Shown piece after piece: positions 1 to 64,000 of a DNA stretch of 64,000 nucleotides. The notes below the pieces were generated by a model, which saw only the letters and a list, made by a program, of their open reading frames with translations, made no database searches and was not told the origin of the DNA. This DNA comes from Psychrobacillus vulpis (GTDB lineage: Bacteria > Bacillota > Bacilli > Bacillales_A > Planococcaceae). Numbering within the stretch: the first letter of the stretch is position 1; each line of letters begins with the position of its first letter. Where the stretch lies: assembly GCF_006861825.1 (NCBI RefSeq), contig NZ_VDGI01000001.1, positions 264,172-328,171 of the forward strand. Direction: 5' to 3'. A program made the translations under genes and the position numbers.

Positions 1-293
1 ATTCCTTCTGAATCTCCGCACCCCCGAATATCTACCCGCACACAAGCATATCCATGACCTGCAAAATAAGGATGTCGAATCGAATCACGCAAAGCTGTAA
101 ATTCATTTTTACGATATGGAATATATTCTAAAATGACCGGAACCGGATTATTATAAGCTTCTTTTGGAATCCATAGTTTTGCAGATAATCTTGTACCATC
201 TGACATTGGAATCCAAATATGATCTGTTACCTCCACTTCAAACGGAAAATCACTCTTAATAGATCTTGTACTTTCTCGAACATTAAAAACCAT
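1..293 (-). CDS. CocE/NonD (X-Pro dipeptidyl-peptidase, S15) family hydrolase, N-terminal part
   Basis: Only the first 97 codons lie in the window; the gene runs off the left edge. The translation shows the N-terminal signature of the CocE/X-Pro dipeptidyl-peptidase alpha/beta-hydrolase family: IPMSDGTRLSAKLWIP, then PVILEYIPYRKNE, then VRVDIRGCGDSEG, where the last segment precedes the nucleophile region. The ATG overlaps the stop codon of the upstream BCCT gene in a TAATG arrangement, so the two are probably translationally coupled. Family members hydrolyse esters or amides of acylated or proline-containing substrates in the cytoplasm. Coupling to a BCCT carrier suggests that an imported quaternary-amine compound is the substrate; this is inference. 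The catalytic triad is outside the window. Confidence 0.85.
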   Translation of the reverse strand, partial: MVFNVRESTRSIKSDFPFEVEVTDHIWIPMSDGTRLSAKLWIPKEAYNNPVPVILEYIPYRKNEFTALRDSIRHPYFAGHGYACVRVDIRGCGDSEG

Positions 294-1837
294 TACTTAT
301 CTCCCTCTTTCAACGGTTTTAAAATATCACCCGGATAATCTTGTTTTAACCATCGTATTAGTGATGTCGCAAGTAATAAGTAAATAATAATTACAGGTAC
401 GGATACAATAACTGCTGATGTTTGAATAACTTTTAAACCACCAATTAGCAATAAAGAAATTGCTAAAGCTGCTAAAATTGCACCCCAAAGCATACGGTGC
501 CAACGCGCAGGCTCTTGATTTCCAACCAATTTCTTTGTTGCAATAGCAGATAATATATATGTCGCAGAATCTAGCGATGTTGCTAAGAAGATAAATCCTA
601 AGACGATAAAGAATGGCATTACAAGCTTACTAAGCGGTAATGTTTTTAGAACTGCAACAATTGCAGCTGGACCCCCTTCATTATTTAAAACATCTGCAAC
701 ATTTAACGTATCAGTTAATTGTAGATTTAATGTGTAACCTCCAAAAATTCCAAAATAAATCCAGCTTCCTAATGAACCCCAAAGTAAAATATGTGTAATT
801 AACTCTCGAATCGTGCGGCCTCTCGAAATTCGAGCAACGAACAATCCCATAAATGGTGCAGTTGCTGCAAACCAAGCCCAGTAAAACACCGTCCATCCTT
901 GAGGAAATCCACCTTTGTTTATCGGATCCGTTGAAAAACTCATCATTGCAAAATTTTGAAGCATAATTCCAAAACTGTTTGTAAAGTTTGATAGGATAAA
1001 TAATGTTGGTCCGGCAATTAATACAAAAATTGCAAGTCCTAAAGCCATGTATACATTCCAATCACTTAGTTTACGAATACCTTTATATAGACCCATATAA
1101 GCACTAGCACAATAAATAATTGTCCATATTACAATGATAATAATACTTAGCATCATAGATTGCTGAACACCAAATACTTCACCAATTACAGCTGAAATCA
1201 TCGGAACCCCTAAACCTAGTGAAGTACCAAGACCTCCTACTAGGCTCCAAATAACTAAAATATCAATAATCTGACCAACAATCCCATCCGCATGTTTTCC
1301 CAATATTCCCCTGCAAGCAGTACTGATTTTTAAAGAATGATTCTTTTTCACGAAAAATGAATAAGCAATTGTCACGGTTGGCATTGCATATAAACACCAT
1401 GCAGATATTCCCCAATGGAACATTCCGTATGCAACAGCCCATCCTGCCGCTTCATTTGAGTTAGGCTCAATTCCAAAAGGTGGTCCCATATAGTAGTAAA
1501 TTGGTTCCATCATAGACCAAAACATAATACTAGTTCCCATACCTGCACAGAAGAGCATTGCTCCCCAACTAAAAGTAGAAAATTCAGGTTTTTCATCACC
1601 TAATCTTACGTTTCCATACTTACTAAAAACTAACCACATTAACAGGACAAATAAACCAAATGTTAAAAATTGAAATGCCCAGTCTAACTTATAAGTAATA
1701 TCTGTCATTAATGTGTTTAAAATTGGTTCGGCAGAATCCTGAAATATTACTAACAACAACGTTGCCGCAACTATGACAACTAAAGAAGACCAAAATACAA
1801 GTGGATCAATTTTAACTTTTCCCATTCCCTTTTCCAT
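293..1837 (-). CDS. BCCT family (betaine/carnitine/choline) transporter
   Basis: A 514-residue polytopic membrane protein with about 12 hydrophobic segments. It carries the Trp-rich BCCT core (GMFHWGISAWCLYA) and the segment after it (GWTVFYWAWFAATAPFMGLF). BCCT carriers import trimethylammonium compounds with sodium or protons, or exchange them. The start was set at ATG 1837 because GAAGGGG lies 8 nt upstream; an upstream ATG at 1873 in the same frame has no ribosome site. The stop overlaps the next ATG (CocE-type hydrolase). A TetR gene is divergent, and a 14-bp palindrome lies between them. The length is normal for the family. The substrate cannot be told from sequence. Confidence 0.93.
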   Translation of the reverse strand: MEKGMGKVKIDPLVFWSSLVVIVAATLLLVIFQDSAEPILNTLMTDITYKLDWAFQFLTFGLFVLLMWLVFSKYGNVRLGDEKPEFSTFSWGAMLFCAGMGTSIMFWSMMEPIYYYMGPPFGIEPNSNEAAGWAVAYGMFHWGISAWCLYAMPTVTIAYSFFVKKNHSLKISTACRGILGKHADGIVGQIIDILVIWSLVGGLGTSLGLGVPMISAVIGEVFGVQQSMMLSIIIIVIWTIIYCASAYMGLYKGIRKLSDWNVYMALGLAIFVLIAGPTLFILSNFTNSFGIMLQNFAMMSFSTDPINKGGFPQGWTVFYWAWFAATAPFMGLFVARISRGRTIRELITHILLWGSLGSWIYFGIFGGYTLNLQLTDTLNVADVLNNEGGPAAIVAVLKTLPLSKLVMPFFIVLGFIFLATSLDSATYILSAIATKKLVGNQEPARWHRMLWGAILAALAISLLLIGGLKVIQTSAVIVSVPVIIIYLLLATSLIRWLKQDYPGDILKPLKEGDK

Positions 1838-1882
1838 ATAAATTACCCCTTCATTTATGGTATAATTAACCACGATTATTTT

Positions 1883-1896
1883 ATAATCATGATTAT
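1883..1896. promoter_or_regulatory. Palindrome in the BCCT/TetR divergent region, candidate TetR operator
   Basis: ATAATCATGATTAT is a perfect 14-bp inverted repeat in the 154-bp gap between the divergent BCCT and TetR genes. TetR-family regulators typically bind such palindromes and repress both their own gene and the neighbour. The assignment is inference; the sequence is AT-rich, so chance is possible. Confidence 0.4.
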
Positions 1897-1991
1897 TTTT
1901 ATTACTCGATTATTTTAACATGGTACAATAGTATGTAGCAATATATTTTCAGAAAATTTATTTTACTAGATAGACAGGTGTGATTTGTTGA

Positions 1992-2651
1992 ATGAATAAG
2001 AAAGAAATAAAACGCAGGAGAATGTGGACTTATTTTATAGATGCGACGGAAGAATTAATAAAAACGGAGGGATTCCAACAGGTCACTATACGAAATGTTG
2101 CAGAAAAGGCTGGGTATAATAGTGCTACTTTATATAACTATTTTGGAGAATTCTCTCATCTACTCTTTTTTGCATCTTTCAAGTTTTTGAGACCATATTT
2201 AGAAAAGGTAACAAAGGAAATGAAGAAGGAAGAAGATCCAATTCAGAAGTATATCGTTGCTTGGGAATGTTATAGTGAATACTCATTTAATAATCCTGAG
2301 ATTTTTAATGCAGTATTTCTAATGGATTTAGGGGATCATCCTGAAAATTTACTTGATCGTTATTATGAGCTTTATCCCTCCGACTTATTAGAGATACCTG
2401 AGGAACTGCACCCACTCCTTTTTGATCGCAATATATCATCCCGAGGACGTTTTGCTCTAAGCGGAATTGTTGCAGCTGGAATTTTAAGCGAAGAAAAAGC
2501 AGAAGAGCTCAATGAACTCACTAATCTAGTATGGCAAGGGATGTTCTCTAATTTGTTAAATAACCGAGCATTTTATTCACCTGAAGAAGCACATGAAAGA
2601 ACGATGAAGTATGTTAAGAAAATAATAAAATCAATAGTTGAAGAAAAGTAA
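1992..2651 (+). CDS. TetR/AcrR family transcriptional regulator
   Basis: A 219-residue protein with an N-terminal TetR helix-turn-helix at about residues 10-60 (FQQVTIRNVAEKAGYNSATL followed by YNYF). A variable all-helical ligand-binding domain follows. The ATG at 1992 is the first usable start. The gene is divergent from the BCCT transporter and CocE-type hydrolase operon, so it most likely controls them and senses the transported substrate or a product. That role is inferred from gene order. The gene ends at a bidirectional terminator shared with the converging GNAT gene. Confidence 0.9.
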   Translation: MNKKEIKRRRMWTYFIDATEELIKTEGFQQVTIRNVAEKAGYNSATLYNYFGEFSHLLFFASFKFLRPYLEKVTKEMKKEEDPIQKYIVAWECYSEYSFNNPEIFNAVFLMDLGDHPENLLDRYYELYPSDLLEIPEELHPLLFDRNISSRGRFALSGIVAAGILSEEKAEELNELTNLVWQGMFSNLLNNRAFYSPEEAHERTMKYVKKIIKSIVEEK

Positions 2652-2681
2652 AAGGAGCATTCCTGATGGAGTACTCCTTTT
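2650..2681. terminator. Bidirectional terminator between tetR and GNAT genes
   Basis: The arms AAAAGGAG and CTCCTTTT form a hairpin with A/T runs on both sides. It starts at the TetR stop codon and ends just before the stop of the converging gene. Confidence 0.75.
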
Positions 2682-2684
2682 AGG

Positions 2685-3119
2685 TTATAATTCCTTTTCT
2701 AAAACAATTTTATGTGTCCCTTTTTCACTCGTAAAAGTTTCTATCACATTGAAACCAAACTTAATATTTAGTAATAACATTTCACGTCTCTTATTTCGAG
2801 AAATAGTCCGTATTTTAGTATATCCGAGTGATTTTACAAGGTCGTGTTGTTGTCGCATAAGATGGGATGCAATCCCTTTTCCTCGATAATCAGAATGTAC
2901 TCCACCTAACCAACTGTAAAATTTCTGATTATCGATTTCACAACCAATCTTAAAGCCAACTACTTGATCGGCGTCTTTTGCTACAAGAATTAGTATATTT
3001 TTCTTCTCTTCTAACTTCTTTAATTCTAACTCTGCCCCATCAAAAACATGTTTGTGCAGTTTCAAAACAGAAGCCATTACAACAGGATTTGGTATTTCTT
3101 GAAAGTATTCGTATTCCAT
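2685..3119 (-). CDS. GNAT family N-acetyltransferase
   Basis: A 144-residue single-domain acetyltransferase. The acetyl-CoA-binding loop is visible as DYRGKGIASHLM at about residues 77-88. It is preceded by the beta-4 strand with WLGGVHS and followed by the C-terminal strand (GYTKIRTISRNKRREMLL, then IKFGFNVIE). AAAGGAGG sits 9 nt before the ATG. The gene stands alone between converging terminators, so there is no context for the substrate. GNATs of this size acetylate small amines, antibiotics or protein termini. Confidence 0.88.
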   Translation of the reverse strand: MEYEYFQEIPNPVVMASVLKLHKHVFDGAELELKKLEEKKNILILVAKDADQVVGFKIGCEIDNQKFYSWLGGVHSDYRGKGIASHLMRQQHDLVKSLGYTKIRTISRNKRREMLLLNIKFGFNVIETFTSEKGTHKIVLEKEL

Positions 3120-3194
3120 ACTATCCGCCTCCTTTGCTTTTTATAGTAGACCAGAAGGAAATAGAAAAATTGCCTTATCCCGTTCAAATCTGCT

Positions 3195-4907
3195 TTAGAT
3201 TTTAAATTTACTAACCATTTCATTTAATTGTTCAGCCATCTTAGCTAATGATTTAGAGGAACTATTAATCTCTTCCATAGAGGCTAATTGCTGTTCAGTT
3301 GACGCAGCAACCTCTTCTGAACTTGAAGCATTTTCTTGTGCAAATGCAGCAAGCTCTTCTGCAACACCAGAGACAGTTTCGATACTCTGTACTATATCTT
3401 GAACGGTAGACGTAATTCCTTCAATTTGAGGTGTAATACTTCTAGTTTTTTCGAGAATTTGTACAAACTTGTCTGCTGTTTCTGTCGTAATTTCCATACC
3501 TACTTTTGCGTTTGTCATTACTTCACCCATGTATTTCACGGATTGGTTTGAATCATTTTGAATACTAGTAATAATTTCTGCTATTAATTTTGTAGAAGAG
3601 AGAGATTGCTCAGCAAGTTTTCTTACTTCGTCCGCAACAACAGCAAAACCTTTCCCATGCTCTCCTGCACGTGCAGCTTCAATTGCTGCATTAAGTGCCA
3701 ATAGATTTGTTTGGGCTGCAATATCATTAATTACATCTAATATTTGCCCTACTTCATTTGAACGCTGGGAAAGAGAAGAAATAACTTCATGAGACTTTTG
3801 GACAGAAGCATGAATATTGCTCATTTGATGTAAGTTATTTTCAACTATTTTATTTCCTTCTTCTGCTTCTTTAGAAGTTTCTCTAGCTACCTCTGAAACT
3901 TGGGCAGAACCATCAGCTATTTCGTTAATACCTTTTAAAACATCTTGCATCTCATTCGAATTTTTTTCTATTTTAGTAGTAGAATGCTCTGCTCCTGTTG
4001 CAATTTCTTCTATAGCAGAAGCAACATGATTCGTTGCAGCTGCAGTTTGCTCTGCACTAGCAGTAAGCTCCTCAGACGCTGCCGCTACCTGCTGTGATGT
4101 ATCTGCAACTGTTTGAATAATTCCTCTAACTCCACTAATCATTTTGTTAAATGATGCTGTTAAAGCTCCAAGTTCATCCTTTGATTGATAGCTACCTTGA
4201 ACAGTAAAGTCTCCCTCCTCCGCTTTAGAAAGAAGTTCTTTAAGTTCATTTGTTGGACTAACAATCATTTTCAGAATAACAAAACTGATAAATAATGTAA
4301 CAACGATACTAATAGCAAATATGACAACTAATATAATTGTTGCGTTATCAATATCTTTCTGGTTTTGTTGATTAACTTCTTGTGCATATTCGATATTGGA
4401 TTGTTGCAAAATTAACAACAGTTCGTCTAATGATTCTCTCTGTTGTTTTAATTCATTTATATAAACCTCATATGCTTTTGTATTCTCATTTTTCTCAGCA
4501 TATGCAATCATCCTTTCTCTTGGTTCTTTAAATTCAGGTAGCATTCGATCATATTCAGCTAAAGTTTCCTTCTCACGATCAAGTAACTCCAGTTCTCTGT
4601 ACTCATTTATTTTTGCAATTATAATTTTAGTAGAAGCATCTATATCTTCTTTCAATCGCGCATTCTCACTTACATCTTCAGTTAAAGTTAAACTCAATAA
4701 GCTATTATCAATAATTGCGAGTTGAAATCGTACATCACCAAGCCATTGTGTTGGTTTTAATATCTCGTTAAATACCTTTATTGAATTTTTTTCCATTTTC
4801 CCAAGATCTATAAGTCCTATGATACCTATACATGCTGAGGATAGCATACTAATTGCAATTAAGATTAACAATTTTTGTTTAATCTTTAAATTTTTTAAAA
4901 ATCTCAT
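3195..4907 (-). CDS. Methyl-accepting chemotaxis protein
   Basis: A 570-residue chemoreceptor. Membrane segments lie at about residues 13-34 and 190-213. They flank an extracellular helical sensor of the four-helix-bundle type with no recognisable ligand motif. A HAMP linker follows, then a long cytoplasmic coiled coil. The signalling hairpin tip is conserved ([20 protein letters not shown], then [20 protein letters not shown]). The tip contacts CheW and CheA. The C-terminus lacks an obvious CheR-binding pentapeptide. It is a single gene with a long AT-rich upstream region. The ligand is unknown. Confidence 0.95.
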
Positions 4908-5306
4908 TTTACTTTTCTCCCGTTCATAGAAACTATTATTTTTGTCAAATACTGAAGAGAATTATTAGGCAAAAAGGATTAAAAGACACATTTATCTTCC
5001 ATTTTGAACCATATTTCACCTCACTATTTATTAATATTAAAACATAGCCTTATTAGTAAATAAACACTTTTTTATTGTAAAAAATAACATATTTAAGTCA
5101 AAAAAATGTATATTATACCAATGAGTGGGTTTTAAATTACTTTATTTTCATTTAGTGAGTGTATTTAGATCTATATAATAGTTAAAATATATCGACTTTC
5201 ATTTATGTTTTTTTTGTAAATTTTAAGATTTTTTTTATCTTTGCAGGACTAAACAACCTCTATAGATACATCACTCTTAGTACTTCTTTTCCCCAAGGAT
5301 ATAACT
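4908..5306. other. AT-rich intergenic region upstream of the chemoreceptor
   Basis: About 400 bp with no supported gene. It must contain the chemoreceptor promoter (minus strand), but I found no convincing sigma-D or sigma-A pair. No clear hairpin terminator follows the MarR stop. Confidence 0.6.
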
Positions 5307-5744
5307 CTAGCTTTTGCTCTCTTCCAGCTCTAAATTTTTCACCATTTTTTCATATAAGTAGAGCAATTGATTCAATTCTTCATCATCTAGTACACTAAAT
5401 AATTCTAAGTATAATGCTTCTCCTACTTCTCTAGCTTCTTCAAGTAACGCCTCTCCTTTTGGGGTGATTTTCAGTAATACATTGCGGCGGTCTTCTTCAT
5501 TGTATAGTCGCTCTGCATACTGTTCTTTCACTAGCTTAGTAGATGTATTTGTTATTGCACCAGGAGTGTACCCCAACGAGGTAGCTAATACAGTTTGTTT
5601 TTGAGGCCCTTTTTTTCTTAATTCCACTAATACGAGAATAGGAGACAGTCCAATGTTCCGATCAAATGCTTTTGTCCATCTAATAATTGCTTCGTTTGAA
5701 AATAACTCCATCGTTCTTATCACTTTAAAAATATCTGGTTTCAT
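5307..5744 (-). CDS. MarR family transcriptional regulator
   Basis: A 145-residue winged-helix protein. The recognition part is KQTVLATSLGYTPGAITNTS followed by the wing YNEEDRRNVLLKITPKG, typical of MarR. The ATG at 5744 was chosen because GGAGGT lies 7 nt upstream; longer in-frame starts at 5798 and 5759 lack one. The gene lies 59 bp downstream of the DUF2339 gene on the same strand and may be co-transcribed with it. The ligand and targets are unknown. Confidence 0.9.
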   Translation of the reverse strand: MKPDIFKVIRTMELFSNEAIIRWTKAFDRNIGLSPILVLVELRKKGPQKQTVLATSLGYTPGAITNTSTKLVKEQYAERLYNEEDRRNVLLKITPKGEALLEEAREVGEALYLELFSVLDDEELNQLLYLYEKMVKNLELEESKS

Positions 5745-5803
5745 ATGTATTACCTCCATAATTCCAATTGCTCCATTATCTATTTTAGCTTTTATCATAG
5801 AGT

Positions 5804-7399
5804 TTACTTTTTATAATAAGCGCGGGATACAAGTAACCCAACTACTCCTAGAACAATGAATAAAAGTGCTTTAACTGCAACAGACACAAATGAAATATCA
5901 AATAAAATAATTTTCGCTAATGTAAAAAATAGAATACCTACACCTACGTATTTCCCTTGCTGCAATGAAAAGCGGCGACTTAATAACATCAATAGAATTG
6001 ATACAGTAATCCATAGTGTGCTAGTAAAAACTCGTTCCATATTACTTCCTATTTCTCCTGAAAATAGAACAGCAATCATATGGAAAAAGTATAAAAGTAA
6101 ACCTCCAACATATGTTACACCAATATTTAAAACGATGTGTTTTTGTTGTTTGTCCATTGTCGCTAGCAAGTAAATTCCGTAGCTCGTTGCTATAATAAAT
6201 ATAATCCAATGCAGCATCCCCCACGAAATCCAATTATTAATTGGTTGGAAGAATACATAAAATACTGCGATGATGTAGGTAATCCCACTAAGAATTGAGT
6301 GTAAGATATGGTTGAACTTCCTATATACAAGAAAGTAAATGACACTCAATCCAATTATGCCTTCTATCAATAAATTATCTATAAGAAGCTGCATAAAATT
6401 CAGCAAAGCTATTGTTCCATTTGCTATAAAAATAGGTGTACGTATCAAATCCTTTTGATACATGTACAGGCAAATTCCATAAACAAGTGCAATGACTGCT
6501 ACTGTAATTGATGCTTCATTTTCAGTCAAAATAATTCGAATCCACATTGTAGTGAAAAGCATAATGGAAAAAAGCATATATGCCTGGTCTTTTAACATGT
6601 GCTTTGTCTTCAAAAAACAAATCAATAATACACTATGTTGTACAAATATCGGTAAAACAGCAATCCATTTTAATCCTTCCGGTACATTCGTAAAAATAAA
6701 GAATACTAATAACGCTATTTGTAAAAAAGCGACAGAAACATAGAATAAAATTTTATATTTATACCGGAGTGCAATCCACAAAAAAAGTGTGAATAGTATT
6801 GCTTCATAGAAAGAAAACACAGGAATGTTTGTAAAAGTACTTTTTATTAAAAATGGCACAAAAACTCCACCTACTGTGGAAACGATACCAATACCTTGTG
6901 ATTTGTACTTATATGTTAAAAACAATCCTAATGAAATCCAAATGACATTTAATACAAATGATAGGACAGGCCCAGTTATATTATAAAGTTGATGCATAGC
7001 AAAAGTAGTCAACATTAAAATTGGGATAGCTCCACCTAAAAGCATTTGCCCTAAAACATTTCGACTTTGTTTTATTTGCCATGCACCTAGACCAATTAAT
7101 GCACCTGCAACCACATATCCAAGTACAACTTTTACTTGTTCATTTAAAATACCGTAGTCTGAGACAGCCTTGAATGCCCAAACAATACCGACAATAAAAA
7201 CAATTATAAATAAAGGTGGGAGGATTTTCTGAAAGATAAGAACATCCCATTCAATTGATTTTTTATCGTGTTGTTTATTATGTATGATAGTTTCTTGAGA
7301 CGGAACAATTGAAGCTTTCACTTGTAACGCTTCTTCTAAAAAGCGAACGCGCTTTTCCAAATATTCCACTCGCTTTTCTAAAGATTGATTCTCCGCCAT
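5804..7399 (-). CDS. DUF2339-type polytopic membrane protein
   Basis: A 531-residue protein. The first 30 residues form a short charged coiled coil (LEKRVEYLEKRVRFLEEAL). More than a dozen closely packed hydrophobic helices make up the rest, ending near KALLFIVLGVVGLLVSRAYY. This arrangement fits the DUF2339 family of uncharacterised membrane proteins. GGGAGGG lies just upstream of the ATG. No catalytic motif is visible, so no function is proposed. A MarR regulator follows on the same strand. Confidence 0.75.
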   Translation of the reverse strand: MAENQSLEKRVEYLEKRVRFLEEALQVKASIVPSQETIIHNKQHDKKSIEWDVLIFQKILPPLFIIVFIVGIVWAFKAVSDYGILNEQVKVVLGYVVAGALIGLGAWQIKQSRNVLGQMLLGGAIPILMLTTFAMHQLYNITGPVLSFVLNVIWISLGLFLTYKYKSQGIGIVSTVGGVFVPFLIKSTFTNIPVFSFYEAILFTLFLWIALRYKYKILFYVSVAFLQIALLVFFIFTNVPEGLKWIAVLPIFVQHSVLLICFLKTKHMLKDQAYMLFSIMLFTTMWIRIILTENEASITVAVIALVYGICLYMYQKDLIRTPIFIANGTIALLNFMQLLIDNLLIEGIIGLSVIYFLVYRKFNHILHSILSGITYIIAVFYVFFQPINNWISWGMLHWIIFIIATSYGIYLLATMDKQQKHIVLNIGVTYVGGLLLYFFHMIAVLFSGEIGSNMERVFTSTLWITVSILLMLLSRRFSLQQGKYVGVGILFFTLAKIILFDISFVSVAVKALLFIVLGVVGLLVSRAYYKK

Positions 7400-7491
7400 T
7401 TTAGCCCTCCCTTTCTGTTTCCACTATTCATAGTATTAGACATATATTGTAATTATCCTTTAAACTTTGGCTTTTACCAATTGAAATAGAA

Positions 7492-7518
7492 AAAGAGCTA
7501 TCACCTGAATAGCTCTTT
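7492..7518 (-). terminator. Perfect hairpin with T-run, displaced terminator
   Basis: AAAGAGCTAT and ATAGCTCTTT form a perfect 10-bp stem around a 7-nt loop, followed on the minus strand by a T-rich run. It nearly duplicates the hairpin at the end of the phosphatase gene (8337-8360), 0.8 kb away. It looks like the original terminator of that gene. Confidence 0.6.
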
Positions 7519-7589
7519 CAGAAGGTAAACAGACTCGATAAAATCGGTTTGCCTACATTTTTTCCTTATAAAATAGAACGAAGACTAAT

Positions 7590-8310
7590 TGAGTCCGGAA
7601 AAAGCCACTCGCTTTCCGCGGACGAATCGCCAAGTCTCCTCCTCGCTTCGAGGCACTGAAAAAGTGTCATTCATATAAATTATCTATCAAATAGTCCTAA
7701 GAGAATTTAGCGCTTTGGCATTCGCTTTCCGCGGGCGAGCGACGAGCCTCCTCCTACGCTTCGCTTCGTGCGGGGTCTCGTCTGTCTCGCTTTCCCGCAG
7801 GAGTCTCGCGGCTTTTTCCTACGTATAGATTCAAGGATTTGCTATCCAAGATGGCCAGAACCAACCAAAATGAACGTGATTAAATAGAGTGGTTACGTCC
7901 TTTTACATATAGAATGAAACCTTATTGATTCCAGAAAAAGTCACTCGCTTTCCGCGGGCGAATCGTCAAGTCACCTCCTCGCTTCACAGAGGGCACTGAC
8001 AAACTGTCTATTTTTAGAATAAATGCATTTTTCATTTCTAGAAAATCGTTGAAAAAGGCGACACTCCTGCGGGAATAGCGTTAGTCGAAGACCCCGGAGC
8101 AAAGCGAGGAGGCTGAGGCAACGCCCGCGGAAAGGGAGCTATTTCAACGATTTTCTTATTAATTGATTTATTGGACAACCCCATGTGGCAAAGTTGGGTT
8201 ATAGCGACTTTTCAGTGTCCTCGCTTCGCTCGTGCTGGTGCCTTGACGCTCCGTTTTTCCGCAGGAGTCTCGCGGCTTTTTCCTCCAGAGCCGCTAAGCG
8301 ACATGTCCAA
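7590..8310. repeat. Mosaic of GC-rich dispersed repeats
   Basis: No gene is supported here. The stretch is a patchwork of the repeat families found elsewhere in the window. It holds partial copies of the GGAAAAAGC...GCTTTTTCC family (from about 7592 and 7945, with right ends near 7817 and 8283). It also holds an inverted piece of the AAGAGAATTTAGCGC family (7699 on) and a complete 117-bp copy of the AGAAAATCGTTGAAA family (8040-8156). The blocks share GC-rich cores such as CTTTCCGCGGGCG and AGGAGTCTCGCGG, unlike the AT-rich surroundings. Short open frames through it read repeat DNA and are not genes. Confidence 0.8.
8040..8156 (+). repeat. Repeat family A, complete copy (15-bp terminal inverted repeats)
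   Basis: AGAAAATCGTTGAAA at the left end is matched exactly by TTTCAACGATTTTCT at the right end. Near-identical copies occur at 52651-52767 and 61285-61400, and a truncated inverted copy at 38511-38580. There is no coding capacity. Confidence 0.85.
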
Positions 8311-8336
8311 CATTCCCGCAATATCTTCAATCTGAT

Positions 8337-8357
8337 GAGCTATCAACTGGATAGCTC
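8337..8357 (-). terminator. Hairpin overlapping the end of the phosphatase gene
   Basis: GAGCTAT/ATAGCTC arms around a 7-nt loop span the TGA stop of the phosphatase gene. There is no T-run on the minus strand, because sequence after the stem is replaced by the repeat mosaic. Compare the intact version at 7492-7518. Confidence 0.45.
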
Positions 8358-8816
8358 TTTATGTTCTAGCTTTGCTTTTTCTAAAAGTGCATAACAGCCC
8401 TCTAGCACAAGATCATACGTTTCTTGGAAATCTCCTGTGTAATAAGGGTCTGGCACGTCTTTTCGATGATCAGATAAGTCTAAAAAACGTAAAATTTTCG
8501 GATGATCCGGCTGACCAAGCATTTGTCTAATATTACTCACATTGCTTGTATCCATACCAACAATATAATCAAATTTCTCAAAGTCCTCTTTTTGCAACTG
8601 ACGTCCAGCAAGACCTTCTGAAGAAATTTTGTATTCCTTTAGCTTTGCAACCGTGCCTCTATGCGGTGGATCTCCAATATGCCAAGAACTTGTTGCAGCA
8701 GAGTCTATATTAATTTGATTGCTTAATTTTTCATTTTCTACTAAATGTCTAAAAACTGCCTCTGCCATAGGAGAACGGCATATATTTCCTAGACAAACAA
8801 ATAACACATGAATCAT
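8343..8816 (-). CDS. Low-molecular-weight protein-tyrosine phosphatase (YfkJ type)
   Basis: A 157-residue LMW-PTP. The CX5R catalytic loop is near the N-terminus (VCLGNICRSPMAEA; Cys8, Arg14, Ser15). The general-acid Asp lies in the C-terminal DPYY motif (DVPDPYYTGDF, about 121-131). The enzyme dephosphorylates phosphotyrosine through a cysteinyl-phosphate intermediate in the cytosol. The length is normal for the family. It probably forms a two-gene unit with the upstream GNAT gene (16-bp gap). The last codons overlap a hairpin. Confidence 0.93.
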   Translation of the reverse strand: MIHVLFVCLGNICRSPMAEAVFRHLVENEKLSNQINIDSAATSSWHIGDPPHRGTVAKLKEYKISSEGLAGRQLQKEDFEKFDYIVGMDTSNVSNIRQMLGQPDHPKILRFLDLSDHRKDVPDPYYTGDFQETYDLVLEGCYALLEKAKLEHKELSS

Positions 8817-8832
8817 CCTATAACATCCTTTC

Positions 8833-9288
8833 TTACTTTGCTGATTTTTCGTATACCTTGATTGCCCCCCCAGAAGGTCCGTAAGTTAAACACGTATTAG
8901 TCCAACCATATTTCTCATAATATCCTTCTAAATCACTTGATAAATACAGTTTTTCATAACCAAGTTGAGAAATCATTTGTAATCCATGTTGTAAGAGCTG
9001 TTCACCAATAGAATTGCCTCTATATGCCGGATCTACGTATAAACATCCTAACCATGGAAACAAATCTTGACGACTATTAATATCATTTCGAAGTAATGCG
9101 TATGTCCCAATAATTTTCTCATTTTCTAATGCAATATAAAAACTTGGAATGGAATCACTCGTATTTCCAGAATGGCGAATGCAATCCTCATAAAATTTGA
9201 AGTTACTTTCACTACCCCATTGTTCCCAAAATACTTTAACTGCTTCATCAAATAACTCTGGTCTTTGTTGAATCTCTATAATCTCCAT
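8833..9288 (-). CDS. GNAT family N-acetyltransferase
   Basis: A 151-residue acetyltransferase. The acetyl-CoA loop is at YRGNSIGEQLLQ (about 89-100), preceded by LGCLYVDPA and followed by LYLSSDLEGYYEKYGW. The Gly-x-Gly of the canonical loop is relaxed to GNSIG, which is common in this subgroup. The gene lies immediately upstream of the tyrosine phosphatase and downstream of the membrane-protein/XRE pair on the same strand. The substrate is unknown. Confidence 0.88.
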   Translation of the reverse strand: MEIIEIQQRPELFDEAVKVFWEQWGSESNFKFYEDCIRHSGNTSDSIPSFYIALENEKIIGTYALLRNDINSRQDLFPWLGCLYVDPAYRGNSIGEQLLQHGLQMISQLGYEKLYLSSDLEGYYEKYGWTNTCLTYGPSGGAIKVYEKSAK

Positions 9289-9312
9289 TTTATATCCCCC
9301 TAAAATATCATT

Positions 9313-9720
9313 TTATAATTGCTTTGTCACAAATGCTCCTATACCAACAAAAAAATATATTATCATCATATACACAATTAGCATTCCTGTTTCGATTGAC
9401 TCTACACCCATTGCAAATAGAACTAAAAGGAGTGCACCACTACCAAACAATACTATGTACAGGGAAATAGAAAAATACTTTTTCATCAATGTTATAGTAC
9501 GTTCATCTACTTCTGGGACATTACCATTACGTTTTTGACGCCATTTTGAAAGGAATAGGAAAACCATAAATCCTCCTAAAGCCCCTATTACTATCGGCAA
9601 GAACAACTCAAAGTTATAGGTTCCATCTTCACTTCCAATGATATATATACCAAGTAAGCCACCAATTATTATTGACCCTACAACAACTGCATAAATAATT
9701 ATTTCAGTTCGTTTCTTCAT
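9313..9720 (-). CDS. Small four-helix membrane protein, partner of XRE regulator
   Basis: A 135-residue protein with hydrophobic segments at about 8-28, 38-60, 85-105 and 112-130. A charged cytoplasmic loop holds WRQKRNGNVPEVDERT. Short membrane proteins with a VDERT-like loop are commonly encoded with a small Cro-type regulator; their function is not known to me. The ATG overlaps the regulator's stop by 4 nt (ATGA), so the pair is translationally coupled and probably shares the operators at 9952-10025. Confidence 0.7.
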   Translation of the reverse strand: MKKRTEIIIYAVVVGSIIIGGLLGIYIIGSEDGTYNFELFLPIVIGALGGFMVFLFLSKWRQKRNGNVPEVDERTITLMKKYFSISLYIVLFGSGALLLVLFAMGVESIETGMLIVYMMIIYFFVGIGAFVTKQL

Positions 9721-9929
9721 ACTTCATCCTCCTCTAAGTAGAACAATTCTTCGATAGGAACACCCAAATATTGAATAAGCTTTAGAGCAAGCTCTAAACT
9801 AGGATTGTATTTATTATTTTCAATTGCCGTTATTGTTTGCCTCGTTATTTGCAAATCCTCCGCCATCTGTATTTGGGTGATTCCTCTTTTCAAACGGATT
9901 TCCTTAATATGATTAATCACCTTTGTCAT
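9717..9929 (-). CDS. Small XRE family transcriptional regulator
   Basis: A 70-residue Cro/CI-type helix-turn-helix protein. The HTH is IKEIRLKRGITQIQMAEDLQ, then ITRQTITAIENNKYNPSLEL, ending with an acidic tail. It resembles the YgzD-type stand-alone regulators of Bacillales. A GGGGGA ribosome site precedes the ATG. The upstream region carries two copies of the palindrome ATGTAAAGATATCTTTACAT, one on each side of a possible -10 (TATAGC), so autorepression is likely. The downstream membrane protein is translationally coupled. Confidence 0.88.
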   Translation of the reverse strand: MTKVINHIKEIRLKRGITQIQMAEDLQITRQTITAIENNKYNPSLELALKLIQYLGVPIEELFYLEEDEV

Positions 9930-9951
9930 TAACTACGTCCCCCTGATGCAT

Positions 9952-9971
9952 ATGTAAAGATATCTTTACAT
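9952..9971. promoter_or_regulatory. Operator 1 of the XRE module
   Basis: ATGTAAAGATATCTTTACAT is a perfect 20-bp palindrome in the 5' leader of the XRE gene. The same 20 bp recur as the centre of the 40-bp palindrome at 9986-10025. Autoregulation by the adjacent XRE protein is inferred. Confidence 0.65.
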
Positions 9972-9985
9972 TGATGCTATACTAA

Positions 9986-10025
9986 AAAGACCTTAATGTA
10001 AAGATATCTTTACATTAAGGTCTTT
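9986..10025. promoter_or_regulatory. 40-bp perfect palindrome: operator 2 and signal-peptidase terminator
   Basis: Two 20-nt arms with no loop are perfectly complementary (centre at 10005/10006). The inner 20 bp equal operator 1. On the minus strand it follows the stop codon of the signal peptidase gene and ends in TCTTTTT, so it can also act as that gene's terminator. A TTTACA inside it could be the -35 of the XRE promoter, with TATAGC 15 bp downstream. One DNA element therefore appears to serve as terminator and operator, and perhaps supplies the -35. Confidence 0.6.
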
Positions 10026-10027
10026 GT

Positions 10028-10573
10028 TTATTTATGAGTTTTTTCATTAATTAAAGGAAATAATCGAAATTTTACTTCTCCTAATAATGCCTCTTCAGAG
10101 ATGAATCCAAAAATTCTACTGTCATAACTTTGCAATCGGTTGTCTCCCATGACAAAATAATAACCTTTAGGGACTTTAGTTTTACCTGTAATCTGTTCCA
10201 ATGAGAAGTCTTCTGTTAACTGCCCGAATAATAAATCTTTTTTCTTCATTTGTAAATAAGGTTCTTCATACAACTTTCCATTTATATAGAGAACATCATC
10301 TTTCACTTCAATTTGATCTCCTGGCAGACCAATCACTCTTTTTATATAGTTGTCTTTCTTATCCGGAGATTTGAAAACGATAATATCAAATCGACCAATT
10401 GTGCTTGTTTTACTAATTACTACTTTGTTATTGTCTTCAAAAGTCGGAGACATTGACTCTCCCTTTACGGTTATTGGTGAAAACAAAAACTGTCGACATA
10501 CGAAAACAAGGATGAATGCAAAAATAATTGTTTTAATCCAAGATACGAGTTCTTTTTTATTATTTTCTTTCAT
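10028..10573 (-). CDS. sipS: Type I signal peptidase
   Basis: A 181-residue Gram-positive signal peptidase I. A single N-terminal membrane anchor lies at about 12-30. The catalytic Ser40 is in GESMSPTF and the catalytic Lys78 in YIKRVIGLPGD. Boxes D/E are visible (FVMGDNRLQSYDSRIFG). It removes signal peptides from exported pre-proteins on the outer face of the membrane. The length matches SipS/SipT enzymes; bacteria of this group carry several paralogues, so the symbol is approximate. The terminator is the 40-bp palindrome just downstream. Confidence 0.92.
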   Translation of the reverse strand: MKENNKKELVSWIKTIIFAFILVFVCRQFLFSPITVKGESMSPTFEDNNKVVISKTSTIGRFDIIVFKSPDKKDNYIKRVIGLPGDQIEVKDDVLYINGKLYEEPYLQMKKKDLLFGQLTEDFSLEQITGKTKVPKGYYFVMGDNRLQSYDSRIFGFISEEALLGEVKFRLFPLINEKTHK

Positions 10574-10689
10574 TTAAGCACTCCTTTTCATTTTATTAAT
10601 ATATTGAATCCATTTAGTTGTTATATAATAATCATAGTATGAGTAAGAATGTTCTGTCTACTATTACACAAATGGGAAGGTGAATCCGT

Positions 10690-11079
10690 ATTAGAAACAG
10701 AGGGGCTACAGTAATTATTGAAAATGGTCGTATCGCTTTAATTAAACGAACTAAACCTTATAGAACTTATTTTGTATTTCCAGGCGGAGGCATTGAAAGC
10801 GGGGAAACTCCAGAAGAAGCTGCAATTCGAGAAACCTATGAAGAACTTGGGGTAAATGTGCAGATTCAACGACTTCTTAAAAAGCTAGAACTCAATGGTA
10901 CTCAATATTTTTTCCTCGCGAATATTGTGAGTGGTACATTTGGGTCAGGTACAGGTGAAGAGTATAATCATACTTCTGTTAAACGAGGGACCTATGAGCC
11001 TATGTGGATTGAAATAGATCATCTACCTTTAATAGAAGTGAGACCTAAAGAAATCGTAGATATCCTCCTTTCTCTTTAA
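10690..11079 (+). CDS. Nudix hydrolase with apparent ATT start codon
   Basis: The 129-residue frame carries a perfect Nudix box, GX5EX7REUXEEXGU, at GGIESGETPEEAAIRETYEE then LGV. The fold starts normally with RNRGATVIIENGRIALIKRT. No ATG, GTG or TTG lies upstream in frame before the TGA at 10681. The first standard start (GTG, 10858) falls after the Nudix box. GGAAGGTG at 10675-10682 sits 7 nt before ATT at 10690, which gives the expected N-terminus. Either an ATT start is used, as in infC, or the gene has lost its ATG. Nudix enzymes hydrolyse nucleoside-diphosphate-linked compounds; the substrate is unknown. Confidence 0.75.
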   Translation: MRNRGATVIIENGRIALIKRTKPYRTYFVFPGGGIESGETPEEAAIRETYEELGVNVQIQRLLKKLELNGTQYFFLANIVSGTFGSGTGEEYNHTSVKRGTYEPMWIEIDHLPLIEVRPKEIVDILLSL

Positions 11080-11154
11080 ACAGTCCAAGGTGAGCACAGC
11101 AAGACAGGATTACATGAAAAATATAAATTATGATACATACAAGGAGTGAGCATA

Positions 11155-12018
11155 ATGGGTTGGGTAGAGTCGATACAGAGAGCAATTGATTATATGGAAA
11201 CAAATTTGCTAGAAAATCTTTCGATTGATCAGATAGCAAAAGAAGCACATGCATCTACATTTCATTTCCAACGTACTTTTTCAATTTTAACGGATATGTC
11301 AATTGCAGATTATATTCGTCGTAGAAGATTAACTTTAGCTGCACAAGATTTAATAAATACTGATAACAAGATTATCGACCTCTCCTACAAATATGGCTAT
11401 GACACTCCCGAAGCTTTTACGAAAGCCTTTCGCAAGCAGCATGGTGTGACGCCAAGCGACGCTCGAAAGAAATTAGGTAATATACAATCATACAATCGCC
11501 TGGTGATCCAGGTTAGATTGAAAGGAGCCGAACCGATGAAGTATAAAATTGTAGAGAAAGAAAGTTTCCAAGTTGTAGGTATGAAAAGAACGTATAATTG
11601 TAAAACGGGTGAAAATTTGAAAGGTATCCCGCTATTTTGGGACGAAGTGAACACAAACGGCACAGATGATGTACTCTTTCAATTAAACAATGGAGAAATC
11701 GAGGGTGTGTTAGGAGTTTGTGTTGTAGATGAAAGCCAGAAAGATAGTGGCTTAATGGACTATTGGATAGGCTCTGCACATATAGGAGACATTCCTGAAA
11801 ATCTATTAGCGCTGGAAATTCCTGCTTCGAAATGGGTGATATTTGAAGTTCACGGTCCGATGCCACATGCAATGCAAAATACTTGGAAACAAATATATTC
11901 AGAATGGTTTCCATCTAATCCTTATGTACCAGCGGGCACACCAGAATTAGAAGTGTATTCCAATGAAAATCCGAATAATGAAGATTATTATTCGGAAATA
12001 TGGATTCCTATTAAGTAA
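11155..12018 (+). CDS. AraC family regulator with GyrI-like effector domain
   Basis: A 287-residue protein. Two AraC helix-turn-helices occupy residues 1-105 (LSIDQIAKEAHASTFHFQRT and IIDLSYKYGYDTPEAFTKAF). A GyrI-like/AraC effector-binding domain follows from about 125 (MKYKIVEKESFQVVGMKRTY onward), ending in YYSEIWIPI. This is the Rob/SoxS-like architecture used to sense drugs or other small hydrophobic ligands. The ATG at 11155 lies 9 nt after AAGGAG; a GTG at 11146 overlaps the ribosome site. It stands alone on the plus strand, with no clear target gene. Confidence 0.92.
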   Translation: MGWVESIQRAIDYMETNLLENLSIDQIAKEAHASTFHFQRTFSILTDMSIADYIRRRRLTLAAQDLINTDNKIIDLSYKYGYDTPEAFTKAFRKQHGVTPSDARKKLGNIQSYNRLVIQVRLKGAEPMKYKIVEKESFQVVGMKRTYNCKTGENLKGIPLFWDEVNTNGTDDVLFQLNNGEIEGVLGVCVVDESQKDSGLMDYWIGSAHIGDIPENLLALEIPASKWVIFEVHGPMPHAMQNTWKQIYSEWFPSNPYVPAGTPELEVYSNENPNNEDYYSEIWIPIK

Positions 12019-12068
12019 AATGAAATCCGAGGAGCATATAAATTGCTTCTCGGGTTCTAATGTAGAGG

Positions 12069-12152
12069 TATTATCCGATATTTACTATTTATTATCCGAT
12101 TATTCAGTGCTATCATCCGATTATCACAATCTACTATCCGATTGTGGTTTAA
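12069..12152 (+). repeat. Four tandem 21-bp repeats (TATYATCCGATTAT core)
   Basis: Four consecutive 21-bp units begin at 12069, 12090, 12111 and 12132. Each has TAYYATCCGAT followed by a variable 7-10 bases. Read in frame they would give a heptad like LLSDYxx, but no ribosome site or independent gene is visible. They lie between the AraC gene and the VOC pseudogene and overlap neither. Confidence 0.75.
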
Positions 12153-12544
12153 TTAACTAAAATTCAATTGCCACGAAACACCAAACTTGTCTTGTACCCA
12201 TCCAAACTTTTTACTAAACGGATAGTTGTCTATCGGCATTAAAGGTTGTCCCTCTTCTGCAAGTTTAGCAAACTTGATCAATTTCCTCTTCTGAATCACA
12301 TTCAACAAATAATGAAATCGATGGCGTAAAAGTAAAAGTATGTTGAACAGTACTATCCGTACATAAAAATTCTTGGCCGTTAATGGGAAAATTTAGCTCG
12401 TGACACTTCTCCTTCTTTTCCAGGACCACCTACACCGTAACGATCAAGATGAATTATTTTAGAATCTTTGAAAATCATTGTATAGAAGTTGATTGCTTCT
12501 TCTGCTTTTCCTTGAAACATTAAAAATGGTGTAACTTTAGTCAT
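12153..12544 (-). pseudogene. VOC/PhnB-like (3-demethylubiquinone-9 methyltransferase fold) gene, two frameshifts
   Basis: Translation from ATG 12544 gives MTKVTPFLMFQGKAEEAINF and goes on through HLDRYGVGGPGKEGEV, a clear PhnB-type vicinal-oxygen-chelate protein. The frame breaks near 12385-12392. It resumes in a second frame (INGQEFLCTDSTVQHTFTFT and on), breaks again near 12268-12275, and finishes in a third (LMPIDNYPFSKKFGWVQDKF, then GVSWQLNF). The parts together account for a normal length of about 130 residues. Two frameshifts indicate a recently inactivated gene, unless they are sequencing errors. Confidence 0.85.
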
Positions 12545-12779
12545 GTCGAATAAGCCCCTTTATATTGTATTTTTATCAACTAAGTATGTATGCACATGAT
12601 TTTTGATTTCATTTTAACATAATTAATGAGTAAAGCATCTTCTTAGACGAAATCTTCTTCTTACAATAAAATAAAACCAAACGGGTAAAACAGCTTAAAA
12701 AGTGAAAGCTGTAAACAACTAATCGAACAAGAAGCGTTAATCAAATTTATCTATAAATTAACGTACGGGTATTTTTAAT

Positions 12780-13256
12780 ATGAAAAAAATTGTCCCTCTT
12801 TTATTTCTACTTATTATTGTATTTGTTTCATCCGGACAAACATCTGAACAACAATCACTTCTCCCAATACTGGAAAAGTGGTTACCGAATAAGCCATTCG
12901 AATCTTTACTTTCCAAACTCCAAATCCCTTACTGGGGCATAATGGTGTCTATAGATGAACGAGGCTACTATCGTTTTATAGAGTTCTTAATTCGGAAAGG
13001 GACACATTTCTTTTATTTTGGGGTAATTGCTCTTGCCATTTATGCTGCATTACCTAGATTTAAATACCGTATATTTACAGCAGGTGTCCTCACGATGCTC
13101 TTTGCAATAGCGGATGAATTCCATCAATCATTAACAAGTGGACGCACGGCTTCCGCTCAAGATGTGATGCTTGATACTGCTGGTGCGTTTACGGCACTTT
13201 TATTATGGACATGTATTCAACTGGTAATAAAACAAAGAAAATCCGCTAACGAATAA
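12780..13256 (+). CDS. VanZ family protein
   Basis: A 158-residue membrane protein with a signal-anchor-like N-terminus and three further hydrophobic segments. The VanZ core is clear: RKGTHFFYFGVIALAIY, then IADEFHQSLTSGRTASAQDV and LDTAGA. VanZ relatives are linked to teicoplanin tolerance and envelope functions, but most are uncharacterised. The ribosome site is weak (ACGGGT). The stop codon sits in the loop of a terminator shared with the converging GerW-like gene. Confidence 0.88.
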   Translation: MKKIVPLLFLLIIVFVSSGQTSEQQSLLPILEKWLPNKPFESLLSKLQIPYWGIMVSIDERGYYRFIEFLIRKGTHFFYFGVIALAIYAALPRFKYRIFTAGVLTMLFAIADEFHQSLTSGRTASAQDVMLDTAGAFTALLLWTCIQLVIKQRKSANE

Positions 13257-13277
13257 TCCTTTAGCAGATTTTCTTTC
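13234..13277. terminator. Bidirectional terminator between vanZ and GerW-like gene
   Basis: AAAGAAAATCYGCTAA arms form a long stem with one mismatch. The vanZ stop codon lies in the loop and T-runs occur on both strands. Confidence 0.8.
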
Positions 13278-13279
13278 TG

Positions 13280-13684
13280 TTAATTTAATTTGCGAGATTT
13301 CTTCAGTAGAAAGCCAAGTCCATGCGTAACAACACTACAAACCGTTAGAATAAAATAAATATTAATAATAGGTTTAAATTTAACTTTTTTAGGTGTGATT
13401 TCAAACACTCCTACCAGCTTAATAGAAAAAAAGCCTCCTGCCCCCTCACCCTGAACAGCTAACTCATTTTCATTTTTAGCAGAATACCCCCCACTACCGC
13501 CAACATAATAATTAACTTTAGCAACTGGAAGTACTCGTTTACTATCAAGATCAATAGGTTCACCATAAACTAATGAGGCGTCCTTGCTATGAGAGAATTT
13601 ATTGAATACAGATCGAATAGGTGAATGGTAAATGGATTGCTTACCATCGTCATTTGAACTTTCAGCTAACTTTTCCTTTTCCAA
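13280..13684 (-). CDS. GerW/YtfJ-like sporulation protein
   Basis: A 134-residue protein. The middle matches the GerW/YtfJ pattern: YGEPIDLDSKRVLPVAKVNY, then GGSGGYSAKNENE and GEGAGGFFSIKLVGVFEI. The C-terminus has one hydrophobic segment (about 105-125) and a basic end, so it may be membrane-anchored. In Bacillus, YtfJ (GerW) is a spore protein with a role in germination; equivalence here is inferred from the Gly-rich motifs only. The start is TTG at 13684, 8 nt after GGAGGA. Confidence 0.65.
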   Translation of the reverse strand: MEKEKLAESSNDDGKQSIYHSPIRSVFNKFSHSKDASLVYGEPIDLDSKRVLPVAKVNYYVGGSGGYSAKNENELAVQGEGAGGFFSIKLVGVFEITPKKVKFKPIINIYFILTVCSVVTHGLGFLLKKSRKLN

Positions 13685-13753
13685 AATATCTTCCTCCTTC
13701 GCATGATTCGATAGTAACTTCGGCGCTTTAACAATTCCTTTTAATACACAGGT

Positions 13754-14260
13754 CTATTTTAATAGAAGTGACATATGATCTTCGGCGTAATATTGTTGGT
13801 TCACCTTAAGTGCATATTCTTCTACTCCGAACACTTTGAACCCTAGGTGAATATAAAGTTTTTTCGCTTTTTCATTGGTCGATACAACAGACAAATTCAC
13901 CTTTTCAATTTCATCAATCGTTTTTGCTTTATTTATCGCTTTCATAAGTAGTCCTTTACCTACTCCTTGACCTCGCACCTGAGGGCTTACATACATTGCA
14001 AATATATTCGCTCGATGTTTCATTTTAAGAGATCTTTCTTGCACTAGCGTAACCATTCCAACAAGCTTATTCTCATAGAATGCTCCAAAAGTATAATTCC
14101 CTTCTGTTGCAAGAATATTTTCCACTTGTTCAATCGGATTTGGTCTTTTTATAGCTTCTTCGTAGCTTGTACCGAATGCTTCAGGGCTTTGTTGTAAAGC
14201 TTCTAATCTTAATTCCCAGTATGCACTAGCATCTGCTGGTGTTAATAATTTTATCTTCAT
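13754..14260 (-). CDS. GNAT family N-acetyltransferase
   Basis: A 168-residue acetyltransferase. The acetyl-CoA loop is VRGQGVGKGLLMKAINKAK at about residues 95-113, preceded by IFAMYVSPQ and followed by VNLSVVSTNEKAKKLYIHLG (motif B). GAGGAG lies in the end of the upstream gene, which stops 3 nt before the ATG, so it is co-translated with the nucleotidyltransferase gene. It closes a three-gene run (GNAT, nucleotidyltransferase, GNAT) that looks like a small-molecule modification cluster; the substrate is unknown. Confidence 0.9.
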   Translation of the reverse strand: MKIKLLTPADASAYWELRLEALQQSPEAFGTSYEEAIKRPNPIEQVENILATEGNYTFGAFYENKLVGMVTLVQERSLKMKHRANIFAMYVSPQVRGQGVGKGLLMKAINKAKTIDEIEKVNLSVVSTNEKAKKLYIHLGFKVFGVEEYALKVNQQYYAEDHMSLLLK

Positions 14261-14263
14261 TGC

Positions 14264-15061
14264 TTACTCCTCGTTAAAAAATTTTTCATTACATAACTTA
14301 TGTGCATATAAAATAAATTCTCGGCACTCTTCCGCTCTTTTCACGTTGCTTTTATAAAACGATTCCGCACTAATATCATTACGGATTCGAGCACCTTCTT
14401 TTAATAATAGGCTCCATCTTTCCGGTAAAGTCTTTAGACACTCGTTAACTGCTTTATCTTTCGATATAATATCTCGCTGTTCTAAAGAGCATATGATTCT
14501 GCAAATTGTAGTAGTCGTGAATTCAACCATCTCATCAGCCAAAAATTCATCAGCATTTTTGGTCTTATTGAACCAATATTGGTTCATATTATATTTCAAC
14601 GTATTTAGTACATCTATCCATTCAGTAGGAATAGCCAATTCAGCTATTGGTGTACCTTGCAAAGTAATCCCATCCTCTTTTAAAATCCACCAAGTAATGT
14701 GATTAAGATCCCAATGACCTAAACTTACTGTTCCTTCTGCGCAAAATAGATAGGTCGACAATTCTTCATTTGTTTTGCCCACTAAGCTAGCCCGTACGTA
14801 TACCCCGTCCATTCTTTTTCCATATTCCGTATTGTTCATTTGTGAATGGACATTTGTAATGAATTCCAATTCTTTAGCATTTGCTGATCGTTTTAATGAT
14901 ACAATAAAATCGATATCGCTCTTTGCTTCATTAAAAGCTCCTAAAGCTATTGAACCGTATATGTATACGCCTTCGATTAAATTCGAAGGCAAGTTTTTAT
15001 TAAGAGCATTTAGATAATTTTGCATAAAGTTTTGAACACTTATTGGTAATTGGTTAATCAA
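14264..15061 (-). CDS. Aminoglycoside nucleotidyltransferase-like protein (AadA/ANT(9) type)
   Basis: A 265-residue protein with the nucleotidyltransferase signature GSIALGAFNEAKSDIDFIV (Gly36-Ser37, Asp49, Asp51). A C-terminal helical DUF4111-type domain follows, as in AadA and ANT(9) adenylyltransferases. Those enzymes transfer AMP to streptomycin or spectinomycin. Chromosomal relatives are often of unknown activity, so resistance is only a possibility. The start is TTG at 15061, 8 nt after AAGGAG. It lies between two GNAT genes on the same strand. Confidence 0.85.
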   Translation of the reverse strand: MINQLPISVQNFMQNYLNALNKNLPSNLIEGVYIYGSIALGAFNEAKSDIDFIVSLKRSANAKELEFITNVHSQMNNTEYGKRMDGVYVRASLVGKTNEELSTYLFCAEGTVSLGHWDLNHITWWILKEDGITLQGTPIAELAIPTEWIDVLNTLKYNMNQYWFNKTKNADEFLADEMVEFTTTTICRIICSLEQRDIISKDKAVNECLKTLPERWSLLLKEGARIRNDISAESFYKSNVKRAEECREFILYAHKLCNEKFFNEE

Positions 15062-15073
15062 AATGATAGCTCC

Positions 15074-15628
15074 TTATTTGTTATATTCCTCTTTCAAAAT
15101 GGAACATATCGCTGCATCACAAAAGCTTCCTTTTTCAAAGGATGATTTCCGTAAAGTACCTTCATAAATAAATCCAGCTTTTTCGAGCGTCTTTTTAGAA
15201 GCAGTGTTTTCAGGATCATAAAGGGCTTCGATTCGGTAGAGTTCCATTTCTTCAAAGCCGTATTGCAATACATACTTTAATACTTCTGTCATGACCCCCT
15301 GCTGCCAAAACTCTGGAGTCACTTCAAACCCTACTTCCGCTTTGAAATGTTCTTTTTGCCAATTATGAAAACCACAACTTCCGATTATTCTATTATCTGC
15401 TTTTGTGGCGATACCCCAGCGAATACCCTCGTTATTAACAAATCGTTTCTCCCAGTTTTCTATTAATTGGATGGCTTCTGTAATGTTCATAAACGTATCC
15501 AAATCATAGTATTTTGTCACTTCATCTCGTGAAAAGTAGTTAAATATTTCAACTGCATCTTTCACTTCTATTCGGCGCAATTTAAACCTTTCTGTTTCTA
15601 ATCGTGGAAAGTTATTTAATATATTCAT
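15074..15628 (-). CDS. GNAT acetyltransferase, RimJ/RimL type
   Basis: A 184-residue protein of the RimJ/RimL class. It opens with LNNFPRLETERFKLRRIEVK, has GSCGFHNW before the acetyl-CoA-binding part (EVGFEVTPEFWQQGVMTEVL), and ends with ENTASKKTLEKAGFIYEGTL. Such enzymes acetylate N-termini of ribosomal proteins or small amines. The ATG at 15628 follows AGAGGGGG; an upstream in-frame start at 15688 lacks a site. It is the first gene of the GNAT/nucleotidyltransferase/GNAT cluster, with a 12-bp gap to the next. Confidence 0.9.
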   Translation of the reverse strand: MNILNNFPRLETERFKLRRIEVKDAVEIFNYFSRDEVTKYYDLDTFMNITEAIQLIENWEKRFVNNEGIRWGIATKADNRIIGSCGFHNWQKEHFKAEVGFEVTPEFWQQGVMTEVLKYVLQYGFEEMELYRIEALYDPENTASKKTLEKAGFIYEGTLRKSSFEKGSFCDAAICSILKEEYNK

Positions 15629-15708
15629 GAAATCCCCCTCTAAGGTTTTATTCGTGAAGGAAAGTGAAAAATCCTTTTCTAAGAACAATAGCAGAGCAAT
15701 TCTTTCAA

Positions 15709-16911
15709 TTAATTCCTTTTTTCCGCTTTTAAATGTCCTATCAATTCACCCAACTTCATTTCACCTATGCTTCCTAGTTTATGTTTTCTTACGTTTACTA
15801 CATCGTTCTCTATTTCTTGATCTCCAACAATCAGCATATACGGATGTTTTTGCATAGCGGATTCTCGAATTTTTAAGCCGATTTTCTCCACTCGATCATC
15901 GATTTCCACGCGGTAACCTTCTTTTTCAAGTTGTTGCTTCATTTCTTCTGCATACGAAACATGTGCATCTGCTATAGGTAAAATCTTTATTTGAACAGGG
16001 GCTAACCAAAGTGGAAAATTCCCTTGGAAATATTCTAAAAGAATTGCCATGAAACGCTCAATAGAGCCATAAATGGCACGATGAATCATAATTGGTTGAC
16101 GCAAATTATTTTCTTCATCAATGTACTGACAGTTAAACTTTTCTGGCATTTGGAAATCGAGTTGTACAGTTCCGCATTGCCAGCTACGTCCTAGTGAATC
16201 TAAAATGTGAAAATCAATTTTCGGACCATAAAATGCTCCATCTCCTTCATTTACTTGATAATCTAATTGTTTTTTCTTTAGTACCGATTCAAGTGCTTGC
16301 TCTGCTTGGTCCCAAACTTCAACTGACCCCATAAAATCTTCTGGTCGAGTAGAAAGCTCTATTTTATAACTAAAACCAAACTCCGAATAAAATTCATCCA
16401 CCAAATCGAGTACTTTGTCTACTTCACTTTCTATTTGGTCTTCACGTACGAAAAGGTGCGCATCATCTTGTGTAAAAGCTCGAACTCGTAAAAGTCCATT
16501 TAACGAACCTGATAACTCATGTCGATGAACTAAGCCAAGCTCTCCATAACGAATCGGCAGCTCTCTATAACTCCTTCTCTTACTGTTGAAAATGAGTAAT
16601 GCACCTGGGCAACTCATTGGTTTAATCGCATATTTTTGTTCATCGACATTTGAGAAATACATATTTTCATGGTAATGATCCCAATGACCTGACTGCTCCC
16701 AAAGCTCTTGCTTCATCATTATTGGAGTTTTTATTTCCTGATATCCTGCTCGCTGATGCTTTATTCTCCAAAGATTTTCAAGCTCATTTCGTAACACCAT
16801 ACCTTTTGGCAAATAAAACGGCATTCCCGGTGCTTCTTCACTGGACATAAATAACTCTAATTGCTGACCTAACTTCTGATGACTAACTCTTTCTTCTGCT
16901 TTTGCTGACAT
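15709..16911 (-). CDS. thrZ: Threonyl-tRNA synthetase, short form lacking TGS and editing domains
   Basis: A 400-residue class II synthetase. It begins directly with the catalytic domain (HQKLGQQLELFM). Motif 2 is visible (RELPIRYGELGLVHRHE, RVRAFTQDDAHLF), as is motif 3 (IMIHRAIYGSIERFMAILLE). An HGTP anticodon-binding domain closes the protein (LAPVQIKILPIADAHVSYAE). Standard ThrRS is about 640 residues; the N-terminal TGS and second-additional (Ser-tRNA editing) domains are absent. The ATG at 16911 follows AGGAGG, so this is not a mis-set start. Three tandem threonine T-boxes precede it, as known for Bacillus subtilis thrZ, which supports the symbol. Lack of editing is unusual. Confidence 0.92.
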   Translation of the reverse strand: MSAKAEERVSHQKLGQQLELFMSSEEAPGMPFYLPKGMVLRNELENLWRIKHQRAGYQEIKTPIMMKQELWEQSGHWDHYHENMYFSNVDEQKYAIKPMSCPGALLIFNSKRRSYRELPIRYGELGLVHRHELSGSLNGLLRVRAFTQDDAHLFVREDQIESEVDKVLDLVDEFYSEFGFSYKIELSTRPEDFMGSVEVWDQAEQALESVLKKKQLDYQVNEGDGAFYGPKIDFHILDSLGRSWQCGTVQLDFQMPEKFNCQYIDEENNLRQPIMIHRAIYGSIERFMAILLEYFQGNFPLWLAPVQIKILPIADAHVSYAEEMKQQLEKEGYRVEIDDRVEKIGLKIRESAMQKHPYMLIVGDQEIENDVVNVRKHKLGSIGEMKLGELIGHLKAEKRN

Positions 16912-16935
16912 TTTAATTCCTCCTAAATTTGTATT

Positions 16936-17190
16936 AAAAAAGACCACACTCATCCCATACAAGGGACGAGTGTGGTCGTGGTTCCACCCTAATTTTGCAA
17001 CACAAAAAAATATGTATTGCTCTCAAAAATCGATAACGGTCTTCCCGATTATGGTTACTCCAGCTTTGCCTTTCCCCATAATAGCTTCAAGGTGGTAAAT
17101 CATCCTTTTTTCTTCAGGGCTCTCAGCCAATGACCCTGTTCTCTGATAAGAAAATTATAAATGATGACTCGTGTCCTCTTCCTCGCTTCA
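16936..17190 (-). promoter_or_regulatory. Threonine T-box leader, gene-proximal copy
   Basis: On the minus strand the leader has a stem I region with GATTTACCACC (ACC threonine specifier, near 17095) and the T-box sequence AGGGTGGAACCACG (16977-16990). A terminator stem follows (GACCACACTC/GAGTGTGGTC, 16942-16977) with a T-run. Uncharged tRNA-Thr would favour antitermination. It is one of three near-identical copies in series. Confidence 0.92.
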
Positions 17191-17210
17191 TTTATTCAGT
17201 TATAAAATAC

Positions 17211-17455
17211 AAAAGACCACACTCATCCCATACAAGGGACGAGTGTGGTCGTGGTTCCACCCTAATTTTGCAACACAAAAACGTGCTACTCTCTTAAAAA
17301 GATAACGGTTTTCCCGATTACAGATACTCAGCTTCGCTTTTCCCCATAATAGCTCGAAGGTGGTAAATCATTCTTTTTTCTTCAGGGCTCTCAGCCAATG
17401 ACCCTGTTCTCTGATAAGAAAATAACGAAGATTCGTGTCCTTTTCTTTGCTTAAT
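17211..17455 (-). promoter_or_regulatory. Threonine T-box leader, middle copy
   Basis: Same organisation as the neighbours: ACC specifier in GATTTACCACC (near 17365), T-box sequence at 17250-17263, and terminator stem 17215-17250 followed by a T-run. Sequence identity with the other two copies is high, so the array probably arose by duplication. Confidence 0.92.
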
Positions 17456-17473
17456 TCATTTAATTTTAAATAC

Positions 17474-17725
17474 AAAAAACCACACCCATCCCTGGTAAGG
17501 GACGAGTGTGGTCGTGGTTCCACCCTAATTTTGCAACACAAATAAACGTGTCACTCTCTTAAAAAGATAACGGTTTTCCCGATTACAGATACTCAGCATC
17601 GCTTTTCCCCATAATAGCTCCAAGGTGGTAAATCATTCTTTTTTCTTCAGGGCTCTCAGCCAACGACCCTGTTCTCTGATAAGAAAATTAAAAGTGATTC
17701 ATGTCCTTTTCTTCGCTTGATTACT
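17474..17725 (-). promoter_or_regulatory. Threonine T-box leader, promoter-proximal copy
   Basis: The first leader after the promoter. It has the ACC specifier in GATTTACCACC (near 17630), T-box sequence AGGGTGGAACCACG at 17513-17526, and terminator 17474-17512. The terminator loop differs slightly from the other two. Confidence 0.92.
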
Positions 17726-17744
17726 CTTTATAAATATTTTTTAT

Positions 17745-17773
17745 AGTATATTCAACAAATTCTAAATAGTCAA
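17745..17773 (-). promoter_or_regulatory. Sigma-A promoter of the thrZ leader array
   Basis: On the minus strand TTGACT (17768-17773) and TATACT (17745-17750) are separated by exactly 17 bp. They lie just upstream of the first T-box. I see no other promoter before the synthetase gene. Confidence 0.85.
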
Positions 17774-17811
17774 CACTTCTTTAATACAATTTCTAATCCT
17801 TTTCTATTTAT

Positions 17812-19449
17812 CTATTCCCGTACTTGACTCTCCAAGTATTGAATTTCTTCTTCAATCAGCTTCGTATCTACTCGTTCAAATAAAGGATGAACGAATTTCA
17901 ATGTGTAGTCAGTTTTCTGAATGACTTCCCAATTGTACTCCCCGAGATTCAACATGTCTTTAACCTTTGCACTAGAGAAAGGAAGAAACGGTTCTAATAC
18001 TTGTGAGACATTTACAATGATAAATACACAAGTTAGAAGCGTATTATCACACGAATCTTTGTTTTCATTAAATTGTTTCCACGGCTGCTCCGAATCAAAA
18101 TATTTATTTGCAGATCGTATGAACTCAAAAATCTCGTCAATCGCTTGTTTAAAGCTACCAGATTCTATCAAACCTCCAACTGTCTCATACAAGTTTTGAA
18201 TTTTGTACTTTATTGCTTCATTTATTACACCACTTGATATGGTGTTGCCATACGATTTTTCTATAAATTTTAACGTACGATTAATAAAATTCCCGTATGC
18301 TCCAAGCAGTTCTGAATTGTGACTTAAAATGAATTCTCTCCAAGAAAAATCTGTATCACGGTTTTCAGGAGCATTGGTTGTTAAAAAATATCTGATAGAA
18401 TCTGGGTGATACTTCTCTAAAATATAGGGAACCCATACTGCCCAATTCTTGCTCGTAGAAAGTTTCTTTTTCTCTAACGTTAAATATTCATTTGAGACAA
18501 TATGGGTAGGTAATGTTTGATTATTTATCCCTAATAATATTGCAGGCCAGATAATTGAATGAAATGGGATATTGTCTTTACCATGTACATAGTACGAAGT
18601 AGTGTTTTCATCCCAAAACTCTTTATCATTCGACTGATGAAGAGAAGCCCATTCTTTACTTGCGGAATAGTAACCAGATACAGCCTCAATCCATACATAA
18701 ATTTTTTTATCTTCATAGCCTTTCACAGGTACACTAACGCCATTTGGCAAATCCCTTGAAACCGCTCGATCAAGGAGTCCTTCTTGAAGATATCTTTCTG
18801 ATAAGTTCAGTGCATTTTCTCTCCAATTGTCTTCTGCTCTTGCTTTGTGTATATAAGATTCCATTTCTTCTTGAAATTTACTTAAAGCGAAATAAAAATG
18901 CTCTGTCTTTCTCACTGTTGGTTCATTTCCACAAATTTTGCACTTCGGGTCTATTAGGTCTAATGGATCTAGAATGGTTGAGCAGTTATCACACTGATCT
19001 CCTCTAGAAGGATGAGAACAATTAGGACATATCCCTTCTACATATCGATCGGGAAGAAACTGCTTATCATATTCACAATATGTTTGATTTATTTCTTTTT
19101 TATAAATATGACCGTTATCTAATAATGTTAAGAAGATTTTTTGTACAACCTCGTGATGAAATTTTTCATCCGTTCTTGTATATAAATCATATGTGAATCC
19201 TAATTTTCTAAAACTGTCTAGAAATTCTTCGTGATAACGATCTGCGATTTCTTTTGTCCTCACACCTTCTTGATTTGCTCTTATGGAAATAGGCGTTCCA
19301 TTGCAATCACTTCCAGAAACGTATAATACCTTCTCTCCTTTTAAACGATAGTATCTTGCTAATATATCACCAGGTAATAATGCTGCAATATGCCCTAAGT
19401 GCAGTGATCCATTTGCGTATGGCCAAGCTCCTCCAATAAAAATACTCAT
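17812..19449 (-). CDS. metG: Methionyl-tRNA synthetase
   Basis: A 545-residue class I synthetase. The HIGH-type motif is HLGH (17-20), in [16 protein letters not shown] zinc-knuckle insertion holds CPNC, CDNC and CKIC pairs at about 140-175. The KMSKS loop appears as KKLSTSKN. An anticodon-binding helical domain follows ([12 protein letters not shown]). There is no C-terminal tRNA-binding (EMAP) domain, so it is shorter than the typical 650-residue Bacillus MetS. A methionine T-box leader lies upstream. It probably is a second MetRS; KLSTS instead of KMSKS is a notable variation of the catalytic loop. Confidence 0.93.
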
Positions 19450-19481
19450 TTTGACATCCTCCTTTTTTAATAAAAAAAAAC

Positions 19482-19770
19482 AAAAAACCCCGTCCTAAAA
19501 AAGGACGAGGTTATGCTCGTGGTACCACCTAAATTTATAAGCAACTCTCGTTGCTTACCTTAGTGAGTATCAAATATAATACTCCGACTTTTATAACAAG
19601 TGTCGACTCTTGTCGTAGCTTACTAGTGATCAACTATGCCTCGGCGTATCGCCAAGATTCTTATCGAGTTATCTCGATAAACACCTAACAAAGTTAAACG
19701 TTCAGTACGAAGCTCAGAGGCCATTTTCAAATAAGTGTTTTTTGCTTCTTTTCAGCAGACGAAGCTCTCT
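19482..19770 (-). promoter_or_regulatory. Methionine T-box leader
   Basis: On the minus strand the leader has stem I with an ATG specifier (TTTGAAAATGGCCTCTGAGC, near 19710). The T-box AGGTGGTACCACG follows at 19518-19530, then a strong terminator (AACCCCGTCCT/AGGACGAGGTT, 19486-19512) with a T-run. The specifier matches the downstream MetRS. Confidence 0.9.
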
Positions 19771-19959
19771 TTAAAAAAACAACATCATTTTACTTTTCTC
19801 TTCATAGCATATTGAAATATTATGTTTATGAGAATATATCAAAATCAAATCAACAAGTAAAGGAAGTAGTAATAATTTTTATGAAGATTCAATAGAAAAA
19901 TTAAGGAATTGTAGTGATCCACTACTCGCCATACCTAATACCTTTTTAAATTAACCTCT

Positions 19960-21186
19960 TTATTCACTATTAACTACACTTCTTAATGAATTATCTACAC
20001 GAATGTCTTCAAATTCTTTTGCGATTCTTTCAAATGCTTCTCTAATTATTGCTCTAGGTGAGGGTAGACAGATTCTTTGGTATTGTAAACCTTCTTCTCC
20101 AAACATACTGCCGTCTTCTAGAAGCACATTCGCTTTATTGTAGATGCGATCATGTACTTCTTCCGGCGAAAGTCCAAAAGCACTGAAGTCCATCCACATC
20201 ACATAAGTCCCTTCTGGTACTTTTACTTTCACCTGAGGCATCCTTTCTGTAAGAAATTGTACTACCCAGTCTATTGTGCCATCGATATATTCTTTCAATT
20301 GCGCTAACCAATCTTCACCTTCGTTGTAAACCGCTATGAGTGCAGCTATTGTAAAAGGGGAAGCTAATTGAAAGCCCATCGTATCACTGAACGTTTTTCT
20401 TAGCCTAGGATTAGATATAATCACATTTGTACAATGAAGTCCCGCAACGTTAAATGTTTTGTTAATAGCCGTACATGTAATAATATGATCTGTATTTTCA
20501 ATGACTTTTGCGATTGGATTAAATGTATTTTCATGTCTAATTAGGTCACCGTGAATTTCGTCAGCAATAATTAACACATTATTTGCTGCGCAAATATCGG
20601 ATAGCTTTCGAAGTTCTTCTTGATGAAAGACTCTTCCTACAGGATTGTGCGGATTACAAAGGATAAACAGTTTTGTCTTTTCATCCTTTGCTTTCGTTTC
20701 GAAATCTTCAAAATCAATAGAATAATAGCCTTCGTCATCACATTTTAGTTCATTATTCACAACTTTTCTTCCGTTTTTTTCTATCGCCACTGTAAATGGT
20801 GGATACACCGGGCGCTGAATGATAACGCCATCTCCCGGATCTGTGAATGCTCTTACAGCAATATTCAAAGCGTGAACTGTTCCAGGACTATATACAATTT
20901 CGTCCTTTTTAATTTCCCAATTATGTCTCTTTTTAAACCAATGTTGAATAGCTTCATAGTATTCATCTGGAAAAACAGAATAACCAAATATTTTATGATC
21001 CACTGTTTTATGCAAAGCATCTATTAACGGCTGTGGTACTGGTAAATCCATGTCTGCAGTAAAGAGGGGTAATGTCTCTTCATCATATCGCTCTGTAATA
21101 CCTATCTCCTTAATCAATTCACCGCCGTCCCATTTAAGAGAGTAAGTTCCTCTTCGATTTACAATTTCATCAAAGTTGTATTTCAT
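19960..21186 (-). CDS. patB: PLP-dependent C-S lyase / aminotransferase, MalY/PatB type
   Basis: A 408-residue fold-type I PLP enzyme. Visible motifs are FTADMDLPVPQPLIDAL, the nucleotide-like KLFILCNPHNPVGRVF, the PLP Asp in IIADEIHGDLI, and the Schiff-base lysine in INKTFNVAGLHCTN. These belong to the MalY/PatB cystathionine beta-lyase group. It cleaves C-S bonds of cysteine conjugates or cystathionine, giving pyruvate, ammonia and a thiol. The ATG at 21186 follows GGTGGG; a longer start at 21204 has none. Asn replaces the more usual Ser before the active Lys. Single-gene unit. Confidence 0.88.
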   Translation of the reverse strand: MKYNFDEIVNRRGTYSLKWDGGELIKEIGITERYDEETLPLFTADMDLPVPQPLIDALHKTVDHKIFGYSVFPDEYYEAIQHWFKKRHNWEIKKDEIVYSPGTVHALNIAVRAFTDPGDGVIIQRPVYPPFTVAIEKNGRKVVNNELKCDDEGYYSIDFEDFETKAKDEKTKLFILCNPHNPVGRVFHQEELRKLSDICAANNVLIIADEIHGDLIRHENTFNPIAKVIENTDHIITCTAINKTFNVAGLHCTNVIISNPRLRKTFSDTMGFQLASPFTIAALIAVYNEGEDWLAQLKEYIDGTIDWVVQFLTERMPQVKVKVPEGTYVMWMDFSAFGLSPEEVHDRIYNKANVLLEDGSMFGEEGLQYQRICLPSPRAIIREAFERIAKEFEDIRVDNSLRSVVNSE

Positions 21187-21622
21187 GTAGTACCCACCTT
21201 TCAATTTTATTAAATCTTCTTGATAGCTTAAACTAGTCCTCTGACTTTCATGAAATAGTACTTATTTACTCTTCAGTGAAAAGTAGTTTAGCACCTAAAG
21301 AATTTGTCATCAAATACATTAATCAGAATATTCCTGATTAAAATGGTATATGCATTTGAACCTTTAAGTACAAAATGTTTCTGCAAACAAAACTATTTGT
21401 AAAATATCCAATATGTTACAATACAAATAACAAATTCTTCGTTTGTTCCAAAAAATTTAGAGACAGTGCCATAAACTTTTAAATAAGTTAGATCAATACT
21501 CAACAGAAGACTTTTTGAAATACCAACAAATTTCTTCTCTACTTGTTAACCTGAATCAAAAGTCAGAATGAATATAATGAAACGTGCATTGGTTAGTTAT
21601 TAATCCTTAAAGAGGTGTTGTT
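21187..21622. other. Intergenic region between divergent patB and a membrane-protein gene
   Basis: About 435 bp, AT-rich, with no supported gene. A TATAAT at about 21574 could be the -10 for the plus-strand gene, with only a poor -35. No riboswitch or palindromic operator stood out. Confidence 0.5.
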
Positions 21623-22165
21623 TTGAATTTCATCGCATGGACAATAATTGCTTGTGAAATCGGATTTTGGATTGTTATTTTACTAGGTCTAATCACAAGA
21701 TATATATTTAAAAAAGAACGACTTGGTCTTTTCTTTCTTGCTTTAACACCAGTTATTGATTTAATTTTACTTGCTATTACAGCAACCGATCTTTACAACG
21801 GAGCAACCGCAACTGGTGTTCACGCTATAGCAGCAGTCTATCTAGGATCATCTATAGCATTTGGTAAGAGCATGATTCGCTGGGCAGATGAAAAATTCCT
21901 ATATTATGTCCAAAAAGTAGGAGTAAAACCTGTTCGCAAAACTGGAATGGAATATGCTCGGCATTCGTTAAAAGGTACTCTTCAACATCTCCTTGCATAC
22001 ATTATTGGGGGAGGTCTCCTTCTCATATTAATTTATTTTATTAATGACCCTTCAAGATCAGAGGTTTTATCAGGTACATTGAAACTTTGGGGACTTATTC
22101 TTGGAATTGACTTTGTCATATCTATTTCGTACTTCATATGGCCACGAATTGCTAAACCTAAATAA
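21623..22165 (+). CDS. Uncharacterised integral membrane protein
   Basis: A 180-residue protein with five to six hydrophobic segments: 5-27, 36-56, 66-84 (weak), 118-140 and 150-172. Basic loops occur between them (KSMIRWADEKF, KPVRKTGMEYARHSLKG). No motif I recognise. The start is TTG at 21623, 7 nt after AGAGGTG. It stands alone, followed by a GC-rich repeat. Confidence 0.7.
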   Translation: MNFIAWTIIACEIGFWIVILLGLITRYIFKKERLGLFFLALTPVIDLILLAITATDLYNGATATGVHAIAAVYLGSSIAFGKSMIRWADEKFLYYVQKVGVKPVRKTGMEYARHSLKGTLQHLLAYIIGGGLLLILIYFINDPSRSEVLSGTLKLWGLILGIDFVISISYFIWPRIAKPK

Positions 22166-22255
22166 ATTACAGTAAAAGGCATGTCGACAAATGTATTATT
22201 ATGAATCAAAAAATGTATTAAGAACATAGTTATTATTGTGCTTTTCCTGTAGCAA

Positions 22256-22460
22256 TCGCTCCAGGCGGGCGCTTTCCGCGGGCTCGCGCCACGGAGACTC
22301 CTGTGGGAATAGCTTGAGCTGAAGACCCCGTAGGAAAGACACTGGCCGAACTTTATTTGGCCAGTGTCTTTGCGACGAGTAACCACAGGAGCACATGTTT
22401 TTCCAGTGACGAAGAGGCTGAAGCCAAGCCCACGGAAAGCAAAGTGGCGGGCCCCGCTGA
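22256..22460 (+). repeat. Repeat family D with internal 13-bp perfect hairpin
   Basis: A GC-rich block in AT-rich surroundings, starting near GGCGGGCGCTTTCCGCGGGC. At 22335-22371 it holds AAAGACACTGGCC/GGCCAGTGTCTTT, a perfect hairpin with an 11-nt loop. The same element occurs in the opposite orientation at 45593-45795. No genes: frames reading through it encode only repeat sequence. Confidence 0.75.
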
Positions 22461-22575
22461 TTCTCTTATACATCTCTATTCATTGTAAAAAGAATTTGTC
22501 TACAGTCTGAGGCATGTCCCTAAGTAAGGGCCATGCCTTCTATTATTGAATAGTTTGTAAAGGGGTTAATAGACT

Positions 22576-23742
22576 GTGAATAATTTGTTTATCAAAAATG
22601 AATTACAACAAAAGTGGCTCAATTGTTTGTATACATTGGAAAACAAGATTAAAAGTAAATCTGCTGAGATTGATGAGCTAGCCGTCTTTCCAATAGAAAA
22701 TGTGCATGAATTAGTAGGGATTGGCTATACGAGCCTTACATTACCGAAAAAATATGGTGGTGAAGGACTTTCAGTTTATGATATGGTGCTGTTGCAAGAA
22801 ACTCTAGCAAGCTTTGATGCTAACACAGCGCTTTCTATTGGATGGAGTTTAGGGGTAGTTGGTGAATTATTCGAAAAGAAGATGTGGAAACAAGAGAAAT
22901 TAAACTTTTTAGCGAAGGAAGTTCTAAATGGAGCACTTATTAATCGCTCAGTCAGTGAGGAACAAACAGGAAGTCCAACCCGCGGTGGTCTTCCCGGTAC
23001 AACCGCTGTAAAAAAGGACAATACTTGGGTTCTTAACGGGCGCAAAATATTCACAACCGCGTCTCCAGTACTCACATACTTTTTAACTTCTGCTTGGATT
23101 GAAGAAAAACAAAAAATTGGTTTTTTCTTAGTACACCGAGATTTATCAGGAGTATCCATAGAAGAAACATGGGACGTTGTGTCGATGCGTGGAACGAGTA
23201 GCAATGATTTAATACTAGAGGATGTTCGTCTACCTGATTCTGATTTAGTAGAGATTCCCGATTATTCCAATGGAGGAAATGTAAATGGCTGGTTACTCCA
23301 TATCCCAGCTACTTATCTCGGTGTTGCGCAAGCTGCTCGTGATTACGCAGTTCATTTCGCTAACACACATGCACCAAATAGCTTGAATGGCACGATTTCA
23401 CAGTTACCAAATGTTCAGCAGCTAATTGGTGAGATTGATTTGGAGCTTTCAAAAGCTAGGTTTGTTCTATACGGAGCTGCATCATCCTATGATGATGTAA
23501 CAACAAAAAACCTAATATCCAATGAAATTGGAGTCGCTAAGCATATTGTTACAAATTCAGCCATCACAGTTGTCGATAAAGCCATGCGCTTAGTTGGAGC
23601 AAAGAGTTTACAACGTACCAACCCATTACAGCGCTACTATCGAGATGTCCGAGCAGGTCTACACAACCCACCAATGGATGATATGACTATAAAAAAATTA
23701 GCGTTATCCGCCCTTGAGAAAGATAAAAATAAAACCGGATGA
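22576..23742 (+). CDS. Acyl-CoA dehydrogenase family protein
   Basis: A 388-residue flavoprotein-type enzyme. It has the N-terminal helical domain (LPKKYGGEGLSVYDMVLLQE), a middle beta domain with the FAD/substrate segments (SEEQTGSPT, WVLNGRKIFTTASPVLTYFL), and a C-terminal helical domain ending in LQRYYRDVRAGLHNPPMDDM. Members oxidise acyl-CoA to enoyl-CoA, or act as flavin monooxygenase relatives such as SfnB/DszC. The substrate is not evident. The start is GTG at 22576 after AGGGG. It is not in an operon with other beta-oxidation genes. Its stop is in a bidirectional terminator shared with fabI. Confidence 0.88.
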   Translation: MNNLFIKNELQQKWLNCLYTLENKIKSKSAEIDELAVFPIENVHELVGIGYTSLTLPKKYGGEGLSVYDMVLLQETLASFDANTALSIGWSLGVVGELFEKKMWKQEKLNFLAKEVLNGALINRSVSEEQTGSPTRGGLPGTTAVKKDNTWVLNGRKIFTTASPVLTYFLTSAWIEEKQKIGFFLVHRDLSGVSIEETWDVVSMRGTSSNDLILEDVRLPDSDLVEIPDYSNGGNVNGWLLHIPATYLGVAQAARDYAVHFANTHAPNSLNGTISQLPNVQQLIGEIDLELSKARFVLYGAASSYDDVTTKNLISNEIGVAKHIVTNSAITVVDKAMRLVGAKSLQRTNPLQRYYRDVRAGLHNPPMDDMTIKKLALSALEKDKNKTG

Positions 23743-23766
23743 AGATACTCACTCTTCATCCGGTTT
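23731..23766. terminator. Bidirectional terminator between acyl-CoA dehydrogenase and fabI
   Basis: AAAACCGGATGAAGA and its exact complement form a 15-bp stem around a short loop, with T-rich sequence on both strands. Confidence 0.88.
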
Positions 23767-23782
23767 TGCTATTTTTTTGTGG

Positions 23783-24562
23783 TCAGCCCATAATATTGTA
23801 GCCAGCATCTACGTAAACGATTTCTCCAGTTACACCGCTAGATAAATTACTCAGAAGTGCAACTGTCATATCGCCCACTTCTTCTTGTGTTACGTTACGT
23901 TTTAGTGGTGCTGTTTCTTCAATCTTATGCAAAATAGTATTGAATGAAGAAATTCCTTTTGCTGCTAGTGTGCGCACTGCTCCAGCAGAAACGGCATTAA
24001 CTCGAATGTTATTTTTCCCTAGATCAAGAGCCAAATATTTAACAGAAGCTTCTAATGATGCTTTGGCAACTCCCATCACGTTGTATCCTTCTAATACGCG
24101 CTCTGCTCCTAAATACGTCATAGTAACAATAGAGCCGCCTTCGGTCATGAATGGCGCCGCTTCTCGAGCGGCAGCAATTAGAGAGTATGCACTTGTATCT
24201 TGTGCAAACGCATAGCCCTCTCTAGTAGTTTGAATGAAGTCGTTCTTTAAATCTTCCGCATTTGCAAAAGCAACTGAATGGACAACTCCATGAATCACTC
24301 CTACTTCTTTACCAATCGTTTCGAATGAAGCTTTAATACTATCATCACTGTTAACATCACACTCAACTACTAATTTTGCTTCATAATTATTATCTACTAA
24401 TAACTTTTCAATCTTCCCTAACGAACGTTCTTTTCGATAAGTGAAAATTACATTAGCTCCTACTTCAAATAGAGACTTCGCAACTCCCCAAGCAAGACTA
24501 CGCTCATTCGCAACTCCCATTACTACAATATTTTTATCTTTTAGTTTAATTAAATCTTTCAT
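23783..24562 (-). CDS. fabI: Enoyl-[acyl-carrier-protein] reductase (NADH) FabI
   Basis: A 259-residue short-chain dehydrogenase of the FabI type. The cofactor region is VVMGVANERSLAWGVAKSLF. The catalytic Tyr/Lys set is in LEGYNVMGVAKASLE, and the C-terminus ends with TGEIVYVDAGYNIMG. It reduces trans-2-enoyl-ACP in the last step of each fatty-acid elongation cycle. The ATG at 24562 follows GGAGGTTCAT. A FapR operator at 24603-24619 lies in the leader, so expression should rise when malonyl-CoA is abundant. Confidence 0.95.
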   Translation of the reverse strand: MKDLIKLKDKNIVVMGVANERSLAWGVAKSLFEVGANVIFTYRKERSLGKIEKLLVDNNYEAKLVVECDVNSDDSIKASFETIGKEVGVIHGVVHSVAFANAEDLKNDFIQTTREGYAFAQDTSAYSLIAAAREAAPFMTEGGSIVTMTYLGAERVLEGYNVMGVAKASLEASVKYLALDLGKNNIRVNAVSAGAVRTLAAKGISSFNTILHKIEETAPLKRNVTQEEVGDMTVALLSNLSSGVTGEIVYVDAGYNIMG

Positions 24563-24602
24563 ATGAACCTCCAATTATTATTCGAATATACCGTACCTAT
24601 TA

Positions 24603-24619
24603 TTAGTACCAGTTACTAA
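24603..24619. promoter_or_regulatory. FapR operator upstream of fabI
   Basis: TTAGTACCAGTTACTAA matches the known FapR consensus TTAGTACCxGxTACTAA. It lies 41 bp before the fabI start, just downstream of a TATGAT that could be the -10. Confidence 0.88.
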
Positions 24620-24784
24620 TTTTATCATACCATATTTCCTTCGTTTTGTACTATCCTCCCTTGTATTTTGATTTATAATGAACGTTTTATTTTTTACGTC
24701 CATATTAGTTAGATACAAGCTTCACAACAGCAATTACTTAGTTGGCTCTTACAACTACTTGACGGTATTGGATAAAAAATTTAA

Positions 24785-24813
24785 TTGACAAATGAAATCG
24801 TTTACAATAATCT
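24785..24813 (+). promoter_or_regulatory. Promoter of the nucleoside operon with embedded cre site
   Basis: TTGACA (24785-24790) and TAATCT (24808-24813) are 17 bp apart. The spacer holds ATGAAATCGTTTACA (24792-24806), which fits the CcpA cre consensus WTGNAANCGNWNNCW. Glucose repression through CcpA/HPr-Ser-P is therefore likely. Confidence 0.78.
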
Positions 24814-24827
24814 GAATATTAATTAGA

Positions 24828-24852
24828 GAAAACGTTTTCGTAAAACGTTTTC
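24828..24852. promoter_or_regulatory. Twin LacI/RbsR-type operators
   Basis: GAAAACGTTTTC (24828-24839) and AAAACGTTTT (24842-24851) are palindromes with the central CG of LacI-family operators, 13 bp centre to centre. They lie between the -10 and the regulator gene, where binding would block transcription. Autorepression by the adjacent LacI protein is inferred. Confidence 0.72.
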
Positions 24853-24878
24853 CTAACGATAGAAACAGGTGATAATGT

Positions 24879-25889
24879 ATGGGAAAGTTAACTATCAAAG
24901 ATATTGCCAGAGAGGCAGGTGTTTCAATAACAACCGTTTCACGGGTGTTGAATAAAAAAGAAGAAGGCATGTCACAAGAAACTCGTGAGAAAGTTCTAAG
25001 AGTAATGGAAGAGTTGAATTATCAACCAAACAAACTAGCACGCGGTTTAGTAACAAAACGATCCAATATGCTGGGATTAATCGTACCGAATATATCCAAC
25101 CCTTTTTTCCCAGAGCTATGTAGGGGTGCAGAGGATGAAGCAAATAAAAGACAATACAGTCTCATCATTTGTAATTCAGATGATCAAACCCAAAAGGAAG
25201 AAAACTATTTACGGTTGTTAAAAGAACAACAAGTAGACGGAATTTTACTATCCAGTAAAGATCGTTTATCTAAAACTAGTAAAAATCAATTGCAAAGTGG
25301 CAAAATTCCTTATGTCTTATTTGACCGAGGAGAAGAAGGAAATAATTATTCAGGTGTTTTTTTAGATAATGAAAAAGGTGGTTATCTTGCTGGGAAACAC
25401 TTGACTGATTTAGGACATACCAAAATTGCATGTATGACCGGTCCACAAGATATTCGAAATTCACAACAACGACTTTTGGGATTTCAACAAGCTTTAATGG
25501 AGAATTCTGTTAATCTACTTGGATCATTCATTTTAGATGGTGATTTTCAAATGGATACAGCATACCGAGTAGCAAAAGATTTTCTACAAAATAACAATGT
25601 AACTGCAATATTTGCTTGTAATGATCTAATGGCATGTGGTATTTACCGAGCTGCTCATGAAATAGGAATTCAAATACCTGAACAACTATCTATTATTGGA
25701 TTTGATGATATTCCATTAGTAACTGCTTTAATCCCAAAACTAACTACTATTAGGCAAGGTACATACGAAATGGGAAGAAAAGCAATAGAGCTACTTATTA
25801 ATAAGATAGAGAACAACTCTTCTGAAGAAGTAGTCTTTGAACCTACTTTAATCGTTCGAGAAAGCACAGAACAAATTAGAAGAGATTAA
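24879..25889 (+). CDS. LacI family regulator, RbsR-like
   Basis: A 336-residue protein. The LacI helix-turn-helix and hinge are at 3-58 (LTIKDIAREAGVSITTVSRV, then QPNKLARGLVTKRSNMLGLI). A periplasmic-binding-like effector domain follows (SIIGFDDIPLVTALIPKLTT, RQGTYEMGRKAIELL). It is the first gene of the nucleoside hydrolase/ECF transporter/ribokinase operon, so ribose or a ribonucleoside product is the likely inducer. Twin palindromes and a cre site precede it. Confidence 0.92.
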   Translation: MGKLTIKDIAREAGVSITTVSRVLNKKEEGMSQETREKVLRVMEELNYQPNKLARGLVTKRSNMLGLIVPNISNPFFPELCRGAEDEANKRQYSLIICNSDDQTQKEENYLRLLKEQQVDGILLSSKDRLSKTSKNQLQSGKIPYVLFDRGEEGNNYSGVFLDNEKGGYLAGKHLTDLGHTKIACMTGPQDIRNSQQRLLGFQQALMENSVNLLGSFILDGDFQMDTAYRVAKDFLQNNNVTAIFACNDLMACGIYRAAHEIGIQIPEQLSIIGFDDIPLVTALIPKLTTIRQGTYEMGRKAIELLINKIENNSSEEVVFEPTLIVRESTEQIRRD

Positions 25890-25926
25890 GAGCTAGACAA
25901 TTTCATAAAAAATGAGGTATAGATTA

Positions 25927-26874
25927 ATGGCAATTCCAGTAATTATTGATTGTGATCCAGGTATTGATGATGTGATGGCATTAACACTTGCTTTTGCCCA
26001 TCCGGAATTGGATATCAAATTAATCACAACAGAACCAGGAAACCAAACACAAGCAAAAACTATTTACAACGCACTTGCTTTTACTAGTTATATGAAGAAA
26101 AACATAGAGATTGCTAGAGGATTGGATAATCCATTTTTTCGTAGACTCGAAATTGCAGATGAAGTGCATGGGGAAAATGGACTTGGGGATGTCCAGTTTC
26201 CTGAACCAACAATTCAATTAAGCAAGCGAACAGCAATTGAAGCAATGAAAGAAACACTCATATCGAGTGACGAACAAATGATACTTATTGCGACAGGTCC
26301 ACTGACAAACATAGGTGCTCTTCTATTAGCACATCCAGAGGTTAAATCGAAGATTAAATATATTTCTTATATGGGTGGCGCCGCAGTCGGAGGTAACATG
26401 ACTCCAACAACTGAATTTAACGTTTATGTTGACCCACACGCTGCAGACGTTGTATTTCGTTCAGGCATCCCAATTGTAATGAGCGGACTTGATGTCACTC
26501 ATAAAGCATATGTCACACGAGAAGAGTTAAATCAAATTGAGGCAATTGGGAGTGATTTTGCACAAAAAGTTGTTAAGATGCTCCGTTTTTATGTACATGC
26601 AGCAAAGCAAACAGCTTTCCACAGCCCTGATTTTGAAAATCGTATTCGATTACATGATTTATGTGCAGTCTCTTATGTTTTGACACCTGAATTGTTTGAA
26701 GGCGATGATTGTTACGTTGCAATTGAATTAGAAGGAAGACTAACTGCTGGAACAACTGTTGTAGATTATGAACAACGAACTGGGCTTCCGCATAATGTGA
26801 AAGTATTACATACGGTTCAGAGAGAAAAGTTTGTTGAGCAATTTCTGGATGCCGTAAAAATAATGAGCCATTAA
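25927..26874 (+). CDS. Inosine-uridine preferring nucleoside hydrolase
   Basis: A 315-residue IUNH-family enzyme. The N-terminal calcium-binding motif is IDCDPGIDDVMALTLAF. Downstream family motifs are ATGPLTNIGALL, SYMGGAAVGGNMTPTTEFNV and YVDPHAADVVF. It splits ribonucleosides into ribose and free base in the cytosol. The ATG at 25927 lies 9 nt after GAGG; an in-frame ATG at 25912 overlaps that site. Ribokinase further down the operon would phosphorylate the ribose released. Confidence 0.95.
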   Translation: MAIPVIIDCDPGIDDVMALTLAFAHPELDIKLITTEPGNQTQAKTIYNALAFTSYMKKNIEIARGLDNPFFRRLEIADEVHGENGLGDVQFPEPTIQLSKRTAIEAMKETLISSDEQMILIATGPLTNIGALLLAHPEVKSKIKYISYMGGAAVGGNMTPTTEFNVYVDPHAADVVFRSGIPIVMSGLDVTHKAYVTREELNQIEAIGSDFAQKVVKMLRFYVHAAKQTAFHSPDFENRIRLHDLCAVSYVLTPELFEGDDCYVAIELEGRLTAGTTVVDYEQRTGLPHNVKVLHTVQREKFVEQFLDAVKIMSH

Positions 26875-26903
26875 ATCGGCAAAAAAACAAAGGGGAGAAA
26901 TGT

Positions 26904-27506
26904 ATGAAACGTAATTTTAAAGATGATTTTAATATGATGGCAATGTTACTTATCCCTATCGCGGTAGCGGTTAATTTAGTAGGTTTCCAGTTAGCCAATG
27001 TACTCCGCTTACCAATTTTCTTAGATACAATTGGAACTATTCTAGTTGGTGTAATTGCTGGCCCTTGGGTTGCACTACTAGCTGGACTTATAACGAATTT
27101 AATAAATGCTATTTTTAATCCTGTATATTTACCATATGCATTAACATCTATGGCAATCGGTGTTGGAGCAGGTTTACTATCTAAATACGGCTTCTTCAAA
27201 AAAATACCTAAAACCATTGTTTCCGGTATTATTATCACTTTTATAGCGGTTATTGTCTCAGCACCAATTACAGTTCTTGTATTCGGTGGAGCTACAGGAA
27301 ATACATCATCACTTATTACCGCAACATTCTTAGCATCTGGCCAACAATTATGGTCAGCTGTATTCTCTTCCACTTTTATTACTGAAATAGCGGATAAAGT
27401 TGTTTCTGTTTTAATTGTTTACTTTATTGTCCAAAAGATGTCAGATCGCTATTTATCTAAGATGAATTACGGCTATTTGTACATGAAACGAAATAACAAG
27501 AAATGA
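26904..27506 (+). CDS. ECF transporter S component, probably nucleoside-specific
   Basis: A 200-residue protein with six hydrophobic segments and the S-component style start (NLVGFQLANVLRLPIFLDTI, GTILVGVIAGPWVALLAG). S components bind the substrate within the membrane and dock on the EcfT/EcfA/EcfA' module. Substrate assignment to nucleosides rests on the neighbours, the nucleoside hydrolase and ribokinase. A terminator-like hairpin follows before the T component, which may lower expression of the energising module relative to the S component. Confidence 0.85.
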   Translation: MKRNFKDDFNMMAMLLIPIAVAVNLVGFQLANVLRLPIFLDTIGTILVGVIAGPWVALLAGLITNLINAIFNPVYLPYALTSMAIGVGAGLLSKYGFFKKIPKTIVSGIIITFIAVIVSAPITVLVFGGATGNTSSLITATFLASGQQLWSAVFSSTFITEIADKVVSVLIVYFIVQKMSDRYLSKMNYGYLYMKRNNKK

Positions 27507-27510
27507 TTCT

Positions 27511-27564
27511 AGCTCTTCTCGTTCACCTCGTTAAGTCATACAACTGAACGAGAAGGCTTTTTTT
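27511..27564 (+). terminator. Internal terminator or attenuator in the nucleoside operon
   Basis: TTCTCGTTCA and TGAACGAGAA arms (extended with AGC/GCT) with a 19-nt loop are followed by GCTTTTTTT. It lies between the S-component gene and the rest of the ECF module. Confidence 0.75.
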
Positions 27565-27581
27565 AAAGGGGGAGTATTTAA

Positions 27582-28325
27582 TTGAAACAGAACTTTTTAC
27601 TGCAACTTCATCCATTGACAAAATTCTATTTCTCTCTATTTATTTTAGTCGCAGTCCTCATTGTACCTGGCTATATATTTTCTTTTGCCGTTTTCCCTAT
27701 TCTGGTATTGATTGCAATTTTAGCAGGTGTGACGAAAGAATTTCTTAGTATCGTATTAAAAGCACTGCTTAGTGTATTAGTTATTGTCTTCATTATGCAG
27801 ATGTTCTTTTACCCTGGCGATGAAGTGTTATGGAAAGCAGGAATTTTCTCCATTACACAGGAAGGTTTGGATTACGGCTTGTTGTTAACATCTCGTATTT
27901 TAGCAATTGGAGCAGTGTTTATACTATTTTTCCGAATGACGGAAGTCCGTGATTTTGTTAAATCATTGGAAGATAAAGGGCTACCTCCGATGGGCGCTTA
28001 TGTTGTGTTATCTACTCTTCAAATTATTCCGGAAATGCGTCGTCAAGCTAATACAATTATGGAAGCACAAAAAACAAGAGGTGTAGAAACAGAGGGCTCC
28101 TTATTTGTCAGAGCAAAAGCTTTTATTCCAACATTAACCCCTCTTATCCTTTCCTCTATTGCAAGTACAGAAGAACGTGCGATTACTCTTGAATCTCGAG
28201 CATTTTCAGCACCAGTTAAAAAAACAAGCTTGCACCAGTTAACTAAAAATTCTGCTGACCGCATTTTACCGATAGTATACGTTGTAATTCTCGTAGGTCT
28301 ATTAGTATGGAGGTTTTTCTTATGA
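27582..28325 (+). CDS. ECF transporter T component (transmembrane EcfT)
   Basis: A 247-residue membrane protein with about five to six helices. It carries the EcfT coupling-helix motifs (EAQKTRGVETEG and ITLESRAFSAP), corresponding to the two Ala-Arg-Gly-type signatures that contact the ATPases. The start is TTG at 27582, 10 nt after AAAGGGGGAG. The stop overlaps the next ATG (ATGA), so it is coupled to the first ATPase. Confidence 0.92.
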   Translation: MKQNFLLQLHPLTKFYFSLFILVAVLIVPGYIFSFAVFPILVLIAILAGVTKEFLSIVLKALLSVLVIVFIMQMFFYPGDEVLWKAGIFSITQEGLDYGLLLTSRILAIGAVFILFFRMTEVRDFVKSLEDKGLPPMGAYVVLSTLQIIPEMRRQANTIMEAQKTRGVETEGSLFVRAKAFIPTLTPLILSSIASTEERAITLESRAFSAPVKKTSLHQLTKNSADRILPIVYVVILVGLLVWRFFL

Positions 28326-29182
28326 CAATTATGATCGATTTAAAAAATGTCTCTTATCGCTATCCAGTTAGTGATGACTTCGTATTAAAAAATATTTCTT
28401 TTTCTATCGAAAAAGGCAAATTTTCTGCAATTGTCGGTAATAATGGTTCAGGAAAAACAACATTATGCAATACAATACGCGGATTTGTTCCGCACTTTTA
28501 CAAAGGTGATTTAGATGGAGAAGTTATTATAGATCAAACTAAAATGGCCGATTATCAACTAGGGCAACTCGGAGAAAAAGTAGGTTATGTATTCCAAAAT
28601 CCATTTATTCAAGTGTCAGGGGTAAAGGATAATGTATTCGAGGAAGTAGCATATGGTTTAGAAAACCTTGGTGTCCCAGTAGAAGAAATTAAAATCCGGG
28701 TAGAAGAAGTATTAAAACTTGTCAAAATCGAACATTTACGTGATAAAAACCCTTTCGAACTTTCAGGTGGCCAAAGACAAAGAGTAGCCCTAGCATCCAT
28801 AATTGTAATGGACCCAGAAATTTTAGTTATTGATGAACCGACTTCTCAACTGGATCCAATTGGAACGGAACAAATATTTGATATCATCCGGCTAATGAAG
28901 GAACGTGGAAAAACAATCATTTTAGTGGAACATAAAATGGATTTAATCGCTGAATATGCAGACGATTTACTTGTTATGCATGAGGGCGAGCTAGTTATGC
29001 AAGGTCCTGTACGTGAAGTATTTGCTGATCCTGAGTTTGAAAAGTATCAAATTCAATATCCTCATGTTACGGAAATTGCACTTCAATTACAAAAATTGGG
29101 TACAGCTCTTAGTTTCATCCCAATTCGAGATGAAGAACTAGCTAAAGCATTAAATAGGACTGGAGTTGCTATACATGACTGA
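28322..29182 (+). CDS. ECF transporter ATP-binding protein, EcfA1-like
   Basis: A 286-residue ABC ATPase. Walker A is GNNGSGKTT, the Q-loop YVFQNP, the signature [12 protein letters not shown], Walker B ILVIDEPTSQLD, and the H-switch VEHKMD. The ATG at 28322 follows GGAGG and overlaps the T-component stop by 4 nt. It pairs with the following ATPase to form the asymmetric dimer that powers the ECF transporter. Confidence 0.94.
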   Translation: MTIMIDLKNVSYRYPVSDDFVLKNISFSIEKGKFSAIVGNNGSGKTTLCNTIRGFVPHFYKGDLDGEVIIDQTKMADYQLGQLGEKVGYVFQNPFIQVSGVKDNVFEEVAYGLENLGVPVEEIKIRVEEVLKLVKIEHLRDKNPFELSGGQRQRVALASIIVMDPEILVIDEPTSQLDPIGTEQIFDIIRLMKERGKTIILVEHKMDLIAEYADDLLVMHEGELVMQGPVREVFADPEFEKYQIQYPHVTEIALQLQKLGTALSFIPIRDEELAKALNRTGVAIHD

Positions 29183-29987
29183 ACTTCACTTGAATAATGT
29201 AAGCTTTTCATATCCAGATGGAACGAAAGCACTTGAAAACCTGACTCTTTCCATTGCTACAGGAGAGCGTGTTGCAATTGTAGGACAAAATGGAGCTGGA
29301 AAAACAACTGCGGTAAAGTTAATGAATGGTTTACTGAAACCTACGGAAGGTACTGTGTTAGTTGGAGACTGGAATACAAAAGACTTCACGACAGCACAAG
29401 TTTCAAGAAAAGTAGGCTATGTGTTCCAAAATCCGGATGATCAAATATTCCATAATGATGTAGAGTCGGAGGTTCGTTTCGGACCCAAAAATATGGGTTT
29501 TGAACCAGAACGTGTAGACGAGTTGACTCATTGGGCAATGGATTTATGTGGGATATCTGAATTTGCAGATGAAAACCCTTATAATTTACCATACTCTGTA
29601 AGAAAGTTTGTTACGATAGCATCGGTACTAGCAATGGATTCTGATATTATCATATTAGACGAACCTACCGCTGGACAAGATAAAATCGGTTTGCAGATAC
29701 TCGGTAACTTACTTCAAGTACTCGAAGAGAAAAAGAAATCTGTTATCACGATTACCCATGATATGGAGTTTGTAACGGACTATTTTACACGTATTGTTGT
29801 TATGGCGAACCGACAATTAGTAGCAGATGACAACGCGCAAAAAATCTTTTATAATACAGAGGTTTTAGAAAAAAGTATGTTAAAACCCCCAGCTGTTGCT
29901 CAAATGGCTAAACTACTTGATTTCCCCTCTGGGATTTTATCAAAAGGTCAATTAATAAAAGTTATTTTATCACAGCGTGGTCAATGA
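29175..29987 (+). CDS. ECF transporter ATP-binding protein, EcfA2-like with altered signature
   Basis: A 270-residue ABC ATPase. Walker A is GQNGAGKTT, the Q-loop YVFQNPDDQIF, Walker B IIILDEPTAGQD, and the H-switch ITHDMEF. In place of the LSGGQ signature the sequence reads LPYSVRKFVTIASVLAMDSD, so one of the two composite ATP sites of the dimer is probably degenerate. The ATG at 29175 follows GGAG and overlaps the previous gene by 8 nt. Confidence 0.92.
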   Translation: MTELHLNNVSFSYPDGTKALENLTLSIATGERVAIVGQNGAGKTTAVKLMNGLLKPTEGTVLVGDWNTKDFTTAQVSRKVGYVFQNPDDQIFHNDVESEVRFGPKNMGFEPERVDELTHWAMDLCGISEFADENPYNLPYSVRKFVTIASVLAMDSDIIILDEPTAGQDKIGLQILGNLLQVLEEKKKSVITITHDMEFVTDYFTRIVVMANRQLVADDNAQKIFYNTEVLEKSMLKPPAVAQMAKLLDFPSGILSKGQLIKVILSQRGQ

Positions 29988-30009
29988 TAGGAATGGAGCG
30001 GAACTATTC

Positions 30010-30903
30010 ATGAACATCACAGTAGTAGGAAGCACAAATATGGACCTTGTATACCTGGTTCCGCATATTGTAAAAGCAGGGGAAACCTTGCACAGTACAA
30101 AACATGAATTGTTTTTTGGCGGTAAAGGCGCAAATCAAGCTGTAACTGCAGGCCAATTAGGAGCGGATGTTTTCTTCATAGGAAATGTTGGAAAAGATGA
30201 TTACGGCGAAAAAATAAAGCGAAATTTGCAAGAAAAAGGAGTCAAGATTTCGGCAGTACAAGAAGTTGGTATGACAGGCCAAGCAATTATCCAATTGGCA
30301 GATTCAGGTGAAAACTCCATAGTTCTTTTTCCAGGTGCGAATTTTCTTGTCACTCAAGAACAAATTGAAGCAAATAAAGAAAGGATAGAAACAAGTGATG
30401 TCCTTCTTTTACAATTGGAAATCCCAATGCCAGCAGTCGATGCTGCTGCCAATATTGCTGCGAAAAAAAATGTACATATTATTTTAAATCCAGCACCTGC
30501 GCAACAAATAAGTGATTCATTATTGAGTAAAGTATCGATATTAACACCAAATGAGACAGAATTAGAAGTCCTAACTGGGGTAAAAACAAAAAACGAAGAA
30601 GATCTGTTTCAAGCGTGTTCCTTACTACTTCAAAAAGGAGTAGGAGCAGTAGTAGTTACATTAGGTGAAAAAGGTTCCTACTATTTGAATCACAATGAAC
30701 GAGGACATGTACAAGCAAATCAAGTGGAAGTTAAAGATACGACTGGTGCAGGCGATGCATTTAATGGAGCTTTAGCAGTAGGTTTATGTAACGGTCTTTC
30801 TTTGCGTAATAGCATTTTGTATGCATCTAAAGTAGCTGAATACGTTGTCACTCAAATGGGAGCACAACCTACTATTCCCTCTTCTTTTCGTGTAAATAAA
30901 TGA
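30010..30903 (+). CDS. rbsK: Ribokinase
   Basis: A 297-residue PfkB-family kinase. The N-terminus is VVGSTNMDLVYLVPHIVKAG, with GGKGANQAVTAGQLGAD, then ILNPAPAQ and ILTPNETELEVLTG. The catalytic motif is DTTGAGDAFNGALAVGL. It phosphorylates ribose to ribose-5-phosphate for the pentose phosphate pathway. In this operon the ribose would come from the nucleoside hydrolase. The ATG at 30010 gives the normal N-terminus; an upstream in-frame ATG at 29977 would overlap the previous gene. Its stop overlaps the next start (ATGA). Confidence 0.95.
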   Translation: MNITVVGSTNMDLVYLVPHIVKAGETLHSTKHELFFGGKGANQAVTAGQLGADVFFIGNVGKDDYGEKIKRNLQEKGVKISAVQEVGMTGQAIIQLADSGENSIVLFPGANFLVTQEQIEANKERIETSDVLLLQLEIPMPAVDAAANIAAKKNVHIILNPAPAQQISDSLLSKVSILTPNETELEVLTGVKTKNEEDLFQACSLLLQKGVGAVVVTLGEKGSYYLNHNERGHVQANQVEVKDTTGAGDAFNGALAVGLCNGLSLRNSILYASKVAEYVVTQMGAQPTIPSSFRVNK

Positions 30904-31784
30904 TGAAATCCATCATTTATTTACTTTTCCTTAGTTTGCTGTGGGGTTCTGCATTCTTATGGACGAAAGAGCTATTAAGTTATTTTGAGCCCCCTACCAT
31001 TGTATTTTTCCGATGTTTGTTTGGATTAGTTGCTCTGTTACCTTTTGTTTTGTTGAAAAAAAATCGTTTAAAAGTCAAAATACGACCATTTCTTCTCCTT
31101 GTTTTGGCTTTAGGAGCTGCAATTCCATGGAACATTATGGCCTTTTCTCTACAGGGTCTTGATACAAGTTTAAGTGGAATATTAAATGCCACTACCCCAT
31201 TGTTTGCTTTAATATTTTCCATTTTTATTCTGAAAACAAAACCTGCTTGGAATCAGACTACAAGTTTACTAATTGGATTTGTAGCTGTAACAGTCTTGAT
31301 GATTTTCTCTGGCAAAGCTGCTGGTATTCAATTCTCTATATTTCATGCACTACTCATGTTCGCGGTTACGATGTCATACGCTCTAAATTCCATTTGGATA
31401 AAAAAATATTATACAAATATACCAGCTGTATTATTAGGTTTTTTGACACTACTAATCTCAGCTGTTATTAATGGAGTAATAAGTATTTTTATGGAGCCAC
31501 AAGCTTATGCTCACTTAGGAACATGGGATACTATTATACCCCTTCTCATATTAGGGTGCCTAAGTTCAGGATTAGGAAATGTTATTTTTTATCATATCGT
31601 TTCTAGTGGAGGCCCCCTCCTTGCGTTAATGGTTACGTTTATTGTTCCTTTTATTACAATAGCGTTAGGCATTTTCTTTTTACAAGAACCATTCCATTTG
31701 GGGATTGCAATAGGGCTACCATTAATGATCATTAGTTTAATTCTAATGAATTTACATGCTATTAAAAAAAGTATTAATCATTAA
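30900..31784 (+). CDS. EamA family transporter, last gene of the nucleoside operon
   Basis: A 294-residue drug/metabolite transporter with ten hydrophobic segments in two EamA repeats (LWGSAFLWTKELLSYFEPPT in repeat 1; ILGCLSSGLGNVIFYHIVSS in repeat 2). It is translationally coupled to ribokinase (ATGATGA overlap). EamA proteins export or import metabolites. Here it could release the free base left after nucleoside cleavage, which is inference from position. The gene ends at a strong terminator. Confidence 0.88.
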   Translation: MMKSIIYLLFLSLLWGSAFLWTKELLSYFEPPTIVFFRCLFGLVALLPFVLLKKNRLKVKIRPFLLLVLALGAAIPWNIMAFSLQGLDTSLSGILNATTPLFALIFSIFILKTKPAWNQTTSLLIGFVAVTVLMIFSGKAAGIQFSIFHALLMFAVTMSYALNSIWIKKYYTNIPAVLLGFLTLLISAVINGVISIFMEPQAYAHLGTWDTIIPLLILGCLSSGLGNVIFYHIVSSGGPLLALMVTFIVPFITIALGIFFLQEPFHLGIAIGLPLMIISLILMNLHAIKKSINH

Positions 31785-31787
31785 TAC

Positions 31788-31824
31788 AAAAATCCAGCTA
31801 TCATCTTTTAGATAGCTGGATTTT
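31788..31824. terminator. Bidirectional terminator between EamA gene and tatA
   Basis: AAAATCCAGCTATC/GATAGCTGGATTTT form a 14-bp stem with an 8-nt loop and T-runs on both strands. Confidence 0.88.
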
Positions 31825-31829
31825 TTATA

Positions 31830-32021
31830 TTAATTTTTCTTTTTATCGCCGTCTTCTTTATCTTCGCTTGTAACTTCTTCTACTATATCTTTTGTGGAGT
31901 TTTTGAATTCTTTTAATGTTTGTCCAACTGCTTTGCCTAACTGAGGTAGTTTGGATGGTCCAAAAACGATTAGTGCAATTACTAGAATAATTATTAACCC
32001 TGGTAAACCGATGTTTGGCAT
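31830..32021 (-). CDS. tatA: Twin-arginine translocase subunit TatA
   Basis: A 63-residue protein with a short N-terminal membrane helix ([20 protein letters not shown]). The [20 protein letters not shown] hinge and amphipathic helix follow, then a charged tail. This is a TatA. It polymerises with TatC to export folded proteins with RR signal peptides. AAAGGAGG lies before the ATG. No tatC is present in the window. The divergently encoded dehydrogenase carries a twin-arginine signal, so TatA probably serves it. Confidence 0.93.
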
Positions 32022-32177
32022 AGTATTTCCTCCTTTAAGTTGTTTATATAATAATCAAAAAGAAAAAAGTTATAGTTGTTTTGTATCAACTACACATTAA
32101 ACCTTCTAAGTTAATTTGTAAATAAAAGTATCATTAAAATTATTTTCAGAAAAAAAATACAATAACAAATTCGAGGG

Positions 32178-32210
32178 AAATGTGTACATTTCAAAAAAAA
32201 ATGTGTACAT
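32178..32210. promoter_or_regulatory. Two direct repeats AAATGTGTACAT, 21 bp apart
   Basis: AAATGTGTACAT occurs at 32178-32189 and 32199-32210, a spacing of two helical turns. They lie between divergent tatA and the dehydrogenase operon. They look like a paired regulator site, but no regulator gene is adjacent. Confidence 0.5.
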
Positions 32211-32316
32211 CTTATGAAAGTTAGGAGTAAAATATAAAACAGTTGTTTTGTATTAATATATTTCTATAATAAAAAAATCAAAAAGTTAATAGCTCTAAAA
32301 GGAAAGGAGAACAAAA

Positions 32317-32574
32317 GTGACACAATATAACATAGAAGAATTAAAAATGTTTAATCAAGTATTCCTTGCTTTATTTCTGGTAGCGGATTTTGCATTATAC
32401 CTATTTTTCAATAATGCTGTATTTCCGTGGTTTGCATTATTAGGCTCTGGTATTGGCCTAGCAATTATCGTTCTTTGCTGGACAGGGAAAAAACATACGT
32501 ACTTTATCGCCACTTTATTGGTATGTACTGCGGTGTTTTCTCTAGTCTATAACTGGCATACTATTGTTCACTAA
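32317..32574 (+). CDS. Small membrane protein, first gene of the gluconate dehydrogenase operon
   Basis: An 85-residue protein with three hydrophobic segments at about 12-30, 36-53 and 60-80. The start is GTG at 32317, after AAAGGAGA. There is no known motif, and no haem-binding CXXCH. It lies 83 bp before the Tat-signal subunit and is probably co-transcribed. It could be a membrane anchor or quinone-interacting partner of the dehydrogenase, which otherwise has no cytochrome subunit; this is inference. Confidence 0.65.
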   Translation: MTQYNIEELKMFNQVFLALFLVADFALYLFFNNAVFPWFALLGSGIGLAIIVLCWTGKKHTYFIATLLVCTAVFSLVYNWHTIVH

Positions 32575-32657
32575 TTAGCATATTTTTTTTACTCATTATT
32601 TACTTAGATAAACATTTTTTTTGAAGAATTCTATCAATTTATTTAGGAGGTTCTATT

Positions 32658-33431
32658 ATGTCAGAACAAGAAAAAAAAGCTCCATTTTTAGATAAACGTT
32701 CATCTCGACGCACATTTATCAAAAACTCTGGACTAACAGTCGGAGGGGTTGTTTTAGGTGGTGCACTTGGAACTCTTTTAGGAAAAGATTCTACAACAAA
32801 AACTACAGAAGCACATGTCCACTCAGAAACAACTACTACAAACTTCAACCAAGCGCTTATGTATTTTGACAAAGCACAATTCGATACAATTGATGCTGCA
32901 TCTGAACAGATTTTCCCAAAAACTGAAGTGGGACCAGGAGCAAAAGAGTTACTTGTTGCTTATTTTATCGATCATCAGCTTGCTGGGAACTGGGGTCTTA
33001 ATACAAAAGAATACATGGCTGGACCGTTTTATCCAGCAGAAGCAACACCTCTATTTGGCCATCAAACTCATCTAAACAGACAGCAAATTTTTGAATTAGG
33101 AATTGAGGGCTTAAACTCAGAAGCTTTAAAACAATATAAAGCAAAATTCCATGAAATTAAAGAAGAAGAACAGGTTGCTATTTTAAAAGCGTTTGAAGCA
33201 GGAGAAGTAAACTTAAATGGTGCTGTAACTTCAAGTTACTTTTTTGCATTACTAAAAAGTGCAACTATTGAGGGCGTTTATGCGGATCCACTATACGGTG
33301 GGAATAAAGATATGCAAGGTTGGAAAATGAAAAATTTCCCAGGTCACCAAATGAGTTATGCAAATATCATTGAAAAAGATGAATTTGTAAAAATCGAACC
33401 AACTAGCTTAAATTCACAACATAAACATTAA
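32658..33431 (+). CDS. Gluconate 2-dehydrogenase subunit 3 family protein (Tat substrate)
   Basis: A 257-residue protein. The N-terminus has a twin-arginine signal, SSRRTFIKNSG followed by a Gly/Val/Leu-rich core (LTVGGVVLGGALGTLLG). The rest is the gluconate dehydrogenase gamma-subunit fold (DTIDAASEQIFPKTEVGPGA, AYFIDHQLAGNWG, GVYADPLYGGNKDMQGWKMK). Gamma subunits escort the signal-less catalytic subunit through the Tat system. AGGAGG precedes the ATG, and the large subunit follows after 21 bp. Confidence 0.93.
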   Translation: MSEQEKKAPFLDKRSSRRTFIKNSGLTVGGVVLGGALGTLLGKDSTTKTTEAHVHSETTTTNFNQALMYFDKAQFDTIDAASEQIFPKTEVGPGAKELLVAYFIDHQLAGNWGLNTKEYMAGPFYPAEATPLFGHQTHLNRQQIFELGIEGLNSEALKQYKAKFHEIKEEEQVAILKAFEAGEVNLNGAVTSSYFFALLKSATIEGVYADPLYGGNKDMQGWKMKNFPGHQMSYANIIEKDEFVKIEPTSLNSQHKH

Positions 33432-33452
33432 TCGAAAGGGAGCTAATTAGAT

Positions 33453-35168
33453 ATGGCTAAAAAATTACCAAAAACAGATATAGTATTGGCAGGTGTTGGC
33501 TGGACAGGTGGTATTATCGCTGCCGAACTTACTAGAAAAGGTTACAAAGTAGTAGGCTTAGAACGTGGAAAAGAGAGAAAAACGGAAGATTATCTAATGG
33601 TTCATGATGAGCTTAGATACCAACAAAGAAACGAAATGATGCAAGATCTTTCAAAAGAAACATTGACAGTACGTCATGACCGTTCTCAAAGAGCATTACC
33701 TTATCGTCAGCACGGTTCGTTTTTAATCGGTGATGGTGTAGGTGGTTCTGGAGAACACTGGAATGGTTTAACATATCGCTTTTTCCCGTACGATTTTGAA
33801 ATTTACACAAAAACTGTAGAACGTTATGGAAAAGATAAAATTCCAGCAGATATGCCCCTTCAAGATTGGGGGATTACTTATAATGAATTAGTACCATATT
33901 TTGAAAAGTTCGAAACAATGGCTGGTATTTCGGGTGAAACTAATCCTCATCCAGACGTTCCAGAGGTTAAGTATCCTACCGCTCCTCTAAAAGAAACACC
34001 CTCTATGAAAATGTTTAGAGAAGCTTCTAAAAACTTAGGTTACCATCCTTACACAGCTCCGGCTGCTACACTTTCTGAAAGCTATACAAACCCGGATGGT
34101 ATCTCACGTGGTGCTTGTCAATATTGTGGTTTCTGTGAGCGTTTTGGTTGTGAATATGGTGCAAAGGCATCTCCAGTAGTAACAGTTTTACCAGTCGCAA
34201 AAGAAACTGGAAACTTTGAAGTTAGAACACATTCAGTTGTTCGTAAAGTTCTACATACGAACGGAAAAGCTACTGGTGTTTTGTATGTTGATACACGCAC
34301 TGGAGAAGAATTTATCCAAGAAGCAGACGTTGTAGTTGTATCTGCATATGCACTTAATAACATTAGAATATTATTAAACTCTCAACTAGGTCGTCCATAT
34401 AACCCGGAATCTGGAACAGGAGTAATCGGAAAAAACTATGCTTACCAAATGACATCAGCAGCATCAACTGGTTTCTTTAAAGATAAAGAATTCAATCTGT
34501 ATGCAGGGACAGGTTCACTTGCAGGAGTTATTGACGATTTTAATGGCGACAATTTCGATCACTCTGATTTGAATTTTATCCATGGTGGTAACATTGCACT
34601 TGGTCATTACGGAAAACGCCCTATTTCAAACAATTCTGTTCCTAAAGGAACACCAGGTTGGGGTAAAGAGTTTAAAGATGAATCCATTTATTGGGCTAAT
34701 AGAAGCTTATCAGTTGGTTCTCAAGGTTCCGTTATGCCAAATAAAGAAAACTATATTGATTTAGATCCAACATACAAAGATCAATTTGGTGATCCATTAT
34801 TGCGTATGACATTTAACTATAAAGAAAATGAAAGAAATCAACAAAAATATATAAGAGAAATAACAACTAAGATTCTTGAAGAAATGGGAGCAGATATCAT
34901 TAATTCCCCAGGAGATCAAGGAGATTGGGATACAACAAAATATCAAACTACTCATAACACTGGCGGAGTTATTATGGGTGCAGATCCTAATACAAGCGCA
35001 TTAAATAACTACCTTCAAATGTGGGATTGTGAAAATGTATTTGTTCCAGGTGCATCAGCTTTCCCACATAACTCTGGTATGAATCCTACAGGAACGGTTG
35101 GTGCTCTCGCTTACCGTGCTGCAGAAGGAATTGAAAAATATCTAAAAAATGGTGGTTCTTTAGTTTAA
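33453..35168 (+). CDS. GMC-type dehydrogenase, gluconate 2-dehydrogenase large subunit
   Basis: A 571-residue GMC oxidoreductase. The FAD-binding start reads IVLAGVGWTGGIIAAELTRK, a variant GxGxxG. GDGVGGSGEHWNGLTYRFFP marks the GMC family, and the C-terminal active-site region is NTGGVIMGADP plus FVPGASAFPHNSGMNPTGTV. A cysteine cluster CQYCGFCERFGC (about 225-236) may bind an iron-sulphur cluster, as in related FAD-glucose dehydrogenases. It has no signal peptide and is presumably exported with the Tat-signal subunit. It oxidises gluconate, glucose or a similar polyol and passes electrons to the membrane. The electron acceptor is not encoded nearby. Confidence 0.92.
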   Translation: MAKKLPKTDIVLAGVGWTGGIIAAELTRKGYKVVGLERGKERKTEDYLMVHDELRYQQRNEMMQDLSKETLTVRHDRSQRALPYRQHGSFLIGDGVGGSGEHWNGLTYRFFPYDFEIYTKTVERYGKDKIPADMPLQDWGITYNELVPYFEKFETMAGISGETNPHPDVPEVKYPTAPLKETPSMKMFREASKNLGYHPYTAPAATLSESYTNPDGISRGACQYCGFCERFGCEYGAKASPVVTVLPVAKETGNFEVRTHSVVRKVLHTNGKATGVLYVDTRTGEEFIQEADVVVVSAYALNNIRILLNSQLGRPYNPESGTGVIGKNYAYQMTSAASTGFFKDKEFNLYAGTGSLAGVIDDFNGDNFDHSDLNFIHGGNIALGHYGKRPISNNSVPKGTPGWGKEFKDESIYWANRSLSVGSQGSVMPNKENYIDLDPTYKDQFGDPLLRMTFNYKENERNQQKYIREITTKILEEMGADIINSPGDQGDWDTTKYQTTHNTGGVIMGADPNTSALNNYLQMWDCENVFVPGASAFPHNSGMNPTGTVGALAYRAAEGIEKYLKNGGSLV

Positions 35169-35224
35169 TAAACTAAGTTTCATATTATCATCAAAAACAT
35201 CTAATCATAGAATTAGCCAACAAC

Positions 35225-35268
35225 AAAAAGCTACTAGTACTCACATATAAGTGAACTAGTAGCTTTTT
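35225..35268 (+). terminator. Terminator of the dehydrogenase operon
   Basis: AAAAAGCTACTAGT and its complement ACTAGTAGCTTTTT form a long stem that continues with TCAC/GTGA, followed by a T-run. It lies 57 bp after the dehydrogenase stop. Confidence 0.85.
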
Positions 35269-35438
35269 AAATTTTGATGGATAAATCGTACAGTAAAGGA
35301 GTCTACTTATTAGTAAATTATAAAAACCATTTAATAAGAAAATATTAATATATTCCATTTTGAATTTTTCACAATATTGATGTAACTTGTGATAAAATGA
35401 ATGATAAATTTATTTTCTTACGCGAGGAGTGCTTTTAA

Positions 35439-36629
35439 TTGAATATCGAACCATCTAGAAAAATGTCTATATTTGAACCTGCTATTTTCGGTGATTTAAA
35501 AGCAGCCGCCGCGGCTAAAAAAGTAGAAGGTTTTGAACTGTACGATTTAAGTTTAGGTAGCCCTGATTTACCACCAGATGAAAAAATAAGAAAAGTTCTT
35601 TCTGAACAAAGTTTCTCAGCGAATTCATATGGCTATACGCTTAACGGTACAAAACGATTTTATGAAGCGGTAACAGATTATTATAAACGACGTACAAACG
35701 TTATCCTTGATCCTCATACAGAAGTTATTCAAACAATGGGATCTCAAGAAGGACTTGTCCATCTCCCTCTTGCATTTTGTAACGAAGGAGATATTGTGTT
35801 AACAACCAATCCTGGATATGTGGCTTATGATGCTGGTATAAAACTGGCTGGAGCAGTTCCTTATTATATGAATTTATTAGAAGAGAACAATTATTTGCCT
35901 GATTTAGATGCGATTCCAGAAGAAGTTGCTTATAAAGCAAAGTTAATGATATTAAACTTACCAGGAAATCCTGTTCCAGCAATGCCTGATGCAGCGTTTT
36001 TTGAAAAGGTCGTTGCGTTTGCAAATACATATAATGTCATTATTCTTCACGATGCTGCTTATTCTGAGTTTTACTTTACTGGCGATACTCCAAGTAGTTT
36101 CTTAACTACACCTGGAGCAAAGGAAGTCGGAATGGAGATTAATTCATTATCTAAAAGCTTTAGCCTAGCTGGTACACGAATTGCATATATTGTTGGAAAT
36201 GCTGAAATGATTAGCATCATGAAGCAACTTAAATCTAATTTAGACTTTGGTATTTTTGAGCCAATTCAAGAAGCTGGAATTGCTGCTTTGAATAATGCAG
36301 AGGAAATTACTGATCGTTTACGCAAAATCTTTGCAGAACGTCATAAAGTATTGATGCAAGGCTTAACCGATTTAGGTTGGACAGTAACACCTTCTAGTGG
36401 TGGAATGTTTGTATGGGCCAAATATCCATATGATATGGACGATAAAGAATTTGCTTTTGAAGTAATAAACCAAACTGGGGTTGTTATGGTACCTGGAACT
36501 GTATTTGGATCAGAAGGTGCCGGTTACGTTCGAGTGGCTCTTGTACAAGATGTGGAAACATTGAAAAAAGCAGTCGAACAATTAAAATCGTTAAAGATAG
36601 AAACTTGCGCTACCCTAGTAAATAATTAA
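35439..36629 (+). CDS. Class I/II aminotransferase (LL-diaminopimelate aminotransferase-like)
   Basis: A 396-residue fold-type I PLP enzyme. Motifs are YDLSLGSPDLPPDEKIRKVL, YGYTLNGTKRFYEAV, NPGYVAYDAGI, LPGNPVPAMPD, ILHDAAYSEFYFTG and the PLP lysine in NSLSKSFSLAGTRIAY. The pattern resembles the DapL/PatA-like aminotransferases of Bacillales. The exact amino-group donor cannot be told. The start is TTG at 35439, after GAGGAG. It is a single gene followed by a terminator shared with the MATE gene. Confidence 0.88.
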   Translation: MNIEPSRKMSIFEPAIFGDLKAAAAAKKVEGFELYDLSLGSPDLPPDEKIRKVLSEQSFSANSYGYTLNGTKRFYEAVTDYYKRRTNVILDPHTEVIQTMGSQEGLVHLPLAFCNEGDIVLTTNPGYVAYDAGIKLAGAVPYYMNLLEENNYLPDLDAIPEEVAYKAKLMILNLPGNPVPAMPDAAFFEKVVAFANTYNVIILHDAAYSEFYFTGDTPSSFLTTPGAKEVGMEINSLSKSFSLAGTRIAYIVGNAEMISIMKQLKSNLDFGIFEPIQEAGIAALNNAEEITDRLRKIFAERHKVLMQGLTDLGWTVTPSSGGMFVWAKYPYDMDDKEFAFEVINQTGVVMVPGTVFGSEGAGYVRVALVQDVETLKKAVEQLKSLKIETCATLVNN

Positions 36630-36753
36630 ATGATGAACAATAGCAATCTACTAAACCATTACAGTGAAAATATTTGAGGACAGGCGACAGGGATATTCCT
36701 TTGCGATGAGCTCGCCACGAAGTCTTGAAGTATAAAAACTTATCAATAAGCAA

Positions 36754-36813
36754 AAAAAGATCAAGGGAAGTTAAACGTATAATACGTTTAGCTTTCACTT
36801 GATCTTTCTTTTA
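36754..36813. terminator. Long hairpin shared by aminotransferase and MATE genes
   Basis: AAAAAGATCAAG pairs with CTTGATCTTT, and TAAACGTAT pairs with ATACGTTTA, in one extended imperfect stem. It overlaps the last codons of the MATE gene; T-runs are present on both strands. Confidence 0.75.
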
Positions 36814-38176
36814 CGTCAATAGGGTGTACGAGTGCAAACTTTTCCCATCGTCTACTTTTCCATCTAAAATACATAATGGTCGCTCGTGTCCATTCATCTG
36901 CTGTAATTGCTAACCAAATCCCTGGAAGACCTAAATCTAATACAAATACTAAAAAGTACCCTAGTGGTAAACTCATCATCACCATGGACAGAGCTCCCAT
37001 GGCAACCGGAAATTTAGCATCTCCTGCAGCTCGTAATGAATTAATAATGACAATATTCATTGTACGACCAGTTTCTAATAACAGGCTTAAAACTAATACT
37101 GATGCTCCGATTTTAATAACTTGTTCATTATCCGTAAATAACCCCATAAGCGGTATTCGGAATATCGTTACAATCGCAACCATCACCAAAGTAAATAATA
37201 AAGCCCATTTTACACTTGACCACACAGATCTGTATGCTTCCTCTTTTTCATTCGCTCCAACGAATCTACCTACAATAATTGCTGTTCCCATTCCAATTGC
37301 AATCGCAAATAAATACGTGAACATCGATATATTCACTGCATATTGTCTTGCAGCTAACGATTCTGCTCCTAAATAAGTTACATAATATAAGAATACAATT
37401 TGGCATCCTTGGTATAAAATTTGTTCAAATGCGGAAGGAAGTCCAATCTGTAATATCTTACGTATATACTCTTTTGAAATAGTGAAGTAGTATTGTACTT
37501 TCACACGGTACTCCATTACCTGATAAAGCAACCAAAAGAAAACAATAAGCGCAACAAATCGACTGACAACTGACGAAATTGCCGCACCTTGCACTCCTAA
37601 CTCCGGAAAACCAAACTTCCCAAATATTAATACATAGTTCCCAATAACATGGATGATATTCATGCCTAACGAAACAAACATTGTCTGCTTTGTAAATCCA
37701 TGCACTCGAATAATTGCTGCTAATGCATTAATGACAGCTTGTAGGAAAATAGCTCCACCGACAATAGACAAATATCGATGAGCATGTACGAGTACATCTC
37801 CTTGCAAATTCATTGCAGTCATCATACTTTTGGAAAATAATAAGAACCCAATGCTTAAAAGAATTCCAACTCCTAAGTTCAATGTTACAGCTAACCCAGA
37901 AATCTTGGAAGCCTCCATGTATCGCTTAGACCCTAGATACTGAGAAACGACTATAGCGGCTCCGTTTCCGACTACCTCTAATATTAATATTGCTATATGA
38001 ATATACTGGTTTGCTGCTCCTACCCCAGAAACTGCATCATCTGAAAGGCTACTTAGCATAAACGTATCTGCAATTCCCATTAACATAAATAAAAACACTT
38101 CTAAAAAAATTGGCCAAGTTAAGTGAAATAAATTCAACTTCTCTCCAAGGCCATTCTTCGCACCAATTGTTGCCAT
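36788..38176 (-). CDS. MATE family efflux transporter
   Basis: A 462-residue protein with 12 hydrophobic segments and the two-fold MATE repeat. Repeat 1 starts LTWPIFLEVFLFMLMGIADT and continues GAANQYIHIAILILE; repeat 2 starts IGLPSAFEQILYQGCQIVFL. MATE pumps exchange cationic drugs or metabolites for sodium or protons. It is a single gene with a normal length. The C-terminal codons lie within the terminator shared with the aminotransferase gene. Confidence 0.92.
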   Translation of the reverse strand: MATIGAKNGLGEKLNLFHLTWPIFLEVFLFMLMGIADTFMLSSLSDDAVSGVGAANQYIHIAILILEVVGNGAAIVVSQYLGSKRYMEASKISGLAVTLNLGVGILLSIGFLLFSKSMMTAMNLQGDVLVHAHRYLSIVGGAIFLQAVINALAAIIRVHGFTKQTMFVSLGMNIIHVIGNYVLIFGKFGFPELGVQGAAISSVVSRFVALIVFFWLLYQVMEYRVKVQYYFTISKEYIRKILQIGLPSAFEQILYQGCQIVFLYYVTYLGAESLAARQYAVNISMFTYLFAIAIGMGTAIIVGRFVGANEKEEAYRSVWSSVKWALLFTLVMVAIVTIFRIPLMGLFTDNEQVIKIGASVLVLSLLLETGRTMNIVIINSLRAAGDAKFPVAMGALSMVMMSLPLGYFLVFVLDLGLPGIWLAITADEWTRATIMYFRWKSRRWEKFALVHPIDVKERSSES

Positions 38177-38309
38177 ATGTATTCCTTCTTTTTCGATTCA
38201 ATTTTTACATAAATTGAATCTTACCACAATTGAGGATATGGTGCTAGAAAATATAAATAGAGAGTTACAACATCCTTTATATACTAAATACCGCACCTTA
38301 CAATTGACG

Positions 38310-38710
38310 AATCATCTAAGAAATGCGCAAGCGCCCTCTAAGAGCATCTTCTCTTCATCTTTTTTTGCGTGCTTTGGACAGTATGTCGGCCATCTTATTA
38401 CCGGATAAGCTTTAAGAGGGACGGCAAGTGGCAAGCCGAAGTGAGGGCACTAAAAAAGTCCCTATAATTCGACTTTGCCAGATGGGGTTGTCCAATAGTC
38501 CAATTAATAAGAAAATCGTTGAAATGGCTCCCTTTCCGCGGTCGTTACCTCAGCCTCCTCGCTACGCTGGAGGGCACTGAAAAACTCGAATTAGTATTTT
38601 TGTAGGAACAATTTGCTGTATTTATTTAAGAGAATTTAGAGCGAAGGAGGAGGCTTGTCGCTCGCCCGCGGAAAGCGAATGCCAAAGCGTCAAATTCTCG
38701 TAGCGGCTAT
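38310..38710. repeat. Repeat mosaic between the MATE gene and the gene at 38889
   Basis: No gene is supported in this 700-bp gap. A 110-bp block at about 38325-38430 (around GGACAGTATGTCGGCC) recurs diverged at 60850-60960. An inverted, truncated copy of family A starts with AGAAAATCGTTGAAA at 38511. An internally deleted family-B copy runs 38628-38700 (AAGAGAATTTAG... to ...CAAATTCTC). The flanking CTATTTGATAGATAAT is shared with the family-B copies at 7683 and 46103. Confidence 0.75.
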
Positions 38711-38844
38711 TTGATAGATAATCTAATTTATTGGAATGACACTCTTTCAACGCCCTTACAAGTTTTTACTAATCCTAGTAAAAGTACTATAAACACTGGG
38801 TTTATAGTACATTAATTTTATATACTTTCTTATCTTTAAAAAAA

Positions 38845-38877
38845 CACGTTAGACTACAAATACCGTAGTCTAACGTG
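38845..38877 (-). terminator. Terminator downstream of the gene at 38889-39251
   Basis: CACGTTAGACTAC/GTAGTCTAACGTG make a perfect 13-bp stem, followed by TTTTTTT on the minus strand. Confidence 0.88.
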
Positions 38878-38888
38878 CCATAATATGT

Positions 38889-39251
38889 TTAATCTTCTAT
38901 ACCCACATGTTGATAAATATATTCTTTCAATGGATCTGCAGAAATGTCTATCTCATTAATAAGCAGGCTGTCTTTCACATAAGCTAATTTATTTCCTTCA
39001 ATTGCATACGATTGAATGTTCAATATGTTATCAATATAAAGAATTCCTTCATTTGTAATCCTTCGCTTATTATCTTCTTGTGCTCTGCTTATTAATCCTT
39101 CACGCTCAAGTTCATATAATACTTCTTTATGTCCATTCTGTATACTATCTATTACACCTTCTAACTCTTTCATTGATTCCTCTGAGTCCTCCTCGAAGTT
39201 ATAAACATAATAGGCAAGTAATATTTGCTCTTTTATTGTTAGTCTCCCCAT
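38889..39251 (-). CDS. Uncharacterised protein, possible winged-helix fold
   Basis: A 120-residue soluble protein with helix-rich N-terminus (LTIKEQILLAYYVYNFEEDS) and a middle segment VLYELEREGLISRAQEDNKR then RITNEGILYIDN. This resembles a small winged helix (helix-turn-helix followed by a beta wing), but the match is by pattern only. GGAGGAGGA precedes the ATG. It is followed by a strong terminator and is not clearly linked to a neighbour. I do not recognise the family. Confidence 0.6.
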   Translation of the reverse strand: MGRLTIKEQILLAYYVYNFEEDSEESMKELEGVIDSIQNGHKEVLYELEREGLISRAQEDNKRRITNEGILYIDNILNIQSYAIEGNKLAYVKDSLLINEIDISADPLKEYIYQHVGIED

Positions 39252-39307
39252 TTGTCCTCCTCCTTTATCTAACCCTTAGTAATCATTATTCCTTTCTACG
39301 TCTATTT

Positions 39308-40186
39308 TCAAACTTCTACCACCGATTTAGTATTTGGTTTAATTAATGTGTAAATAATTCCACCAAATATGAATAAAATTCCGATTGTTTGTAAAATAGA
39401 GGGACGGAAATCTAAAAGAATTGTATCGAGTAAGATTGCAACAACAGGATCGACAAAAACTAATACAGATATGATAACCGTTGATAACTTTCGAAGACTA
39501 TCAAAAAATAAATAATAGACAAATCCGGTATGTATCAAGCCAGTACCTAATATATAAAGCCAATTTGCTTCGTTTAAACTGTGAAAAACGCTGAAGTTCA
39601 TAAAAGGAAATAGAATAAGAATACCAATGGTAGTCTGAATAAACGTCATTGCATAAGCACTAAGCCCATTAATTCCTTTCCCGAGTAACACAGTCATTGC
39701 ATAGCAAACAGCCGATAGTAAAGCCCATATAAATCCAGAACCGATAAAATCCGTTACCGAGGTGAAGTTTTGAATACCAATTATGAATATACTCCCGAGA
39801 AAACAGATAATAATTGCTAGCAGTGAAGTTAACGTCATCCTTTCTTTTAAGAATAAACTACCTAATATTAAAACGAATATTGGCGCTAAATTATATATCG
39901 TGATAGCTACCGTAATGGACATTTCCTCAAATGCTTTGAATAAAAACACCCAGTTTAACACCAAAAAAACACCGCATAGCATTGTTTGTAAAACTTCTTT
40001 TTTCTGCCAAGCTTCCACTTTGTACTGCCCAGAGATGAACCAACACAAACTTAGAAATAATGTGGCACAAATACATCGTACAAACACTAATTCAGTTGCT
40101 GGAATGCCTGTCTTACCTGTGAAGAATCCGATGGAACCGAAAATAGCCATTGATAACGTCATTTTCATCATTGCTGCTCCATTCAT
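39308..40186 (-). CDS. EamA family transporter
   Basis: A 292-residue drug/metabolite transporter with ten hydrophobic segments and two EamA repeats (GSIGFFTGKTGIPATELVFV with RCICATLFLSL; later GSGFIWALLSAVCYAMTVLL). The second repeat ends LQTIGILFIFGGIIYTLIKP. The start was set at ATG 40186 after AAAGGGTG; an in-frame GTG at 40195 overlaps that site. The substrate is unknown. It is distinct from the EamA gene in the nucleoside operon. Confidence 0.88.
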   Translation of the reverse strand: MNGAAMMKMTLSMAIFGSIGFFTGKTGIPATELVFVRCICATLFLSLCWFISGQYKVEAWQKKEVLQTMLCGVFLVLNWVFLFKAFEEMSITVAITIYNLAPIFVLILGSLFLKERMTLTSLLAIIICFLGSIFIIGIQNFTSVTDFIGSGFIWALLSAVCYAMTVLLGKGINGLSAYAMTFIQTTIGILILFPFMNFSVFHSLNEANWLYILGTGLIHTGFVYYLFFDSLRKLSTVIISVLVFVDPVVAILLDTILLDFRPSILQTIGILFIFGGIIYTLIKPNTKSVVEV

Positions 40187-40275
40187 AGTAATCACCCTTT
40201 CTACTTACTGTAAAAAATTTTAAACATATATATATTATGTTAAATTTATCACTCTAATCTGTATATTTGCAATAC

Positions 40276-40310
40276 AAAAAAAGATGACCTTTTGGAAAGC
40301 CATCTTTTTT
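40276..40310 (-). terminator. Terminator downstream of the ComA-like regulator gene
   Basis: AAAAAAGATG and CATCTTTTTT arms with paired CTTT/AAAG in the apical part form a hairpin ending in a T-run on the minus strand. It lies 88 bp past the response-regulator stop. Confidence 0.7.
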
Positions 40311-40397
40311 GCACATATCCTATAGAAAACTATTTACAGGCATAATGACGGAATTATATTCGAAATTATGCCCTTATTTTCTTCTACAAATAAATTA

Positions 40398-41039
40398 TTA
40401 TTTCTTTAGAAGCTGATGTTCTTTTGCTTTTAATACAGCTTCCATTCTCGATTCTACACCTAATTTTGAAAAAATTTTCGTCAAATGATGCTCTATTGTT
40501 CGCTGACTCATGCATAGGAGTATTGCAATTTCTTTATTAGTTGAACCTTTATCTACTTCTTTTAAAACAGCTTGCTCTTTATCGGTTAATCGAACATTTA
40601 CTAATGGGAAATTCAACTTTGCCTTAGGTACATCTATTCTTCTAAGTTGGCGAAGTAGAGATACTGGCAAAACAACTTCTTCTCTTAGCGCACAACGAAT
40701 AGCTGTAACAATTTGTTCTCTCGATGCAGTTTTACTTAAAAAGCCCGAAACATTCGACTCCACTAACAGATTATAATGGAGGTCAATATCAAATCCTGTA
40801 TATATTAAAATAATTGAAGCCGGTTCTTTTTCCCTGATCATCTTCAACAATTCCAACCCATTTAATTCAGGCATATAAATATCCAATAAATACACGTCAT
40901 AGCTCTTTTGCTTCAAGTGGCTCATAACTGCTAAACTATTTGTAATGACCGTCACATTCATATCTTTTTCCTGATTAATAAGTGCTTTTGTTCCTTCACT
41001 TACAGAAGGGTGATCATCAACTATCAGCAACTCAATCAT
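40398..41039 (-). CDS. NarL/ComA-like response regulator
   Basis: A 213-residue regulator. The receiver has the acidic pair Asp8-Asp9, the phospho-acceptor Asp53 in YLLDIYMPELNG, and the conserved Lys in GFLSKTASREQ. A LuxR-type helix-turn-helix is at the C-terminus (LTDKEQAVLKEVDKGSTNKE, then SQRTIEHHLTKIFSKLGV). It overlaps the upstream kinase gene by 8 nt and is certainly its partner. In Bacillus the similar ComA controls competence and surfactin genes; the regulon here is unknown. Confidence 0.92.
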   Translation of the reverse strand: MIELLIVDDHPSVSEGTKALINQEKDMNVTVITNSLAVMSHLKQKSYDVYLLDIYMPELNGLELLKMIREKEPASIILIYTGFDIDLHYNLLVESNVSGFLSKTASREQIVTAIRCALREEVVLPVSLLRQLRRIDVPKAKLNFPLVNVRLTDKEQAVLKEVDKGSTNKEIAILLCMSQRTIEHHLTKIFSKLGVESRMEAVLKAKEHQLLKK

Positions 41040-43359
41040 TTTGTTCCTCCTCCCCTTTAACTTCTATTGTAACTTTCACTCCTTGACCTATTTTTGATAC
41101 AATGTCCATGTTACCTCCAATACTTCTAATGCGTTCTTTTATACCCAAAAGCCCCATCGAAGTAAAAGAGTATCCCTCACTATTTATATCAAATCCAACT
41201 CCATTATCTTCATATTGCAATACAAACAATTCATTTATTGAGCTAAGGCTTAGGTGTACCTCCGTTGCATTTGAATGTTTCATTGCATTATTAAGCAACT
41301 CTTGAAAAACTCGATAGAAAATAAGTTCATACTCCTTATTCATATGAATTTTATTTTCTAAAGAAACATATAGAAGAAAGTTACACCGTAGTTTTGTTTG
41401 TCGGATTAATTGATGTAATGATTCCAACAAACCTCTCTCACTTAAGAGAGGGGGACGTAATTCCATACACGTTTCTCGAATAAGATGGACATTATCTAAT
41501 ATTTGTTCCTTTAGCTCACCTAATTTATCGATTATTAGAGTGTCTGATGCCATTTCACTTATGCTGTCTGTTTCCCTTAAAAGCTGAAGCTGTTCTTGTA
41601 ATATTGAGTCATGAAGATCATTTGACAGATTTGCTCTTTCTTTCTCAGATATAGCAAATAATAATTTTGATAACCATATAGGGTGTTGGCTTGTTTCTTG
41701 TACTTTTAATTTGCTAATTTGGTCTACTAATCCTTCTATTAATTTCATATTTTCTACTACAACACTAGAAAAGTATGCCATCATTTCAATCCATATTTTC
41801 TCTTCTATGTTCAAATTAGTACCATTTTTTTTCTCATCACACAATATGATTTGTTTAACGCCTACTTCGCTGCCAACAACTATTCCAAAACCTCTTGAAA
41901 AATATGTAATTGATCCATTATCTTGATATTCCCATAATATTTTTTTAATTTCGTTCGGATCAATAAAAATCTCTGAAGTAGCTTTACCTATAGTCCACTT
42001 TTTTGTCGACTCTATCTGCATCATTTCTAAAAAAATCGCTTTTTTTACCATTAAGGTATCTTCCAATTCCTTCAAGATACGATTTATAACATCTTGTACT
42101 TTGTTTTCACCTCTTGTTTTATGAAAGAACGTATACAAGTTCGTTTGTAAATCCCCCCTTGAAGAGAACATATATTTTCTATTTTTATAATCTATCCACT
42201 CTTTTGCATACAGAAAGATAATACTTCCTACAAATAGCATTATAAAAATAAAACCTAATTGGATATTAGAAAAATCATTATCGAAACTCAACCCAAAGAT
42301 TACACTTAATATTAAAGAAAATGGAAAAGCTAGTAATGTATAATACTTAAGCCTACCAATCATGTAATCTATATCAAACAGTCTTTCGGCTAATTGTAGA
42401 TAGATAAAACTAATAGGGATAAGGAGTAAGAACATGACGGCAATTTCAGCATTCATCAAATAATGTTGCAATAATATTGTTGGGATTGCATACAACAGAG
42501 TAAACGGACTCAATGCAATGATAAATATGAAACCTAGCATTTTGATAGCCTGATTTCCAGGTTTATCTTTATTTTTCGAGTAGTTTTTTATAAGTAATAC
42601 GATGATAAAAATAAGTAAAAAAGTAAAGATGCCTAATTCAATCATTGATAGCTTTTGGTTTGGAACTATAAGAGTAACTGCGTACTCAATAAGTATTATT
42701 AGCAACAGACTATACAATTTCCATAAGTTTTTTTGTTTTATAAATGTAAAGTTGAAACGTTTTAAAAACACATTTAAAAAACGAATATATAAAAGAAGAC
42801 ATCCTGCAAACGTTAGCGCATTGACCAGCCTAGCTAATACATCTCCACGACTCGAAGCTGCAGCACTGCCGTACGCTAAAGCAATACATAATAAAAACTG
42901 AATTAATATAAATGCGGAAGCGTCCGTTTTTTGTTTTCGATATATATAAATAGCTACATATACTGTCAAAAGCATATATGCAAAAGGAAAGATCACGTGA
43001 GAGAAAAGCTGCTGAATTTCCGACTCGTAGCTGACTTCAAATTCTTTCCTGTTTCCATCTGCATCCAAAAAAACAAGACTCTTGGCATTTCTTATCAAAT
43101 GCTCCCCCATAACTTGTCTATTTTCGAAAGGATCTAATCCATTCACTTTTAGAAGGATATCACCTGAACTAATTTCCTGATGATACGCCCACCCATTATC
43201 CAATATTTCATCTACTACCAAATGTCCTTCATCCTCTATGACACTTAAAGCAACAATTGGAGACTGCACGGAAATATAGGAAGCGTAGAAAGTAAATAAT
43301 ATAACTATTACAATTGGAATCATTATTTTTTTATCTAAAAATTTCATTTTACCAACCAT
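41032..43359 (-). CDS. ComP-like sensor histidine kinase
   Basis: A 775-residue kinase. A first membrane helix is at about 12-28. A PDZ-like extracellular domain follows (VVDEILDNGWAYHQEISSGD, ILLKVNGLDP). A run of seven to eight membrane helices extends to about residue 390, then a GAF-like linker. A HisKA_3 dimerisation helix carries the phospho-His in LSNDLHDSILQEQLQLL. A HATPase domain comes last (NAMKHSNATEVHL, DNGVGFDIN, GLLGIKERI). This is the architecture of ComP. No comX/comQ pair is next to it, so its signal is unknown. The ATG at 43347 is an equally possible start. Confidence 0.9.
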   Translation of the reverse strand: MVGKMKFLDKKIMIPIVIVILFTFYASYISVQSPIVALSVIEDEGHLVVDEILDNGWAYHQEISSGDILLKVNGLDPFENRQVMGEHLIRNAKSLVFLDADGNRKEFEVSYESEIQQLFSHVIFPFAYMLLTVYVAIYIYRKQKTDASAFILIQFLLCIALAYGSAAASSRGDVLARLVNALTFAGCLLLYIRFLNVFLKRFNFTFIKQKNLWKLYSLLLIILIEYAVTLIVPNQKLSMIELGIFTFLLIFIIVLLIKNYSKNKDKPGNQAIKMLGFIFIIALSPFTLLYAIPTILLQHYLMNAEIAVMFLLLIPISFIYLQLAERLFDIDYMIGRLKYYTLLAFPFSLILSVIFGLSFDNDFSNIQLGFIFIMLFVGSIIFLYAKEWIDYKNRKYMFSSRGDLQTNLYTFFHKTRGENKVQDVINRILKELEDTLMVKKAIFLEMMQIESTKKWTIGKATSEIFIDPNEIKKILWEYQDNGSITYFSRGFGIVVGSEVGVKQIILCDEKKNGTNLNIEEKIWIEMMAYFSSVVVENMKLIEGLVDQISKLKVQETSQHPIWLSKLLFAISEKERANLSNDLHDSILQEQLQLLRETDSISEMASDTLIIDKLGELKEQILDNVHLIRETCMELRPPLLSERGLLESLHQLIRQTKLRCNFLLYVSLENKIHMNKEYELIFYRVFQELLNNAMKHSNATEVHLSLSSINELFVLQYEDNGVGFDINSEGYSFTSMGLLGIKERIRSIGGNMDIVSKIGQGVKVTIEVKGEEEQND

Positions 43360-43517
43360 CTTTTATATTTTTTCAAAACATCCAGTTCAATAATTTTCAG
43401 AGTTGTCCGTACTATTTAAATATACTTATAAAATAGATCTATCTGCCATACTTTCTTTCCTGTTAATAACTCATATTTATCTGGATTTAAACTTAAATAC
43501 TTTAATGGGTCTTTGAA

Positions 43518-44039
43518 TTATGCACCTATAAACAACGCACATTGACTAATTCCTATAAAGAATGCACCGTTTTGAATAGGTGAATCTTCTTCTATTTCTA
43601 ATTGCACTAAAAATCCTTCGCTTAAATCTGCTTTCCAACGAGCAATTTCTTTGTCGTTGTAGATAAATCTTGACCATCCTTCCAATTCCTTATCTAACTT
43701 GATTTGCATGTTTCCATCTGTAATTAGAAGATCTGGAATAAGTTCTTTCCATTTATCATATGTAACCATGTATTTTCGATGCTCCGCATAGTCGGTTGCT
43801 TCATAATAGACTCTACCTTTTTGGGAAACTTTCTTACAAGTGAAAATAATTTGGCCATGTGTGTCATAAACGTTATATTGCAAAAAATAACGATAGTCCA
43901 TTAACTTATCAAAAAATCTTTTTAACTTATTCGAGTAGTACCTTTGGAATTTATATGCTTCTATACCTTCGTTATTATATACAGATATAAGCGATGTTGT
44001 TTCAATTGCAAGTGGTTGCGTGTATAAATACTTGTTCAT
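43518..44039 (-). CDS. Tubby-C-terminal-like (LURP-one/YxjI type) protein
   Basis: A 173-residue beta-rich soluble protein without signal peptide. Alternating strands (LQYNVYDTHGQIIFTCKK, YEATDYAEHRKYMVTYDKW, WSRFIYNDKEIARWKADLSE, FLVQLEIEEDSP) and a hydrophobic final helix (GAFFIGISQCALFIGA) resemble the tubby/LURP-one barrel. The assignment is by pattern and tentative. It lies 158 bp upstream of the ComP-like kinase on the same strand, with no terminator seen between them, so it may be co-expressed. Confidence 0.55.
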   Translation of the reverse strand: MNKYLYTQPLAIETTSLISVYNNEGIEAYKFQRYYSNKLKRFFDKLMDYRYFLQYNVYDTHGQIIFTCKKVSQKGRVYYEATDYAEHRKYMVTYDKWKELIPDLLITDGNMQIKLDKELEGWSRFIYNDKEIARWKADLSEGFLVQLEIEEDSPIQNGAFFIGISQCALFIGA

Positions 44040-44101
44040 GACTAGTTCTCCTTTACAACTACGACTAAAATTTACAAACTACAAAATCGTTCCACACAGT
44101 T

Positions 44102-44140
44102 AAAAACCTCTTTAGAATATAAATTCTAAAGGAGGTTTTT
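44102..44140 (-). terminator. Terminator at the end of the epimerase gene
   Basis: AAAACCTC..TTTAGAAT pairs with ATTCTAAA..GAGGTTTT, with one bulge and T-runs outside. It includes the last codons and the TAG of the epimerase gene. Confidence 0.78.
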
Positions 44141-45031
44141 CCGTTGATAATTTAGAACTTCTTCTATAGATTTTTCAAAAGGAATAAGAGGAGACCATCC
44201 TACATCTAATAGCAATGAAGGTTTAATAACATCTATTTTTTCCTTTTTATTCTCCAAAGACTGTATCTCTATATCTACAAAAGATAGTGCTTGAAGAGTA
44301 TCCGTGATCTCTTTTAAGTATCTAGGCTTCCCCGATGAAATATCATAAATTGTACCTGCCTTTCCGACATTGAAGAGCTTATCATATGCACGTATGGCAT
44401 CTCTTACATCTACAAAATCTCTCTGTGCAAACAAGTTATTTACAGTAAGTACTCTCTCTGTATCATGCAATTCCATTGCGGCTACTTTTTTTGCCAGTAT
44501 TGAACATACCCCATTAGAAACCCCAGGTCCTATTAAATTGGACGATTTAACAATAACGATATCCATCCCGTAGAGTAATTCCCATGATTGAGCTATTAAT
44601 ACTTGAATCGTTTTACTTAAACTATAAGGATGTTGAAGAGAAGAAAATTTACTTAAATCAAATTGCAGAGCTGATCCTATAATTATTATTTTACAATCAA
44701 TATCTTCTTGCCTAATTGCTTCGATTAGAAGCGCTGTGGACATTGCGTTTGCCTCAAGGGAAGTAATTGGATCCGTCCATGATTCTTGGACGTGGTTTTG
44801 TCCTGCTAAATGAAGTAGTCTGTCCGGTCGCGTCTTTTGAATTAAATTTTTCACTTGATATTTATCCGATAAATCGCATTGCTCTAAACGAATTCTTTCA
44901 TCAAATATTCGTGACATGGGGCTTCTTGTTACTGCAATTACCTCATATCCCGCCTTTTTGAAGTAATGACATGCATGAATTCCTGTAAAACCATTTGCTC
45001 CTGTTATTAATAATCGAGGTTTACTTTTCAT
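44126..45031 (-). CDS. NAD-dependent epimerase/dehydratase (extended SDR)
   Basis: A 301-residue protein. The NAD-binding motif is LLITGANGFTGIHACHYFKK, followed by LLHLAGQNHVQESWTDPITS. The YxxxK active site is in HPYSLSK, and NLIGPGVSNG is a substrate loop. It resembles GDP-mannose 4,6-dehydratase or UDP-hexose epimerases used for surface sugar synthesis. The ATG at 45031 overlaps the stop of the upstream fragment (ATGA), so translation is coupled. No glycosyltransferases are nearby, so the sugar is unknown. Confidence 0.88.
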   Translation of the reverse strand: MKSKPRLLITGANGFTGIHACHYFKKAGYEVIAVTRSPMSRIFDERIRLEQCDLSDKYQVKNLIQKTRPDRLLHLAGQNHVQESWTDPITSLEANAMSTALLIEAIRQEDIDCKIIIIGSALQFDLSKFSSLQHPYSLSKTIQVLIAQSWELLYGMDIVIVKSSNLIGPGVSNGVCSILAKKVAAMELHDTERVLTVNNLFAQRDFVDVRDAIRAYDKLFNVGKAGTIYDISSGKPRYLKEITDTLQALSFVDIEIQSLENKKEKIDVIKPSLLLDVGWSPLIPFEKSIEEVLNYQRKNLL

Positions 45032-45369
45032 GTTAGCATACACTTACTATCAGAGTATGGATTAATCATGATAATTTCACCCTTATTATTACTATCGAAA
45101 AAGACAGATATTACCCCATCTTCACGTTTCAGTACTTGCCTAGGACCATATACAATAGCATACCTCAAAATAGTAAAAGATTGTCTATAAAGCTCATAAA
45201 AAAGCCTTATGTATGACTTCGCAGTCGATTTGGACAAACCGCGATGAGTTGCTTTAAAGGAATCGTCGTTCTTGTTAGGAAGCTTTCTGTATATATTTGC
45301 ATAAACATCAGAATTGCTAGTAAATATGAGCTTCTTCACCTTTGATTGGGCTGTAACGATTGTTTTCAT
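45028..45369 (-). pseudogene. Internal fragment of an NAD-dependent sugar epimerase
   Basis: The 113-residue frame covers only the central part of a GalE-type epimerase: VKKLIFTSNSDVYANIY, then GLSKSTAKSYIRLFYELYRQ (in place of the YxxxK helix) and FTILRYAIVYGPRQ. It stops after GEIIMINPYSDSKC, where an intact protein would continue with the C-terminal substrate domain. The N-terminal Rossmann GxxGxxG part is also missing, and no matching sequence lies just upstream. In the active-site helix the usual Tyr is replaced by Gly (GLSKS). A good ribosome site (GAGGGAG) precedes the ATG, so it may still be translated. Confidence 0.7.
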
Positions 45370-45592
45370 ATTTAATCTCCCTCTAGTTTTTCCTTACTAT
45401 ATGCGGACCCAATTGCAGCTTACTGGACACACGCCAAAAATCGTTCCAAATACATAAGCGAACAAAAACAAAATTCAGGAGAAAATAAAGTGTTTACCAA
45501 AAACAGGACAGAATCGGGAGTGTTATACCATTATTTATAAAGCAATAAAAATAAGAAAAATCGGGCAAAGAGACGCCCGGTCCTTTTAAGAA

Positions 45593-45795
45593 GAGTAACG
45601 AAATGCCGTGGATTTCCGCTACGGCGGACGCTTTTCGTGGGCATGGCTTCAGTCTCCTTGTCACTGCAAAGACACTGGCCAAATAAAGTTCGGCCGGTGT
45701 CTCTCCTGCGGCTCCTTCTGCTCATGCACCTGCCGCTTCGCTTTCGGTGCAGAAAACATCTGCTATTCCCGCTGAAGTCGCCACCTACGCTCTAA
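45593..45795 (-). repeat. Repeat family D, inverted copy
   Basis: A GC-rich block holding the hairpin AAAGACACTGGCC/GGCCGGTGTCT at 45668-45702. Its 11-nt loop is the reverse complement of the loop in the copy at 22335-22371, so the element is inverted. Short frames across it encode only repeat sequence. Confidence 0.72.
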
Positions 45796-45975
45796 TCAAC
45801 TAATATGAATCTATTCATAATTGCAGCTGTTTATAAGTAAAATGATGAACATTTGAATAGTAAGCGAAACAAAGATAGCATGACTACTTCTTTTACTCTA
45901 TTTCTAAAAAGAGAAAAACTTGCTCAAAAGATTCGACTCATCTATGTATTGTAGGAACTTTTGCTGTATTTATTT

Positions 45976-46096
45976 AAGAGAATTTAGCGCGACGCATGAG
46001 ACTCCTGCGGGATAGTGAGACAGACGAGACCCCGCACGAAGGAGGAGGCTCGTCGCTCGCCCGCGGAAAGCGAATGCCAAAGCGATAAATTCTCTT
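45976..46096 (+). repeat. Repeat family B, complete copy
   Basis: A 121-bp element bounded by AAGAGAATTTAGCGC and GCGATAAATTCTCTT (one mismatch between the inverted ends), with a GC-rich palindromic core. Partial copies lie at 38628-38700 and from 7699. Confidence 0.8.
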
Positions 46097-46287
46097 AATG
46101 ACTATTTGATAGAAAATTTATTAGAATTACACTTTTTCAGTGGACTCGAAGCGAAGAGACTGAGGCAACACCCGCGGAAATCCTCCGCTTGTAACGGAAT
46201 CCATTCTATAAATTTATATACTTTCTTATTCTTGAACAAAATCGAATCGCAGGAGTAACGCTTTTTCTGCCACTTCCACATAATTAT

Positions 46288-46336
46288 AAAAAGCGTGACC
46301 TTAAAGTCCTCTTTGAACTTTTAGATCACGCTTTTC
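46288..46336 (-). terminator. Terminator of the iron-uptake operon
   Basis: AAAAGCGTGA/TCACGCTTTT outer arms and TAAAGT/ACTTT(T)A inner arms form a hairpin overlapping the last codons of the FhuF-like gene. A T-rich run follows on the minus strand. Confidence 0.65.
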
Positions 46337-47060
46337 TTTTACAAATATGAGGACATGTTGCACAATACTTATCACTATTAGTTAAATGAGAATAGCAGCA
46401 AGTACTTCTTTTCCGAACTTCGTTTTCATGCACCTCATAATAAAATCTTGTTAATGGATTTACGTCGTAATCCCCGAAAATTTCACCTGAAGCTCGATAA
46501 ACAATGAATCGAAAATCTTCTTTTGAACGAAAGGTTACCTCTGAAGGCGTACCTTCTTCCATTAATACTGTTTCATATAACCAATATATGTATACAGATA
46601 TATTTTCCCAAAGGATCAACTTAGACACTTTTGTCGTCTGTGAAAGGAGATCCAGTATAGGGGATAAATGCCCTTTAAAAAGAGTTTCTATACAATTTGT
46701 CCGCCATTTCTCTCTATCCATCCGTAAAGATTCCGACTCCAAACTATGAAAATGGAAATTTGGTAGCCATAGTTTTTCATTATCATCTGTTTCTATGGAT
46801 ATATTTTCGAAATTGACATTTAGTTTTTCGTTCCAAGCAGTCATCGCATATAAATATATTACTGATAAAAAAGCATACCGTTTCACAAATAAGGACGCAG
46901 CAACTTTAGAATTTGAAGACTCAATATGATGGCTAAGAGTATCTAAATATTTCCTCATAGATTGTTCATATAGAAGATTGCTTACTTCTATAGAAAGTGT
47001 AGACTGCATTTTTTCCGTAGTAAGACGTAGTTTGCGTAACTTGTTTATCTTTAGATCCAA
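46326..47060 (-). CDS. FhuF-like ferric siderophore reductase
   Basis: A 244-residue protein of the FhuF/IucA-IucC C-terminal type. The C-terminal cysteine cluster RSTCCYSHLTNSDKYCATCP matches the CCx(n)CxxC pattern that binds the 2Fe-2S cluster in FhuF. That cluster reduces Fe(III) bound to hydroxamate siderophores and frees the iron in the cytosol. The start is TTG at 47060, directly after the TAA of the ABC ATPase gene. It is the last gene of the Fur-controlled operon, which fits a role in releasing imported iron. Confidence 0.85.
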   Translation of the reverse strand: MDLKINKLRKLRLTTEKMQSTLSIEVSNLLYEQSMRKYLDTLSHHIESSNSKVAASLFVKRYAFLSVIYLYAMTAWNEKLNVNFENISIETDDNEKLWLPNFHFHSLESESLRMDREKWRTNCIETLFKGHLSPILDLLSQTTKVSKLILWENISVYIYWLYETVLMEEGTPSEVTFRSKEDFRFIVYRASGEIFGDYDVNPLTRFYYEVHENEVRKRSTCCYSHLTNSDKYCATCPHICKRKA

Positions 47061-47873
47061 TTACAACACTACTTCCTTTAAAATACATCTACCTTTTCCA
47101 AATGGAATACATAACGGAGTACCAAACAATGGATCCATTGTTATCTGACAATCCATACCAAATACATTCTTCACTAAAGGGCAACTGATAATATGCTCTG
47201 GTTTCCCTTGTGCATATATTTTCTTGTCTTTAATCGCAACAATATTATCGGCATAGCGACATGCTAAATTTAAATCATGCAGTACCATTACAATCGTTCT
47301 ATGCTCTTTTTCATTCAACTCATAAAGTAAATCTAGAATTTCTATTTGATGCGTCATATCTAAATAAGTTGTTGGCTCATCTAATAATATGATGTCCGTA
47401 TCTTGAGCTAAGGTCATAGCAATCCACGCTCTTTGACGTTGGCCCCCCGATAAAGAATCCACCGGACGATCTTTTAGATCTTCAATTCCTGTAGCTATTA
47501 ATGCACTTGTTACTTTTTCTTCATCTTCTTCTGTCCATTGCTTTAACCAAGATTGATGAGGATATCGACCTTGTTTTACTAACTGAAGGACAGTCAATCC
47601 CTCGGGTGCAACAGGTGATTGAGGAAGAATAGACATTTGTTTTGCAACGTCCTTTGTAGACATTTTAGAAATAGCGTCTCCTTCTAACAAGATAGCCCCC
47701 ATCTTAGGTTTTAACAACCGAGCGATAGAACGCAGGAGTGTAGATTTTCCACAGCCATTTCCACCAATAAACACCGTAATTTCACCTTTAGGAATTTGAA
47801 GATCTAATCCATCGATAATAATACTATCCCCATATGAAAGGGTTAATTCTTTTGTCTCAATCGCTTGCTTCAT
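47061..47873 (-). CDS. Ferric siderophore ABC transporter ATPase (YusV/FecE type)
   Basis: A 270-residue ABC ATPase. Walker A is [11 protein letters not shown], the Q-loop [11 protein letters not shown], the signature [17 protein letters not shown], Walker [13 protein letters not shown], and the H-switch [13 protein letters not shown]. The sequence is close to the FhuC/YusV class that serves several hydroxamate permeases. The ATG at 47873 follows GGAGTGGTGG; an earlier start at 47894 has no ribosome site. It lies 38 bp after the permease gene. Confidence 0.94.
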
Positions 47874-47911
47874 ATCCACCACTCCTTTTTCCAAAATAGC
47901 TACAAAATTAT

Positions 47912-48967
47912 TTATGCGTTCCGAGTTTTAAACAATAAGTAAATAAAGTAAGGTGCTCCTATACCCGCAGTAAACACTCCTGCCGGAATTTCAAGTGGAG
48001 AAAACAACGTTCTTCCGATTAAATCAGCTAGCATCACTAAAATACCACCAATGAATGCGGAAACAGGTAATAACGCTCCAAACGAAGAACCTACTAATCT
48101 TCTTGCCATATGAGGTGCCATTAAACCTACAAACCCAATTCCTCCTGCAAATGCGACAGAACCACCAACAAGTGCTGTACTAATTAATAATAATAAGAAT
48201 CGATGACGCTGAATTCGACCTCCCACACCAGTCGCAATGTCATCGCCAAGTTCTAAAATATTTATGTTCTTTACCATGAACAATGCAATTACAATAAATA
48301 TGACTGTCCACGGCACTAATATTGCTACATTGGTCCAGTTGGAACCGTACACTGTTCCTGTAATCCAAATATTAGCCTGACTTGCTCTATAAATTGGCCC
48401 TAATATCATCATTAGAGTCGTTAATGCTTGCATAAGAGCTGAAATTCCTATTCCTATTAAAACGATTCTAATTGGTGATACTCCATTTTTCCACGCTAGA
48501 AAATACACAATCATCGCAATAATTCCTGCGCCAGCAAAGGCAGCTAAAGGAAGCCACTTTATGCTTACGGTTAAAGAATTATTAGTATCACTAAAGAAGG
48601 CTAAAAAACTTACAACAGCAACCGATGCTCCACCAGTGAGTCCAAGAATATCAGGTGATGCTAGGGGATTCCGAATCATTCCTTGGAGTATTCCTCCTGC
48701 TACTGCTAATGCCATCCCGACTGTTAGTGCAACAATAATCCTTGGTAGTCGAAAGGACTGAACGACTAATGTCTCCATTTCTGTTCCTCCACCAAAAAAC
48801 ACTTGAAGAACGGTTAATGGGCTTAACTTCATATCGCCAATTCCAGTGCTCAAAACAAAAATTGCAGCAGCTATTATCACCAAAGCTATTAAAACAATCG
48901 TTGCTTTTTTATCTAAAAGAAAGGACACTTTCCCTTTTAACATTCTAAAATTCTTATATTGACTCAT
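47912..48967 (-). CDS. FecCD-family iron-siderophore permease (second subunit)
   Basis: A 351-residue permease with about ten helices. FecCD motifs are [20 protein letters not shown] then [20 protein letters not shown], and the ATPase-coupling loop [19 protein letters not shown]. It forms a heterodimeric channel with the preceding permease, which it overlaps by 4 nt. It imports Fe(III)-siderophore delivered by the lipoprotein at 50156. Confidence 0.94.
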
Positions 48968-49968
48968 CGTGCATTAAACCCCCTTCTCGCAATGTAAATA
49001 AAGAATGGAGTTCCAATAATAGCTGTCATCACACCAACAGGAACCTCCTGTGGCATAATGATGTATCTCGCCAGTATATCAGCCGCAAGTAAAAGTATGC
49101 CTCCTAAAATCCCGGAAAAAGGTATTAGCCAACGATGATCAATTCCAACAATAGATCTCGTTACGTGTGGAATAACAATACCGATAAAACCAATCGGACC
49201 TGCAATAGCTACTGAACCACCTGCCAAAAGGATAACAATAATAGCAACCATTATTTTTAAGAGTCCTGTATTCAAACCCAATCCTTTTGCAACATCTTCT
49301 CCCATCGATAAAACGTTCATCTTAGAAGCAATGACGAGGGATCCAAGCCAACCAATCACTAAATAAGGTAATACAGTAGTTAGAATTTCCATTTTTCTAC
49401 CTTCAACAGAGCCAGCTAACCAAAACAAAACTTGCTCGAAGGCAGCTTCATTTATTACAAGAAAGCCTTGAGTAAAGGAAGCAAACATAGCTGAAATAGC
49501 TGCTCCAGCTAAAGTTAATTTCATCGGAGTAAGTCCTTCTCTACCTGAAGAGCCAATCGTATAAACAGCTAATGCGGCAACGGCCGCACCAAAAAAGGAA
49601 ATCCAAGTAAAAGCTTGTAGATTTCCTACTGAAAATAGAGTTACTGCCAAAACAACTGCAAATCCGGCTCCTGCATTTACACCGAAAATCCCAGGAGAAG
49701 CTAGAGGATTTTTCGTAAGAGTTTGCATAAGCACTCCAGAAATAGCCAAACTGCTTCCTACTGCAGCTGCAATTAAAGCACGTGGTAATCTTACTGTTTC
49801 AATTACTATATGTTCATTTGAACCATTATTATTTTGAAAAGCGTCCAAAACCATTCTCCACGTTGTATCAGTATATCCGTAAACAATGCTTGCACACATT
49901 AAAAGTATTAATAAAGAAATGGCTATTAAAATACCAATTAATCTTTGCCCATTATTTTTTAATAACAT
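48964..49968 (-). CDS. FecCD-family iron-siderophore permease (first subunit)
   Basis: A 334-residue permease. Motifs are RLPRALIAAAVGSSLAISGV, MQTLTKNPLASPGIFGVNAG and the coupling loop IAGPIGFIGIVIPHVTRSIV. It is the first gene of the minus-strand iron operon, and its promoter overlaps a Fur box (50048-50062). It resembles YfiZ/FhuB-type subunits for carboxylate-hydroxamate siderophores; the specific siderophore is unproven. Confidence 0.94.
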   Translation of the reverse strand: MLLKNNGQRLIGILIAISLLILLMCASIVYGYTDTTWRMVLDAFQNNNGSNEHIVIETVRLPRALIAAAVGSSLAISGVLMQTLTKNPLASPGIFGVNAGAGFAVVLAVTLFSVGNLQAFTWISFFGAAVAALAVYTIGSSGREGLTPMKLTLAGAAISAMFASFTQGFLVINEAAFEQVLFWLAGSVEGRKMEILTTVLPYLVIGWLGSLVIASKMNVLSMGEDVAKGLGLNTGLLKIMVAIIVILLAGGSVAIAGPIGFIGIVIPHVTRSIVGIDHRWLIPFSGILGGILLLAADILARYIIMPQEVPVGVMTAIIGTPFFIYIARRGFNAR

Positions 49969-50024
49969 AACAAAAACCTTTCCAATATCTTTTCTATAAA
50001 TTACACACTTAAGTCTATTCCATC

Positions 50025-50053
50025 ATTATATGTACTGTCAATGAGTTTGAAAA
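50025..50053 (-). promoter_or_regulatory. Promoter of the permease operon
   Basis: On the minus strand TTTTCA (50048-50053) and TATAAT (50025-50030) are 17 bp apart. The -35 lies inside the Fur box, so Fur binding would block polymerase. Confidence 0.72.
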
Positions 50054-50062
50054 TCATTTTCA
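50048..50062. promoter_or_regulatory. Fur box for the permease operon
   Basis: TGAAAATCATTTTCA is a perfect 7-1-7 inverted repeat close to the Bacillus Fur consensus TGATAATxATTATCA. Confidence 0.88.
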
Positions 50063-50070
50063 ATTAAACA

Positions 50071-50099
50071 TTGACATGTTAATAGGATAGTCTTATGAT
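50071..50099 (+). promoter_or_regulatory. Promoter of the substrate-binding protein gene
   Basis: TTGACA (50071-50076) and TATGAT (50094-50099) are 17 bp apart, a near-consensus sigma-A promoter. Confidence 0.85.
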
Positions 50100-50110
50100 A
50101 TTAAAAGTAT

Positions 50111-50125
50111 TGAAAATGATTATCA
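50111..50125. promoter_or_regulatory. Fur box for the substrate-binding protein gene
   Basis: TGAAAATGATTATCA fits the 7-1-7 Fur consensus. It covers the start of transcription just downstream of the -10. Confidence 0.88.
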
Positions 50126-50155
50126 TTAACAAGAACTTAGGAGGCATTTTTTTAG

Positions 50156-51148
50156 ATGAAATCTTTTAAACTAATATTCACTCTTATTTCTATTATGAGC
50201 TTATTATTATTGGCTGCATGTGGAAATACAGAGGAAAAAGCTGACAAGGCTGAAGATACAGGCAATAAAACAGAAGATACAAGCTATACAGTTGAACATG
50301 CAATGGGTTCAACTACTATTGAAAAAACACCTGAAAGAGTAGTTATCCTTACAAATGAAGGTACAGAAGCACTTCTTGCATTAGGTGTAACACCTGTAGG
50401 AGCTGTTCAATCTTGGTTAGGTGATCCTTGGTATGATCATATTAAAGATGATATGAAAGACGTTGAAGTAGTAGGCGTTGAATCAGAAGTAAATTTAGAA
50501 AAAATCGCGTCATTAAAACCTGATTTAATTATCGGAAACAAATTACGTTTAGAAGCTGTATACGATCAATTAAGTGCAATTGCACCTACTGTTTTCTCTG
50601 ATACTTTAAGAGGAGACTGGAAAGAAAACTTTAAATTATATGCAAAAGCATTAAACCTTGAAGAAAAAGGAAATGAAGTTTTAGCTGAGTTTGATACACA
50701 CGTAGAAGATGTTAAAGCAAATCTTGGCGATAAAGTCGATCAAGAAATTTCAGTGGTACGTTTCATGGCAGGAAAATCTCGTATTTACTATACTGATTCC
50801 TTCTCTGGAGTAATTTTCGATCAATTAGGATTTAAGCGTACTGCAGCACAAGCTGAGCTATTCGCAGCAGATAACAAACTTGGTAATCTTGCAATTGAGG
50901 TAGGTAAAGAAGTAATTCCTAAAATGGATGGAGATGTTCTATTCTACTTCACATATGCACCACAAGGTGACCAAGCTGCACTTGACACAGCAAAAGAATG
51001 GACAAGTGATCCACTTTGGAAAAATTTAAATGCTGTAAAAAGTGGAAATGTACATGAAGTTAGTGACGCTGTTTGGAATACAGCTGGCGGAGTTTTAGCC
51101 GCTAACTTAATGCTAGATGAAATTGAAGCTATTTTCGAAGCTAAATAA
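50156..51148 (+). CDS. Iron-siderophore substrate-binding lipoprotein
   Basis: A 330-residue lipoprotein. A signal peptide ends at the lipobox LAAC (about 19-22), then comes a charged linker. The FecB/FepB-type binding fold includes RVVILTNEGTEALLALGVTP, LEKIASLKPDLIIGN and SDAVWNTAGGVLAANLMLDE. It captures ferric siderophore outside the membrane and hands it to the divergent FecCD permease. It is similar in style to YfiY. It has its own Fur-controlled promoter, and a strong terminator follows. Confidence 0.94.
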   Translation: MKSFKLIFTLISIMSLLLLAACGNTEEKADKAEDTGNKTEDTSYTVEHAMGSTTIEKTPERVVILTNEGTEALLALGVTPVGAVQSWLGDPWYDHIKDDMKDVEVVGVESEVNLEKIASLKPDLIIGNKLRLEAVYDQLSAIAPTVFSDTLRGDWKENFKLYAKALNLEEKGNEVLAEFDTHVEDVKANLGDKVDQEISVVRFMAGKSRIYYTDSFSGVIFDQLGFKRTAAQAELFAADNKLGNLAIEVGKEVIPKMDGDVLFYFTYAPQGDQAALDTAKEWTSDPLWKNLNAVKSGNVHEVSDAVWNTAGGVLAANLMLDEIEAIFEAK

Positions 51149-51156
51149 AGAAATTT

Positions 51157-51191
51157 GAAAAACCAGGGGTTCAGTTTACCCCTGGTTTTTT
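51157..51191 (+). terminator. Terminator of the binding-protein gene
   Basis: AAAAACCAGGGGT/ACCCCTGGTTTTT form a GC-rich stem with a 7-nt loop and a T-run. Confidence 0.9.
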
Positions 51192-51271
51192 TACTTTATA
51201 AATTGTTTGATTCACCTCGTCAAACATACTATTTAATTGAAAAATTTCTCTTGGCGCAACGTATTAACTCA

Positions 51272-51314
51272 AAAAAATACAGCCCTACCTAATAATTTAG
51301 GAAGAGCTGTGCTT
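51272..51314 (-). terminator. Terminator of the N-rich small gene
   Basis: On the minus strand ACAGCTCTTCCTAA pairs imperfectly with TTAGGTAGGGCTGT and is followed by ATTTTTTT. Confidence 0.7.
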
Positions 51315-51328
51315 TCTTTAACTTAGTT

Positions 51329-51487
51329 TTACTTTTTATTATTGTTTTTATTTTTGTTTTTATTATTGTTTTTATTAGATTCTTTTTGATTTGGTTCATT
51401 TTGATTTTCAAAATTGAAACCTTCACCAAACTCAGCTTGATTTTGATTTTGATTTTGATTATTATTTCTGTTATTGTTGTTAGCCAT
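51329..51487 (-). CDS. Small Asn/Gln/Lys-rich protein, spore-protein-like
   Basis: A 52-residue protein: an Asn-rich start (MANNNNRNNNQNQNQNQ), a short central AEFGEGFNFENQN, and a Lys/Asn tail. AAGGAGGTGA lies 7 nt before the ATG and a terminator follows, so it is a real gene despite its size and low complexity. The AEFG segment recalls the FGTEFASET units of gamma-type small acid-soluble spore proteins, but the match is short. The next genes upstream are YndM-like and another small protein with a spore-protein-like segment. Confidence 0.7.
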   Translation of the reverse strand: MANNNNRNNNQNQNQNQAEFGEGFNFENQNEPNQKESNKNNNKNKNKNNNKK

Positions 51488-51575
51488 GAATGTTCACCTC
51501 CTTGACCTGTATATCTTGTTCCATTTGGATAATATTATGCTTACTTCATCAATTTTTTTGATTTTACTCGAATAT

Positions 51576-52034
51576 TTATCCTTCATCTTTTGCTCTTTTA
51601 GTAACTACTTCTATATCTGCCTCTTCAGCAAACTCTGTTTGTAAACTGGCTCTCTGATAGTAATCAATTCTTTCATCAGAATTGGATGTTTTCTTATCAT
51701 AAATTCGTTTACTCATATAGCGATGAAGTAATAACTCACCTATTATAAGAACTAAAGCAGATATAGTAGAAGCGGTCCCCAATGCAATCTGCTGATTAAA
51801 TATAAAAGATCCCACTATCCAAATTACTGCGATTGTCAGAACAAAATCAATTATTAAAGCTAATATATTTCCACTACGGGGTAAGATAAGTATATCGCTC
51901 ACAAAACCAATAGCGGTTAATAGGATGCTTATTATTAAAATATTGGTAAAGTTAATACCGTAATACCAACCTAAAATAACCGATAAAACAGCAGTGATTA
52001 TGATAAATTTTATGATTAAAGATTTGAAATACAA
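51576..52034 (-). CDS. YndM/DUF2512 family membrane protein
   Basis: A 152-residue protein. Four hydrophobic segments (about 5-22, 28-45, 55-77, 85-105) are followed by a charged cytoplasmic tail. The segment ISILLTAIGFVSDILILPRS with GNILALIIDF is the DUF2512 hallmark. YndM-type genes are found in spore formers and several belong to sporulation regulons; the function is unknown. The start is TTG at 52034 after AAGGAG. Confidence 0.82.
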   Translation of the reverse strand: MYFKSLIIKFIIITAVLSVILGWYYGINFTNILIISILLTAIGFVSDILILPRSGNILALIIDFVLTIAVIWIVGSFIFNQQIALGTASTISALVLIIGELLLHRYMSKRIYDKKTSNSDERIDYYQRASLQTEFAEEADIEVVTKRAKDEG

Positions 52035-52064
52035 TAGCTTTTAACTCCTTTCAATATTGGATTG

Positions 52065-52241
52065 TTATTGATTTTTTTCGTTAAGCTTTGTATAACTTGT
52101 AGTGTTATTCCTTTCATTTTCAATTTGTTTAGCGAACCACTCATTTAGTTCGTTATAAGTCAGTCCTGAATTTGCATTTTGCTTTTTTACTTCCTCAATT
52201 TTTGTACCAACAACCGTGAATTTAGGTTGGATATTTTCCAT
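52065..52241 (-). CDS. Small protein, possible gamma-type spore protein relative
   Basis: A 58-residue protein, PKFTVVGTKIEEVKKQNANS then GLTYNELNEWFAKQ and a polar tail. The segment IEEVKKQNANS resembles the QHVKQQNAQS repeats of gamma-type small acid-soluble spore proteins, but I am not sure of membership. The ATG at 52241 follows GGAGATGAG; a longer frame to 52304 has no proper site. It is 30 bp upstream of the YndM-like gene on the same strand. Confidence 0.6.
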   Translation of the reverse strand: MENIQPKFTVVGTKIEEVKKQNANSGLTYNELNEWFAKQIENERNNTTSYTKLNEKNQ

Positions 52242-52447
52242 CTTTAACTCATCTCCTATTACATTTTTTAATCTCCTTAGGTTAACCAATAGAAAAATCA
52301 TCATGCATTAAATTTCTTTTCTTGTTATTGGACTGAAAAAAAACAAAAGCACCTGTCTTTGCCCGATTGTAGAAGAAATTATCTATAAATCCAGATTTAG
52401 ATGAATACATTCTTTTTTCTTATAATGGAAGGGAGACTAGTGAGTTC

Positions 52448-52556
52448 GGAAAAAGCCACTCGCTTTCCGCGGACAAATCGCCAAGCCTCCTCCTCGCTAC
52501 GCTCGTGCGGGGTCTCGGACGCTCCGTTTTTCCGCAGGAGTCGAGCAGCTTTTTCC
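52448..52556 (+). repeat. Repeat family C, complete copy
   Basis: Bounded by GGAAAAAGCCACTCG and its near-complement GAGCAGCTTTTTCC, with the GC-rich core shared by all families (CTTTCCGCGGACAAATCG, GCGGGGTCTCGG). Related halves occur at about 7592, 7817, 7945 and 8283. Confidence 0.78.
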
Positions 52557-52650
52557 TCTATGTATTTAATCAAGGAGTAGTTTGCGATGATGTCCTAAAA
52601 AAAGGGCAATGAAAACCCTTCTTTGTTTTGATAAATACTTTTTCATTTCT

Positions 52651-52767
52651 AGAAAATCGTTGAAAAAGGCGACACTCCTGCTGGAATAGCGTTAGTCGAA
52701 GACCCCGGAGCGAAGCGAGGAGGCTGAGGCAACGCCCGCGGAAAGGGAGCAGTTCCAGCGATTTTCT
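52651..52767 (+). repeat. Repeat family A copy
   Basis: The left end AGAAAATCGTTGAAA is intact; the right end has two changes (CCAGCGATTTTCT). It is over 90% identical by eye to 8040-8156. The sequence just outside the right end (TCTTAT.TATTGG...GACAAC.) is also shared with 8152 and, inverted, with 38510. Confidence 0.85.
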
Positions 52768-52814
52768 TATTTATTGGAATATTAGACAACATCATCTGGC
52801 AACGTCGAATTATA

Positions 52815-53502
52815 AATCGAGTAGGAGGGAGTGAATAACTCCCGTCCTCTCACACCACCGTACGTACGGTTCCGTATACGGCGGTTCAATTAAGATGAAT
52901 AACGCAAGATTTCATAACGAGCTTGCAGACTTTTGAGCCCTTGGTTACTCCAGTAGGAGTTGTTAAGGGCTCTGCTTAATATTGGACTATTGGAGATTCT
53001 CCAATAACCTTTGCGAGTATTTCCCCATTCAAATGCTTTTCCATCTGGAATACCTAATCGGATGAGATTTCTCACTTTGGTTCTGGGTTTCTTCCAATTC
53101 TTCCATAGACACATACGAAGTCTTCTGCGAATCCAACCATCTATTTCTCCGAAAATTAATTTCGTGTCCGCTAACGCAAAATAACCACACCAACCAATTA
53201 AATAACGATTTAGTTGTTCAATGCGATATTCCATTGGATACGGTTTCTTCCTGGAGGTGATTTCCCGGATTTTCTTCTTCATTCGTTGTAAACTCTCTTT
53301 TGCGATACGAACCTTTGGTTCTTTATTAGAAGTATAACTAAATCCCCAAAATTTACGTTTCCAAGGACGGTCCACGGCGGATTTCTTTTCATTTACCTTC
53401 AATCGAAGTTTTCTTTCAATGAATGTTTGGACACTTTCCATGACACGTTCGCCCGAACGTTTAGATTTCACATAAATATTACAATCGTCCGCATAACAAT
53501 AG
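52815..53502 (-). mobile_element. Truncated group II intron, 3' part
   Basis: On the minus strand this contains the C-terminal part of a group II intron maturase gene. It is followed by a structured 3' end (ACCGCCGTATACGG and CCGTACGTACGGTGG pairing arms, then GACGGGAG...CTCCCTCC) typical of domains V and VI. It ends near CCTACTCGA. Homology starts abruptly at the reverse-transcriptase YADD motif, so the 5' intron half and N-terminal RT domain are lost. It is immobile. Confidence 0.75.
52890..53496 (-). pseudogene. ltrA: Group II intron reverse transcriptase/maturase, N-terminally truncated
   Basis: The frame starts with YADDCNIYVKSKRSGERVME, the catalytic centre of LtrA-type enzymes. It continues through the thumb/maturase X region (LRLKVNEKKSAVDRPWKRKF, YLIGWCGYFALADTK) and ends in the usual C-terminal zone (GYWRISNSPILSRALNNSYW). 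About 200 residues are present, against more than 400 in intact proteins. In-frame codons before YADD run into a TAG after unrelated sequence. It cannot encode an active reverse transcriptase. Confidence 0.88.
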
Positions 53503-53871
53503 CTCTAGATCCATTGGTACTATGACCTCGGCTGACTTCTGATGGTTCAGCTACTTATCATTAAGTAGGTTATGAAGGGCACTTCACGTTTCCATCAGAC
53601 CTCCCCGGGTAAGCGTATGCACTTTCTCTCCATCTATCCGCCTCATTTACTAAACCTATCCTTCGACAGAAAGGACTTTGCGTTGAAATGCACGCTCATC
53701 CAAACAGACCTAGCCTTATATGAGATTCGTGTTCCTCGGACCGGAGATTTGCCGCCAGCTTCCTTCAGATTCCACGTCACCATGGACACCCTTGCTCTTG
53801 GCTAACCACTACTTCTGCCTTCGTGGCTCAGGACTTGCACCCTATAGTTCATACGCATGCCGGCGCACATT
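53503..53871. other. Unassigned remnant sequence next to the intron
   Basis: This 370-bp stretch is more GC-rich than its surroundings and has no supported gene. Its style (CAGACCTCCCCGGGTAAGCG; GATTCCACGTCACCATGGAC) resembles noncoding sequence often seen beside group II introns or reverse-transcriptase-type elements. I cannot name the element. Short open frames on the plus strand lack ribosome sites. Confidence 0.45.
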
Positions 53872-53910
53872 AAAAGGTTTCAGGAATGTCCAACATTCCC
53901 GAAACCTTTT
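53872..53910. terminator. Hairpin downstream of the HTH/F1-beta gene
   Basis: AAAAGGTTTC/GAAACCTTTT outer and GGAATGT/ACATTCC inner arms form a strong stem with a 3-nt loop. It is 50 bp past the stop at 53960 and has T residues on both sides, so it is probably that gene's terminator. Confidence 0.65.
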
Positions 53911-53959
53911 GTCTTCAATATGAAGTGAATTGATATAATCCATTCACCTATTATGATTG

Positions 53960-54997
53960 TTAAGATAAGCTACCTTGGTATTGTAATTCCTTTACTGACA
54001 TTTGATCAGCTTTTCCGTCTAATATGAACTCAACATCTTTCAATGTTTGTGCCAAAGCTACCGCTTTTCCTCCCCCTGTGTAAGCCTCCGCAACAAAAAA
54101 TGGTTGTGTAAAATATGCTTCTAAACGCTCTCCGCGATTATATACTTCTAATTCAACATCAGGTATTTTTTCAATTCCGTGAACATTTACGATCGATCGT
54201 AATTCTCTGTATCGACGAAGTAATTTCTGCGCACGTTGTCTTAAGTTGAAGTGACGTTGATCAACATCTACACCTTCTAGAATGGATGATGTGGAGTAAA
54301 TTGGATGTACGGCAGGATATTGATGACGTGTCGCTAAGTCGGCATCTAATTGCCATACGGTTTCTAAAGGACCATAAGGAATATCCTCATCAACAACCTC
54401 ACCCGAAAGGTCCAGTAATATAGTCGTAATATTAGAAACTCCTTCTGTTGCTAATTTCTCTTGAAGATCTAAAAGTTCTCCAGTAACAATGTAACTTTTA
54501 TCAGTTATAAAAATTATATCTCCATCTAACTCTGTCAATTTTGCAAATGTATCTTCAATGTTTGTCGTAACAAAATCTGCTAATTCCGTTGTCCCCTCCA
54601 GCACACTGTGTTCAGCTACTGGTAATAAAAAAACAGTCGTGTAGTCTCCTTTTTTAAAACGATGCATCAATTCAGCTAGAATAACTACTTGCCCCATACC
54701 CGGGCGAGCAACTAATCCAGTTGTTCCCCCTTTTACTAGCGGTGCAAAGAAATCCAATGTTTTAATTTGTGTTTCAATCATATTCAATTTCTCCCCTCTT
54801 ATGATTAACTCATCCAACGTACAATTAGCTAACATTGCAAGACCTACTAGTGTTCTTACTTCTGCTTTTCCCAAATCAATTTTTCCTGTACATAAATTTG
54901 ATACAGTTGCTGGCCGAATACCTATCGATTTTGCCGCTGTTGTTAGGTTTGGAACCTTTCTTCTTAATAAAGCTACATTTAGTCGTATAGAATCCAT
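53960..54997 (-). CDS. XRE-like HTH fused to a degenerate F1-ATPase beta-subunit domain
   Basis: A 345-residue protein. Residues 5-65 look like a Cro/CI-type helix-turn-helix (LTTAAKSIGIRPATVSNLCT, GKIDLGKAEVRTLVGLAMLA). From residue 72 on it follows ATP synthase beta in order: TQIKTLDFFAPLVKGGTTGL (like [20 protein letters not shown]), DGDIIFITDK in the Walker B place, HQYPAVHPIYSTSS (like GIYPAVDPLASTS), LLRRYRELRSIVNVHGIEKI, and RLEAYFTQPFFVAEAYTG. The P-loop GGAGVGKT is replaced by ARPGMGQV, losing the Lys-Thr, while Glu129 aligns with the catalytic Glu. The beta-barrel domain is absent, replaced by the HTH. GGGAGGAG precedes the ATG. ATP hydrolysis is unlikely; a nucleotide-sensing regulator is inferred. 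Confidence 0.82.
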   Translation of the reverse strand: MDSIRLNVALLRRKVPNLTTAAKSIGIRPATVSNLCTGKIDLGKAEVRTLVGLAMLANCTLDELIIRGEKLNMIETQIKTLDFFAPLVKGGTTGLVARPGMGQVVILAELMHRFKKGDYTTVFLLPVAEHSVLEGTTELADFVTTNIEDTFAKLTELDGDIIFITDKSYIVTGELLDLQEKLATEGVSNITTILLDLSGEVVDEDIPYGPLETVWQLDADLATRHQYPAVHPIYSTSSILEGVDVDQRHFNLRQRAQKLLRRYRELRSIVNVHGIEKIPDVELEVYNRGERLEAYFTQPFFVAEAYTGGGKAVALAQTLKDVEFILDGKADQMSVKELQYQGSLS

Positions 54998-55107
54998 AAC
55001 AATTCTCCTCCCTTACTTTTTATAGTAATTAATTTTTCCCTTTAACGCAACGATAATTTCTTTAAAAAGTAATTTTTTTTACTCTTGAAAAGTATCTAGT
55101 AAATATA

Positions 55108-55147
55108 ATCAGGTTCTTACACAATATAATATTGTATAAGAACCTGA
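55108..55147. promoter_or_regulatory. Long palindrome between the HTH/F1-beta gene and the VOC gene
   Basis: ATCAGGTTCTTA and TAAGAACCTGAT flank an ACAATAT/ATATTGT core. The 19-nt arms have one mismatch. It has no proper T-run on either strand and lies between two divergent genes, so it is more likely an operator than a terminator. Binding by the adjacent HTH protein is inference. Confidence 0.5.
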
Positions 55148-55366
55148 TAAAAACTTTCATATTTAGTTACTTATTGCACACTTATCCATTGGATTACTTA
55201 AATTAGTCAATGAAAAAATGTTGTCTAGTAAAAAAGAAAAATAATATATACTTTTCATCATAACCTCTTAAACTTTATAAAAAATTTATTAAACTTTAAT
55301 AAAAGAAAGAAGGAATAGTAAGCCTTTATGCGGAATTATACTTTACTATACTAAAGGAGGTTTTGT

Positions 55367-55771
55367 TTGCATATGTCACATTTTGTTACTCGTATAGCAA
55401 CAATAGAGATTCCGGTAAGCAATTTAAATAATTCCATTAGTTTTTATACAGAAGTATTAGGTGTTCAGACCGATTTTAAAGGGGAGAATGCGGCTATGCT
55501 TTCTTTTCACCAAAAAGGAGTGCCAACTATTTATTTGGTAGAAACGAAGAACTTCCAGCAACTGTCCTTTAATAATATACATTCAAATGTCGAGCATAGT
55601 GTTATTGATTTTTACACTCCCACGTTAAAGGACTTTTATAACTGGCTTGAAAAGAAAAAGGTGGAAGTCGGTCCATTGAATATTAATGAAGAAGGCATTG
55701 GCGGCTTCGGTTTCAAAGATCCTGATGGAAATCAGCTAAGTGCCTGTAATATAGAACATTGGGGACAATAA
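55367..55771 (+). CDS. VOC family protein (glyoxalase/bleomycin-resistance fold)
   Basis: A 134-residue protein with two VOC half-repeats: ATIEIPVSNLNNSISFYTEV then LGVQTDFKGENAAMLSF, and SVIDFYTPTLKDFYNWLEKK then FGFKDPDGNQLSAC. The metal-ligand positions are not all the usual His/Glu, so activity cannot be predicted. AAAGGAGG lies 6 nt before TTG 55367 and 12 nt before ATG 55373; spacing favours TTG. It is divergent from the HTH/F1-beta gene. Confidence 0.85.
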   Translation: MHMSHFVTRIATIEIPVSNLNNSISFYTEVLGVQTDFKGENAAMLSFHQKGVPTIYLVETKNFQQLSFNNIHSNVEHSVIDFYTPTLKDFYNWLEKKKVEVGPLNINEEGIGGFGFKDPDGNQLSACNIEHWGQ

Positions 55772-55791
55772 TGAAGCATTCTTGTATTAAA

Positions 55792-55822
55792 AAAAGTACG
55801 AGGTATATAAGCCTCGTACTTT
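55792..55822. terminator. Bidirectional terminator between VOC and coiled-coil operon
   Basis: AAAGTACGAGG/CCTCGTACTTT stem with an 8-nt loop and T-runs on both strands. Confidence 0.85.
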
Positions 55823-55834
55823 TATTTGTCTTGA

Positions 55835-56779
55835 TTACTTTACAATTGTGCTTAATGAATTGTTAAGTAAAAACATCACTTTTTCATTGAACTGGTTTGG
55901 TGCTATTCGAGACATTTCATCAATTGTCTTGTATTGAATCTGATGGAACTGTGGGTGTTCTTCAATACCTCTTAAAATATTGTTTAATATTCCTCTTGCC
56001 TTTTGATTCATCAATATATCTGAGAAAGTACTGTCTATTGAGAATACATCATCAGTTATAGTTAGCTCCTTTACTTCTACATTGAGTAAATTCGGCATTT
56101 TAAACCAATCAGTAACTGAATAGATGTCTACTTCGACAAGATTTTGTGCACTATCTCCCTCTACTGTTTCTGTGATTACAGTTGATTCACCTTTTTCTTC
56201 GGTTGAAGATTCTGGTTCGGGTTTTGCTTCATTTTCAGTTTCCGGAGCCTCAGGTTTTTCCTCAGAACCTGGTGTTGGAACTTTTTCAGGTTCTTGAACT
56301 GGCACTAATGGCACTGGCACTAGCTGTAATTGAGCAGCCTGTCCATCCATTTGTGCTTTAGCTTGTTCTATAATTGCATCTAAATTAGCTAAAATGGCAG
56401 CTTCTTGTTCACTGTTATCGATTTTCATCTCTAATTTTAATTGGTCTGCATAGTCTCTTAAAGCTTCAATCTTATTAGCTTTTTCATTCTGAGTAAATTG
56501 CTCTAAATTTGCTTCTGCATTTTGCTTTTCTACTTGTAATTGATCCTTTAATTGCCCCATAAGAACAGCTTTCTCTAACGCTATAGCCGTATCTATTTCT
56601 TCAATAGATTCTTGCTTTTTATTATAAAACCAACTAGTCATTAAACTTTGAATATCTTGATCTGCTAAAGCAATTTTTACACCACTTCCAAGGCCAATAC
56701 TTAAAAATAGAGCTCCAACAACGATTGTTATTTTTTTGACCAGGTGCTTTTTTTTGTATTTCTCGAGTCTATTTATCAT
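55835..56779 (-). CDS. Exported coiled-coil protein with Pro/Glu linker (third gene of trio)
   Basis: A 314-residue protein. A signal peptide or anchor spans about 15-40 (ITIVVGALFLSIGLGSGVKI, then ALADQ). QSLMTSWFYNKKQES follows, then a long helical coiled coil to about residue 150. A low-complexity linker rich in Pro and Glu comes next (about 155-205), then a C-terminal domain (VEVDIYSVTDWFKMPNLLNV, FSIDSTFSDILMNQKARGIL). The N-terminal SWF motif aligns with KWY and AWF in the two upstream genes. I do not recognise the family. It is the last gene before the terminator, with a 73-bp gap to the previous one. A surface or septal role is possible but unsupported. Confidence 0.75.
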   Translation of the reverse strand: MINRLEKYKKKHLVKKITIVVGALFLSIGLGSGVKIALADQDIQSLMTSWFYNKKQESIEEIDTAIALEKAVLMGQLKDQLQVEKQNAEANLEQFTQNEKANKIEALRDYADQLKLEMKIDNSEQEAAILANLDAIIEQAKAQMDGQAAQLQLVPVPLVPVQEPEKVPTPGSEEKPEAPETENEAKPEPESSTEEKGESTVITETVEGDSAQNLVEVDIYSVTDWFKMPNLLNVEVKELTITDDVFSIDSTFSDILMNQKARGILNNILRGIEEHPQFHQIQYKTIDEMSRIAPNQFNEKVMFLLNNSLSTIVK

Positions 56780-56852
56780 GTACGTTCCTCCACTGAGGTT
56801 CTTCTATATATTACAAGAACAGTAAATTACTTTTTGAATTTAATAAAGATAA

Positions 56853-57620
56853 TTAAATACCGTCTACTAAATCTTGCATCGCTGTTTTAGCAGCGTCTTC
56901 TAATTCTTGTGCTCTATCCGCGATAAGCTCTTCTTGTTCCTGTACCATAAAGTTTGTCATCATCGTTACCCAAACTCGAACTTCTCCGATTCTTGTATCT
57001 ATTAATTTCTTAATTTCATCTGTAGTAGATGAAGCTTGGTTGTCTAATTGTGTTTGTAGACTAGATTTAGCATTTTCAATTGCAGTCCGCAAATCACTAA
57101 GAGCTTGGTCAGTTGTTGATGTAAGTTCTGTATTTAATTTTGTCTGAGCAGCTTGTCCAACTTCATCTGTATGGCTTGCCATATTTTCAGAAGCTTTTCT
57201 AGCAGCCTCAGTCCCAGCATCAAAAATTCTTTGCTCGGCATCTACTATAATGTCTTCAAATTGTTTATTCATATACCCTTCAATCTCTACTTTCTTTGTA
57301 TTTATTGATTGAAGGTGTTGACTAAGTTCCTTATCAATATTAGTATTCGCAGTTGTACGAGCAGTTTCCTCACTACTATTAATTTTTGTAGTAGCGCCTA
57401 CTTTCAGTTCATTAAATTCAGTCTTTAAATCTTCCTTTTTTCCATTTGCATATTCGGTTATTTCGTTCTCCATATCAGCTTTAGCACCATTAAACTGTGT
57501 ATCAAACCAAGCTTTTAAATTTTCTCCAGCACCTGAAGCTCCAAATGCTACTCCAGCACCAGATGCTAAAGTTATCACTAATGTTCCTGCAATAATTTTA
57601 CCTTTTACTGTTTTTATCAA
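56853..57620 (-). CDS. Exported coiled-coil protein (second gene of trio)
   Basis: A 255-residue protein. A signal peptide is at about 1-28 (GKIIAGTLVITLASGAGVAF with GAS). ENLKAWFDTQFNGAK follows, then an almost continuous Ala/Glu/Lys/Gln-rich helix to the end (TTANTNIDKELSQHLQSINT; AKSSLQTQLDNQASSTTDEI). There are no cysteines, no anchor motif and no enzyme motif. The AWFDTQF segment matches the KWYGQSF and SWFYNKK segments of the neighbours, so the three are probably paralogues. It lies 20 bp after the first gene. Confidence 0.75.
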   Translation of the reverse strand: MIKTVKGKIIAGTLVITLASGAGVAFGASGAGENLKAWFDTQFNGAKADMENEITEYANGKKEDLKTEFNELKVGATTKINSSEETARTTANTNIDKELSQHLQSINTKKVEIEGYMNKQFEDIIVDAEQRIFDAGTEAARKASENMASHTDEVGQAAQTKLNTELTSTTDQALSDLRTAIENAKSSLQTQLDNQASSTTDEIKKLIDTRIGEVRVWVTMMTNFMVQEQEELIADRAQELEDAAKTAMQDLVDGI

Positions 57621-57640
57621 TGTTCCATCTCCCTTTAATT

Positions 57641-58063
57641 TTAATGACTAAATACTTCTGTTAAGATGTTATGAATTTCTGAATCAATTTCGCCATCTAA
57701 TTTCACATTTTCAACATAATTGTCGAAGCTATTATTTTGTAAGTCTGAAACAGTTTGTTCTAATTCACTTCTCTTGTCACTTTGATATCTTTGAATACTT
57801 GCTTGTGCTTCTTTTTTCTGATTGTCCCCAAAATTTTCTATTGCAGAATCAAAGCTGTGGATTGATTCCATTATGAAACTACTAGCCTCTCCAAAGGTTT
57901 CGGTAATATCAGTGGATACAATATTTCTTTTTTTCTCCCCCTCCTTTTGGAATGATTGTCCATACCATTTAGAAAGAGAGTTTTGTGGTATACCACTTGC
58001 ATAAATCGTACTAGATCCTAACAAAACAGTAATGAGTATAAAGATTACAAGTATCTTTTTTAT
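57641..58063 (-). CDS. Exported coiled-coil protein with apparent ATA start (first gene of trio)
   Basis: From ATA at 58063 the frame encodes 140 residues. The start is KKILVIFILITVLLGSSTIY with ASG after the initiator, a textbook signal peptide. NSLSKWYGQSFQKEG and a helical coiled coil (QKKEAQASIQRYQSDKRSEL) follow. AAGGGGAG lies 6-7 nt upstream of the ATA. The first standard start is TTG at 58024, which would cut the signal peptide in half. Either ATA is used or the ATG has mutated. The function is unknown; it shares the W-[YF] motif with the next two genes. Confidence 0.65.
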   Translation of the reverse strand: MKKILVIFILITVLLGSSTIYASGIPQNSLSKWYGQSFQKEGEKKRNIVSTDITETFGEASSFIMESIHSFDSAIENFGDNQKKEAQASIQRYQSDKRSELEQTVSDLQNNSFDNYVENVKLDGEIDSEIHNILTEVFSH

Positions 58064-58102
58064 AGATTGCTCCCCTTTCTATTTGCCCTTCTTCAATCTA
58101 TT

Positions 58103-58141
58103 CCAATATGTTCAATATTTATGACCAATATTGTCCAATAT
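58103..58141. promoter_or_regulatory. Four phased CCAATAT repeats upstream of the coiled-coil trio
   Basis: CCAATAT occurs at 58103, 58125 and 58135, and CAATAT at 58113. Within each pair the spacing is 10 bp, and the pairs are 22 bp apart, so all copies face the same side of the helix. This suggests a multi-site regulator upstream of the trio's start. Confidence 0.45.
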
Positions 58142-58228
58142 TATTGCGATTATCCAATTTTTATATATAGAAGTACTTGGCTGAGGAGCTACAGAAAATA
58201 GTTGCCTCCTTTAAGGTATTCAACTAAC

Positions 58229-58263
58229 AAAAAAACGCAGCGTATTGATTACGCTGCGTTTTT
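58229..58263 (-). terminator. Terminator of the GNAT-like gene at 58275
   Basis: AAAAACGCAGCGTA/TACGCTGCGTTTTT is a GC-rich perfect stem with a T-run. Confidence 0.9.
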
Positions 58264-58274
58264 GCTAGATATGC

Positions 58275-58952
58275 TCATTTAAGTTTCCACACTTTTAATT
58301 TACCTATTCTTTCCCAGTCCGCATTTAATGCCTTTATGAGCGCTTCATTAGATTCATAGCCAACTATATGATCAGCAAAGTGATTTTGATTAATTGTTAC
58401 TACAATGTCTGTCCAAATGGAATCACTATCTTCTTTAGTAGAAAATACATTCGATACTCCAATCGTGTCACCACTGATATTTACTATAAAACCAGCAGTG
58501 ATTACTTCTCCTTCATTTGCATATATAGAGACGCAGGTGTTAGATAATATATCTGGCTGTATAATTCCATCTAACTCTGCTGCAGTATTCCAGTTCAGCA
58601 GTTCCTCGATTGACTGAATTTTTCTATAAGAATTTTTACTGGAACTTACGATTTTACTATTGTCATAGTAAATCCAACTAGCTTCAAATAAAGCTTTGAA
58701 CTTTTCTTCATCTAATTTCAAAGATGCATAACTATCTTTAATAAATTCTGCTTGTGTGCCTTTGATAAAATTCAAGAGTTCATAGTTAGTAACATCATTA
58801 TTTAATGTAATAACATCCGGATAATATGTGGGAGCTTTTTTATCTAAACCCCATAAATTGTTTTCCACCCTAGTCTGACATCTATGAAGTAGACTTATTA
58901 TTTCACACCATTCTGCATTGTTCTTCACTGCTAATGCTTGCTTTGATATCAA
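58275..58952 (-). CDS. Two-part protein with C-terminal GNAT-like fold
   Basis: A 225-residue protein. The C-terminal half (about 120-225) has GNAT-like order: CVSIYANEGEVITAGFIVNI, GVSNVFSTKEDSDSIWTDIV, then IVGYESNEALIKALNADWER and KLKVWKL. The canonical RxxGxG loop is not evident. The N-terminal half is helical and has no motif I know. The TTG at 58952 follows GAGTGGGG by 6 nt; an upstream GTG at 58964 lies within that site. A single gene ending at a strong terminator. Confidence 0.6.
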   Translation of the reverse strand: MISKQALAVKNNAEWCEIISLLHRCQTRVENNLWGLDKKAPTYYPDVITLNNDVTNYELLNFIKGTQAEFIKDSYASLKLDEEKFKALFEASWIYYDNSKIVSSSKNSYRKIQSIEELLNWNTAAELDGIIQPDILSNTCVSIYANEGEVITAGFIVNISGDTIGVSNVFSTKEDSDSIWTDIVVTINQNHFADHIVGYESNEALIKALNADWERIGKLKVWKLK

Positions 58953-59074
58953 TTCAATCCCCACTCTCTATAATCTCTTCCGTGTTATGTACATTTTTTT
59001 ATCAAAATAAAGATCAAAGTAAGAGTATTTTATTGTTACCTTACCCTTCCTTTGATCAGTATTCATGCAATATT

Positions 59075-60127
59075 TTAATTAATCGAAAGTAATTGTGACT
59101 CAACTGATTTGAATATCTCTCCAATGATACTACTAGTTTGATGTACTCCTACATCTGTATTTATCATGATAATAACCGCTGTTTCTAGCAACGGATAGGC
59201 TACCATCATACATTGGAATCCTATACCCCAACCAAGTGAAGAGATTTCAATTTCTTGCCCTGATTTATCTAGAAAAATTCCTAAACCAGTCCATTTAAAA
59301 CTACCTTGAGGAGAGATCATATCCTTAATCTTACTTTCAGAAATACCGAGTTTTCCATTACCCTTTAAAGACTCTATCAATTCATTTACTAGAATAGATA
59401 AATCTTTTGGTGTTGTCCAAAGTCCAGCAGCCGCTGAATATGGATATATCGGAAAATTTCTATCTACTAATTTACCTTCTTTATTATGTCCACTACTATA
59501 ATAATTTTTTCTATCCTCTGGTATTAAACAATCTAACGTGCTACTTTTCATATTTAGCGGTTCAAATATCTGCTCCTGCATAATCATTTTAAAAGGCTTT
59601 TCTAAAACGTCCTCTAACAATTGCTCGATTACACAAAATCCTACGTCTGAATATTGAAAGTCGCTTTCAGGTTCATATTTAACTTTAATAGGTTCTGGGC
59701 AATAAACAGTATTACCTTCTAATAGGTCAACCATTGTAGGAATACTATCGGTGGGATCCAATACTTCAAAACTCCCTTTTGGGTCCATGAAACCCGATTG
59801 ATGACTAAGAAGTGTTCGTAAAGTCACTCTTTTAATCTGAGTGAAGGGACATTCAGGAACCTTCCATGATTTCAATCTATTATTTACATCCTCATCTAAA
59901 TCTAGAATCCCTTGTTCAACTAGCTTTAATACGAGCATTGTCGTGACAAACTTACTTATCGAACAAGCATTAAAAAGGGAGTCCTCGTTTACTTTCCTAT
60001 TAGTACCATTCTCAAGAACCCCAAACTCAGCCAACCTGATCTCACCTTGATTGATAAGTGCCATACTCATACCTTGAACATTATAATGCTGCATACGTTC
60101 ATCAATATTTATACTTTTAAGTTTCAT
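59075..60127 (-). CDS. Serine hydrolase, class C beta-lactamase-like
   Basis: A 350-residue protein of the serine beta-lactamase/D-Ala-D-Ala carboxypeptidase family. The nucleophile motif SISK is at 56-59. A YSD motif in DFQYSDVGFCVIEQLL replaces the usual YxN, and LGWGIGFQCMMVAY corresponds to the third motif. There is no signal peptide, so it is probably a cytosolic esterase-type member rather than a resistance enzyme. It is a stand-alone gene; the ribosome site is weak (AGGGGG far upstream of the ATG). Confidence 0.88.
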   Translation of the reverse strand: MKLKSINIDERMQHYNVQGMSMALINQGEIRLAEFGVLENGTNRKVNEDSLFNACSISKFVTTMLVLKLVEQGILDLDEDVNNRLKSWKVPECPFTQIKRVTLRTLLSHQSGFMDPKGSFEVLDPTDSIPTMVDLLEGNTVYCPEPIKVKYEPESDFQYSDVGFCVIEQLLEDVLEKPFKMIMQEQIFEPLNMKSSTLDCLIPEDRKNYYSSGHNKEGKLVDRNFPIYPYSAAAGLWTTPKDLSILVNELIESLKGNGKLGISESKIKDMISPQGSFKWTGLGIFLDKSGQEIEISSLGWGIGFQCMMVAYPLLETAVIIMINTDVGVHQTSSIIGEIFKSVESQLLSIN

Positions 60128-60206
60128 ATGAGTTAAAGCCCCCTAGTTGTATACGTTTTTAATCCCTCAAAGCACTTGTAAGGATAGGCACCTACCTATA
60201 TAAAAT

Positions 60207-60235
60207 TCCAGCCAACTTCCAACTTAGTGGCTGGA
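60207..60235 (-). terminator. Terminator of the GNAT gene at 60248
   Basis: TCCAGCCA/TGGCTGGA form an 8-bp stem, followed on the minus strand by ATTTTATAT. Confidence 0.6.
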
Positions 60236-60247
60236 CATGAATCGCTA

Positions 60248-60763
60248 TTACCGTTTTACTAATGTCTTGTAATAAATAATAGTTGCTTGTAATTCACCAA
60301 ATTCCGATTTAGCATAGTTAGGAATCATTCCTGCTTGAATATAACCTAATGAAGTGTAAAGAAGATTAGAAGGATCTCCTTCTCTTGTATCGAGTATTAA
60401 TAAGGATCTTTCCTCTTTAATAGCCCTCTCTTCGGCTTTTTCCATTAAAAAACGACCTATTCCGTTTCGTCGATAATTAGGATGTGTCATTAGCTTAGCA
60501 ATCTCAGCTCTATGAACACCATTTTGCTTTGTACATAAATGTAGCTGAACACTTCCAACGATTCTATTGTTTCTTTTAGCAACAAATAGTAATACTCCTG
60601 GATTTAATACTTCTTCCCAATAGGTCATAGCATCTGACAGTTTCATTGGTGGTAAAAAGCCAATCGATGCTCCATCTTCTACTACCTGAATTAGAAGCTC
60701 TGATAACTCTTCCATATGTTCTTCAGTAGATATTAATTGTTCCATTTTCATTTCATTAACCAT
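60248..60763 (-). CDS. GNAT family N-acetyltransferase
   Basis: A 171-residue acetyltransferase. The acetyl-CoA loop is YRRNGIGRFLMEKAEERAIK at about 97-116, preceded by AEIAKLMTHPN. The end is LLYTSLGYIQAGMIPNYAKS, typical of the group acting on small amines. The ATG at 60763 follows GAGGTGATTGCG. It stands alone between a repeat region and the serine hydrolase gene. Confidence 0.9.
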   Translation of the reverse strand: MVNEMKMEQLISTEEHMEELSELLIQVVEDGASIGFLPPMKLSDAMTYWEEVLNPGVLLFVAKRNNRIVGSVQLHLCTKQNGVHRAEIAKLMTHPNYRRNGIGRFLMEKAEERAIKEERSLLILDTREGDPSNLLYTSLGYIQAGMIPNYAKSEFGELQATIIYYKTLVKR

Positions 60764-60844
60764 CGCAATCACCTCAATTTAATGTGTTTCTATCTACAAA
60801 ACAGATTCGACAAGACGTTTGTTTCTTCCTTTTTTTTAGTTACG

Positions 60845-61560
60845 AAAAACGCAGGCAGCCCTTTAAGTGCATCTAGTCTTCATTGTTTCTAGCATGCTTT
60901 TGGACAGTACGTCGACTATATCATTACCGAATAAGTTTTAAGAAGGACGGGAAGTGACCAGCCACCTCCTGTCCCTCTTTTTTGTAATCCTATGGCTGTC
61001 GTTTGTCCATCGCTCGCTTGAAACGGTTGGGGTCAGATTGCTTTTCCTTTAGACTAATTAAAGAAAAAGTACTTTCAAACTCTTAAAGCAGGGCACAAGG
61101 ATATAATTTACCGCATGGTCTAGGCTGTCTAGCTTTTCCTGTAGGAATCGAGCGGACGCTTCTCCAAACAACTTGATGTATGCTCTATTAAAGCACTATC
61201 CATTTCTAGAAATGGCATGTTGATAAAAGAAAAGAAGCAGTATCTCTAAATGGAGAAGCGAAGAGCACCCTTTATTCTTTTCTAGAAAATCGTTGAAAAA
61301 GGCGACACTCCTGCGGGATAAGCGTTAGTCGAAGACCCCACAGCGAAGCGAGGAGGCTGAGGCAACGCCCGCGGAAAGGGAGCCATTTCGACGATTTTCT
61401 TATCTATTGTTTTTTTACAACTCCTTCTAGAAAAGCTGATTATATGTACTTTTCCAACGTCCTCAGTGAGTTAGAGGAAGGCTAATGGCGCCTCCAATCT
61501 AAGTTTGCCACATCCCATGGCAACGGTTGCATGACGCTCGCCCCATGGAAAGCGAGAGTT
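60845..61560. repeat. Repeat region between GNAT gene and clpP
   Basis: About 880 bp without a supported gene. It holds a diverged relative (about 60850-60960) of the block at 38325-38430, a complete family-A copy (61285-61400), and a GC-rich piece at about 61480-61560 (CGCTCGCCCCATGGAAAGCG). The family-A copy has AGAAAATCGTTGAAA and CGACGATTTTCT ends. Confidence 0.72.
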
Positions 61561-61613
61561 TAAGTTTTGGAAAACAAATTGCTTATTGTTTTTATAAACT
61601 TTCTTTTTAAAAA

Positions 61614-61641
61614 AACTCCTCATCCAATTAGATGAGGAGTT
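61614..61641 (-). terminator. Terminator of clpP
   Basis: AACTCCTCATC/GATGAGGAGTT stem with a 6-nt loop and T-run on the minus strand, directly after the clpP stop. Confidence 0.9.
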
Positions 61642-61645
61642 CTTA

Positions 61646-62221
61646 TTAAACAATTTGATCAATTATCCCATAGCTCATTGCTTCTTCTGCTGTCATGAAA
61701 TAATCACGATCGGAGTCTTTTGCAATTTTATCGATCGACTGACCCGTACGATCTGAAAAGATTCGGTTTATTCGTTCTTTCATTAGCATTATACGTCTAG
61801 CACTAATTTCGATATCACTTGCTTGCCCTTGTGCCCCTCCGAGCGGCTGATGGATCATAATTTCACTATTCGGCAGTGCAAAGCGTTTTCCTTTTGTACC
61901 TGCAACGAGTATCGTCGCTCCAAAAGATGCTGCCAATCCTGTACAGATTGTGCGTACATCAGGCTTAATGATTTGCATTGTATCATATATAGCAAATCCC
62001 GCACTAACTGATCCGCCAGGGCTATTAATATATAGAGAAATATCTTTCTCCGGATCCTCCGCCTCTAAAAACAACATTTGCGCTACAATATTGTTCGCAA
62101 CTACATCATTAATTTCTGAACCAAGGAAAATAATCCGATCTTTCAACAATCTTGAATAAATATCATAGGAACGTTCACCAAATTTTGTTTGCTCCACCAC
62201 ATACGGAATAAGATTAGACAT
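61646..62221 (-). CDS. clpP: ClpP-type protease subunit, coupled to a sigma factor gene
   Basis: A 191-residue ClpP. The catalytic Ser99 is in [14 protein letters not shown], His124 in [12 protein letters not shown], and Asp about 172 in [17 protein letters not shown] replaces the SMGA of the main ClpP, and the N-terminus ([20 protein letters not shown]) is complete. It is probably a second ClpP paralogue rather than the housekeeping enzyme; this cannot be settled without the rest of the genome. AAAGGAGA precedes the ATG. The gene begins 14 bp after the sigma-factor gene, so the pair is an operon. Confidence 0.9.
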
Positions 62222-62235
62222 TTAAAATCTCCTTT

Positions 62236-63054
62236 CTATGCTACAGCTGAAAATTCCTTTTGTTTCAACCAAGCTATCTGCGATAATAATGCTGATAACT
62301 CTAATTGATAAAATGGAATGAATAGGACTCCACCATTTTTCTTTGGAATTGAGATTAGCACATAAGGAGTAATGCCGCCCACAAAAGAATGAACTATTGG
62401 GGATGAATGGATAATGTTCTGATTGCTTCTAGCATGCATAGAAGGTTCTTGCATTTCCTTTTGATAAAGTCGTAAGACAGCTTCTGAATTTTCATTACTT
62501 AAAGCAGTTACATATGGAAATAAGTTTTCTTCATCCAGGTCATATGAGTAGTCATGAATGTTAACTTGTTTTAACTTTTTTCGTGCACGATGAAGGGCTG
62601 CTTTGATAGATCCTTCACTATCAGAAAGCAAGCTTGCGGTTTCTTTTATTGTGTAATCGAATCCTAATACGAATAAAACTACCGCTCGTTGTTTGGCTGA
62701 CAGTTCGTTTAGTAATACCATAATTGTCGGAAAAAATGCCTCCAATGTATGTGCATTTTCTTGTGTAATTTGAGATAAATCTTGATTCATGTCTTCCTCT
62801 ATTTTTCGTTTACGATGTTTATCAATCCATGTATTAGAAGCAATGCGAAACAAATATGCCTTAGCCATTTGCTTAGGGATTTTCATCCAGCTTTCATAAG
62901 CCTTTACTAAGGTCTCCTGCATTAAATCTTCTCCATCCCACTTAGTTCTCGTTAGGGAAAAGCAATACTTTCTCAAATCGTGCATATAAGGCATAATAGC
63001 CATCTCAAATTCTTCAGTTATTTCAATGGGAGTTTTTTCAACAAGCGGCCGCAT
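62236..63054 (-). CDS. ECF-type sigma-70 family factor with C-terminal extension
   Basis: A 272-residue protein. Region 2 is at about 20-90 (LRKYCFSLTRTKWDGEDLMQ, ETLVKAYESW, KAYLFRIASNTWIDKHRKRK). Region 4 is at about 120-185 (LNELSAKQRAVVLFVLGFDY, TIKETASLLSDSEGSIKAAL, HRARKKLK). About 90 further residues follow (GGITPYVLISIPKKNGGVLF, IPFYQLELSALLSQIAWLKQ). The extension may replace a separate anti-sigma factor, as in some ECF groups. The ATG at 63054 follows GGAGGAGGGG. It is co-transcribed with clpP; the pairing suggests control by proteolysis (inference). Confidence 0.88.
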   Translation of the reverse strand: MRPLVEKTPIEITEEFEMAIMPYMHDLRKYCFSLTRTKWDGEDLMQETLVKAYESWMKIPKQMAKAYLFRIASNTWIDKHRKRKIEEDMNQDLSQITQENAHTLEAFFPTIMVLLNELSAKQRAVVLFVLGFDYTIKETASLLSDSEGSIKAALHRARKKLKQVNIHDYSYDLDEENLFPYVTALSNENSEAVLRLYQKEMQEPSMHARSNQNIIHSSPIVHSFVGGITPYVLISIPKKNGGVLFIPFYQLELSALLSQIAWLKQKEFSAVA

Positions 63055-63147
63055 GTTTTCCCCTCCTCCAAATTTGTCTTTCACTTATATAAACGAAAAA
63101 ATTAATTGAAAAGGTACGGGTAAGGAAAAATAAATGTAATTTCTATT

Positions 63148-63708
63148 TTACTCTCTATACGTATCGTGTGTTGGTTTAAACAAGTCCTCTTTCGCATCTC
63201 TTACCATTGAAAAATGATCAACATTATAATGACCATGCAGTATTTTATTATGATGATTGATAATTTGTTCAGCAGTTAAAATGGAGCTATCAGTTGTGGA
63301 GTGTCCATCTCCCACTAATGTGACATCCAAATGATTCACTGTTGCAGTTCTTACAGCTGTGTCGATGCAATGTTCAGTTTTACATCCCATTACGACCACA
63401 TGCTTAATTTCATTTTCTTCTAAGAAACTTTTCAATGCTGTTCCATAAAACGAATTCGTTGCTGCTTTATCAAAAATTTCGAAAGTAGGTGGGATTGTGA
63501 TATCTCGATGTATTTGAAAGCCTTCACCTTTTCCTTCAGCAACATCGATATCTCTTACAAAGAGTACTAAAGCATTTGATTCTAAAGCTTGTTCGATGAC
63601 AAGGTTAATATTAGCAACTAATGCTTCTTTCTTAAAAACACTTTTCTCATTTTGATTTCCTTCTATCAATTCCTGTTGAGCATCAATGATTAATAAAGCC
63701 TGTTTCAC
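63148..63708 (-). CDS. Isochorismatase-family cysteine hydrolase
   Basis: A 186-residue protein. The Asp/Lys/Cys triad is visible: Asp in KQALLIIDAQQELIEG, Lys in FEIFDKAATNSFYGTALKSF, and Cys in VVVMGCKTEHCIDTAVRTA. The family includes nicotinamidases and other amide hydrolases; the substrate is unknown. The GTG at 63708 lies 7-8 nt after AAGGAG; another GTG at 63717 is within that site. Confidence 0.9.
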   Translation of the reverse strand: MKQALLIIDAQQELIEGNQNEKSVFKKEALVANINLVIEQALESNALVLFVRDIDVAEGKGEGFQIHRDITIPPTFEIFDKAATNSFYGTALKSFLEENEIKHVVVMGCKTEHCIDTAVRTATVNHLDVTLVGDGHSTTDSSILTAEQIINHHNKILHGHYNVDHFSMVRDAKEDLFKPTHDTYRE

Positions 63709-63726
63709 TAAAAACACTCCTTTTCA

Positions 63727-63777
63727 TTATGAAACTAAATTCCTCTGCTTAAGCACCTTGTTCATTTTGATTGTCAT
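63727..63777 (-). CDS. Possible 16-residue leader peptide upstream of the isochorismatase-like gene
   Basis: ATG at 63777 is preceded by AAAGGAGGCGG at good spacing and opens a 16-codon frame (MTIKMNKVLKQRNLVS) that ends just before the ribosome site of the next gene. It is too short to judge by sequence alone; the strong ribosome site is the only support. Confidence 0.35.
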   Translation of the reverse strand: MTIKMNKVLKQRNLVS

Positions 63778-63879
63778 AAAAACCGCCTCCTTTATAATTA
63801 AAAATACCATATCTCTAGAAGGTGAAGAAGGTTTTTTGTAGAATTTTTAGAATAATATAATATTAGAGAGGAGTTAATT

Positions 63880-64000
63880 ATGTTAAGAAATGAACTTGTT
63901 TCTACATTAGCGATTAGAATATCGCAACTAAAAATAGATCACCCTATTAGAGTTGGGATAAGTGGAATTACAGCTTCCGGAAAAACTACCCTAGCTAATG
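63880..64000 (+). CDS. Uridine-kinase-like P-loop protein, N-terminal part
   Basis: The first 40 codons are in the window; the gene continues past the right edge. The P-loop GISGITASGKTTLAN follows a short helix and strand, as in uridine kinase/phosphoribulokinase-like proteins. Such enzymes phosphorylate nucleosides with ATP or GTP. AGAGAGGAG precedes the ATG, and a TATAAT lies about 25 bp upstream. The specificity cannot be told from this part. Confidence 0.75.
   Translation, partial: MLRNELVSTLAIRISQLKIDHPIRVGISGITASGKTTLAN

Follow-up and report, generated by a model that had tools for sequence, protein, structure and literature searches.

A probable autoregulated repressor with an ATPase-dead F1-β domain in Psychrobacillus vulpis

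Within the window, a 64,000-nucleotide stretch of Psychrobacillus vulpis DNA, a 345-residue protein joins an XRE-like HTH to a region resembling the β subunit of F1-ATPase. As judged from its sequence, its relatives and its promoter, the protein is probably a one-component, autoregulated repressor with a very small regulon, in which a domesticated, ATPase-dead F1-β domain serves as the sensor. The preliminary description of this DNA had suggested a domesticated rotor subunit working as a transcription regulator. That idea gains from a conserved family, a dead P-loop, the XRE-like HTH and an operator-like array, while the operator and the Glu129 that it put forward do not stand. The gene is an ORF (54997..53960) without internal stop, and its parts are as follows.

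53960..54997, minus strand: regulator gene, 345 aa, with the XRE-like HTH (residues ~5–66) and the F1-β-like region (~70–345), from profile matches and dN/dS
54797..54985, minus strand: HTH region, residues ~5–67, the most constrained part, from the HTH_26 match to residues 5–66, alignments and dN
54677..54709, minus strand: degenerate P-loop, residues 97–107 (ARPGMGQVVIL), with Lys replaced by Gln103, from the alignment and a motif count
53963..54481, minus strand: C-terminal F1-β-like block, residues 173–345, from phmmer, hmmsearch against PDB chains and hhalign

The relationship of residues ~70–345 to F1-β is confirmed at the level of profiles. With the window protein, phmmer against PDB chains retrieved the chloroplast β subunit (6fkf_B, E 2.3e-29), and hmmsearch with the family profile reached a best E of 4.5e-44. 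The comparison with AtpD that the preliminary description had proposed gave 99.9% and E 3e-35 (hhalign against six AtpD sequences), with residues 68–345 aligned on AtpD 128–459. This alignment begins only at AtpD 128, and the HTH stands where AtpD has its β-barrel domain, in line with the first reading. The likeness to F1-β is strong at residues ~70–117 and 173–345, over which the regulator is homologous to AtpD (TIGR01039, PF00006), and what lies between P-loop and C-terminal block is shortened (278 residues versus 332 in AtpD). A correspondence block by block over residues 72–340 thus overstates the likeness. The NCBIfam atpD model, TIGR01039, matched the window protein with E 3e-32 and 112 bits, without reaching its equivalog cut-off of 462.85 bits. 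Three NCBIfam families named as ATPase-complex subunits, alternate F1 β, MMOB1670 and MSC_0618, gave 108.7, 99.1 and 95.4 bits against these 112 bits, matching the F1-like part only and remaining well under each curated cut-off.

In a maximum-likelihood tree of 29 rows and 333 columns, unrooted and drawn from its midpoint, the 19 rows of the regulator family came together as a single clade (100/100) with a long stem of 2.72. A phylogeny with AtpD, AtpA and FliI had been suggested at the outset; it places the family with F1-β, with AtpA and FliI apart (95/96), in an unrooted tree whose long branches include AtpA, FliI and L131 and which does not settle where the family joins F1-β.

Unlike AtpD, the regulator carries an HTH in front, and its F1-β-derived domain lacks the β-barrel, both Lys and Thr of the P-loop, and the catalytic segment with Glu-Arg. 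Among 52 aligned members, four residues never vary (A97, M101, G102 and Q103); Gln takes the place of the P-loop Lys in all 52, the window protein among them, and the Thr column is Leu, Val or Phe in all 52. The survey of homologues thus met no intact P-loop. A P-loop of the [VI]AR..MGQ type was present in 81 of 81 sequences (80 loci and P0001), and the GxxxxGK[TS] motif of AtpD is not matched by the family. No GER segment was seen in the alignments of the family with AtpD. Because the P-loop and the catalytic segment are lost, the domain is judged unable to act as a normal ATPase, and the energy of ATP hydrolysis would go unused by the regulator. An ordinary AtpD, with the P-loop GGAGVGKT, is encoded on contig C12 of the same genome (G000, 4.02 Mb, rated 100% complete). 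The preliminary description was right that the Lys-Thr pair is gone and that a Walker-B-like Asp remains, D166 being present in 52/52 members. It was wrong on Glu129, a column with Glu in 24/52, Asp in 12/52, Asn in 9/52 and other residues or a gap in 7/52; Glu129 is therefore not a catalytic Glu that has been retained, and it was ruled out in that role.

Aromatic residues are kept in three columns, 227 (Tyr/Phe in 52/52), 300 (Phe in 50/52) and 306 (Phe/Tyr/Trp in 49/52), which we take to be the adenine pocket of F1-β. The retention of these columns beside a lost phosphate loop would suit a special case of the repressor reading, in which an adenine compound is bound but not hydrolysed by the domain, which tunes scavenging hydrolases, acting on amides and peptides, to the energy state of the cell. 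The hydrolase targets described below could feed carbon and nitrogen metabolism as this proposal would have it, but most of the genomes searched have no hydrolase under a clear array, and we regard such an energy or purine sensor as possible yet doubtful.

At the N-terminus, the Pfam model HTH_26 matched residues 5–66 of the window protein with E 0.0095 and 16.6 bits, under its 22-bit cut-off. The same model matched 42 of the 52 family members at E <= 0.01, with a best E of 1.4e-05, and agrees with the XRE-like HTH first described there. At this threshold, the Pfam scan of the 52 members returned only ATP-synt_ab, ATP-synt_VA_C, HTH_26, HTH_31 and HTH_3; neither a MerR HTH nor TipAS was among the matches. 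By these profiles, the family bears an HTH of the XRE or Cro/C1 type at its N-terminus.

The dN of the HTH was lower than that of the rest of the regulator in 6/6 comparisons. For the whole gene, dN/dS was 0.036–0.067 (~0.05) in the 4 of 6 comparisons with estimable dS, rough values given a dS of 1.9–3.5, near saturation. The gene is thus under strong purifying selection. A dead P-loop and a shortened domain might also mark a decayed AtpD paralogue or a chance fusion without function, but with this dN/dS, a conserved promoter array and 256 loci, such an origin is extremely improbable.

These 256 confirmed loci came from a scan of genome contigs, in which the closest named relatives were Psychrobacillus species; 80 of them were kept and read. 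The loci fall in many genera, which from their names we take to lie within Bacillales. One is on a Paenibacillus plasmid, where it is annotated as a hypothetical protein. With the P. vulpis genome counted each time, the gene was present in 56/261 genomes of the family sample, 19/398 of the class sample and 3/398 of the phylum sample, counts that take in near relatives and are not independent events; at order level, the genomes were the same 261 as in the family sample. The distribution is patchy.

This patchiness bears on another proposal, namely that the protein senses free ATP-synthase subunits, such as α or γ, through protein-protein contacts and reports the assembly state. The C-terminal half of β is kept, and in the alignment the regulator has a segment in place of the β loop that presumably touches γ, both of which favour such a sensor. 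A gene found in 19/398 genomes of the class is hard to square with that role, and no array match lay near atpD of the P. vulpis genome (C12:74517-75476) in the full match lists, making a subunit sensor quite improbable.

No relative of the regulator was found in the viral contigs scanned. Nineteen records of a phage collection matched at 24.6–35.9% identity within the F1-like part, from query residue 60 on, a pattern also expected of AtpD, and a phage origin was set aside. In one genome (G515, contig C23; L133/L148), the regulator gene recurs as a partial copy that carries an in-frame TAG and is preceded by an array-like site with 3 mismatches.

The promoter of the regulator holds alternating half-sites, AGTAA and TTACT, up to seven in number and ~11 bp apart, set around the −35 box, the −10 box and the start region, with AGTAA-N6-TTACT dyads among them. 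In the window, 4/7 half-sites are perfect and 3/7 degenerate.

55013..55083, minus strand: operator-like array, seven half-sites in 11-bp steps, from position and register counts, conservation and occurrence in genomes
55083-55079, minus strand: half-site 1, AGTAA, perfect
55072-55068, minus strand: half-site 2, TTACT, perfect
55061-55057, minus strand: half-site 3, AGAAA, degenerate
55050-55046, minus strand: half-site 4, TTGCG, degenerate
55039-55035, minus strand: half-site 5, GGAAA, degenerate
55028-55024, minus strand: half-site 6, TTACT, perfect
55017-55013, minus strand: half-site 7, AGTAA, perfect
55045..55050, minus strand: −35 box TTGCGT, doubling as the fourth half-site; TTG columns 95/93/86% in 84 distinct promoters
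55022..55027, minus strand: −10 box TACTAT, overlapping the sixth half-site; columns T 100, A 100, C 98 and last T 100%
55108..55148, minus strand: inverted repeat upstream of the array, a terminator-like stem, from hairpin scoring

The two boxes are spaced by 17 bp, and TTGC, 17 bp and TACTAT together resemble what we take to be a promoter of the housekeeping-sigma class. A generic promoter scan missed the pair in the window, which has 3/6 and 4/6 consensus letters and falls under the threshold of that scan. The palindrome at 55108-55147, which the preliminary description had put forward for DNA-binding tests, is terminator-like (minus strand) and has no AGTAA/TTACT array; it was rejected as the operator, the array itself lying at 55083-55013.

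Nearly every regulator locus shows the same upstream elements. Among 96 loci, the start was located in 93, and 3/96 without a start motif were dropped. We kept 85/93 loci (84 distinct promoters) with an anchor of at least 11/15 letters at AGTAA 0, TTACT −11 and AGTAA −22, and dropped 8/93 for a weak anchor. In five of these eight (L051, L084, L095, L096 and L138), the array is found higher up, in front of a gene or what remains of one; in L095 and L096 (~9613-9990), ~340 bp separate it from the regulator, an interval that gave no match to M3, FmdA or hydrolase and where a target gene has perhaps been lost. In the anchored promoters, the columns reveal TTGC at −33 as well as another block higher up. 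The anchor half-sites retained at least 4/5 letters in 83/84, 83/84 and 69/84 promoters, counts that are high by choice, and the half-site at −33 did so at its exact place in 37/84. Within 1 bp, half-sites of at least 4/5 letters were present at −44 in 54/84, at −55 in 54/84, at −66 in 52/84 and at −77 in 26/84. Shifted controls at these four upstream places gave 2–13/84, except that −66 shifted by +4 and +5 gave 33 and 34/84. The upstream block has its best mean at −45 in most promoters, 1 bp off a strict 11-bp register.

The array was also followed through whole genomes. Three half-sites without mismatch occurred in 26/56 genomes with the gene and 0/50 without it, and the reversed pattern gave none. 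A longer pattern with at most 3 mismatches was found in 60/62 genomes with the gene and 1/18 without, an agreement that is partly built in, since the patterns were derived from regulator promoters and most matches are those promoters. The misses were G005 and G773, and the match without the gene was one 3-mismatch site in G009; single 3-mismatch sites were also seen in three regulator genomes (G049, G074 and G141). The reversed longer pattern, used as the control, gave 2 matches in 80 genomes. Independent support for the array is twofold: genomes that lack the gene are almost free of it, and extra sites exist where the gene is present.

Comparison of coordinates showed that the common feature is an array at the regulator's own promoter, or at the operon holding the regulator (60/62 genomes). 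Only 5/62 genomes (G000, G129, G137, G138 and G207) have a clear site elsewhere than at the regulator or its operon, pointing to a tiny regulon or to weaker sites at other targets. In the P. vulpis genome, two of the three exact matches to a loose pattern (C12:193495 and C44:37738) fell within coding frames and were discounted; with 1 mismatch, this pattern was noise (57 matches against 110 in the control). A position-weight scan gave 503 matches of at least 14, of which a crude filter left 231 not taken as regulator promoters; apart from the targets, the best 60 of those 231 appear to be the same arrays read from the opposite strand. Its background, with no match of at least 12 in 1.14 Mb, is lenient, being a single-letter shuffle of 60 loci on one strand.

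Two kinds of candidate target emerged. On contig C5 of the P. vulpis genome, the array precedes a 563-aa M3 peptidase that contains HEAGH and scores 493.3 bits with TIGR02289 (cut-off 442.35). In 80 genomes (43 with and 37 without the regulator), the distinct clade of this M3 peptidase was found in 5, all with the regulator, at 58–100% identity to the P. vulpis copy; the next match was at 45%. All 5 loci of the clade have the array (scores 34–49), while 25 other M3 loci examined do not (best 4.5). The G138 copy contains one in-frame TAG. In Paenisporosarcina TG20 (L051), the M3 gene is split over two frames, 24 bp before the regulator, with the array in front. L039 has an M3-like gene of another clade (25% identical) downstream of its regulator.

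The second kind is an FmdA/AmdA-type amidase (PF03069). In G567, this amidase and then an α/β hydrolase precede the regulator behind one array, and in G207 an amidase-hydrolase pair has its own array (score 22.8, 3 mismatches), with the regulator on a different contig. The amidase directly follows the regulator in G341 (L142), L061 and L082, and in G341 the array stands before the regulator-FmdA pair. Decayed FmdA copies adjoin the regulator in L084, L068 and L069. In total, FmdA lies beside the regulator in 4 intact and 3 decayed cases of 95 loci, and the M3 gene in 1/95. FmdA genes outside the target clade have no array in 10/10 (best −3.6) and 16/16 (best 2.4) cases, the border of the clade being a matter of judgement, as one of these 16 (L291, at 63% identity) is near the clade although its genome gave no match to the regulator in the class sample. 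Some of the predicted target genes are broken, namely M3 of L051 and G138 and FmdA of L084. The hydrolase targets would fit either scavenging or the destruction of something harmful to the cell.

Eleven bp is about one turn of DNA, so that HTHs bound at this spacing would all sit on the same side of the helix, each turned opposite to the next, a layout that points to several subunits binding cooperatively. Since the half-sites cover the promoter, the bound HTHs would occupy the site of RNA polymerase and shut off the regulator's own promoter; this placement argues for repression rather than activation. The most likely input to the F1-β domain is a ligand or a partner. A small molecule fitting the kept base side of the F1-β pocket, or a protein partner, would change the domain and release the repressor, upon which the regulator and, where present, the hydrolases would be made. 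As the array lies mostly at the regulator alone, the protein may double as an effector, perhaps by sequestering its ligand, a logic of the TipA kind.

A further special case of this scheme takes the F1-β domain as a target mimic and sponge, a decoy capturing some toxin or natural product directed against F1-ATPase. Its capture would free the HTH, and more decoy would be made along with, where present, hydrolases to degrade the captured compound; the mimic subunits, lined up on the phased array, may even form a ring or filament through old F1 contacts. An array confined in most genomes to the own promoter or operon would suit a decoy, as would the identity of the extra targets (M3 oligopeptidase, FmdA amidase and α/β hydrolase). 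The Arg that we take to be the aurovertin contact of E. coli β is Ala294 in the regulator when aligned by eye, which speaks against it. Six Planococcus-type loci share a next gene of the same kind, in L049 with toxoflavin-degrading-type and β-lactamase-type domains, but this is synteny at the level of one genus only. Minimal autoregulated regulators that bind drugs do exist, TipA being an example (PMC7762955). On this balance, we consider the decoy unlikely.

Among known systems, BzdR comes close to the repressor proposed here. It combines an HTH-XRE with a shikimate-kinase-like domain of no detectable activity and binds benzoyl-CoA (PMC3602430). Both proteins would thus use a former P-loop enzyme, with catalytic residues lost, as the effector domain of an XRE HTH; BzdR keeps its Walker A and has a different enzyme fold, whereas the Walker A of the regulator is lost (PMC3602430). 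The TipA class (PMC7762955) is alike in being a minimal autoregulated system with the sensor and a possible effector in one protein, and differs in joining a MerR-like HTH to TipAS, in contrast to the XRE-like HTH and F1-β domain of a probable repressor. An XRE HTH on an enzyme-derived effector domain is therefore already known from BzdR, and F1-β as its source is new within the literature searched. No F1-β/HTH regulator was found among the open-access papers listed. If the repressor reading is true, it would show that even a machine component among the most conserved can become a genetic switch. It would offer a testable route, from barrel to HTH with the P-loop lost and the base pocket kept, for which a candidate operator and targets are in hand.

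The neighbourhood of the regulator varies, and a conserved operon partner was rejected, the top neighbour cluster being present in 11/96 loci (within 5 genes) or 13/80 (within 6). In nine Psychrobacillus-type loci (L037, L038, L040 and L043-L048), a Caa3_CtaG-type oxidase assembly gene lies downstream of the regulator, after a DUF2243 gene. A Caa3_CtaG-type gene of another cluster lies directly downstream on the opposite strand in nine loci of Fredinandcohnia/Bacillus timonensis (L060, L062-L064, L066, L067, L070, L071 and L074); the assignment was made by Pfam on L037 and L060 and by cluster for the remaining loci. These neighbours may reflect chance or a respiratory link. The shared Planococcus-type gene (L049, L050, L052, L053, L057 and L059) follows the regulator on the same strand at 31–106 bp, and in L049, the one scanned of these six, glyoxalase/toxoflavin-degrading-type and β-lactamase-type domains are fused. 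In four Sporosarcina loci (L091, L098, L105 and L113), the downstream gene on the same strand (57–126 bp) resembles, by eye, a small nucleotidyltransferase.

In the window itself, parts of a group II intron (Rfam D1-D4-3, D1-D4-1 and Intron_gpII; 52816-53786, minus strand) begin ~170 bp downstream of the regulator stop and include a maturase fragment with a GIIM domain (ORF 52890-53471). Upstream of the regulator, at 55835-57620 on the minus strand, two charged proteins of 314 and 255 aa have N-terminal signal-like segments, and other Psychrobacillus-type loci encode relatives close to the regulator.
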